This document shows positions 1 to 37,582 of a DNA stretch of 37,582 nucleotides, one piece after another. How positions within the stretch are numbered: position 1 is the stretch's first letter; each line of letters starts with the position of its first letter. The position numbers and the translations under genes were made by a program. The DNA is from Gammaproteobacteria bacterium (GTDB lineage Bacteria > Pseudomonadota > Gammaproteobacteria > Chromatiales > Chromatiaceae): positions 1-37,582 of the forward strand of contig WFXD01000111.1 of NCBI GenBank assembly GCA_015490795.1, written 5' to 3'. The notes under the pieces were generated by a model that was not told where the DNA came from, made no database searches, and saw only the letters and a list, made by a program, of their open reading frames with translations.

Positions 1-182
1 GGTAAGGCTAGGAGCCTGTCAGACTTAGGATGAACTGGCTGCGGAAGTGGGAGAGCGGCTCAAATATCCCCGGTTTTTCGTTGCGTAGACCCACTATGCG
101 CCTCAAAACCGGAAATATTTGCGCTCACTCTCCCACTCCCTCGCTACAATCCACCTAAGTCCGACAGGCTCCTAGCCTTACC
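1..182. repeat. Long imperfect palindromic repeat (MITE-like)
   Basis: The two halves are inverted copies of each other around position 91/92. The outermost 20 bases (GGTAAGGCTAGGAGCCTGTC) are matched perfectly by the inverted right end at 163-182; the next block GACTTAGG also pairs after one mismatch, and internal blocks GTGGGAGAG, CAAATAT and CCGGTTTT pair too. The tip is GCGTAG (83-88) against CTATGC (94-99). It contains no open reading frame. The right end runs directly into CCCCCTTTTTT, so as RNA it could also terminate transcription from the left. The left end coincides with the window edge, so the element may extend further. Likely a non-autonomous transposon relic or a dispersed palindromic repeat; the family is not identified. 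Confidence 0.8.
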
Positions 183-353
183 CCCTTTTTTCTAACAGCC
201 TGCACCTGCTGGATAACCAAGGGCCTGGATGGTCATTCTCTTCTCCCAGAAGTCATTTATAAAAAATAGTGAGTAAGTGACTGTAATTAAAGATAAATAA
301 TTGCTGCTGCCAGAGCAGGTCTAAATTTCTTGCTAATTTGGCATCAAAAAATA

Positions 354-367
354 TTGACAAATATCAT
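354..367 (+). promoter_or_regulatory. Candidate FNR/Anr box upstream of ccoN
   Basis: TTGAC-AAAT-ATCAT matches the FNR consensus TTGAT-N4-ATCAA at 8 of 10 half-site positions. It lies about 107 bp before the ccoN ATG in the AT-rich gap 183-467, which otherwise holds no gene. The same bases contain a perfect -35 hexamer TTGACA (354-359), so the site may be a class II activator site or a repressor site overlapping a sigma-70 -35. A possible -10 for FNR-type activation is AATGAT (392-397). An overlapping dyad, ATATCA (361-366) and TGATAT (377-382), follows. An fnr-like gene in the same window fits FNR control; the site itself is a prediction. Confidence 0.6.
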
Positions 368-467
368 GAATTATCGTGATATACGCCTCGGAATGATCCA
401 TCTTTGACCAAGCTATCAGTTGTTTGGTCGTTACTTCAACAACGAATCCAATCAAGAGGGGGGGTTC

Positions 468-1910
468 ATGGACGCCACAGCAGAACAAAAGTACAACCTA
501 GATGTTGTGCGCTGGTTCGCCGTCATGGCGGTAGTCTACCTTGTGGTAGGTGCGTTGGTCGGGGTGTATATCGCCTCGGAGCTAGCGTGGCCAGTACTTA
601 ATTTTGATAGTCCATATCTATCTTTTGGGCGGTTACGCCCGGTTCATACCAATGCGGTTATCTTCGCCTTTGGTGGCTGTACGCTTATGGCGACGGCCTT
701 CTATAGCGTGCAGCGCACCTGCGGTGTACGCCTGTGGAGCGATAAGATGGCCTGGTTTACATTCTGGGGCTGGAACCTGGTGATCGTGCTGGCAGTGATC
801 ACGCTGCCACTGGGCCTGACCCAGAGCAAGGAGTATGCCGAGCTGGAGTGGCCCATTGACATCCTGATTGCTGTGGTCTGGCTCTCTTATATGTTCAATT
901 TTGTGATGACCATCGCCAATCGCAAGAGCTCGCACATCTATGTGTCGAACTGGTTCTTCCTTAGCATGATGATCATGATCACCTATCTGCACGTGGTCAA
1001 CAGCCTGGCCATCCCGGTCAGCATGTTTAAGTCCTACTCTATCTTTGCAGGCGTGCAGGATGCCATGATCCAGTGGTGGTGGGGGCACAATGCGGTGGGG
1101 TTCTATCTGACGGCAGGCTTCCTGGGCATTATGTATTACTTTGTGCCAAAGCAGGCCAACCGCCCTGTCTACTCTTACAGGCTCTCTGTTATCCACTTCT
1201 GGGCGCTCTCGTTTGGTTATGTCTGGCTGGGTGCTCATCACCTTCAGTACACCGCGTTGCCTGACTGGACGGGTTCTCTGGGGGCAGCCATCTCACTGGC
1301 TATGATCATCCCGTCCTGGGGTGGTGCATTGAACGGCATGATGACCCTCTCCGGCGCCTGGGATAAGCTGCGTACAGACTATGTGCTGCGCTTTATGATC
1401 ATGTCACTGGCCTTCTATGCGATGTCTACCTTTGAAGGCCCCGTCATGTCGATCAAGACAGTAAATGCGCTCTCGCACTACACAGACTGGACTGTGGGTC
1501 ATGTGCATTCAGGTGCCCTGGGTTGGGTGGCTATGATCGGTATCGGTGCGCTCTATCATTTGGTCACCCGCTGCTTTCACACCGAGATGTACTCTGTGAA
1601 GCTGATCAACCTGCATTTCTGGATGGCCACCATTGGTACCGTGATCTATGTGGTCGCCATGTGGGTCTCCGGCATCATGCAGGGCCTGATGTGGCGGGCG
1701 TATGATGACTATGGCACCCTGGCCTACACCTTTGCCGAGTCTGTCGAGGCGATGCATCCTTACTATGCCATGCGAGCGGTGGGAGGCGGGATCTTCCTCC
1801 TGGGTGCTGCGGTGATGCTATACAACGTCATCATGACCGTTCGTCAATCTATGGCAGAGGGTCGCGTTGAGCAGGCGCGCACTGCATCATTGGCTACAGC
1901 GACTGCATAG
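468..1910 (+). CDS. ccoN: cbb3-type cytochrome c oxidase subunit I (CcoN)
   Basis: Catalytic heme-copper subunit of the high-affinity cbb3 oxidase; reduces O2 to water at the low-spin heme b / heme b3-CuB centre in the inner membrane and pumps protons. A TTG at 420 extends the frame, but ATG 468 follows a strong purine-rich Shine-Dalgarno (GAGGGGGGG) and gives 480 residues. With this start every key residue falls at the number used for the Pseudomonas stutzeri enzyme: H60 and H347 (heme b), H207, H257 and H258 (CuB), Y251 (cross-linked tyrosine), H345 (heme b3), E323. The protein is almost entirely transmembrane helices. First gene of ccoNOQP; ccoO starts 15 bp downstream. Identity is essentially certain. 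Confidence 0.98.
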
Positions 1911-1925
1911 GAGGAGATTCAAGTC

Positions 1926-2639
1926 ATGTCTACAAAAACAGAATCAAAAGGTCTCCAGAAGTGGGCCGAGACAAATATCTGGGCCCTGGTGCTGATGACG
2001 GCCATTGTGGTCTCTGTCGGTGGCATCGTAGAGATTGTGCCGCTGTTCTATATGAAGAGCACTTTTGAGCACAACAAGTATCCAGAGATTGTCTGGGATG
2101 GTGTTGGAAAGCGCCCTCTGTCCGAATGGAAGCCGGGTGATGGTATTCGTCCTAACCGTCCGCTGGAGGTCGCAGGCCGCGATGTCTACATCCGTGAAGG
2201 CTGCTACCTCTGTCACTCACAGATGATCCGCCCTTTCCGGGATGAAAAGGAGCGCTATGGACACTACTCCCTGGCCTCTGAGTCCATGTTTGACCATCCC
2301 TTCCAGTGGGGTTCCAAACGAACCGGGCCAGACCTGGCACGAGTGGGCGGCAAATACTCGGATATATGGCATAGAAAACATCTGCGAGCGCCACGCTCGG
2401 TGGTGCCGGAGTCGGTCATGCCGAACTATCCCTGGCTGGATGAGAACGAGCTGGATCCGGAAGAGATTGCCTCCAACATGCGCGGCCTTGCGGCCGTAGG
2501 CGTCCCTTACACGGAAGCGGACTTTGCTGCTGCACTGGAAGAGACCAAAGGCAAAACTGAGATGGATGCCATGGTAGCCTATCTTCAAGTGTTGGGCACC
2601 ATGGTTAAACTTGACGATAGCAAGGCTTACCGTGAATAG
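1926..2639 (+). CDS. ccoO: cbb3 oxidase monoheme cytochrome c subunit II (CcoO)
   Basis: Membrane-anchored cytochrome c that passes electrons to CcoN. The 237-residue product has one N-terminal transmembrane helix (about residues 18-42) and one heme c motif C93-Y-L-C96-H97, followed by the family signature SQMIRPF. A Met in VMPNYPWL (about residue 165) is the probable axial ligand. ATG 1926 is preceded by GGAGGAG. It is somewhat longer than the roughly 200-residue homologs; the extra length includes a charged segment at about residues 50-80 before the heme motif. Its stop overlaps the proposed GTG start of ccoQ. Confidence 0.97.
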
Positions 2640-2844
2640 CCCTGGCGAGTACTTTTATACGGATTGGGCGGCAATGACCACCAATGACTGGGTAGGTGTA
2701 ATCCTCACCGTGGTGGTCTTCCTCCTGATACTTGCTGCTTACATTTATGCTCTTTATCCAAAGAACAGGGAGAAACTTGAAGCTCAACGCTTTATCCCTC
2801 TGGATGATGACCAACTAGATGATGGAGAAAAACATGGCGGATAA
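2632..2844 (+). CDS. ccoQ: cbb3 oxidase small subunit (CcoQ)
   Basis: Small single-helix protein between ccoO and ccoP, the standard position of CcoQ, which helps stabilise the assembled oxidase. One transmembrane segment (roughly 18 hydrophobic residues around [19 protein letters not shown]) is followed by a basic stretch and an acidic tail. The start is uncertain: GTG 2632 gives 70 residues and overlaps the ccoO stop; ATG 2674 would give 56 residues but has a poor ribosome binding site; a TTG at 2611 also exists. The 3' end overlaps ccoP by 11 bp if ccoP starts at 2834. Family assignment rests mostly on position, size and topology. Confidence 0.8.
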
Positions 2845-3682
2845 GAACCCTTTTCCAGGTGAAAACAACACCGGGCATATATGGGACGACAACATTCGTG
2901 AGTTGGCCAACCCCATTCCACGCTGGTGGATGCTCTCATGGTGGGCCAGCTGTGCCTGGGTGCTGATTTATGTGGTGATCTACCCCTCTCTTCCAATTGG
3001 AGACAAGCCGCCACCCGGCCTGATGGGGTGGACTGCGATTGAAGAGTTCAAGGAAGGGATGGCCGAGGTGGAGGCGATTCGTGCCAAATATGAGGATCAG
3101 ATCAAGGGGATGACAGCGGAACAGATCCTGGCCGACCCTGGTCTCTCTGATTACACCGTTGCCTCTGTGAAGGTGCTTTATGGCGACAACTGCGCTGCAT
3201 GCCATGGCTCCGGCGGTCAGGGTGCCCCGGGGTTTCCTGTAATTGCGGATGACGTCTGGCTCTATGGCGGCTCTACCGAGAAGATTGAAGAGACCATCGC
3301 CAAAGGTCGCCGGGGCATGATGCCTGCACATAACAGCAAACTCTCTGCCGAGCAGATTGATACACTGGCAAACTATGTCGTAGGTCTGAGCGAGGGGAAG
3401 GATGACCCAGCCGGAAAAGCGCTGTTTATGGCCAATGCCTGCTTTGCCTGTCATGGCATGACGGGCACGGGCAATCAGGCGATGGGCGCAGTTAATCTGA
3501 CCGACAGCGTCTGGCGTTTTGCACCAGGTGGTATAGAGAGTGCAAAGCGTACCATTGCGCATGGTGTGAATTTTCCAAGCGACCCGGAAAGTCGTGAAGC
3601 CATAATGCCAGCCTTTGGTGACAAACTGTCTGCTAATGAAATCAAAAAATTAGCAGTGTATGTTTACAGATTGGGTCAATAG
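2834..3682 (+). CDS. ccoP: cbb3 oxidase diheme cytochrome c subunit III (CcoP)
   Basis: Diheme cytochrome c that accepts electrons from soluble or membrane cytochromes and feeds CcoO/CcoN. ATG 2834 is chosen because GGAG lies seven bases upstream; an in-frame ATG at 2819 would add five residues. The 282-residue product has an N-terminal domain with one hydrophobic anchor (about 36-52) and two c-type heme motifs, C120-A-A-C-H124 and C203-F-A-C-H207. Methionines in GMMPAH (about 161-166) and in IMPAFGDKL near the C-terminus are the probable axial ligands. Last structural gene; a hairpin terminator follows 18 bp after the stop. Confidence 0.97.
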   Translation: MADKNPFPGENNTGHIWDDNIRELANPIPRWWMLSWWASCAWVLIYVVIYPSLPIGDKPPPGLMGWTAIEEFKEGMAEVEAIRAKYEDQIKGMTAEQILADPGLSDYTVASVKVLYGDNCAACHGSGGQGAPGFPVIADDVWLYGGSTEKIEETIAKGRRGMMPAHNSKLSAEQIDTLANYVVGLSEGKDDPAGKALFMANACFACHGMTGTGNQAMGAVNLTDSVWRFAPGGIESAKRTIAHGVNFPSDPESREAIMPAFGDKLSANEIKKLAVYVYRLGQ

Positions 3683-3700
3683 CAATCTGTGTTAAAAATT

Positions 3701-3736
3701 ATGGCGCCTGTGCTTTGCAGGCGCCGTAAATTTTCA
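3701..3736 (+). terminator. Rho-independent terminator after ccoP
   Basis: Perfect 8-bp stem GGCGCCTG (3703-3710) / CAGGCGCC (3718-3725) with a 7-base loop, extendable by two further pairs, followed by GTAAATTTTC. The U-tract is short, so termination may be partial. It separates the structural ccoNOQP genes from the ccoGHIS assembly genes. The rest of the gap to ccoG (3737-3869) contains a repeated GATAGGCT and no clear promoter. Confidence 0.7.
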
Positions 3737-3869
3737 AGCCGTATATCCAAATCCTGATAGGCTTTTTGGGTTGCTATCCGCTGTGTGATAGGCTCAATAG
3801 TAAAAGGCAGTGGGCTGTTTGGCCTGCCTCCAAGTCAATTAGTGAAGATGTAACTCAACAGGATCCCAT

Positions 3870-5294
3870 GTGAGCAAACAGCCCTCCCCATCACACCTTG
3901 CAGCAATTGATGACCTGCTGGAAGAGGCAGAGCAGTGGCATGTCAATGCCGGTGATGAAACTATCCATGCAAAACGGATGGGGGGGAAGTGGCGCACCAT
4001 CAAGTGGCTCGGCAACTCACTCTGGTTGCTGCTGTTCTTTGGGCCTTATCTGCGCTGGAACGGTCGGCAAGCGATCCTTTGGGATATTCCTGACCGCCAG
4101 TTCCACCTCTTTAATGTCACAATCCTTCCCCAGGATCTGTGGATGCTCGCCCTGCTGCTGCTGTTTTTGGCAATACTGCTGTTTGCAGTAACTGCATTTT
4201 CTGGACGGGTATGGTGTGGATTTCTCTGTTTTCAGACTGTGTGGACAGATATCTATACCTTGATAGAGGAGAGGTTCGAAGGCACACCGCAACAACGAAG
4301 AGCATTGGACAAGGCGCCAATGGATCTCAACAAGTTTGGCAAAAAACTTGGCAAACACACACTATGGATGCTGATTGCAATATGGACCGGCATCAGCTTT
4401 GTAGCCTGGTTTACTGACGCCTATGCGTTGTGGGGCAACCTGTTTCAGTTTCAGCTGTCTTCGGCGGCCTGGATTACGATTTTGCTGTTTACCGTATGCA
4501 CCTATCTTTTGGCTGGTTTTATGCGCGAGCAGGTCTGCATGTGGGTCTGTCCCTATGCCCGTATTCAGGGGACGCTGGTAGATGTAACATCCATTATTCC
4601 CACCTATGATTTTCATCGTGGGGAACCGCGCAGCCGCAGGAAAAAGAGCGATGCTGACGGGCAGCAGGCGGGGGACTGTGTGGACTGCAACCAGTGTGTG
4701 GCGGTATGTCCTACCGGCATTGATATTCGCAGAGGGCAACAGGAAGGGTGCATCATGTGTGCTTTGTGCATAGATGCATGTGACATGGTAATGGACAAAG
4801 TAGGGCGGCCTCGTGGCCTGATTCGCTATGAGTCATTGAATGGCCTTGAGGGCAAGGCCTGTCCACCGGTCTACAAACAACCCCGCATTGTTATAACCAG
4901 CCTGATCATGTTTGCAGCGCTACTGGGTATTTTTTATGGCCTCAGCAGCATTGATGCTGTGGATCTAAAGGTACTGCATGCACGGCAACCGCTTTACGTA
5001 CTACAGAGTGATGGCTCTATCCAGAATAAATACACGCTCAAAATTCTGAACAAGCTGGCAGATGATGTGCAGGTAAAAATCAGTGCAACGGGGCCAAAGG
5101 GGCTTAAAATTACAAGTAACCGGCTGCTTGTAGCGCAACATGGCACCGTGACGCCAATAACGACCTATGTGCGTGTTGCCAGAAAAAACCTTACTGTGGA
5201 AACCCAACCCATCATTTTTCATATTGAAACTGTGGACTCAAAGGAGCCGTTTTCCAGCCATCGGGAAAGCGTTTTCATTGGGCCGAAGAGGTGA
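3870..5294 (+). CDS. ccoG: cbb3 oxidase accessory polyferredoxin (CcoG)
   Basis: Membrane-bound iron-sulfur protein required for cbb3 oxidase biogenesis; homologs reduce Cu(II) for the assembly pathway. GTG start at 3870 with AGGA upstream (the overlapping ATG at 3868 is followed at once by a stop). The 474-residue product has about five membrane helices, two CxxxC pairs at the membrane (C116/C120 and C223/C227), then a bacterial ferredoxin domain with two 4Fe-4S motifs: C270-C273-C276-C280 and C294-C297-C300-C304. A C-terminal immunoglobulin-like domain (about 370-470) completes the family layout. First gene of the assembly cluster; its stop overlaps the GTG at 5291 just before ccoH. Confidence 0.95.
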   Translation: MSKQPSPSHLAAIDDLLEEAEQWHVNAGDETIHAKRMGGKWRTIKWLGNSLWLLLFFGPYLRWNGRQAILWDIPDRQFHLFNVTILPQDLWMLALLLLFLAILLFAVTAFSGRVWCGFLCFQTVWTDIYTLIEERFEGTPQQRRALDKAPMDLNKFGKKLGKHTLWMLIAIWTGISFVAWFTDAYALWGNLFQFQLSSAAWITILLFTVCTYLLAGFMREQVCMWVCPYARIQGTLVDVTSIIPTYDFHRGEPRSRRKKSDADGQQAGDCVDCNQCVAVCPTGIDIRRGQQEGCIMCALCIDACDMVMDKVGRPRGLIRYESLNGLEGKACPPVYKQPRIVITSLIMFAALLGIFYGLSSIDAVDLKVLHARQPLYVLQSDGSIQNKYTLKILNKLADDVQVKISATGPKGLKITSNRLLVAQHGTVTPITTYVRVARKNLTVETQPIIFHIETVDSKEPFSSHRESVFIGPKR

Positions 5295-5299
5295 TAACC

Positions 5300-5812
5300 A
5301 TGACGCATACAGCTACAGATCCACATCAATCCGCCTGGCGCAGTCCATGGGTATTGGCCTGGTTTTCCATTCTTGCCACTGTTGTAACGGCAAACTTCAC
5401 CATGATCTACTTTGCCGTTGATGGAAACCCGGGGCTGGTGGTTGAAGATTACTATGACCGTGGACAGCACTACGAAAAAAATATGCTGGCGCGGATGGCA
5501 AAAGATCCTGGTTGGAAGATGCATATCTCGGCCCCTGAAGAGCTGCCACTGAACAAACCAGCCACTATTGAATTCACACTGGCCACAAAAGAGGGTGGGG
5601 CCGTCAACCCTGACCGCGTTGTTTTTTACGCCTACCGCCCTTCTGATGCAAAAGCGGATTTTTCACTGCCTATGCAGGCGGCAGGCAACGGCCTTTATCA
5701 GGCTGACGTGACTTTCACGCTTAAAGGCGTATGGGATATTCTGGTCAGCGTGCAGAAAGAGGGTGAGGAGTATAACGAGGCGCTTCGTCTGGTTGTTGCA
5801 GCTGGGGAGTAA
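5300..5812 (+). CDS. ccoH: FixH/CcoH cbb3 oxidase assembly protein
   Basis: Short membrane-anchored assembly factor that associates with cbb3 oxidase during maturation. ATG 5300 is preceded by GAGGTG; an in-frame GTG at 5291 would add three residues. The 170-residue product has one N-terminal transmembrane helix (about residues 16-38), then a periplasmic beta-rich domain typical of FixH (PVNPDRVVFYAYRP-like region, ending GVWDILVSV). The position between ccoG and ccoI is diagnostic. It is followed by a 50-bp gap before ccoI. Confidence 0.92.
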   Translation: MTHTATDPHQSAWRSPWVLAWFSILATVVTANFTMIYFAVDGNPGLVVEDYYDRGQHYEKNMLARMAKDPGWKMHISAPEELPLNKPATIEFTLATKEGGAVNPDRVVFYAYRPSDAKADFSLPMQAAGNGLYQADVTFTLKGVWDILVSVQKEGEEYNEALRLVVAAGE

Positions 5813-5862
5813 GGGATAAAACAGCCGCAACTGCATAAGTTATAGATTGCCGGTTCTACCCT

Positions 5863-8382
5863 GTGGCTAACAGCACTGCGTATGCCATCAATGGCGAGCC
5901 ATCCTTGGCAGAAGCAGGCTGCTTTCACTGCCAACTGCCGTTGCCTGAAAAAGGTACAATCCAGGCAGCCATCAAGGGGCAGGATCATCTGTTCTGTTGC
6001 AATGGATGCAGATCTGTCTGTGAAGCTATTTTTCAGGCAGGGCTTGAAGGGTTTTATAAACGAACACCAGAAAATGGCGTGCTGGCGCCCCCGCCAGAGT
6101 TGCCTGAAGATATTGCCATTTATGATCTGGATGCCGTTCAGGAGGAGTATGTTCATGAACTGGGAGAGCACAGAGAGATCCATCTCCTGGTTGAAGGCAT
6201 CCACTGCGCAGCCTGTGTCTGGTTGATTGAACATACGCTTAAAAGAGTGCCTGGCATCACCAGGGCAGCGGTAAACCTTTCGGGCAAGCGGCTGTTTGTT
6301 GAATGGGACAACAGCCGGCTGCAACTCTCCAAAATCCTTCAGCAACTGGGGCAGATTGGCTACTCAGCAGTCCCTTTTGACCCTGAAGCGGCGGAAGGCG
6401 CACTGCAACGGCAGAATCGAAACCTCCTCTACCGCATGGCATTTGCCGGTTTTGCCATGATGAACCTACTGTGGATTTCTATAGCACTCTACAGTGGCGC
6501 AGATAAGGGCGAGTTCCGCGAGATGTTTCACTGGATCGGCTTTGCTATTGCCACTCCCACCCTCTTCTATTCCGGTCTTCCCTTCTTTAAAGGCGCCTGG
6601 AGAGGGCTGCGCAACCTGCATCTGGATATGGATCTGCCGATTGCAATTGGCGCAACCATTACCTATCTCTATTCACTCTATGTCACCCTGTCGGGTACTA
6701 CGATGGGTGATGTCTACTATGACACGGTTGTGAACTTCATCTTTGTCATTCTGGTGGGGCGTTACCTTGAGGCCATCTCGAAACGGCAGGCCGTCGCATC
6801 AACCCAGCGGCTGCTCGATCTCCAGCCCAGAGTGGCAACTGTGCTGCGCGACGGCAAAGAGGTGATCGTGCCTGTTCGTTCGGTAGTGCCTGGTGAGACG
6901 GTGCTGGTAAAACCAGGGGACAAAATAGCCGTTGATGGCGTTATTCTCGAAGGGCAGAGCAGCGTGGATGAGGCGATGCTGACAGGTGAGTTTGAACCTG
7001 TCACCAAGGTGCAGGGGGATCATCTCTCTGCGGGCACCATCAATGGCCATGGCATGCTGAAGCTGCGGGTGGAGGGGGTGCTGAAAGATACCGCGCTGGG
7101 GCGCATTATTCGTCTGGTGGAAGAGGCGCAGGCCAGCAAGGCGCCGATTCAGCGCGTTGCTGATCGCATTGTCCCCTGGTTTGTGCTGGCGACGCTGGGC
7201 CTGGCCACGCTGACCTTTATGCTGTGGCAGGATAGCGGTTTTGAACTGGCCTTGATGGCTGCAACCTCTGTGCTGATCATCACCTGCCCCTGTGCCTTTG
7301 GGCTTGCCACGCCAATGTCTATTGCCGTGGCCTCCGGCCTTGGCGCACGCAATGGCATCCTGGTGAAAAATGGCGCTGTGCTGGAGACGCTCTCCAGTAT
7401 CGACCATTTTGTCTTTGACAAAACAGGCACCTTGACGGAAGGGCGCATGAGCCTCTCTGCAATCTATACTGAATCAGCATGCTGGGCTCCAGCGGCCAAA
7501 TCAGAAGGCGGCATGCCAGCTGAAGTTAAGAGAGTGTTTGAATATATCGCCGCAGCAGAGCAGTACTCGGAGCACCCTATTGCAGAGGCAATTCTTGATT
7601 GCGCCTCAAACTGCAAACCAGCAGTAGAGCTCAAAGAGGCAAAGGGCTTCATCAATCGCCCCGGCTTTGGCATCAAGGCGCAGGTTGAGGGCAAGTGGGT
7701 GCTGGCCGGAACATCAGCCTGGCTCGACCAGCATCAAGTGCAGCGCAATGAGCAGTTTGAGCGACAGATTCAGGCGCTGGACGAACGGGGTATCGGCTCG
7801 CTGCACTGTGCCATTGACGGGAAAGAGGTTGCTGTTATTGGCATCGAGGATCAGGTTCGGGCCGACGCGCCAAAACTGGTGGCAGCGTTGAAGCATGATG
7901 GAATAAAACTCACGTTGCTGACGGGTGATCGACAACAGACTGCCGAAACAATTGCCCAGCGGCTGGGGGGCATGGAGGTGATTGCAGAGGTTCTGCCGGA
8001 GGATAAGGATCAGACCATTGCCGATCTACAGCGGCAAGGGGGCAGAGTGGCCATGGTGGGCGATGGCGTCAATGATGCGCCGGCCCTGGTGCGTGCAGAT
8101 GTGGGCATCAGCCTTGGTTCTGGCACCGATGTCTCGATTGCCAGCTCGGATATCGTACTGATGAGCAACGAGCTGGCAAAGGTTCGACTGGCCGCAGCAC
8201 TCTCCCGCCGCACGCTGCGAACCATTCGGCAAAATATTGCCATCTCAGTCATCTATAACATTATAATGGTGCCACTGGCGATGTCCGCCATGATAACTCC
8301 GTTGGTAGCGGCCATTGCCATGCCGATCAGTTCACTGCTTGTCATTGGAAATGCTGCTCGCATCCGAACACTGTTCAAATAG
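5863..8382 (+). CDS. ccoI: Cu+-translocating P1B-type ATPase (CcoI/FixI)
   Basis: Inner-membrane copper ATPase that exports Cu+ for insertion into the CuB site of CcoN. The start is GTG 5863; the ribosome binding site is weak but no better start lies near. The 839-residue product has the N-terminal cysteine-rich domain of this subgroup (C20xxC23, C45-C46, C49), a heavy-metal-associated domain with C115xxC118, the transmembrane metal motif C475-P-C477, the phosphorylation motif D519-KTGTLT, and the hinge GDGVNDAP near residue 732. Length and layout are typical of FixI rather than the copper-efflux CopA. A 3' gap of 18 bp leads to ccoS. Confidence 0.96.
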   Translation: MANSTAYAINGEPSLAEAGCFHCQLPLPEKGTIQAAIKGQDHLFCCNGCRSVCEAIFQAGLEGFYKRTPENGVLAPPPELPEDIAIYDLDAVQEEYVHELGEHREIHLLVEGIHCAACVWLIEHTLKRVPGITRAAVNLSGKRLFVEWDNSRLQLSKILQQLGQIGYSAVPFDPEAAEGALQRQNRNLLYRMAFAGFAMMNLLWISIALYSGADKGEFREMFHWIGFAIATPTLFYSGLPFFKGAWRGLRNLHLDMDLPIAIGATITYLYSLYVTLSGTTMGDVYYDTVVNFIFVILVGRYLEAISKRQAVASTQRLLDLQPRVATVLRDGKEVIVPVRSVVPGETVLVKPGDKIAVDGVILEGQSSVDEAMLTGEFEPVTKVQGDHLSAGTINGHGMLKLRVEGVLKDTALGRIIRLVEEAQASKAPIQRVADRIVPWFVLATLGLATLTFMLWQDSGFELALMAATSVLIITCPCAFGLATPMSIAVASGLGARNGILVKNGAVLETLSSIDHFVFDKTGTLTEGRMSLSAIYTESACWAPAAKSEGGMPAEVKRVFEYIAAAEQYSEHPIAEAILDCASNCKPAVELKEAKGFINRPGFGIKAQVEGKWVLAGTSAWLDQHQVQRNEQFERQIQALDERGIGSLHCAIDGKEVAVIGIEDQVRADAPKLVAALKHDGIKLTLLTGDRQQTAETIAQRLGGMEVIAEVLPEDKDQTIADLQRQGGRVAMVGDGVNDAPALVRADVGISLGSGTDVSIASSDIVLMSNELAKVRLAAALSRRTLRTIRQNIAISVIYNIIMVPLAMSAMITPLVAAIAMPISSLLVIGNAARIRTLFK

Positions 8383-8400
8383 AGTAGAAGGTGCCCGTTT

Positions 8401-8664
8401 ATGGATGTGATTTATGGCCTGATCCCAGGCATGGTCTTCCTTGGTCTGGTAGCGGTAGCAGTGCTGTTCTGGGCGGCTCGCAGTGGGCAGTTTGATGATC
8501 TGGAAGGGGATGCGCAGCGTATCCTGATGGATGATGACGAGCTGCCCCCGGCAGATAGTGGCGACCTGAACCAGGCCGACTCAAATACTGGTCAGCACTC
8601 AAGCATCACCAAAGAAGATAGAGGAGAAAAGAATGTCAGACAGCATAAAAGGCACGCAGACTGA
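8401..8664 (+). CDS. ccoS: cbb3 oxidase maturation protein CcoS
   Basis: Very small membrane protein needed for cofactor insertion into cbb3 oxidase. ATG 8401; 87 residues; one N-terminal helix (about residues 5-27), then the family signature of aromatic/acidic residues SGQFDDLEGDAQRILMDDD. Homologs are usually 50-75 residues; the extra C-terminus (about 27 residues, polar and basic) runs through the Shine-Dalgarno and start of the rubrerythrin gene, with a 32-bp overlap. Such an overlap suggests translational coupling of the two genes. Confidence 0.9.
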   Translation: MDVIYGLIPGMVFLGLVAVAVLFWAARSGQFDDLEGDAQRILMDDDELPPADSGDLNQADSNTGQHSSITKEDRGEKNVRQHKRHAD

Positions 8665-9211
8665 GAAAAACCTGCTGATCGCCTTTGCAGGTGAATCCCA
8701 AGCCAGAAACAGGTATACCTATTATGCCGGTGTAGCCAAAAAAGAGGGGCTGGTGCAGATCGCCGACATCTTCGAAGAGACGGCAAACCAGGAGAGAGAG
8801 CACGCCAAGCGGTTCTTTAAGTTTCTTGAAGGTGGCGATGTTGAGATCACCGAGGCATTTCCCGCTGGCTCGATCAAAAATACACTGGATAACCTTCGGG
8901 CTGCGGCTGCAGGCGAGGAGCACGAATGGGCAGAGATGTACCCGGCCTTTGCCAAGGTGGCAAGAGAGGAGGGCTTTGAGCAGATCGCATTGGCCTTTGA
9001 GGCCATTGCCATTGCCGAGAGACAGCATGGCAAGCGCTACAGAGAGCTCGCAGATAATCTGGAGGCCGGCAGGGTATTCAAACGGGGCAACAGGGTTGTC
9101 TGGCGTTGCAGAAATTGTGGCTACCTGCATGAGGCCGAAGTTGCCCCTGAGCTGTGCCCGGCCTGCCTGCACAAGCAGGCGCACTTTGAACTGCTTGCAG
9201 AGAACTGGTAG
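8633..9211 (+). CDS. Rubrerythrin
   Basis: Cytoplasmic diiron peroxidase that reduces hydrogen peroxide with electrons delivered through its rubredoxin centre. ATG 8633 is preceded by a strong AGGAG. The 192-residue product has a four-helix ferritin-like domain with the expected ligands E21, E54/H57 (QEREHAKR), an acidic segment with E95-E98, and E129/H132 (AERQH), then a C-terminal rubredoxin-like domain with C159xxC162 and C175xxC178. All key residues are present, so it should be active. It overlaps ccoS by 32 bp and precedes the DsbD_2-like gene by 12 bp, so it belongs to the oxidase-assembly transcript; this is an unusual partner for ccoS. Confidence 0.93.
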   Translation: MSDSIKGTQTEKNLLIAFAGESQARNRYTYYAGVAKKEGLVQIADIFEETANQEREHAKRFFKFLEGGDVEITEAFPAGSIKNTLDNLRAAAAGEEHEWAEMYPAFAKVAREEGFEQIALAFEAIAIAERQHGKRYRELADNLEAGRVFKRGNRVVWRCRNCGYLHEAEVAPELCPACLHKQAHFELLAENW

Positions 9212-9223
9212 CCAGGATCAGTC

Positions 9224-9907
9224 ATGCCGGAGTTGTGGCTGCCCTATATCAGTGCGCTGGTTGTCGGGCTGCTGGGAGGGGTGCATTGCGTTGGGATGTG
9301 CGGTGGCATCGTCAGCGCATTGACCTTTGGACTGCCTGAGTCTGAGCGCAACCGCTTTGCTTCACTGCTCCCGTTCCAGATTGCATACAATGCCGGCCGA
9401 ATCTGCAGCTACGTTATAGCCGGTGCAATCATGGGCGGCATCGGTCTGCTGCTTGCAGATCTGATGCCGGTTCATCTGGCACAGCGGATTCTGCTGGGCA
9501 TTGCAGGGCTCTTTATGGTGCTGCTCGGGCTCTATCTTGCAGGGTGGTGGAGAATCTTAAGCCGCGTGGAGCTGGCTGGGTCCTGTCTCTGGAAGCGCAT
9601 TGAACCGTTGGGGCAAAAACTGCTGCCCGTGCAGACAGCTGGGCAGGCGCTTAAGATCGGCATGGTTTGGGGGTGGTTCCCCTGTGGGCTGGTCTACAGC
9701 ATGCTGATCAACGCCGTTGCCGCAGGGGGCGTGCTGAATGGGGCAGGGGTGATGCTGGCCTTTGGCCTTGGAACATTACCGAATCTGATGCTGATGGGGG
9801 TTTTGGCGGGCGCGGTATCAAGATTTACCCGCTCCCCCCTTACACGACAGATTGCTGGTGCTGCGGTGATGCTGTTTGGTTTTGTCACCTTGTACCGGGC
9901 TGTTTGA
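9224..9907 (+). CDS. DsbD_2 / TauE-SafE-like membrane protein linked to cbb3 assembly
   Basis: Polytopic membrane protein of the type often annotated as sulfite exporter TauE/SafE or cytochrome c biogenesis transmembrane protein and commonly encoded after ccoS in gammaproteobacteria. ATG 9224 with AGGA upstream; 227 residues, about six helices. It has a conserved-looking H21-C22-V-G-M-C26-GG motif in the first helix and W-F-P-C154-G in a later helix, which could form a metal or redox site. The role is not established; copper or heme delivery to the oxidase is an inference from context. A real sulfite transport role is not supported by anything here. Confidence 0.8.
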   Translation: MPELWLPYISALVVGLLGGVHCVGMCGGIVSALTFGLPESERNRFASLLPFQIAYNAGRICSYVIAGAIMGGIGLLLADLMPVHLAQRILLGIAGLFMVLLGLYLAGWWRILSRVELAGSCLWKRIEPLGQKLLPVQTAGQALKIGMVWGWFPCGLVYSMLINAVAAGGVLNGAGVMLAFGLGTLPNLMLMGVLAGAVSRFTRSPLTRQIAGAAVMLFGFVTLYRAV

Positions 9908-9923
9908 GGGGGTCGCCATATAC

Positions 9924-9940
9924 TTGAGTATATTACTCAA
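9924..9940. promoter_or_regulatory. 17-bp dyad TTGAGTA-N3-TACTCAA upstream of fnr
   Basis: Perfect 7-bp inverted repeat with a 3-base centre, 17 bp after the stop of the preceding gene. The outer TTGA/TCAA ends resemble FNR half-sites but the spacing is three bases too long for an FNR box. It could be an operator for an unidentified dimeric regulator or a minor hairpin; no U-tract follows, so it is not a convincing terminator. Confidence 0.4.
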
Positions 9941-9960
9941 AACAATAGTCTTTGCGCTGT

Positions 9961-9982
9961 TATTGTGATATATATCACAATA
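9961..9982. promoter_or_regulatory. CRP-type palindrome upstream of fnr
   Basis: A perfect 22-bp palindrome whose core TGTGATATATATCACA (9964-9979) matches the CRP/Vfr consensus TGTGA-N6-TCACA exactly. It lies about 140 bp before the fnr start codon. A possible fnr promoter -10 is TATTAT (10070-10075), which would put the palindrome roughly 110 bp upstream of transcription, far for direct class I activation. It could serve a nearer undetected promoter, or another CRP/FNR-family protein. Confidence 0.6.
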
Positions 9983-10119
9983 TTACTTGCCAGATCTTAA
10001 GCGCCCACCCAAATGGGAGAGGTGCGAGCAATAACGAGGCCAGCATGGTTCTTGAAGAGGCGTCACTACTATTATAACTATAAGGCAGTGATCCAGCTGG
10101 GGGCTGTAAACTACACTTC

Positions 10120-10860
10120 ATGACTATCAATAAACATAACTTGTCAAAGCCGAGCTCCTGCTCTGAAGTGGCATGCAGTAATTGTGATTTCTCTGAAATT
10201 CAGGATGTCATACTGGGTGTTGAGGATGTATCCCTTGTTTCGAAGATACTCAAGCGCCGGCAGCAGGTGCCGAAAGGCGAGGGGCTGTTCCGGGCGGGCC
10301 AGCCTTTTCATGCTGCCTATGCAGTAAAGTCAGGTACCTTCATGAGTTATCGCCTGCTGGAGGATGGTGAAGAGCAGGTGCTGGCTTTCCATCTCCCCGG
10401 TGAGCTGATTGGTATTGATGCCATTAAGGAGAAGCAGTACTCATACTCTGCCAGGGCTTTGGAGCCAGGCTCGATATGCGAGTTGTATTTCAATGATCTG
10501 GCAAAACTTGGCGAGAGTTATGTTGATGCCCAGGATAGCCTTATCCGCGTTATGGGTGGAGAGATCAGTCAAGCACAGCGGCAATCACTTTTGGCTGCCA
10601 GGCAGGCCGCTGATGAACGTATCGCCGCCTTCTTGCTCAACCTGGCTGATCGCTTTAACAAGCGTGACTTCTGTTCAATACATCTGCGATTGGCCATGTC
10701 ACGCCAGCAGATCGCAAGTTATCTGGGTATTGCAGTAGAGACCGTCAGTCGCTGTTTAAAGCGTTTTCAATCTATTGGGCTGCTCGATGTCAGCGGCAAG
10801 CAGATTGAGTTTTTGGACAGGCCTGGATTAGAGAATATTGCTCGCACCTCTTCAGATTGA
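10120..10860 (+). CDS. fnr: Crp/Fnr-family oxygen-responsive regulator (Fnr/Anr-like)
   Basis: Transcription factor of the FNR group, expected to sense low oxygen through a 4Fe-4S cluster and to activate genes such as ccoNOQP. The 246-residue product has a cyclic-nucleotide-binding-like sensory domain (about 35-150), a dimerisation helix (about 140-170), and a helix-turn-helix whose recognition segment V206-E-T-V-S-R211 carries the E..SR residues that read TTGAT half-sites. Cluster cysteines are C14, C19, C22 and C120. C19xxC22 and C120 match E. coli C20xxC23 and C122, but the residue six after C22 is Q28, where E. coli has ligand C29; C14 may substitute. Position after the ccoGHIS-type cluster agrees with the Pseudomonas anr neighbourhood, without hemN. 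Confidence 0.9.
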   Translation: MTINKHNLSKPSSCSEVACSNCDFSEIQDVILGVEDVSLVSKILKRRQQVPKGEGLFRAGQPFHAAYAVKSGTFMSYRLLEDGEEQVLAFHLPGELIGIDAIKEKQYSYSARALEPGSICELYFNDLAKLGESYVDAQDSLIRVMGGEISQAQRQSLLAARQAADERIAAFLLNLADRFNKRDFCSIHLRLAMSRQQIASYLGIAVETVSRCLKRFQSIGLLDVSGKQIEFLDRPGLENIARTSSD

Positions 10861-10948
10861 TTTTCAGAAATGAACCGCCAGGTTCGGATAGCCGATCAAC
10901 GCCCTTCTGCCATCGTAACCAGGTGGCTTCCAGAGTAGCCCGGCCTCT

Positions 10949-13597
10949 TCAGCTGTTACCCTCCCCAAGATTTTCCAGCAATGTTTCCCTGATGCAGTCA
11001 AATTGCACAGACTCTGTGAGTGGCCGGTTGTCGCTGTCTGTGATGAAGAAAATATCCTCAGCTGTAGCACCAATGGTGGCGATTTTTGCGGTATGCAGCC
11101 TTATTTGGCAGCTGGCAAAGGCCCAGCCTACTTGTGACAAAAGACCAGGACGGTCATCTGTGATCAGCTTCATAACGGTAAGCTGGTGCCCAGGGACCTG
11201 CCAAAAGGTTATTTTGGTTTGAGTGCTAAAGCTCTTGAGCCGGCGAGGGATGCGGCGTGACACCCTTTGTCCTGCCAGCTCTTTTTCAGAGAGCCCACTC
11301 TTTAGCGCGGCGGTGATCTCCTGTTTGCGATCTTCACCCGATATGGGTTTTCCATTATCCAGCACCTGATAGCTGTTCAGCGTATAACCTGTGCTGGCGG
11401 TTTCAATGCGCGCCTCGACAATGTTGAGATTGAGCTGATCCAGTATGGTGGTTGCCAGCGCAAACAGGCCGTCAACACTCTTTCCATAGTGGAAAACCTC
11501 GGTGCCGCCTCTGGAGGTTTGCCGACGCAGCAGCACCAGAGGCAGGTCGGCAGGGCTGGACTCCAGAACCTGCCGGGTCTGCCAGGCCAGTGCGGTTGCC
11601 GAGGTGTGCTGGAAGTACTCTTCGCTCAGTGTTGACCAGAGCTGCTCAGCGCACTTTCGGGAAATGCCTGCTTTTTTCAGCTGCATGAGGGCATCTTCCC
11701 GCTTCTCCCTGATCAGCTCATCCAGCACCTGGGGTTTGTGCAGGCCCCGCTTCAATGCCTGTTTGGTGGCCAGATAGAGTTCACGCAGCAGGGCGTTTTT
11801 CCAGGTGTTCCAGCGTGCCGGGTTGGTAGCGCGTGCATCGGCCACTGTCAGCAGGTAGAGATAGTCCAGACGGGTAGTGTCCCCGATCTCTTTGGCAAAA
11901 TCCTGTATGACATCGGGGTCGCTGGTATCTTTGCGCTGGGCTGTCATTGATAGCAGCAGATGTTTTTTTACCAGCCAGGAGACCAGTTGGCTGTCAAAAT
12001 CACTGAGGCCGTGATGCTGGCAAAACTCCAGCGCATCGACTGCGCCGATGGATGAGTGGTCACCCCCCCTCCCTTTGCCGATGTCGTGAAACAAGCCGGC
12101 AAGGTAGAGCAGCTCGGGTTTGGGCAGGGAGTCCATGATTTCGCTGCACAGCGGGTATTCATGGGCATGTTCTGGCACCGCGAAGCGGCGAAGATTGCGT
12201 ATGACAACCAGTGTATGCTCATCAACCGTATAGACGTGGAACAGGTCATACTGCATGCGGCCAACAATGTTGCGGAAGCCTGGAATATAGCGTGCCAGGA
12301 TGCCGTAGTTGTTCATGCGTCTGAGCTCATGGGTAATGCCCTGGGGTTGCCGCATAATCTCCATGAAGAGCGTGCGCGCCCCCAGGTTACTGCGAAAGCT
12401 GTTGTTGATCAGATGCCTGTTGTGACGTATCAGACGAATGGTGCTGGCGCGGACGCCTTTCAGTGCAGGATTCTGTTGCAGGAGCAGGAAGATCTCCAGC
12501 AGCGCGATGGGGTAGCGGCGAAATACATCTGCCCGGGTTACCTCCAGAAAACCATTGCGGGACTGGAATCGTGCATTGATTCGAACCGGCTCATCCAGCT
12601 GATCCTTCAGTAGAATGGCCTCTTCAAAGTGTTGCAGCAACATCTCATTCAGCCGGTTCAGGCGCATAATGTTGCGGTAGTAGATCTGCATGAACTGCTC
12701 AACGGCAAGCGTATCCTCTTTATCTCTAAAGCCAAACTGAGTGGCCAGGGTGCGCTGATAATCGAACAGCAGCCGGTCTTCGCGGCGGTTGTTCAGTGTG
12801 TGCAGTGCAAAACGAACCTTCCAGAGAAAGGCCTCGCCTTTTATCAATGCCTGGTACTCACGCTTGGTGAGGAACCCTTCAATGACCAGATCACGCATAT
12901 TGTTGGCATCAAAGTAGCGTTTTGCCACCCAGCCGATCATCTGTATATCGCGCAGTCCGCCAGGCCCCTCTTTGATGTTGGGCTCAAGATTGTATGCAGT
13001 ATCCCCGTATTTGCTGTGGCGCTGTTTCTGCTCCTCCCATTTGGCGGCAAAAAACTGGTCACTCGGCCAGATTTTTTTGGGGCCGGTTGCCTCTCGCATA
13101 GCGTTGAACAGCGTTGCCGGCCCTGCCAGCAGGCGTGACTCCATCAGGTTGGTGGTTACAGTGATGTCCTTCTCTGCCTCCTGGATGCACTCGGCCAGGG
13201 TGCGCACGCTGTGGCCGATCTCCAGCCCGATGTCCCAGAGAAAGGTCAGCAGCAGCCCCAGATGCTCGTTCAGGTGAGCATGATCTTCATCGCCCAGCAG
13301 GATCAGGATATCGACATCAGACCCAGGGTGCAGCTCACCTCGCCCATAGCCGCCCACTGCAATCAGCGCAAGATGGGCGTCGGCAGGCAGATAATAGCGC
13401 CAGGCGGATCTGAGCAGATCGTCAATCTGGGTCGCTCGGCTATGCACCAGAGTGGTGACGGGTTCGCCGGCTTTAAACAGCGACTGTAGCTCTTCAGCGC
13501 CCTGCTTCAGGGCTTTTTGGAACAGGGGGAGTGGGTTGGGGGTGGTTTTGAGTTCGTGTTCAAAAGCATCTATGTCAAAGGTGTGGTGATCTCTCAT
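10949..13597 (-). CDS. glnD: Bifunctional PII uridylyltransferase / uridylyl-removing enzyme
   Basis: Nitrogen sensor that adds UMP to PII proteins when glutamine is low and removes it when glutamine is high. The 882-residue product has the N-terminal nucleotidyltransferase domain with GGYGRGELHPGSDVD (residues 82-96; catalytic D94 and D96), a central HD hydrolase domain with HDIGKGRGGDHS near residue 505, and two C-terminal ACT domains (about 700-770 and 805-880) that bind glutamine. All catalytic motifs are intact. Its ATG overlaps the map stop by three bases (ATGA), so both are on one transcript; it converges on fnr with an 88-bp gap that shows no clear terminator. Confidence 0.97.
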   Translation of the reverse strand: MRDHHTFDIDAFEHELKTTPNPLPLFQKALKQGAEELQSLFKAGEPVTTLVHSRATQIDDLLRSAWRYYLPADAHLALIAVGGYGRGELHPGSDVDILILLGDEDHAHLNEHLGLLLTFLWDIGLEIGHSVRTLAECIQEAEKDITVTTNLMESRLLAGPATLFNAMREATGPKKIWPSDQFFAAKWEEQKQRHSKYGDTAYNLEPNIKEGPGGLRDIQMIGWVAKRYFDANNMRDLVIEGFLTKREYQALIKGEAFLWKVRFALHTLNNRREDRLLFDYQRTLATQFGFRDKEDTLAVEQFMQIYYRNIMRLNRLNEMLLQHFEEAILLKDQLDEPVRINARFQSRNGFLEVTRADVFRRYPIALLEIFLLLQQNPALKGVRASTIRLIRHNRHLINNSFRSNLGARTLFMEIMRQPQGITHELRRMNNYGILARYIPGFRNIVGRMQYDLFHVYTVDEHTLVVIRNLRRFAVPEHAHEYPLCSEIMDSLPKPELLYLAGLFHDIGKGRGGDHSSIGAVDALEFCQHHGLSDFDSQLVSWLVKKHLLLSMTAQRKDTSDPDVIQDFAKEIGDTTRLDYLYLLTVADARATNPARWNTWKNALLRELYLATKQALKRGLHKPQVLDELIREKREDALMQLKKAGISRKCAEQLWSTLSEEYFQHTSATALAWQTRQVLESSPADLPLVLLRRQTSRGGTEVFHYGKSVDGLFALATTILDQLNLNIVEARIETASTGYTLNSYQVLDNGKPISGEDRKQEITAALKSGLSEKELAGQRVSRRIPRRLKSFSTQTKITFWQVPGHQLTVMKLITDDRPGLLSQVGWAFASCQIRLHTAKIATIGATAEDIFFITDSDNRPLTESVQFDCIRETLLENLGEGNS

Positions 13598-14370
13598 GTA
13601 GTCTTGTTCATCTCTTCTTTGCGTAGTGTCAGGATCTCACAACCTTCATCAGTGACCAGTAGCGTGTGCTCCCATTGTGCGGAGAGTGAACGGTCTTTGG
13701 TCACCACAGTCCAGCCATCTGGCAGCACCTTTACATTGCGTTTACCCGCATTCACCATTGGCTCAATGGTAAAGCACATGCCTGGCTGGAGTGTGATGCC
13801 CCCGCTGGGCGTTTTGTAGTGCACGATCTGTGGCTCTTCATGGAATTCGCGCCCGATGCCATGACCACAATATTCACGCACGATGGTATAATTTCTGGCC
13901 TCCGCATATTGCTGGATGGCGCTGCCAATATCACCTGATTTGGCACCAGGCTTTACCTGCTCAATACCAACAAACAGCGCCTCTTGGGTGACATTAACCA
14001 ACCGGCGAGCCAGGATGGATGGTTCGCCAATAAAAAACATCTTGCTGGTATCGCCATGAAAACCATCTTTGATAATGGTGACATCAATATTGACAATGTC
14101 TCCCCTCTTCAGCCTTTTACCGCCTGGAATGCCGTGGCAAACCTGATGATTTATAGAGGTGCATATTGATTTAGGAAAGCCGCGGTAGTTAAGCGGCGCA
14201 GGGATTGCCTGTTGAGTGTTTACAATAAAGTCATGGCATATATCATTGATTTCAATGGTTGTTATTCCGGGTTTAACGTAGGGTTCAATCATCTCCAAAA
14301 CCTCTGCTGCCAGCCGGCAGGCTCTCCGCATTCTCTCTATTTCATCGGGCGTCTTGATGACTATGGCCAT
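13594..14370 (-). CDS. map: Methionine aminopeptidase type I
   Basis: Removes the initiator methionine from nascent proteins. The 258-residue product carries the dimetal site residues D96, D107, H170, E203 and E234, and the substrate histidine H79, each one position from the E. coli numbering. AGGA precedes the ATG. It is transcribed away from rpsB, as in E. coli and other gammaproteobacteria, and is followed by glnD with a start/stop overlap. Promoter elements for map within 14371-14450 were not clear. Confidence 0.97.
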   Translation of the reverse strand: MAIVIKTPDEIERMRRACRLAAEVLEMIEPYVKPGITTIEINDICHDFIVNTQQAIPAPLNYRGFPKSICTSINHQVCHGIPGGKRLKRGDIVNIDVTIIKDGFHGDTSKMFFIGEPSILARRLVNVTQEALFVGIEQVKPGAKSGDIGSAIQQYAEARNYTIVREYCGHGIGREFHEEPQIVHYKTPSGGITLQPGMCFTIEPMVNAGKRNVKVLPDGWTVVTKDRSLSAQWEHTLLVTDEGCEILTLRKEEMNKTT

Positions 14371-14426
14371 TGCTGTTCCTGGGGGGTCGACTGGGTAGAG
14401 TGCCTTAATTGGAAAGGCGGTGACAA

Positions 14427-14455
14427 TTGTGACAACAAGCCGTTTATGGTATAAA
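14427..14455 (+). promoter_or_regulatory. Sigma-70 promoter for rpsB
   Basis: TTGTGA (14427-14432), 17-base spacer, TATAAA (14450-14455). The -10 differs from TATAAT in its last position only; the -35 matches in four positions. Transcription would start near 14462, giving an untranslated leader of about 125 bases before the rpsB ATG. A GTGACAA direct repeat (14420 and 14429) overlaps the -35. Confidence 0.65.
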
Positions 14456-14462
14456 ACGCGCC

Positions 14463-14588
14463 GCGGATTCGCAAACGATTACCGCTTAATTCTCACACGC
14501 ACCGACACAGAGGGTAGGGTGCCCGGGCAACCGGGTTGTCTTCTGGGGTACGTGGAGGCTCAACCCACTACAATTCAGGAGTAGACAA
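14463..14588 (+). promoter_or_regulatory. Structured rpsB 5' leader (candidate S2 autoregulatory site)
   Basis: The leader contains a compact hairpin CCCGG-GCAA-CCGGG (14522-14535) with a GNRA-type tetraloop and a second dyad GTGG/CCAC (14552-14568) ahead of the Shine-Dalgarno AGGAG (14577-14581). In E. coli and relatives ribosomal protein S2 represses rpsB-tsf translation through a structured leader; that this one works the same way is inferred from position and structure only. Confidence 0.5.
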
Positions 14589-15338
14589 ATGAGTGCAGTT
14601 TCTATGCGCCAGATGCTTGAGGCAGGCGTGCACTTTGGTCATCAGACCCGTTACTGGAACCCGAAAATGGGTCCCTACATCTTTGGCCAGCGTAACAAGA
14701 TCCATATTATTAATCTGGAAACAACGCTGCCACTATTCAATGAGGCCATGAACTTCATTGGTACCCTCTCTGCCAATGGTGGCAAGATCCTGTTTGTTGG
14801 CACCAAGCGAGCCGCTTCAAAGGTCATCAAAGAGGAGGCCCAGCGCTGCGGCATGCCATTTGTTGACCACCGCTGGCTGGGCGGCATGCTGACCAACTTC
14901 AAAACCATCAAACAGTCCATCAAGCGCCTGAAAGAGCTTGAAGCGATGTTTGAAGATGGCAGTGTCGAGCAACGCTTCAATAAAAAAGAGGCCCTGGGCA
15001 TGCGCCGCGAGATGGAAAAGCTGGAGCGCAGCCTGGGCGGTATTAAAAATATGGGCGGCATCCCTGATGCACTGTTTGTTATTGATGTCGGCAATGAGGA
15101 TATTGCAGTCAGTGAAGCAGTCAAACTGGGCATCCCGGTTATCGGCGTGGTCGATACCAACAACGCCCCGGACAACATTGACTACATCATCCCTGGCAAT
15201 GATGACTCCATTCGCGCTATCCAGCTCTATGTACAGGGCGCTGCCGCTGCTGCGCTGGAAGGCAAGGCCAGTGCTGCCCATCTGGGTGGGGCGGCGGAGG
15301 ATGAATTTGTCGAAGTCAAAGAGGGTGCAAAGGCTTAA
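14589..15338 (+). CDS. rpsB: 30S ribosomal protein S2
   Basis: Component of the 30S subunit, needed with S1 for initiation. The 249-residue product starts with the typical [22 protein letters not shown] region and contains FVGTKRAA, the [11 protein letters not shown] signature and the late-family segment [14 protein letters not shown] 14589 follows AGGAG by seven bases. Transcribed with tsf; an intercistronic stem-loop lies between them. Confidence 0.98.
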
Positions 15339-15386
15339 CGCCGAATCCCAAACACGGCTGAGTTGAGAGCCGAATATTGAGTCTGC

Positions 15387-15421
15387 AACCCCTGTCCGGC
15401 CCTGTCTGCCCTGCAGGGGTT
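15387..15421 (+). terminator. rpsB-tsf intercistronic stem-loop (attenuator candidate)
   Basis: AACCCCTG (15387-15394) pairs with CAGGGGTT (15414-15421) across a 19-base loop; the following CCCCGGTTTTG has only a short T-run. A partial terminator between rpsB and tsf is a known arrangement in E. coli and would set a lower tsf level. The stem is modest, so strength is uncertain. Confidence 0.5.
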
Positions 15422-15457
15422 CCCCGGTTTTGAATTATTTAGGTAGAGGAAAACACC

Positions 15458-16345
15458 ATGGCTATTACCGCCTCTCAGGTTAAGGAGCTGCGTGAACGCA
15501 CCGGCTCCGGCATGATGGAATGCAAAAAGGCATTAGTGGAGACCAATGGCGATATCGAGGCAGCCATTGAGAATATGCGCAAATCCGGCCAGGCCAAGGC
15601 CGCCAAAAAGGCGGGACGCACAGCGGCTGACGGCCTTATCGTGATCACAGCCAGCCCGGACGGCAAACAGGCTGCCATCGTCGAGGTCAACTGCGAAACC
15701 GATTTTGTCGCCAAGGATGACAACTTTACCTCGTTTGCCAACGCCGTTGCGGAACGCGCACTGGCCGGCGAAGCTGCGGACGTTGAGGCGCTGCTGAATC
15801 AGCCGCTGCACGAAGGCGAGGAGACCACCATCAATACCGCCCGTGAGGCGCTGATCTCAAAGATTGGCGAGAACATGAATGTTCGCCGCTTTGCCCGTTT
15901 CGAATCCGCCAATGGCACCATTGTCAGCTATCGTCACGGCGTACGTATCGGCGTAATCGTTGAGATGGAGGGCGGCGATGCGGCACTGGGCAAGGATGTT
16001 GCCATGCACATAGCGGCCACCAATCCGCTCTGCGTGGATGTGGATGATGTGCCTGCCGAAACGCTTGAGAAAGAGCGTGGCATCTTCAGGGCGCAGGCGC
16101 TGGAGAGTGGCAAGCCGGAGAACATCGTAGACAAGATTGTTGATGGCCGCGTACGCAAATATCTTGCTGAAATTACCTTGCTGGGCCAGCCTTTTGTCAA
16201 GGATCCTGACATAACGGTTGAAAAACTGCTGGCAGATGGCAACGCCAAAGTGGTTCGTTTTCAGCGCTTTGAGGTCGGTGAAGGTATCGAGAAGAAGGCC
16301 GAGAACTTTGCCGAAGAGGTTATGGCGCAGGTACGCGGCGAATAA
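15458..16345 (+). CDS. tsf: Elongation factor Ts
   Basis: Guanine-nucleotide exchange factor that recycles EF-Tu. The 295-residue product has the N-terminal UBA-like segment with [15 protein letters not shown], the core subdomain with the [10 protein letters not shown] motif that contacts EF-Tu, and the C-terminal module with [22 protein letters not shown] lies seven bases before ATG 15458. It ends 24 bp before pyrH. Confidence 0.98.
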
Positions 16346-16369
16346 CCCGGCAACTGCAAGGGGCAACAG

Positions 16370-17092
16370 GTGTCGAAACTGATCTGTAAACGGGTGCTGC
16401 TTAAGCTCAGTGGCGAAGCGCTGATGGGCGAGGCGGATTTCGGGATAGATCCCGAAACCATTGCCCGTATGGCAGGTGAAATACGGGACCTGACCAATGC
16501 CGGCGTTCAGATCGGCCTGGTTATCGGCGGGGGCAATATATTCCGTGGAGCCGGGCTGGCCGAGGCCGGTATTGACCGGGTTACCGGCGACCAGATGGGG
16601 ATGCTGGCGACTGTCATAAATGCCTTGGCCATGCAGGATGCACTGGAGCGCCTGGATGTTCCCGCCAGAGTGATGTCATCGCTCGCGGTGCATGAGGTGT
16701 GCGAAGATTATATTCGCCGCCGTGCTGTTCGCCATCTGGAAAAGGGGCGTGTGGTGGTGCTGGCGGCAGGGACAGGCAATCCCTTTTTCACAACGGATTC
16801 GGCCGCCAGCCTGAGAGCGGTTGAGATGGGCGCTGAACTGCTGATAAAGGCAACGAAGGTCGATGGAGTCTACTCTGCCGACCCGCACAAAGACCCTACA
16901 GCAAAGAGATATCCCCGTCTGGATTATGACCAGGTGTTGATGCAAAAATTACAGGTAATGGATGCCACAGCAATTGTGCTGTGCCGTGACAATAACATCC
17001 CTCTGCGCGTGATGAACATCAATGAGCATGGTGCCTTGATGCGTCTGCTGCACGGGGAAGATATAGGTACGCTGGTGGAGAGCGGAGAGTAA
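16370..17092 (+). CDS. pyrH: UMP kinase
   Basis: Phosphorylates UMP to UDP in pyrimidine nucleotide synthesis. Amino-acid-kinase fold with LKLSGEAL near the N-terminus, GGGNIFRG (about residues 52-59) and [15 protein letters not shown]. The start is GTG 16370 with AAGGGG upstream; 240 residues, the usual length. It is followed by frr after a single base, so the two are tightly coupled. Confidence 0.97.
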
Positions 17093-17093
17093 A

Positions 17094-17651
17094 ATGATCG
17101 ATGATATTAAAAAAGATGCCGCTGTGCGCATGGGCAAGAGTGTCGAAGCACTGGAACACGACCTGGCGCGTGTCCGCACTGGCCGGGCGCACCCCAGTCT
17201 GCTTGATCATGTGCGTGTTCCTTACTATGGCTCCAATGTGCCCTTGAGCCAGGTTGCCAACATCAATGTTGAAGATTCCAGAACACTCTCAATCGTCCCA
17301 TGGGAGCAACCCATGGTGCCTGTTGTCGAGAAGGCCATTCTTAACTCTGATCTCGGTTTAAACCCGAACTCGGCAGGCAATGTCATCCGGGTGCCGCTGC
17401 CACCACTGACAGAAGAGCGCCGAAAAGATCTGATTCGCGTGGTGCGGCAAGAGGCTGAACAGTCACGCATATCTATTCGCAACATCCGCAGGGATGCCAA
17501 CTCCGACCTCAAGAGCCTGGTGAAGGAGAAGCTGATCTCGGAAGATGATGAGCGCCGCGGCGAAGAGATCATACAAAAACTGACCGATCAGCATGTCAAG
17601 GAAGTTGACGAGCTTCTGGCAAAAAAAGAAGCTGACTTGATGGCATTCTAG
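17094..17651 (+). CDS. frr: Ribosome recycling factor
   Basis: Splits post-termination ribosomes together with EF-G. The 185-residue product is the standard length, with the conserved [11 protein letters not shown] segment near residue 28, LNSDLGLNP, and the C-terminal helix [21 protein letters not shown] 17094 lies one base after the pyrH stop. A 220-bp non-coding gap follows before uppS. Confidence 0.98.
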
Positions 17652-17871
17652 CCTGGAAAACTCATAAATCATGCGCAATATCGCTTGTCTGTTGATTCCA
17701 CAGGAAATATTTCCTCAATCGCCCGTAATCACTGATACGGGACTCATTCGAGAATTTCCCTCTTGTGCCCGTTTTTGGGGTAGTGAAAGCAACATCCTGC
17801 GCGCTCTTTGCGCAAATTTATGAAATTTCCGGGCTAGGATTTTGGCTCTTTTTTCAGGGGGGCTTGATGGC
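17652..17871. other. frr-uppS intergenic region with small palindromes
   Basis: No gene is visible here. It holds a perfect 14-bp palindrome AGGAAATATTTCCT (17702-17715), a hairpin CCCGTA/TACGGG (17722-17741, 8-base loop), and a short hairpin TGCGC/GCGCA (17798-17814) followed by AAATTTATG. One of these may end the rpsB-frr transcript, but none has a good U-tract. The uppS Shine-Dalgarno (AGGGGGG, about 17857-17863) lies at the right end. Confidence 0.45.
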
Positions 17872-18642
17872 ATGGGGGCTGGTGAGGAGAAACCAGAAGA
17901 CCAGAGCCAGAGTATAAAAATCCCACGGCATGTTGCCATTGTAATGGATGGGAATGGCCGTTGGGCGCAGCGCCGTGATTTGCCGAGGCACTCCGGGCAT
18001 CGTGCAGGTGTCGAGTCTGTACGAGTGGTTGTTGAAGCATGCAGAAAACACGGCGTGCCAGTGCTTACGCTCTTTGCCTTCAGCAGTGAAAACTGGAACA
18101 GACCCAAGGAAGAGATTGGCCTGCTGTTTGACCTCTTTATGATGGCGCTACAGCGTGATGTTAAACGCCTGAACAAGAACAATGTCCAGTTGCGCATTAT
18201 TGGTGACAAAACAGCGTTTCCAGACAAACTCCAGCAGCGCATCCAGCAGGCAGAAGAGCTGACGGCCGGGAACAGCGGGCTGATTCTGCAGATTGCCGCC
18301 AATTATGGTGGCCGTTGGGATATTACCCAGGCGGCAAGGGCGGTGGCTGAACGGGTAAAGCGTGGTGAGCTACAGCCGCAGGAGATCACCGAGGCAACAT
18401 TGAGCGAAGCGCTCTGCTTTGCAGAGCTGCCCGAGGTTGATCTCTTTATACGTACGGGCGGTGAGCAGCGGATAAGCAACTTCATTCTTTGGCAGGCCGC
18501 CTATTCCGAACTCTATTTCAGCGAGCAGCTTTGGCCTGACTTCGATGCTGCTGAGTTTGATCTTGCACTGGAAGCGTTCAGCCAGCGGGAGCGCCGGTTT
18601 GGGCTGACCTCTGAGCAGATTGAAGAACAGAAAAATCAATAA
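17872..18642 (+). CDS. uppS: Undecaprenyl diphosphate synthase
   Basis: Condenses eight isopentenyl units onto farnesyl diphosphate to give the C55 lipid carrier for peptidoglycan and surface glycans. ATG 17872 follows a G-rich Shine-Dalgarno and places the catalytic aspartate of VMDGNGRWA at D26, as in E. coli; a TTG at 17842 would add ten residues. The 256-residue product also has FSSENWNRP and the [15 protein letters not shown] block. Five bases separate it from cdsA. Its product feeds the flippase-dependent glycan pathway suggested at the end of the window. Confidence 0.96.
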
Positions 18643-18647
18643 CCATC

Positions 18648-19472
18648 ATGCTTGCTCAGAGAGTCCTTACTGCCGCCTTGCTGGTTCCACTCGTAGTCGG
18701 CGGTGTTCTCTATCTCTCCACCTTTTGGGTTGCGCTCTTTTTTGCAGCCGTCATCATGCTTGCTGCACTGGAGTGGGCGAGGCTGGCTAAAATATCCGCC
18801 CCACTGTGGAAGGGCCTGTTCCTGCTGCTGACGGCCGCTGCGCTCGGCGTGGCGGCTTTGATGATCTCCAACCCCGTTTTCAACTACTGGTTGCTTGCAA
18901 CAGCCTCTGTTGGCTGGTTGTTTGGTGCTGTATTTCTCTTTAAAATCAAAAAAATAGAGAGGATGCCTTCTAAACCACATCCACTTTGGGCAGCTGCAGG
19001 CTTGTTGGTACTGCTTCCCTGTTGGACGGCGCTTGTTGCGCTCCACAGGCAAGGTGAAGATGGGCCGGTTCTCATGCTCTTTGTACTGGTTCTGATCTGG
19101 GTCTCTGACAGCAGTGCCTACTTTGCAGGGCGGCGCTGGGGGCGGGTCAAACTGGCTCCTGTCATCAGCCCAGGCAAAACCCGGGAGGGGGTGTACGGTG
19201 CGTTGGCCGGGGCGGCCATCTGTGGTGTGGCGCTGGCCTGGATAAAGCCGGATATTGGAGGGGTGCTGGTTGCGGTTCCGCTTTGCCTCCTCACCTGTCT
19301 TGCCTCTGTTGAAGGCGATCTGTTTGAGAGTTTTGCCAAACGCCAGGCAGATGTTAAAGACAGTGGGAACCTGCTACCCGGGCATGGCGGTGTACTGGAT
19401 CGTATTGACAGTGTGACAGCTGCAGCCCCTATCTTTATGTTTGGGCTTATGTTGCTGGGTACAGCCCGGTGA
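18648..19472 (+). CDS. cdsA: Phosphatidate cytidylyltransferase
   Basis: Makes CDP-diacylglycerol for phospholipid synthesis at the inner membrane. The 274-residue product is a multi-helix membrane protein ending with the CDP-diglyceride synthetase signature [21 protein letters not shown] followed by [13 protein letters not shown], which holds the catalytic acidic residues. It overlaps dxr by four bases (GTGA), so translation of the two is coupled. Confidence 0.97.
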
Positions 19473-20647
19473 AAGGGGTAACCGTTCTGGGGTCAACCGG
19501 CTCAATCGGCGTGAGCACGCTGGATGTTATTGCCCGCCACCCTGACAGGTATCGCATCATTGCACTGACGGCCAACTGCAATGTAGATGATCTCTATCGA
19601 CAGTGCCTGCAGTTTCGCCCGGATTATGCCGTAATGGCTGATGAGCAGAGTGCTGATGATTTGAGATGCCGGCTACAGGCTGAAGCGCCCGCCATTCAGG
19701 TATTGAACGGTGTTGCCGGGCTGGAGCATGTCTCACAACTGCCAGAGGCGGATTATGTCATGGCGGCAATTGTTGGTGCGGCGGGGTTGCTGCCGGCACT
19801 GTCCGCCGTGCGTGCCGGAAAACGTCTGCTGCTGGCGAATAAAGAGGCGCTGGTTGTCTCCGGGCAGCTGTTTATGGATGAGGCGGCAGAGCATGGTGCA
19901 GAGATACTGCCTATCGATAGCGAGCATAATGCCATCTTTCAGTGCATGCCGGCCGGTTATGCCCAGGGGCTTGCCGGTGTGGGCGTCCGGCGCATTCTTC
20001 TTACAGCCTCTGGCGGCCCTTTTCGCCAGACAGCTATGGAAGAGCTTGCCCGGATCACTCCCGAACAGGCCTGCGTCCACCCCAACTGGAGCATGGGACG
20101 CAAGATCTCTGTTGATTCAGCCACAATGATGAACAAGGGCCTTGAGGTGATTGAGGCCTGCTGGCTGTTTCACACCAGGCCGGAGAGAATCAAGGTTGTA
20201 CTGCATCCACAGAGCGTGATCCACTCCATGGTGGAGTATACCGATGGCTCGGTACTGGCGCAGATGGGGAACCCCGATATGCGCACACCCATTGCACATG
20301 CGCTGGCGTGGCCGGAACGTATAGAGTCCGGCGTCAGCAGCCTGGATCTGTTCGAGGTTGCCCGGCTCGATTTTGAAGCACCTGACCGCCAGCGCTTCCC
20401 CTGCCTGTCGCTGGCATATCAGGCCATTGAGCGGGGTGGAACAGCCCCCGCCATATTGAATGCGGCCAATGAGGTTGCAGTGGCCGCCTTTCTCGACCGG
20501 CGAGTGGGCTTTATGGCTATTCCAGAGATTATTGAAACCGTGCTCTCTGCCATCCCGGCCATAGATACCCAGAGCCTGAATGAGCTGTTGGATGTAGATG
20601 CACAAAGCCGCATTGTGGCGGAACAACAGATCCGCGTGCTGGTCTGA
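19469..20647 (+). CDS. dxr: 1-deoxy-D-xylulose 5-phosphate reductoisomerase
   Basis: Second enzyme of the MEP isoprenoid pathway; converts DXP to MEP with NADPH. GTG start inside the cdsA stop. The 392-residue product has the NADPH motif GSTGSIG (residues 7-13), LANKEALV, the metal-binding [16 protein letters not shown], and [23 protein letters not shown]. Its place between cdsA and rseP is the Pseudomonas-type order; E. coli has dxr before uppS. Confidence 0.98.
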
Positions 20648-20679
20648 TTTCGTAATTTAGATAGATTCACACTATAGAT

Positions 20680-22044
20680 ATGGACTCTTTCCTGTTTGCC
20701 TCATTCGCCTTTGTTGTAACACTGGGCATCCTTATTACAGCCCATGAATACGGGCACTTCTGGGTTGCGCGCAGGTTGGGCGTTAAAGTGCTCTGCTTCT
20801 CTATAGGGTTTGGCAAGCCGTTGTGGAGGCGCATCAGCCCGGTTGACGGCACTGAATACAGGGTGGCCGTCATACCGTTTGGCGGTTATGTAAAGATGCT
20901 GGATGAGCGGGAAGCCCCAGTCCCCGAAGAGGAGCTTTCCCGGGCCTTTAACCGACAAACCCTTCCGGTGCGCACCGCCATTGTGGCAGCAGGCCCCATC
21001 GCCAATTTTATCTTTGCCATCCTGGCATTCTGGCTGATTGGCATGCTGGGTGAAACAGGGTTGAAACCCATCGTGCAAGAGGTCAAGCCTGACTCAATAG
21101 CCTATAGCGCTGGATTTCAGGTAGATGACAGGATTCTGGCAGTTGACCAGAAAAGTGCGCCAAGCTGGGAGAGAGCAGCCTTTGGGATACTGGCCGCATC
21201 AATGGATAAAGATGAGGTTCCGGTGCGGGTGGAGGATGCCAGAGGCATGGAGCGTGTACGCATCTTGCAGCTGGCAGGCACAGGCGATCTCACGGATGTT
21301 GATGACCCTATGGCAAAGGTGGGTCTGTTGCCGCATCGCCCGGTCGTCCCCCCCATTATTGGTGAACTGGTCGCTGGCGGCGCTGCTGAGCGGGGTGGAT
21401 TGAAGGTTGATGATCGCATTGTCAGGGTCGATGATCTGGTATTGAATGACTGGCGGGAGCTGGTGAAATATATTCAGCAGCACCCTAATACGATAGTGGA
21501 GTTTGAGGTCGAGCGGGCAGGGGAGCGATTGACAATAAGCCTGCGAACAGGTGCCAAAGAGGAGGATCTCTCTGTTGGATATGTGGGGGCTGGCGTCCGC
21601 AACTACAACCACCTGTTAGCGCAGTACCAAGTCACCGTGCAGCTGGGGCCAATAGATGCCTTGGTCACATCGGTTGAAAAAACAGTCGGCCTGTCATGGC
21701 TCATCATAAAGATGACAGGGCGGATGCTCTCTGGCGATGCCTCCGTCAAGAACCTTGGCGGGCCAGTCACTATTGCAAAGGCAGCGGGTCAGACGGCAAG
21801 CTATGGCCTGGTCTCATTCTTGCGTTTTCTTGCCGGGCTTAGCATCAGCCTTGCGGTGCTCAATCTCCTGCCTATTCCTATCCTTGATGGTGGTCACCTG
21901 CTCTTTTTTGCCATAGAGGCCATCAAAGGGAGTCCGCTTTCAGAGCGGTTACAGGCAGAGGGTCAGAGAATTGGCATGATCCTTCTGCTGATGCTGATGG
22001 GGCTGGCATTTTTTGTTGATTTCTCCAGGCTACTGGGATCATGA
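20680..22044 (+). CDS. rseP: RIP-type zinc metalloprotease RseP
   Basis: Inner-membrane site-2 protease; in E. coli it cleaves RseA to release sigma-E under envelope stress and removes signal-peptide remnants. The 454-residue product has the zinc motif H22-E-Y-G-H26 in the first helix, tandem PDZ domains (about 110-190 and 205-290), and the third zinc ligand region NLLPIPILDGGH near the C-terminus. ATG 20680 has no strong Shine-Dalgarno. It lies directly upstream of bamA, matching its role in outer-membrane quality control. Confidence 0.97.
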   Translation: MDSFLFASFAFVVTLGILITAHEYGHFWVARRLGVKVLCFSIGFGKPLWRRISPVDGTEYRVAVIPFGGYVKMLDEREAPVPEEELSRAFNRQTLPVRTAIVAAGPIANFIFAILAFWLIGMLGETGLKPIVQEVKPDSIAYSAGFQVDDRILAVDQKSAPSWERAAFGILAASMDKDEVPVRVEDARGMERVRILQLAGTGDLTDVDDPMAKVGLLPHRPVVPPIIGELVAGGAAERGGLKVDDRIVRVDDLVLNDWRELVKYIQQHPNTIVEFEVERAGERLTISLRTGAKEEDLSVGYVGAGVRNYNHLLAQYQVTVQLGPIDALVTSVEKTVGLSWLIIKMTGRMLSGDASVKNLGGPVTIAKAAGQTASYGLVSFLRFLAGLSISLAVLNLLPIPILDGGHLLFFAIEAIKGSPLSERLQAEGQRIGMILLLMLMGLAFFVDFSRLLGS

Positions 22045-22077
22045 GATAAGATAATTTATACTACGGACTCTGTGCGA

Positions 22078-22145
22078 GGTGGGCGCCTACCCAATGCGTG
22101 GGAGCGCCACCAAAAGTTATTTTGTCTTGCAGTTAAAACCTGCAA
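22078..22145 (+). promoter_or_regulatory. Two hairpins in the rseP-bamA gap (terminator or bamA leader)
   Basis: Hairpin 1: GGTGGGCGC (22078-22086) with GCGCCACC (22104-22111), plus inner pairing CCCA/TGGG, followed by AAAAGTTATTTTG. Hairpin 2: TTGCAG (22127-22132) with CTGCAA (22140-22145). A possible -10 TATACT (22057-22062) lies just upstream, in which case both hairpins would be in the bamA leader. Hairpin 1 could instead be a weak terminator after rseP. No sigma-E type promoter could be recognised. Confidence 0.5.
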
Positions 22146-22166
22146 AAACAAAGGCCTGGATAATAA

Positions 22167-24467
22167 ATGCTGTTTTCTCCCCGACTTCTGGCAAAACTGA
22201 CGCTGCTCTGCGCACTATGGGTGCCGCTGTCAGCCGCTGCCGGCTCCTTTGTCATCCAGGATATTCGGGTTGAGGGGCTACAGCGGATCTCTGCCGGCAC
22301 CGTATTCAACTATATGCCGGTAACGGTTGGGGAGCGGATTCAGGATGAGCAGACAGGCGACATTATCCGCGCCCTGTATAAAACAGGCTTCTTCAAAGAT
22401 GTGCGCCTGGAGCGGGAAAACAATGTTCTGGTGATCACCGTTCGAGAGCGCCCTGCGGTTGCCGACATCTCCTTTTCGGGTAACGAACTGCTGGAGACCG
22501 AACAGCTGCTGGAGGCGCTTAAGGACATTGGGCTGGCCAAGGGTCGCGTCTTCAACCGCTCTATTCTGGATAAAATCGAGCAGGAGCTGCGGCGGCAATA
22601 CTTTAGCCAGGGCAAATACGCGGTCAAACTGACCTCCACGGTGACGCCTTTGGAACGCAACCGGGTGGGTATCGCTATCGACATCTCCGAAGGCCGTGCA
22701 GCAACCATCAAAAACATCAACATTGTTGGCAACAAGGCCTTTGATGAGGATGAGCTGCTGGATGAGTTTACACTCAGCACGGGAGGGTGGCTCTCTTTCT
22801 ACACCAAGGATAACCAATACTCCCGGCAAAAGCTGTCGGGAGATCTGGAAGCCCTGCGCTCTTACTATCTGGACAGAGGCTATATCAATTTCAAGATTGA
22901 TTCGACCCAGGTCTCTATTACCCCGGATAAAAAAGATATCTATGTCACCATCAACATCACTGAAGGTGATCTCTTCACGATCAGTGATATTCTACTGGCA
23001 GGTGATCTGGTTGTTCCGAAAGAGGAGATGTTCAAGCTGATTCATCTGACACGCGGAGATGTATTTTCCCGCAAAAAAGTGGTCGGCAGCTCCGAGCGGC
23101 TCAATGAGCTGCTGGGCAATCACGGCTATGCCTTTGCCAATGTCAACAGCATCCCGGAGATTGATGCAGAGAAAAAGCAGGTTGCCATTACATACTTTGT
23201 CGACCCCGGCAAGCGCGTCTATGTCAGGCGCATAAATCTGCATGGCAACACGCGCACGCGCGACCGTGTGTTGCGCCGCGAGATGCGCCAGATGGAGTCC
23301 GCATGGTTTTCGGCAGAGAAGGTATCCCGCTCGCGGGATCGCCTGGAGCGGCTCTCTTTCTTTGAGAATGTTACCGTCGAGACCCCCGCAGTGCCGGGTT
23401 CCACAGATCAGGTCGATGTAAATATTACGGTTGAAGAGAAGCCTGCCGGTAATGTTATGGCAGGTATCGGTTTTTCGCAAAACCAGGGGATAACATTCAA
23501 TACCAGCATTTCACAAAACAACTTTTTGGGTACCGGCAAACGGGTAACACTGGGCTTTAATAACAGCAGTGCCAACACACTGTATCAGGTAGCCTACACC
23601 AATCCCTACTACACAATAGATGGCATCAGCCGGGGTTTTAACCTTAAGTACAGGCAGACAGAGTTCGATGAACTCCGCATCGCCAACTACTCTACCGATG
23701 TTATGGTTGCCGGTGTCAATTTTGGCATCCCGATAAGCGATTTTGACAGGTTGTTGTTCACGTTTGATCTTGAAAACACCGACTTCAATATAGCCAGTGA
23801 TGCATCGCTTGAGATCAAGGCGTTTGCAGCTGAGCATGGTGCCAGCATGCTGGACTACAAGGCCGGGGTTAACTGGGTCTTTGACTCCAGAAACAGCATC
23901 ATGTTTCCAACCCGGGGGGGGCGCCAGCGCATGGGTGCTGAAATATCACTGCCTGGCAGCGATCTGGAATATTACAAAATCAGCTACCGGCATCAGCGCT
24001 ATCTCCCTCTGAGCAATATTTTTACCTTGGGGGTAAAGGGTAATATTGGGTATGGTGATGGTTATGCGGGCACAAAGAGTCTGCCGTTCTATGAAAACTT
24101 CTTTGCCGGTGGCTTTCGTTCCATGCGTGGTATTGCCGAAAACACCATGGGGCCAAGAGACTCAAAGGATAAGGCACTGGGTGGCAACATGAACCTGACA
24201 GGTGGTGCCGAGATCTATTTTAAAGCGCCGTTCAAGGTGGCAGATAAAGCGCTTCGTCTGAGCATCTTTGCCGATTTTGGTAATGTTTTCGATATGGATG
24301 ATGGATCTGAAGGCTTTGAACTCAGCGAGCTGCGCTATTCAACGGGGGTTTCCGCCGTCTGGGCTTCCCCCATGGGTCTGCTGACATTTAGCCTGGCCCA
24401 GCCTTTTAATACAGATTCAAATGATAAAATTGAAAATTTCCAATTTAATTTTGGGTCGTCCTTCTGA
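22167..24467 (+). CDS. bamA: Outer membrane assembly factor BamA
   Basis: Core Omp85 protein that folds beta-barrel proteins into the outer membrane. The 766-residue product has a signal peptide (cleavage probably after LSAAA, about residue 25), five POTRA domains (about 26-425) and a C-terminal beta barrel. The L6 motif, usually VRGF/Y, reads MRGI here (GGFRSMRGI), keeping the essential arginine. The chain ends in the aromatic GSSF expected of an outer-membrane barrel. It lies between rseP and skp. Confidence 0.98.
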
Positions 24468-24485
24468 TCGTTCTGGAGATTAATC

Positions 24486-25013
24486 TTGAAGAAAATACAC
24501 CTCTCGTCTGTGCTATTAGCGCTGTTGCTGCTGGCTTTTTCCAATCTTGTCAGTGCGCAGGAGTTAAAGATCGGCGTTGTAAACGCAATCAAGGTCTTTG
24601 AACAGTCCCCCCAATATGAGGCGGCTCGAAAAAATCTGGAGGCCGAATTCAGCCGCAAAGAGAGCGATCTTATTGCACAGCAGAAGCAGGTAAAAAAGCT
24701 GGAGGAGAAGCTCTCCAGAGATGGCGCTGTAATGAGTGAATCAGAAGTAAGGCGGCTGGAGAGAGATATTGTCACCCGTCATCGTAAGCTCAAAAATTCG
24801 CGTGAAGAGTACCGCGAGGATTTCAATCTCCGCCGCAACGAGCTACAGAGTTTGATCAGCCGCCAGGTTGCTGAAATAGTCCGGGAGGTCGGCAAAGAGG
24901 ATGGTATGGATATCATTTTGACAGATGGCGTCATATTTGCCAGCAAGCGGGTCAATATCTCTGACAAGATTCTGGAGCGGCTAAAAGAGAAGTTTGAAGC
25001 CTCTAAAAAATAA
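24486..25013 (+). CDS. skp: Periplasmic chaperone Skp/OmpH
   Basis: Holds unfolded outer-membrane proteins in the periplasm for delivery to BamA. TTG start at 24486, with GGAG about eight bases upstream; no ATG gives a complete signal peptide. The 175-residue product has a signal sequence (MKKIHLSS, hydrophobic core, cleavage likely at SA-QE near residue 24), the conserved KIGVVNAIKVFEQSP strand, and a long coiled coil rich in Lys/Glu (about 45-135). It ends two bases before lpxD. Confidence 0.95.
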   Translation: MKKIHLSSVLLALLLLAFSNLVSAQELKIGVVNAIKVFEQSPQYEAARKNLEAEFSRKESDLIAQQKQVKKLEEKLSRDGAVMSESEVRRLERDIVTRHRKLKNSREEYREDFNLRRNELQSLISRQVAEIVREVGKEDGMDIILTDGVIFASKRVNISDKILERLKEKFEASKK

Positions 25014-25015
25014 GC

Positions 25016-26098
25016 GTGCGGGTGGCTCACCGACTGGGTGATATAGCATGCCAGACAGGCGTCCGGCTGGTGGGCGATGCGGACTGCATTATCAGCAGCA
25101 TCGCTGTGCTGCAGGATGCAGCGCCAGGCAGCATCAGCTTTTTATCTAACCGGAAGTATCGCAAATATCTCAAAACAACCAGGGCGTCTGCAATCATTCT
25201 GGGGCCAGAGCTTTTAGAGGATTGTCCTGCAAATGCGTTGGTGAGTGATAACCCATACCTTGTGTTTGCAAAGGTTGCGCAACTAATGACAGTACCGCCC
25301 ACAATAAAAGCGGGGCAGCATGCATCAGCAATCGTGGCGCCATCTGCGCAAATTGATGCCAGCGCCAGGATTGCCCCCGGGGTAGTGATAGAGGATAACG
25401 CGGTGATTGGTGCCAGGGTGGATATTGGCGCCGGATGCGTCATTGGAGCAGGCTGCCAAATAGGGGAGGAGAGCCGCCTGGTAGCCAATGTAACCCTGTG
25501 TCATGAGGTGACAATTGGCCAGCGGGTTTTGATTCATCCCGGTGCTGTAATTGGCAGTGATGGATTCGGTTTGGCCAATGATGATGGCGCATGGGTCAAG
25601 GTTCCGCAGCTAGGTGCTGTCCGCATTGGTGATGATGTGGAGATCGGCGCCAACACAACCATTGACCGTGGCGCTATAAAGGACACTGTTATCGGAGATG
25701 GGGTAAAGCTGGACAATCAGATCCAGATCGCCCATAACGTTGAGATTGGCGCACATACGGCAATAGCGGCCTGTGTCGGGATAGCAGGTTCAACCAAAAT
25801 TGGCAGCTACTGCACTTTGGCAGGTGGCGTGGGTGTCGTAGGGCATCTGGATATTGCAGACCATGTCCATTTTTCAGCACAGACACTGGTCACACGCTCC
25901 GTTACCGCGCCCGGCTATTTCAGTGGAAATCTCCCGGCGGTTCCCAATAATGTCTGGCGGAAGACAATAGCGAGAATCAGGCAGCTGGAAGAGACCACAC
26001 AACGCATCAGAGACCTTGAAAAGCAGTGCCGGCAAAGGCAGTGTGAAGATCCTGACCGGGATGCTGCTAAACAGATGCATAACGCAAAGATTGAGTAA
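25016..26098 (+). CDS. lpxD: UDP-3-O-(3-hydroxyacyl)glucosamine N-acyltransferase
   Basis: Third step of lipid A synthesis; adds the N-linked 3-hydroxyacyl chain. GTG 25016 is taken as start (a second in-frame GTG at 25022 is possible); the ribosome binding site is poor, suggesting coupling to skp. The 360-residue product has the N-terminal uridine-binding domain, a left-handed beta-helix of hexapeptide repeats (about 100-310) including [10 protein letters not shown] with the catalytic histidine, and a C-terminal helix ([16 protein letters not shown]). The basic/polar tail is slightly longer than in E. coli. Confidence 0.97.
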
Positions 26099-26109
26099 GA
26101 GGCAACATA

Positions 26110-26553
26110 TTGAAAAGCATGGATATCCATAAGGTGTTAACGGTATTGCCGCACCGCTACCCGTTTTTGATGATTGACCGGGTATTGGAGTTTGAGCAGG
26201 ACAGGCGGCTATTGGCTCTAAAAAACGTCTCCTTTAACGAGCCGTTTTTTAATGGGCACTTCCCCGTTCGCCCGGTGATGCCTGGTGTTATGATTATCGA
26301 AGCACTTGCCCAGGCAACGGGGCTGCTGGCCATGGAGTCCAACCCTGATCTGGTGGGTGACAAGGCGCTCTACTATTTTGTAGGCATCGATAAGGCCCGA
26401 TTCAAACGGCCTGTAGAGCCGGGTGATCAGTTGCATCTGGAGGTTGAACTGAAGGGTGCCAAACGTGGTATCTGGATGTTCTCTGGCAGGGCTACGGTTG
26501 ATGGCAAGGTTGCCGCTTCGGCTGAAATCATGTGTACGTCCAAAGAGTATTGA
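26110..26553 (+). CDS. fabZ: 3-hydroxyacyl-ACP dehydratase FabZ
   Basis: Dehydrates 3-hydroxyacyl-ACP in fatty acid elongation and so competes with LpxA/LpxD for 3-hydroxyacyl-ACP. The 147-residue product has the hot-dog fold signature [13 protein letters not shown] (catalytic His) and [14 protein letters not shown] (catalytic Glu). TTG 26110 is preferred because AGAGG is correctly spaced; ATG 26119 is too far from it. The stop lies within the first copy of a short tandem duplication (26542-26576). Confidence 0.97.
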
Positions 26554-26576
26554 TTTAAAAAAGAGTACTGATTTAA
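26542..26576 (+). repeat. 17-bp tandem duplication at the fabZ-lpxA junction
   Basis: AAAGAGTATTGATTTAA (26542-26558) is repeated as AAAGAGTACTGATTTAA (26560-26576), one base different, with one base between them. The first copy contains the fabZ stop codon; the second ends exactly at the lpxA TTG start and holds the only purine-rich stretch that could serve as its ribosome binding site. Confidence 0.85.
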
Positions 26577-27359
26577 TTGAACCACTCAGAGATTGATCCC
26601 CGCGCTGCCATTGATCCAGCGGCTGAACTGGATGAAGGGGTCACTGTCGGCCCATTTACCGTCATTGGCCCTGATGTAAAGATTGGACGTGGCTCGACGA
26701 TCGGGTCGCATGTGGTCATTAACGGCCCAACAACCATCGGTGCAGATAACCGGATTTTTCAATTTGCATCCATTGGAGAAGACCCCCAGGATAAAAAGTA
26801 TGCAGGTGAGGCGACGCGACTGGAGATAGGCGAGCGCAATCAGATCCGGGAGTTTGCAACCATCCACCGTGGCACAGCGCAGGATGCCGTTGTAACACGC
26901 ATTGGCAATGATAACCTGCTCATGGCCTACACTCATGTAGCGCATGATTGTCAGCTGGGCGACCAGATTATCCTGGCCAATGCCGCCTCACTAGGGGGGC
27001 ATGTAGTTGTGGGCGATTATGCCATTCTGGGTGGCTTTAGCATTGCCCACCAGTTTTGCCATATCGGTGCGCACAGCTTCAGCTCGATGGGGAGCGTAAT
27101 CAAAGGCGATGTCCCACCTTATGTCACCATTGGTGGCCACCCGGCAAAGCCCCACGGTATAAATTCGGAAGGCCTGCGCCGCCGCGATTTCAGTGAAGAG
27201 ACCATTCAACAGATCAAACGTGCCTACAAGCTGCTGTACAAATCGCAGCTTAAGCGGGAGGAGGCACTGCTCCAGATAAAGGCGCTGGCCGGGGATTGCC
27301 CTGAACTCCAGTTGCTCTCTGGTTTTATTGGCGAAAGCAAGCGCGGCATCATCCGCTGA
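26577..27359 (+). CDS. lpxA: UDP-N-acetylglucosamine acyltransferase LpxA
   Basis: First lipid A enzyme; transfers a 3-hydroxyacyl chain from ACP to UDP-GlcNAc. TTG start with weak Shine-Dalgarno. The 260-residue product is a left-handed beta-helix with catalytic H123 (THVAHDC; E. coli H125) and H158 (AHQFC; E. coli H160). The residue aligned with the E. coli chain-length ruler G173 is M171 (GAHSFSSMGS), the change that in Pseudomonas aeruginosa (M169) gives preference for C10. It overlaps lpxB by one base. Confidence 0.97.
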   Translation: MNHSEIDPRAAIDPAAELDEGVTVGPFTVIGPDVKIGRGSTIGSHVVINGPTTIGADNRIFQFASIGEDPQDKKYAGEATRLEIGERNQIREFATIHRGTAQDAVVTRIGNDNLLMAYTHVAHDCQLGDQIILANAASLGGHVVVGDYAILGGFSIAHQFCHIGAHSFSSMGSVIKGDVPPYVTIGGHPAKPHGINSEGLRRRDFSEETIQQIKRAYKLLYKSQLKREEALLQIKALAGDCPELQLLSGFIGESKRGIIR

Positions 27360-28528
27360 TGTTGCGGGTTGGCATTGTTGCTAATGAAGTCTCGGGCGAC
27401 CTGCTAGGCGCCAGCCTCATGCGGGCGCTGCGCGAGCTGCAGAGCGGCATCACCTTTGAAGGGGTAGGCGGGCCACGCATGCTGGAGGAGGGCTGCAACA
27501 GCCTCATCCCGATGGAGCGCCTCTCGATTATGGGGCTGGTCGAGGTATTGAAGCACCTGCCTGAACTGCTCGCCATCCGCCGCCAGCTGGCCAACCATTT
27601 TTTAGCAGATCCACCAGATGTTTTTATCGGCATCGATGCCCCGGATTTCAACCTGGGGCTGGAAAAGCGACTGAAAAGTGCCGGCATCCCAACGGTGCAC
27701 TATGTCAGCCCTACGGTTTGGGCCTGGCGCCCGGGCCGGGTCCACAAGATCAAAGAGGCGGTCGATCTGCTGCTCAGCCTCTTCCCTTTCGAGACAGCAT
27801 TTCTGGAGCAGCATCAGGTGCCTGTCAGCTATGTTGGGCACTCCCTGGCCGATGAGATACCGCTGGAGAGCGACAAGGCCAAGGTGCGCAGCCAGCTTGG
27901 ATTGAGTCAGGGCAGCCCTGTAATTGCCATTCTCCCCGGCAGTCGCATGAGTGAGATCCAGGGGCTGTCAGAGCATTTCATTGGCGCTGCCCAATGGATA
28001 CTTCAGAGACGGCCTGATACCCATTTTATAACACCACTTGTCAGCCCGGCCGTACGCCAGGCCTTTGAGCAGCGGATCAGGGCCGTGGCGCCTGAGCTGC
28101 CCATCCTGCTGCTGGATGGTCAGGCACGAGATGCCATCACCGCTGCGGATGCGGCACTGACGGCATCGGGCACCGCAACCCTGGAGACACTGCTGCTGAA
28201 GCGCCCCATGGTGGTCGGATACCGGATGCAGTGGCTCACTTTCTGGATTATCAAACAGCTGAACCTGGTCAAGGTGCCCCATATCGCCATGGCCAATCTG
28301 CTGGCAGGGGAGGGGTTGGCTCCGGAGTATATTCAGGGAGAGTGCACAGCTGAAAACCTGGGCAGCGCACTGCTGGGGTTTCTGGAATCGCCTGAACAGG
28401 TGGCAAAGATCCAGCAGGCCTACCACAAAATCCACTGTGATATGCGTCAGAACTCCAGCCACAAGGCGGCAGAGGCTGTATTGGCATTGGTTGCTGAACA
28501 GGCAGCAAAAACAGGGCAGAAAAGATGA
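27359..28528 (+). CDS. lpxB: Lipid-A-disaccharide synthase
   Basis: Peripheral membrane glycosyltransferase (family GT19) that joins UDP-2,3-diacylglucosamine and lipid X into the lipid A disaccharide. The 389-residue product starts with [15 protein letters not shown], has [12 protein letters not shown], the mid-protein PGSRMSEI, and the nucleotide-binding SGTATLE. ATG 27359 uses the last base of the lpxA stop. It ends in a four-base overlap with rnhB. Confidence 0.97.
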
Positions 28529-29100
28529 GTGGCAGATACATTGCAGGCGTCGATGAAGTTGGGCGCGGCCCCCTCATCGGCGCAGTGGTTGCCGCAGCCG
28601 TCATACTGGATCCTGCCCGGCCCATCGACGGGCTTGCCGATTCAAAAAAACTGACCGAGAGAGGCCGTAATCTCCTGGAGATAGAGATACAGGAGAAGGC
28701 GCTGGCATGGGCGCTGGGCCGTGCCGAGGTTGAAGAGATTGACCGAATCAACATCCTGCAAGCCAGCATGCTGGCCATGCGCCGGGCGGTTGAGGCGCTG
28801 CCGGTTGCCGCTACTCACGCCTTGATTGACGGCAACCGCTGCCCGGAGCTGCCATGCACCGCTGAAGCCATTGTGGGTGGTGATGGCACGGTAGCGGCAA
28901 TCAGCGCCGCCTCCATCCTTGCCAAAGTGGCGCGGGACCGGGAGATGATCATGCTGGATAGCCAATATCCAGGGTATGGATTGGCGCAACACAAAGGCTA
29001 CCCGACCAGGGCCCACCTTGCGGCATTGCAGCGACTGGGGGTAACGCCAATTCATCGCCGCTCATTTGGGCCAGTGCGCCGACTGCTTGAGGACGATTGA
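28525..29100 (+). CDS. rnhB: Ribonuclease HII
   Basis: Removes RNA, including single ribonucleotides, from RNA:DNA hybrids. The 191-residue product starts with the catalytic [11 protein letters not shown] (D10, E11), later ALIDGN and the [13 protein letters not shown] block with the remaining acidic residues. Position 18 is Ile where homologs usually have Ala (GRGPLAG). ATG 28525 overlaps lpxB, so it ends the lipid A operon. Confidence 0.96.
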
Positions 29101-29133
29101 TCTATTGTTAACACCCCTGATCCGTACTGATTT

Positions 29134-32100
29134 ATGCCCCCCACATTTGTCCACCTTCGCCTCCACTCAGAGTACTCGCTGGTTGATGGAGTAGTGCGCA
29201 TCAAACCGCTGGTCAAAGCGGTGGCCGATGCGGGGATGCCCGCAGTGGCCATAACGGATCAATGTAATCTCTTTGCCATGGTGAAATTCTACCGGGCGGC
29301 GCTGGCTGCGGGTATCAAACCGATTGTGGGGGTGGACCTCTGGCTGCGCAATGAGGCTGATGCGAATAAACCTTTCCGGCTGATCCTGCTGGTACAGAAC
29401 AGCACAGGGTACCGCAACCTCACCCGGCTGGTCTCTCAAAGCTACCTTGAAGGCCAGCACCTCGGCCGCCCCATGCTGGACCGCAGCTGGCTGGAGGGCG
29501 CCTGTGATGGCCTGATCGCCCTCTCTGGCGGACGGGATGGTGATGTGGGGCGGGCACTGCAAAATGGTGATGGCAACCAGGCCAGGCAGCTGCTGGCTGG
29601 CTGGCTGGCGCTGTTTGGAGATCGTTACTACCTGGAGCTAAGCCGCACCGGGCGTGACCGGGAGGAGGCGTCGCTGCATGCCTGTGTCGAGCTGGCAGAG
29701 GCATATGGTGTGCCGGTGGTGGCCACCAATGATGTCCATTTTCTCCGGGCAGATGAGTTTGAGGCGCATGAGGTGCGCGCCTGCATCCACGAAGGGCGCA
29801 CCCTGGATGACCCCCGCCGCCCAAAAAACTTCAGCGACCAGCAGTACCTGCGCACCCCGCAGGAGATGCAGCAGCTGTTTGCCGATATTCCCGAGGCGCT
29901 GGAGAACAGCCTGGAGATTGCCAAACGCTGCAACCTGGAGCTGACCCTGGGCAAAAGCCACCTGCCTGATTTTCCGGTGCCTGAGGGGATGTCCATTGGT
30001 GAGTTTCTGGCAGCAGAGTCACGCAAGGGGCTGGAGCAGAGGCTGGAAAAGATCCTGGAGAGCACAGCAGATGATTATGCCGAACGGCGCAAGATCTACG
30101 ATGATCGCCTCAAGATAGAGCTGGATGTGATCATTTCGATGGGGTTCCCCGGCTACTTCCTGATTGTGGCCGACTTCATCCAGTGGGCCAAGGATAACGG
30201 CATACCGGTTGGGCCAGGACGTGGCTCGGGTGCCGGCTCGCTGGTGGCCTATGCCCTCAAGATCACCGATCTGGACCCCATTGAACATGAGCTGCTGTTC
30301 GAACGCTTTCTCAACCCTGAACGCATCTCCATGCCCGACTTTGATGTCGACTTCTGCATGGATGGCCGTGACCGGGTGATCGACTACGTGGCTCGCCGCT
30401 ATGGCCGGGATGCGGTCTCCCAGATCATCACCTACGGCAGCATGGCAGCCAAGGCGGTAATTCGTGACGTGGGACGGGTGCTGGGGCACCCCTACGGTTT
30501 TGTCGACCGTATCGCCAAAATGATCCCGTTTGAGATCGGCATGACGCTGGAGAAGGCGCTGGAGGAGAGCGATGACCTAAGGCAGGCCTATGCCGACGAG
30601 GAGGAGGTGCAGCTGCTTATCGATATGGCCAGATCGCTGGAGGGGCTCTCCCGAAATGCAGGAAAACACGCCGGGGGCGTGGTGATCGCCCCGACCGTGC
30701 TGACCGATTTTGCCCCCCTCTACTGTGAGGCAGGGGGCGAAAATCTGGTCACCCAGTTTGACAAGGATGATGTGGAGGCGGTGGGTCTGGTCAAGTTTGA
30801 CTTCCTCGGCCTGCGCACCCTCACCATTGTCGACTGGGCGCTGAAGAGCATCAACCGGGAGCGGCAGGAGCGCGGGGAGCCACCGATCGACATCAGCGCC
30901 ATCCCGATGGATGATGAGGCCGCTTTCCGGCTGCTCAAATCCTGCGGCACCACAGCGGTATTTCAGCTGGAATCACGCGGTATGAAGGATCTGATCAAAA
31001 AACTTCAGCCCGACTGTTTTGATGAGATCACCGCACTGGTGGCACTGTTTCGTCCCGGCCCACTGGGTTCGGGCATGGTGGATGATTTTATCAATCGCAA
31101 GCATGGTCGATCCAGGGTGGACTACCCCCACCCCGATCTGGAACCGATCCTGAAACCCACCTACGGCGTCATCCTCTATCAGGAGCAGGTGATGCAGATC
31201 CCGCAGCTGCTGGCCGGTTACACTTTGGGCGGCGCCGACATCCTGCGCCGTGCGATGGGAAAGAAAAAACCGGAGGAGATGGCCAAACAGCGCGCCGTCT
31301 TTACCAAAGGGGCGCTGGAGCGGGGGGTCGATGAGGAGGTCGCCACCCATATCTTCGATCTGATGGAGTATTTTTCCGGTTACGGTTTCAACAAATCCCA
31401 CTCGGCCGCCTATGCGCTGGTCTCCTATCAGACCCTCTGGCTCAAGGCGCACTATCCGGCCGCCTTTATGGCCGCCGTACTCTCTGCCGACATGGATCAC
31501 ACCGATAAGGTGGTGACCATGATCGAAGAGTGCCGGGAGATGAAGCTGAAGGTGGAGTCCCCCCACGTCAACTGCTCGGAATATATGTTTACCACCAGCG
31601 GTGATGACACCATTATCTATGGCCTGGGCGCCATCAAAGGGGTAGGGCAGGCCGCTATCGAAGGCATTATCGAGGCGCGCAAACAGGGCGGCTGTTTCAC
31701 CGATCTGTTTGATTTTTGCAGCCGCATTGACCTGCGCAAGAGCAACCGCCGGGTGCTGGAATCATTGATCCGCGCCGGTGCCCTGGACAAGCTGGGCGCC
31801 AATCGAGCCACGCTGATGCTGAACCTGCCCACTGCGCTCAAGGCCGCTGAACAGCAGGTGGCCGACCAGGCAGCCGGCCAGAACGACCTCTTTGGCATGG
31901 GAGACAGCACCCGGCAGGCCACACAAGCCAGGCAGCTTCCACTGGCAGAGAGTGAAGAGTGGAGTGAAAAAGAGCAGCTCCAGGGCGAGAAGGAGACACT
32001 GGGGCTCTACCTGACGGGGCACCCCATTGGGCGCTATGAGGCTGAGCTTCCCTCCATTGTCACGGCCCGTATCGGCAGCCTTGACGGGATAGCAGAGAGC

Positions 32101-32673
32101 GCAAAGGGTGGCGGCCACCGGAAGGGAGGGGTGCGTGTGGTGGTGGCAGGGCTGGTGGTCAGTGTTCGCCAGAGCCAGACACAGCGGGGGCGCATGGCAT
32201 CACTGCTGCTGGATGACCGCAGTGGCCGGATAGGGGTGACGCTCTTTTCAGACGTATTTGAAGAGAACCGGGAGCTGCTGGCCATTGACAAGATCCTGGT
32301 GGTTGCCGGTGGACTCAGTTTTAACGATTTTCGTGGTGGGCTGAACATCCGTGTCGACCAGGTTTTTGATTTTGAACAGGTGCGTGAAACCCGCGCCCGC
32401 CACCTGCTGCTCAAATGTGACCATGAATTGCTAAATGAAAAGGGACTGACAGCAAATGACTTCACCCTAAAGTTAAAGCAGATCCTGGAAGTTTACCGAG
32501 GTGGTGGCTGCCCGGTTCGGATCACCTACCAGTCACAAGAAGCCAGGGGCAGTATCGACCTTGGACCAGCGTGGCATATCCACCCCACAGATGAGCTGCT
32601 GTTCAGCCTGGAGCGACTGCTGGGTCGGGAAAATATGGAAGTGGTTTATGGCGCACGCCGTCAAGGGGTATAG
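29134..32673 (+). CDS. dnaE: DNA polymerase III alpha subunit
   Basis: Catalytic subunit of the replicative polymerase. The 1179-residue product has the N-terminal PHP domain (LRLHSEYSLVDG, then AITDQCNL), the C-family polymerase palm with catalytic D402 and D404 (MPDFDVDF) and D556 (VKFDF), each one off the E. coli numbers 401, 403 and 555, the fingers, a helix-hairpin-helix, the OB fold (VVVAGLVVSVR, about 1000-1080), and a C-terminal tau-binding domain. The Shine-Dalgarno is weak. Thirty-three bases separate it from rnhB. Confidence 0.98.
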   Translation: MPPTFVHLRLHSEYSLVDGVVRIKPLVKAVADAGMPAVAITDQCNLFAMVKFYRAALAAGIKPIVGVDLWLRNEADANKPFRLILLVQNSTGYRNLTRLVSQSYLEGQHLGRPMLDRSWLEGACDGLIALSGGRDGDVGRALQNGDGNQARQLLAGWLALFGDRYYLELSRTGRDREEASLHACVELAEAYGVPVVATNDVHFLRADEFEAHEVRACIHEGRTLDDPRRPKNFSDQQYLRTPQEMQQLFADIPEALENSLEIAKRCNLELTLGKSHLPDFPVPEGMSIGEFLAAESRKGLEQRLEKILESTADDYAERRKIYDDRLKIELDVIISMGFPGYFLIVADFIQWAKDNGIPVGPGRGSGAGSLVAYALKITDLDPIEHELLFERFLNPERISMPDFDVDFCMDGRDRVIDYVARRYGRDAVSQIITYGSMAAKAVIRDVGRVLGHPYGFVDRIAKMIPFEIGMTLEKALEESDDLRQAYADEEEVQLLIDMARSLEGLSRNAGKHAGGVVIAPTVLTDFAPLYCEAGGENLVTQFDKDDVEAVGLVKFDFLGLRTLTIVDWALKSINRERQERGEPPIDISAIPMDDEAAFRLLKSCGTTAVFQLESRGMKDLIKKLQPDCFDEITALVALFRPGPLGSGMVDDFINRKHGRSRVDYPHPDLEPILKPTYGVILYQEQVMQIPQLLAGYTLGGADILRRAMGKKKPEEMAKQRAVFTKGALERGVDEEVATHIFDLMEYFSGYGFNKSHSAAYALVSYQTLWLKAHYPAAFMAAVLSADMDHTDKVVTMIEECREMKLKVESPHVNCSEYMFTTSGDDTIIYGLGAIKGVGQAAIEGIIEARKQGGCFTDLFDFCSRIDLRKSNRRVLESLIRAGALDKLGANRATLMLNLPTALKAAEQQVADQAAGQNDLFGMGDSTRQATQARQLPLAESEEWSEKEQLQGEKETLGLYLTGHPIGRYEAELPSIVTARIGSLDGIAESAKGGGHRKGGVRVVVAGLVVSVRQSQTQRGRMASLLLDDRSGRIGVTLFSDVFEENRELLAIDKILVVAGGLSFNDFRGGLNIRVDQVFDFEQVRETRARHLLLKCDHELLNEKGLTANDFTLKLKQILEVYRGGGCPVRITYQSQEARGSIDLGPAWHIHPTDELLFSLERLLGRENMEVVYGARRQGV

Positions 32674-32752
32674 TTTCAGGATGGCAGAAAAACTGTTAAA
32701 TATTGCCTAATCTCCCTGTTACAACATCGGTGAATCCGGTATATTTCCGCGC

Positions 32753-33712
32753 ATGAATCTGAATTTTCTGGAATTTGAACAACCCATCGCCGAGCTCAAG
32801 GCCAAGATCGAAGAGCTGCGCATGGTGGGTGATGACAACGAAATCAACCTTCAGGATGAGATTGACCGCCTGAAAACAAAGATGCGGGGGCTGACTGAGT
32901 CCATCTACTCATCGCTCACCCCCTGGCAGATCGCCCAGATTGCACGCCACCCCCAGCGCCCCTATATGTTTGACTACATCGAGCGCATATTCGACGGGTT
33001 TGAAGAGCTGCATGGCGACCGCGCCTATGCGGATGACCATGCCATCGTTGGCGGGATCGCCCGATTCAATGGCCGCCCCGTGATGGTGATTGGTCACCAA
33101 AAAGGGCGTGATACCAAAGAGAACATCTACCGCAACTTTGGCATGCCACGCCCGGAGGGATACCGCAAGGCGCTACGCCTGATGAATACAGCAGAGCGGT
33201 TCAAGATGCCGGTCATGACCTTCATCGACACCCCCGGCGCATACCCCGGCGTGGGCGCCGAAGAGCGCGGCCAAAGCGAGGCAATTGCCCGTAACCTGCT
33301 GGTGATGGCCGGGCTCAAAGTGCCCCTCATCTGCACCGTGATGGGCGAGGGTGGCTCTGGCGGCGCACTGGCTATCGGCGTGGGTGATCGTGTGCTGATG
33401 CTGCAATACAGCACCTACTCAGTGATCTCTCCGGAGGGGTGCGCCACCATCCTGTGGAAGAGCGCCGAAAAGGCCCCACTGGCAGCCGAGGCAATGGGCA
33501 TCACCTCGGACCGCCTGAAAGAGCTGGGGCTGATCGACGAGATTGTGCCTGAACCGCTGGGTGGCGCACACCGCGATATGGATACCATGGCAGAGACCCT
33601 GAAGCAGGTGCTTGTCGAACAGCTAGTGCAACTGGACGGGATAAGCACCGAAGAGCTGCTGGAGCAGCGCTATAACAGGCTCATGAGTTATGGGCAATTC
33701 ACCAGCCAGTAG
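32753..33712 (+). CDS. accA: Acetyl-CoA carboxylase carboxyltransferase subunit alpha
   Basis: With AccD transfers the carboxyl group from biotin to acetyl-CoA, committing carbon to fatty acids. The 319-residue product begins with the [17 protein letters not shown] coiled segment and has the crotonase-type core with [16 protein letters not shown] and [15 protein letters not shown], which form oxyanion holes and the CoA site. ATG 32753 has no obvious Shine-Dalgarno. The 79-bp gap from dnaE shows no terminator. tilS follows eight bases on. Confidence 0.98.
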
Positions 33713-33720
33713 CCCCCTCT

Positions 33721-35055
33721 ATGGCCTTTACCCCGGCCCATCTCCTTCAAATCCTGAATGAACTGCCACCCCCCCGGCGCTATCTGATTGCCCTTAGCGG
33801 CGGCTGCGACTCTATAGTGCTGCTGCACGCCATGGCGGCGATACGGGATGAACTGCTCCCCGCAGAGCTGGTTGCTGTGCATATCAACCACGGGCTACAG
33901 CCTGATGCACCCGCCTGGGCCGCACACTGTGCACAGGTCTCCCGGCAGCTTGGCATTGAATTGATCCAGATAGCGCTGGATCTTCAAGTTGCCAAAGGTG
34001 AAAGCCTGGAAGCAGCGGCCCGTGATGCGCGTTACAGAGCCATCAAGGCAGAGACAGCAGTGGGCGATATGCTGCTCACTGCACAACATCAGGATGACCA
34101 GGCCGAGACGCTCCTGCTGCAACTATTGCGCGGCAGTGGCCCCGGCGGGTTGGCATCCATGCCTCAATGCACCGCTTTTGGGGCGGGTTTTCACGCACGC
34201 CCGCTGTTGGTTTTTACCCGCAAGCAACTGCACCAGTATGCTGTTGGGCAGGGGCTGCTCTGGATTGAAGACCGCAGTAACCAGGATCTGCGTTTTGACC
34301 GGAATTTTCTAAGACAAGAGATTATGCCACTGCTTGCCCAACGCTGGCCTGCCATCTCTCAAACCCTGGCCCGCAGTGCGCGACACTGTGCTGAAGCACA
34401 GCAACTGATTGATAATCTGATCATTGATGAGATCAAAAAGGTAGAGCAGCCAGAGGGGAGGCTCTCGGTTCAGGGACTAACAGCACTGCCTGCACCCCAA
34501 TGCCGTGCAGTATTAAGGGCCTGGATTCAGAGGGAGGGATTCCAGCTGCCGGATACACGGCATCTGGATCGCATTCAGAAAGAGGTGCTGCAAGCGGCAC
34601 ATGACCGTAACCCCCTGGTTGGCTGGGCAGGCTGTGAACTACGGCGCTATCGTGAGCAGCTGTTTCTAATGTCTCCATTAACACCGCATGATCATGATAC
34701 TGTTCTGAGTTGGGATGGAGAGACACCTTTGCAGCTGCCTGCCAATCTGGGCCTTCTTACAACCGGGAGAGGAGACCACGGAGTTGACCCGGCAAAATGG
34801 CAAAATGGCAACATTGAGATCCGTTTTCGCCAGGGGGGGGAGCGCTGCCAGCTGGCCGGGCGAAACCACACCCACAGTTTGAAAAAGCTCCTCCAGGGGA
34901 GAGGTGTGCCCCCGTGGGAGAGGAGTCGAATACCACTTGTTTTTATCGACAACCAACTGGCTGCCGTTGCAGACCTCTGGGTGTGTGAACCATTTGCAGC
35001 CCAAAACAACCAGACTGGAATAATAATCTTCAAAACATTGAACAATCCACAATAA
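33721..35055 (+). CDS. tilS: tRNA(Ile)-lysidine synthetase
   Basis: Converts C34 of the tRNA-Ile(CAU) anticodon to lysidine so that AUA is read as isoleucine. The 444-residue product has the PP-loop ATP motif S26-G-G-C-D-S31, the IDNLIIDE substrate-binding middle domain, and the C-terminal domain with RQGGERCQLAGRNHTHSLKK and GVPPWERSRIPLVF. The end of the gene carries the -35 of the next gene's promoter (35038-35043). It is the last gene of the housekeeping block. Confidence 0.96.
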   Translation: MAFTPAHLLQILNELPPPRRYLIALSGGCDSIVLLHAMAAIRDELLPAELVAVHINHGLQPDAPAWAAHCAQVSRQLGIELIQIALDLQVAKGESLEAAARDARYRAIKAETAVGDMLLTAQHQDDQAETLLLQLLRGSGPGGLASMPQCTAFGAGFHARPLLVFTRKQLHQYAVGQGLLWIEDRSNQDLRFDRNFLRQEIMPLLAQRWPAISQTLARSARHCAEAQQLIDNLIIDEIKKVEQPEGRLSVQGLTALPAPQCRAVLRAWIQREGFQLPDTRHLDRIQKEVLQAAHDRNPLVGWAGCELRRYREQLFLMSPLTPHDHDTVLSWDGETPLQLPANLGLLTTGRGDHGVDPAKWQNGNIEIRFRQGGERCQLAGRNHTHSLKKLLQGRGVPPWERSRIPLVFIDNQLAAVADLWVCEPFAAQNNQTGIIIFKTLNNPQ

Positions 35056-35081
35056 GCCCCTATAGTTCTGAAAAACAGAAC
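35038..35081 (+). promoter_or_regulatory. Promoter with 17-bp operator for the wHTH regulator gene
   Basis: TTGAAC (35038-35043), 17-base spacer, TATAGT (35061-35066; 5 of 6 to consensus). Transcription would start near 35073, inside the dyad GTTCTG-AAAAA-CAGAAC (35065-35081). GGGAG (35087-35091) then serves the TTG start at 35098. A perfect inverted repeat covering the start point is the classical layout of a repressor operator, and the adjacent gene encodes a winged-helix protein, so autorepression is the simplest reading. Confidence 0.65.
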
Positions 35082-35097
35082 GAAAAGGGAGTCTATA

Positions 35098-35649
35098 TTG
35101 AATAGCCTTTTTGGTGGGTTAATCACATCCAAAACACGCATTCGGATATTGATGCGTCTCTTCCTTAACCCCAAGCAACATGCCTACCTGCGGGAGTTGG
35201 CGGGTGAGTTTAATGTCTCTCCAAGCCAAGTACGCGAAGAGCTGCAACATCTAAACAGCGCCGGGTTGCTGGAGTGTGAAAAGTCAGGTCGCCAAATCAA
35301 CTATCGGGCAAATAAAGAGCATCCACTATTCCCTGAACTGCACTCTATGGTTCAAAAGGCGCTGGGCATGGATCGCATCCTTGATAGCATCGTAGAGCGG
35401 CTGGGGAACCTGGAAGAGGCCTGGTTGATTGATGACTATGCGGAAGGAAAGGATGCAGGGCTGATTGATCTTGTATTTGTAGGAGATATTAATCAGGAAA
35501 ATCTTAGTGATCTGGTCATGAAAACTGAGCAATACATTGGCCGTAAAATTCGCACACTGACTCTCCGCTCAGATGAGCAACAAGCGCTTAACTCCCTGTT
35601 GGCCAATAGACCCCAGCTTTTATTATGGCAGCGAAAGCATGGGCAATAA
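35098..35649 (+). CDS. ArsR-like winged-helix regulator with degenerate nucleotidyltransferase domain
   Basis: TTG start with GGGAG six bases upstream; 183 residues. Residues 1-75 form a winged helix (SKTRIRILMRLFLNP, then REELQHLNSAGLLECEKSGR as recognition helix and wing). Residues 105-175 resemble a minimal nucleotidyltransferase (MNT) fold: the GSxAxG loop reads DDYAEG and only one aspartate of the usual DxD remains (IDLVFVG), so catalysis is unlikely. Proteins of this two-domain kind are, to my knowledge, commonly encoded beside polysaccharide clusters and annotated only as ArsR-family regulators. Its neighbour is a Wzx-type flippase. Ligand and target are unknown. Confidence 0.75.
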   Translation: MNSLFGGLITSKTRIRILMRLFLNPKQHAYLRELAGEFNVSPSQVREELQHLNSAGLLECEKSGRQINYRANKEHPLFPELHSMVQKALGMDRILDSIVERLGNLEEAWLIDDYAEGKDAGLIDLVFVGDINQENLSDLVMKTEQYIGRKIRTLTLRSDEQQALNSLLANRPQLLLWQRKHGQ

Positions 35650-35676
35650 TTTATCTGTGCAGGCTGGCCACATAGC

Positions 35677-36975
35677 ATGAGCTTTTTTGATCTGCCCCGC
35701 CTGAGTAAATATTATTCAAATACCTCCTGGTTGGTATTTGAACGCATATTGCGCATGGTGATTGCGTTATTTATTGGCATTTATGTGGCTCGATATTTAG
35801 GCGCCGAGCGCTATGGTTTATTGAGTTATGCCAACAGCTTTGTGGGGCTGTTTATTGCGTTAAGCACATTAGGGCTGGATGCCATTGTGGTGCGTGAACT
35901 GGTTAAAAATACAGAACGGCGCAATGAGCTATTGGGCACGGCTTTTGGCCTGAAAATAATGGGTGTCATTCTAATGTGGCTGGCTATTTTAGTTGCTGTC
36001 TACTTAACTGATAGTGATGCTCAAGCAAATACTTTTATTGCCATTATTGCTTTCGGCGTAATCTTTCAAGCATTCAATGTTATTGATTTTAACTATCAGG
36101 CGGAAGTGAAATCCAAATATGTGGTTCATGCTCAACTGGCTCAACTTGTCATCTCATCTATTTGCAAGTTACTTTTGGTTTTCTATCAAGCTCCACTGAT
36201 ATGGTTTGCATGGATTTATAGCTTAGATGCAGCAGTGCTGGCGCTTGGCTTGGCCATCATGTATTTGCGGTATACAGGGAAAATCATTGTCTGGCGCTTG
36301 AAATGGAGCGTGGTAAAAGAGCTGTTGAGTAATAGTTGGCTTCTATTGCTTTATGCATATTTTGTTACTATTAACATGAATATTGATATAGTAATGGTTA
36401 AGCATATACTTGGTAATGAGAGCGCAGGTCACTACTCCGTTGCCATGACCTTGTCTGCAGTTTGGTATTTTTTGCCCGTTGTAATTGGGTCAACATTCTT
36501 CCCATATATCATAAGCAGAAAGAGCGATCCTAACTATAAAAAACGGGTCTCTTCCCTATTTGCTTTATTAACATTGATTGCACTATTAGGAGCGATTGTT
36601 GTATCGAGTCTGAGCTACTGGATAGTGACCATGCTATATGGATATGAATATGCAGAGGCTGCAAATATACTCTCTATTCATATATGGACAGGGGTTTTTG
36701 TATTCCATGTATCTATTAGATCGAGAATGTTGATATCTGATAATCTGCACCACTTTTCGATGTTGTTTATGTTATTTGGCGTCATTGTGAATATGATAGG
36801 TAACTACATATTAATACCACTATATGGTGGGAGTGGAGCCGCATACGCTTCATTAATTTCCTGGGCAGGTAATGTGCTTGTTTTTCCGTTGCTGAATAAA
36901 AATACACGCTACTTTGTTAAGTTGTTTTTTACCTCTCCAAATAAACTGTTTCAAAGCAAAAGGCATATCAGGTAA
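35677..36975 (+). CDS. Wzx-type polysaccharide flippase (MOP superfamily)
   Basis: The 432-residue product is almost wholly hydrophobic with about 12 predicted helices and the N-terminal pattern of O-antigen/teichoic-acid flippases (SWLVFERILRMVIALFIGIYVARYLGAERYGLLSYA). It would move undecaprenyl-linked oligosaccharides to the periplasmic face. ATG 35677 lies 27 bases after the regulator stop, so both may share a transcript. From about 35660 the DNA becomes clearly more AT-rich with different codon use, a common sign of an exchanged surface-glycan locus. Its stop overlaps the next start (TAATG). Confidence 0.88.
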   Translation: MSFFDLPRLSKYYSNTSWLVFERILRMVIALFIGIYVARYLGAERYGLLSYANSFVGLFIALSTLGLDAIVVRELVKNTERRNELLGTAFGLKIMGVILMWLAILVAVYLTDSDAQANTFIAIIAFGVIFQAFNVIDFNYQAEVKSKYVVHAQLAQLVISSICKLLLVFYQAPLIWFAWIYSLDAAVLALGLAIMYLRYTGKIIVWRLKWSVVKELLSNSWLLLLYAYFVTINMNIDIVMVKHILGNESAGHYSVAMTLSAVWYFLPVVIGSTFFPYIISRKSDPNYKKRVSSLFALLTLIALLGAIVVSSLSYWIVTMLYGYEYAEAANILSIHIWTGVFVFHVSIRSRMLISDNLHHFSMLFMLFGVIVNMIGNYILIPLYGGSGAAYASLISWAGNVLVFPLLNKNTRYFVKLFFTSPNKLFQSKRHIR

Positions 36976-37582
36976 TGCTTAATAAAAGCAAGTTATCATT
37001 GGTTGATGACGTTGGCGACCTGTTTATTGGGAATAATAAAATATACAGGGGCATACACTCACAATATAAAAGCAGGGTAATAAATATACTTGATTGTGGT
37101 TTAATTGATAAGCTGGTTAATGAAGGACTGTTTCCTGAAACAATCATATCAAGCCAGGATATAGCAGGTTATGAACTGGTTCTAGAGCATAGAAAAATTG
37201 ACTATGTAACCTATCCATTTGAATGGTCACCAGAGATGTTGCGTGATGCAGGGTTAACTATTCTCAAGGTTAATGAAATATGCAATAGATATGGCTATGA
37301 ATTAAAGGATGCCCACCCATTCAATCTGATCTTTGATCGCAATAAATGCTTGTTTGTTGATTTTGGCAGCTTTAAAGAAAAAACGACAGCAAATGATGGA
37401 TGTTATTGTGCTGAGGAATTTTTAAGATCATATTATTATCCACTATATTTTTATTCAACAGGTGCAAAATACCTCTTTGCCACTTCGTTATTAAAAGCCG
37501 GTGGCATGATACCGCATATTGATTATCTTTTATTTAAAAACCCATTGCTTCGCCTGCTGCCGGAAAAGATAGTAGAGAGATT
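36975..37582 (+). CDS. Partial: kinase-like N-terminal region, probably of a SAM-methyltransferase-type protein
   Basis: Open frame from ATG 36975 to the window end without a stop (202 codons visible). The ATG shares one base with the flippase stop. The segment YPFEWSPEMLRDAGL (about 80-94) followed by L-K-D112-A-H-P-F-N117 and V-D129-F-G-S resembles the kinase catalytic loop (D to N spacing of five, as in HRDxxxxN) and DFG motif (17 residues on). I recognise this N-terminal layout from proteins annotated as class I SAM-dependent methyltransferases in glycan or nodulation-type loci; the methyltransferase part would lie beyond the window. AT-rich like the flippase. Confidence 0.6.
   Translation, partial: MLNKSKLSLVDDVGDLFIGNNKIYRGIHSQYKSRVINILDCGLIDKLVNEGLFPETIISSQDIAGYELVLEHRKIDYVTYPFEWSPEMLRDAGLTILKVNEICNRYGYELKDAHPFNLIFDRNKCLFVDFGSFKEKTTANDGCYCAEEFLRSYYYPLYFYSTGAKYLFATSLLKAGGMIPHIDYLLFKNPLLRLLPEKIVER

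Follow-up and report, generated by a model that had tools for sequence, protein, structure and literature searches.

A winged-helix protein with a degenerate, probably inactive nucleotidyltransferase domain, a predicted local autorepressor of likely antitoxin origin, precedes surface-polysaccharide genes

The window analysed here is the whole stretch of 37,582 nucleotides. Towards its right-hand end, a small regulator gene lies between tilS and a polysaccharide flippase gene, as follows.

33721 to 35055, plus strand: tilS (Pfam ATP_bind_3, TilS and TilS_C), directly upstream of the regulator gene and left border of the locus.
35098 to 35649, plus strand: regulator gene with a TTG start, 183 aa, encoding a winged helix and a degenerate minimal nucleotidyltransferase (MNT) domain.
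35677 to 36975, plus strand: Wzx-type polysaccharide flippase gene (Pfam Polysacc_synt, 9.8e-23).
36975 to 37580, plus strand: second ORF past the regulator, its start overlaps the 3' end of the flippase gene, and the frame is still open where the window ends.

Gaps of 42 nt and 27 nt separate the regulator ORF from tilS and from the flippase gene, respectively, all three being on the same strand. Terminator-like sites on the plus strand fall within the regulator gene (two) and within the flippase gene (one), for 0.9 expected by chance. The ORF at 36975-37580 (202 aa) gave no Pfam or NCBIfam match; by eye only, its segment HPFNLIFD...FVDFGS looks kinase-like.

The 183-aa protein belongs to a strongly conserved family. 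Relatives are encoded in 111 of the 165 stretches scanned, and because the best 80 of these 111 are 54-79% identical to it, the ORF is not a chance reading frame. Most of the relatives among the matches listed belong, to judge from their records, to Gammaproteobacteria and Desulfobacterota. Among whole genomes, the close family has a patchy distribution: it is present in 7 of the 38 searched together with the own genome (E < 1e-63) and, in the phylum of Desulfoluna, in 12 of 247, the centre genome counted in (E < 1e-40). One genome (G375) carries the close family twice. The degenerate family was sampled as 84 distinct loci, and four more additions bring it to 88 members.

Neighbouring ORFs were called mechanically, and some may be spurious. 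In 73 of 78 loci, the ORF that follows shares the strand of the regulator, 42 of these 73 starting within 100 nt (median 58 nt); the preceding ORF shares it in 51/75. The Pfam families most often found in the next gene are ABC2_membrane (12 of 78), GDP_Man_Dehyd (11) and Polysacc_synt (10), and those in the second gene are ABC_tran (11 of 67) and Wzt_C (10). Glycosyltransferases are also found before the regulator (Glycos_transf_2, 11/75), so that the surroundings are often glycan-rich on both sides and some copies may sit inside a cluster rather than at its head. At the loci of four near relatives (L082, L023, L085 and L003), the preceding tilS is 72-86% identical to that of the window, and the next gene is only 11-15% identical to the flippase; at L002, the next gene is 40% identical to the flippase and the preceding ORF is not tilS. 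A preliminary description of this DNA had set a DNA-binding domain joined to a probably dead MNT domain before polysaccharide genes, which it would probably regulate, and the recurrence of these neighbours across the family is in accordance with that proposal.

Within the regulator, two domains and two shorter elements were delimited.

35098 to 35361, plus strand: ArsR-like winged-helix domain, residues 1-88 (structure model and structure matches).
35221 to 35259, plus strand: predicted recognition helix, residues 42-54 (helix in the model).
35365 to 35646, plus strand: degenerate MNT domain, residues 90-183 (model, structure search and profile comparison).
35431 to 35472, plus strand: DDYAEGKDAGLIDL, residues 112-125, where the catalytic GS...DxD would be (alignments).

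The full-length structure model has a mean pLDDT of 89, and in the structure search residues 1-98 resemble ArsR-type repressors with Z values of 10-12, up to 12.1. The NCBIfam model HTH_metalloreg (NF033788) matches at 1.5e-10 with 40.7 bits, which is below its cut-off of 55. A Cys-based metal site is a feature of the ArsR/SmtB family. The whole translated regulator contains one Cys and hence no such site. Sensing of a metal or of sulfide through the ArsR-like domain was considered and set aside, because the protein has this single Cys and an additional conserved domain.

A predicted promoter and a predicted operator lie directly before the regulator gene.

35038 to 35066, plus strand: predicted sigma-70 promoter, TTGAAC - 17 - TATAGT (consensus scan).
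35065 to 35081, no strand assigned: predicted operator palindrome GTTCTGAAAAACAGAAC (exact match, 17 bp).

The predicted -35 box falls within the 3' end of tilS, and the palindrome shares its first two bases with the 3' end of the predicted -10 box and overlaps the predicted transcript start. The consensus scan returned 4 promoter-like sites in 901 bases, versus 1.5 expected. Two types of predicted operator precede the regulator across the family, GTTCT-N7-AGAAC in 24 loci and GAGTA-N7-TACTC in 52 loci. At 0-1 mismatch, an operator is found in the full 220 nt upstream in 76 of the 84 loci (66 exact, 10 with one mismatch), and in the nearest 120 nt in 75/84, versus 10 of 1680 shuffled upstream sequences. 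Palindromes with five-base arms and a seven-base spacer occur in 69/84 loci for 6.0 expected; spacers of 3, 5, 9 and 11 are over-represented as well, partly because longer arms nest. Moreover, a TTGACA-like box at 0-1 mismatch stands 5' of the operator in 60 of the 76 loci, whereas base shuffles give on average 9.4/84 over a comparable stretch.

These 76 loci together span 711 kb, in which only one other exact site of the own type occurs, in L011. In the own genome, GTTCT-N7-AGAAC occurs exactly three times, against once for the reversed-pattern control; the other two exact sites both lie inside long ORFs, and a wider regulon was rejected on this ground. In 13 other genomes, GAGTA-N7-TACTC did not exceed its reversed-pattern control, seven of them (G001, G002, G003, G005, G017, G039 and G044) carrying the GTTCT type instead of the GAGTA type tested. 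In the window, 15 operator-like sites are found at up to two mismatches versus 10 expected, so that only the exact site carries weight. A predicted operator that is near-unique at each locus is what a dedicated, local autoregulator would show, and local autorepression is the most likely role of the protein. An activator or anti-silencer of the polysaccharide operon could stand ahead of it just as well, but the window palindrome covers the -10 box and the predicted start, and proteins bound over these elements usually block RNA polymerase, so we hold activation to be very unlikely.

An operator at 0-1 mismatch is missing in 8 of the 84 loci. Five of these (L016, L018, L029, L060 and L072) have variant palindromes and L079 has a different one; the upstream region of L009 is damaged, and L027 has no visible operator. 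In L009, a truncated and internally deleted second copy of the regulator appears by eye to precede the intact one directly, about 150 nt before position 2591, at the place expected for the operator. In L015, a TTCAACC-type repeat tract upstream of position 4177 stands between the operator-like sequence and the start codon, which are well over 100 nt apart.

Pfam by itself detected no MNT domain in the window protein; the intact relatives, PADLOC and structure were needed for this assignment. The C-terminal domain was modelled and searched separately, the VIA-align rows of the whole model being filled by the winged helix. Modelled alone, it reaches a pLDDT of 87, and its best matches are nucleotidyltransferases (2rff, E 1.7e-4), with top rows that are mutually consistent. 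Its Z values are 6.8 against HI0073 and 6.5 against the MntA antitoxin chains 6m6u_F and 7bxo_A, all middling on the tool's own scale. An hhalign comparison of the C-terminal profile with five intact relatives gave a probability of 94 and an E value of 1e-7, and the MNT assignment is strengthened because this profile link is independent of the middling structure Z values. Models, structure matches and hhalign thus bear out the earlier assignment of 35098-35649 to a winged helix fused to a nucleotidyltransferase fold, the C-terminal model resembling 2rff and MntA and not an unrelated fold.

In the hhalign comparison, DDYAEGKDAG--LIDL is paired with GSTAKHRDHSRSDVDL. By this pairing, GS has become DD, two loop residues have been lost, the first Asp has become Leu and the second Asp is kept. 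Among the 88 members, the GS pair is replaced by DD in 85 and by GD in 3, and none retains GS, so the loss of the GS loop claimed in the preliminary description extends to the whole family sample. The same description had both paired aspartates lost, which is correct for the first, replaced by Leu, Ile or Val across the alignments of the degenerate family, but not for the second, whose counterpart D124 is invariant in an alignment of 82 rows. In MntA, the GS and first-Asp residues touch, according to PMC7641770, the phosphates and the magnesium of ATP. Because these contact residues are replaced, loss of catalysis is likely; the window protein is likely to be catalytically dead, and canonical Mg-NTP binding by it is unlikely.

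The degenerate domain is nevertheless not decaying. In the alignment of 82 rows (one of them a duplicate), the strictest 12-residue conservation begins at residue 113, i.e. in the former active-site loop, and D113, Y114, A115, G117, D119, G121 and D124 are invariant in all rows. Column identity averages 0.75 over residues 1-88, 0.82 over residues 89-156 and 0.49 over residues 157-183, this tail being far more variable with the exception of W177. For 16 close pairs, dN/dS of the MNT part (residues 89-156) ranges from 0.008 to 0.29; the 15 pairs that yielded a value have a median of about 0.04, compared with about 0.07 in the winged helix, for which 14 pairs did so. Several of the dS values are above 1 and therefore rough. 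The MNT domain is under strong purifying selection. The pocket motif being the most conserved stretch of the protein, the former pocket is likely to have some ligand or partner.

That pocket may belong to a ligand-gated sensor, in which the dead MNT domain would bind a nucleotide, an NDP-sugar or a second messenger and thereby set the affinity for DNA. The seven invariant loop residues, the strict stretch from residue 113 and the low dN/dS (about 0.04) speak for such a role, as a purely structural domain need not hold a loop so strictly. However, the residues corresponding to the MntA phosphate and metal contacts described in PMC7641770 are replaced, with acids now at the phosphate places, and the diversity of the next genes, whose commonest Pfam family reaches 12/78, stands against one cassette-specific sugar. 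Genes that are exchanged behind a constant regulator and promoter likewise argue against the sensing of one cassette-specific sugar nucleotide. Thus, the nucleotide or NDP-sugar sensing put forward in the preliminary description is not upheld as worded, with the phosphate-holding residues and one metal Asp replaced and the downstream genes variable; sensing in some form remains in the account, given that no other stretch is as conserved as the pocket motif and that purifying selection on the domain is strong. We regard the ligand-gated sensor as a tentative reading with somewhat less than an even chance, and one that refines, rather than opposes, the best explanation, that of a local autorepressor.

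ArsR-like winged helices bind DNA as dimers, and the MNT remnant might serve for dimerisation or as a scaffold only. The protein would then repress its own promoter unconditionally and keep the operon at a low, steady level. Negative autoregulation would explain the single operator, and PMC4621449 reports an autoregulating MNT antitoxin in Shewanella. Nevertheless, the tightest conservation lies in the former active-site loop, which would not be an obvious dimer surface, and this purely structural role seems less likely than not.

Relatives with intact GS and DxD are common. A query with L088 matched 39 of 229 genomes of the class, among them the own genome with its degenerate copy and a few more with weak matches of degenerate-like type; in the phylum of Desulfoluna, 31 of 247 genomes matched (E < 1e-30). 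At most fetched intact loci, the relative is followed by an overlapping or adjacent gene of ~140 aa, i.e. in antitoxin-first order. A profile of this HEPN-like partner matches 31/34 and 26/30 intact loci, having been built from 15 of those 31 partner-bearing loci. The same profile, made for this one type of partner, matches none of the 84 degenerate loci, none of the four more and nothing in the own genome, whereas as a positive control it finds its match in 4/4 genomes with intact loci.

In PADLOC, whose models were run on five proteins, the two members of the intact pair are called PDC-M05A and PDC-M05B. The PDC-M05A model also recognises the window protein (9.8e-29), aligning residues 8-162 with profile positions 9-167 of 201. 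The preliminary description knew of no described function for this architecture, which is only partly right, as a winged-helix nucleotidyltransferase is modelled in PADLOC as PDC-M05A. By sequence, the HEPN identity of the partner is weak (Pfam HEPN at 0.017 for one of nine; 2hsb at 0.042). In a 2026 paper (PMC12988326), PDC-M05 is described as a nucleotidyltransferase with a HEPN-domain protein, toxin-antitoxin-like and with an antiviral role that is unconfirmed. The partner is called HEPN on the basis of the weak sequence matches, the PADLOC model PDC-M05B and this description.

The 88 degenerate members group as one clade (aLRT 100) on a stem of 1.87 when 168 proteins are placed in a maximum-likelihood tree, and in a FastTree of 150 proteins (GS in 62, DD in 85, GD in 3) the degenerate clade has a support of 1.0. 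Read on these unrooted trees, the nearest intact relative is L144 (aLRT 64.7 by maximum likelihood, 0.78 in FastTree), a weak placement of a single sequence at the end of the long stem (1.87). L144 has intact GS and DxD and a HEPN-like gene, and it carries GTTCTTTAATTTAGTAC just before its start, one mismatch from the operator of the degenerate family. By eye, the surroundings of L144 resemble a toxin-antitoxin island, with lookalikes of HipB, the HipA N-terminus, a second small nucleotidyltransferase and a HigB-like toxin at 304-1089, 963-1244 and 3075-3407. The 17-mer GTTCATAAAATATGAAC is the same in the intact L090 and L110 and in the degenerate L016 and L018, and many intact relatives have promoter palindromes of their own, in a tally made without a shuffle comparison. 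The promoters of three intact relatives (L099, L105 and L118) hold perfect palindromes with arms of 17-24 bases and TATA in the centre, far longer than the other operators.

SO_3165, an MNT antitoxin of Shewanella, is reported to bind its own promoter and to repress it (PMC4621449). Considering this autorepression together with the palindromes of the intact relatives and the shared operators, autoregulation looks ancestral, and the losses of catalysis and of the partner look derived; the direction of change is inferred from the intact motif, which is the common state of MNT enzymes. We consider it highly probable, from these comparisons, that the regulator descends from a HEPN-MNT antitoxin. 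Such kinship might also mean that the protein is still an antitoxin, binding a distant HEPN protein without modifying it in a polysaccharide setting that is incidental. However, the partner-profile search found no intact-type partner gene in the own genome or in the 84 degenerate loci, and polysaccharide genes recur downstream; such a residual antitoxin role is highly improbable.

The reading that we prefer as a whole, and judge to be probable, is that of an antitoxin-derived, partner-free and catalytically dead local autorepressor before surface-polysaccharide genes. It would originate from the winged-helix plus MNT antitoxin of a HEPN-MNT toxin-antitoxin module. A dimer would occupy the 17-bp palindrome over the -10 box and the transcript start, and would block the promoter of its own gene and of the polysaccharide genes behind it, presumably co-transcribed, so that the operon would be kept low. 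The MNT domain would no longer transfer nucleotides, and the HEPN partner would have been lost. The conserved pocket could be an effector site, a partner site or part of an interface, and its occupancy would release the repressor. Of this account, computation shows the domains, the degenerate motif, the palindrome with its position, the order of the genes, the relationship to intact winged-helix MNT proteins and the lack of their HEPN-like neighbour, whereas binding to DNA, dimer formation, repression, the loss of catalysis, co-transcription and an effector are inferred. Two elements go beyond the preliminary description: the conserved predicted operator and a probable descent from a HEPN-MNT antitoxin.

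The regulator can be set beside several known systems. With the PADLOC candidate system PDC-M05 it has in common the domain order and a PDC-M05A match over most of its length, and promoter palindromes are likewise seen in many intact relatives; it differs from PDC-M05A by the loss of GS and of the first Asp, by having no PDC-M05B-like neighbour and by preceding polysaccharide genes. ArsR/SmtB repressors bind operators over promoters and autorepress. The window protein shares the winged-helix fold with members such as SqrR, HlyU, CzrA and SmtB (Z up to 12.1), but has an additional MNT domain, a single Cys and an HTH_metalloreg score below the cut-off. To MntA of the HEPN-MNT (type VII) systems it is linked by the MNT fold, and the antitoxin-first gene order of type VII is also that of the intact relatives; however, MntA AMPylates its toxin and retains GSx10DxD, whereas the window protein has neither this motif nor such a HEPN gene adjoining. 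The promoter-binding autoregulation of the type VII protein SO_3165 (PMC4621449) is as proposed here, but SO_3165 has, according to the same paper, no predicted DNA-binding domain, whereas the window protein has a winged helix. In the type IV system AbiEi/AbiEii, which was also considered, the nucleotidyltransferase AbiEii is a separate partner. Finally, the bifunctional VapB14 of Sulfolobus, acting in biofilm dispersal, is likewise an antitoxin that regulates a surface trait (PMC10127717), but it belongs to another toxin-antitoxin family and retains its toxin partner.

All parts of the regulator are thus of known kinds, i.e. an ArsR-like winged helix, an MNT fold and antitoxin autoregulation. 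In the openly licensed literature of PubMed Central, we found no paper on a dead winged-helix MNT protein at polysaccharide loci, nor one on this regulator of polysaccharide genes in Sedimenticola-like Gammaproteobacteria or sulfate reducers. What appears to be new is a probably catalytically dead, partner-free antitoxin relative fixed before polysaccharide genes in two bacterial groups. It would tie toxin-antitoxin evolution to the control of surface glycans by a testable path, from intact pairs with palindromes, through a form like the weakly placed L144, to a clade that is without motif and partner and has kept the operator. It also yields a predicted 17-bp operator and promoter at the polysaccharide genes of Sedimenticola-like Gammaproteobacteria and of many sulfate reducers. 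A bolder and decidedly unlikely version is that a defence-type antitoxin has become a pseudoenzyme sensor, whose re-tooled MNT pocket responds to a signal from the cell or induced by a phage and thereby releases the promoter of the variable surface-polysaccharide cassette. If this were true, a part once used for growth arrest would no longer stop the cell but would switch its surface, perhaps including phage receptors, and the regulator, promoter and operator would stay constant at the border as the cassette behind them is swapped.

Within the family of the proposed autorepressor, the start of the recognition helix (residues 41-44) differs by operator type. It reads SPSQ or SPSH in 18 of the 24 GTTCT loci, and STNS, STNA, STNL, SSNS or SSNA in all 52 GAGTA loci. 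The GAGTA loci group in a single clade that contains no GTTCT locus (55 tips, support 93); with L029, L060 and L128 included, it comprises 58 tips (support 99.6). Because all GAGTA loci are in this clade, their covariation with the helix amounts to about a single event and is weaker than the counts suggest. In the two Desulfoluna loci L029 and L060, the palindrome is mixed, with a GTTCA arm and a TACTC arm, as if intermediate between the two types.
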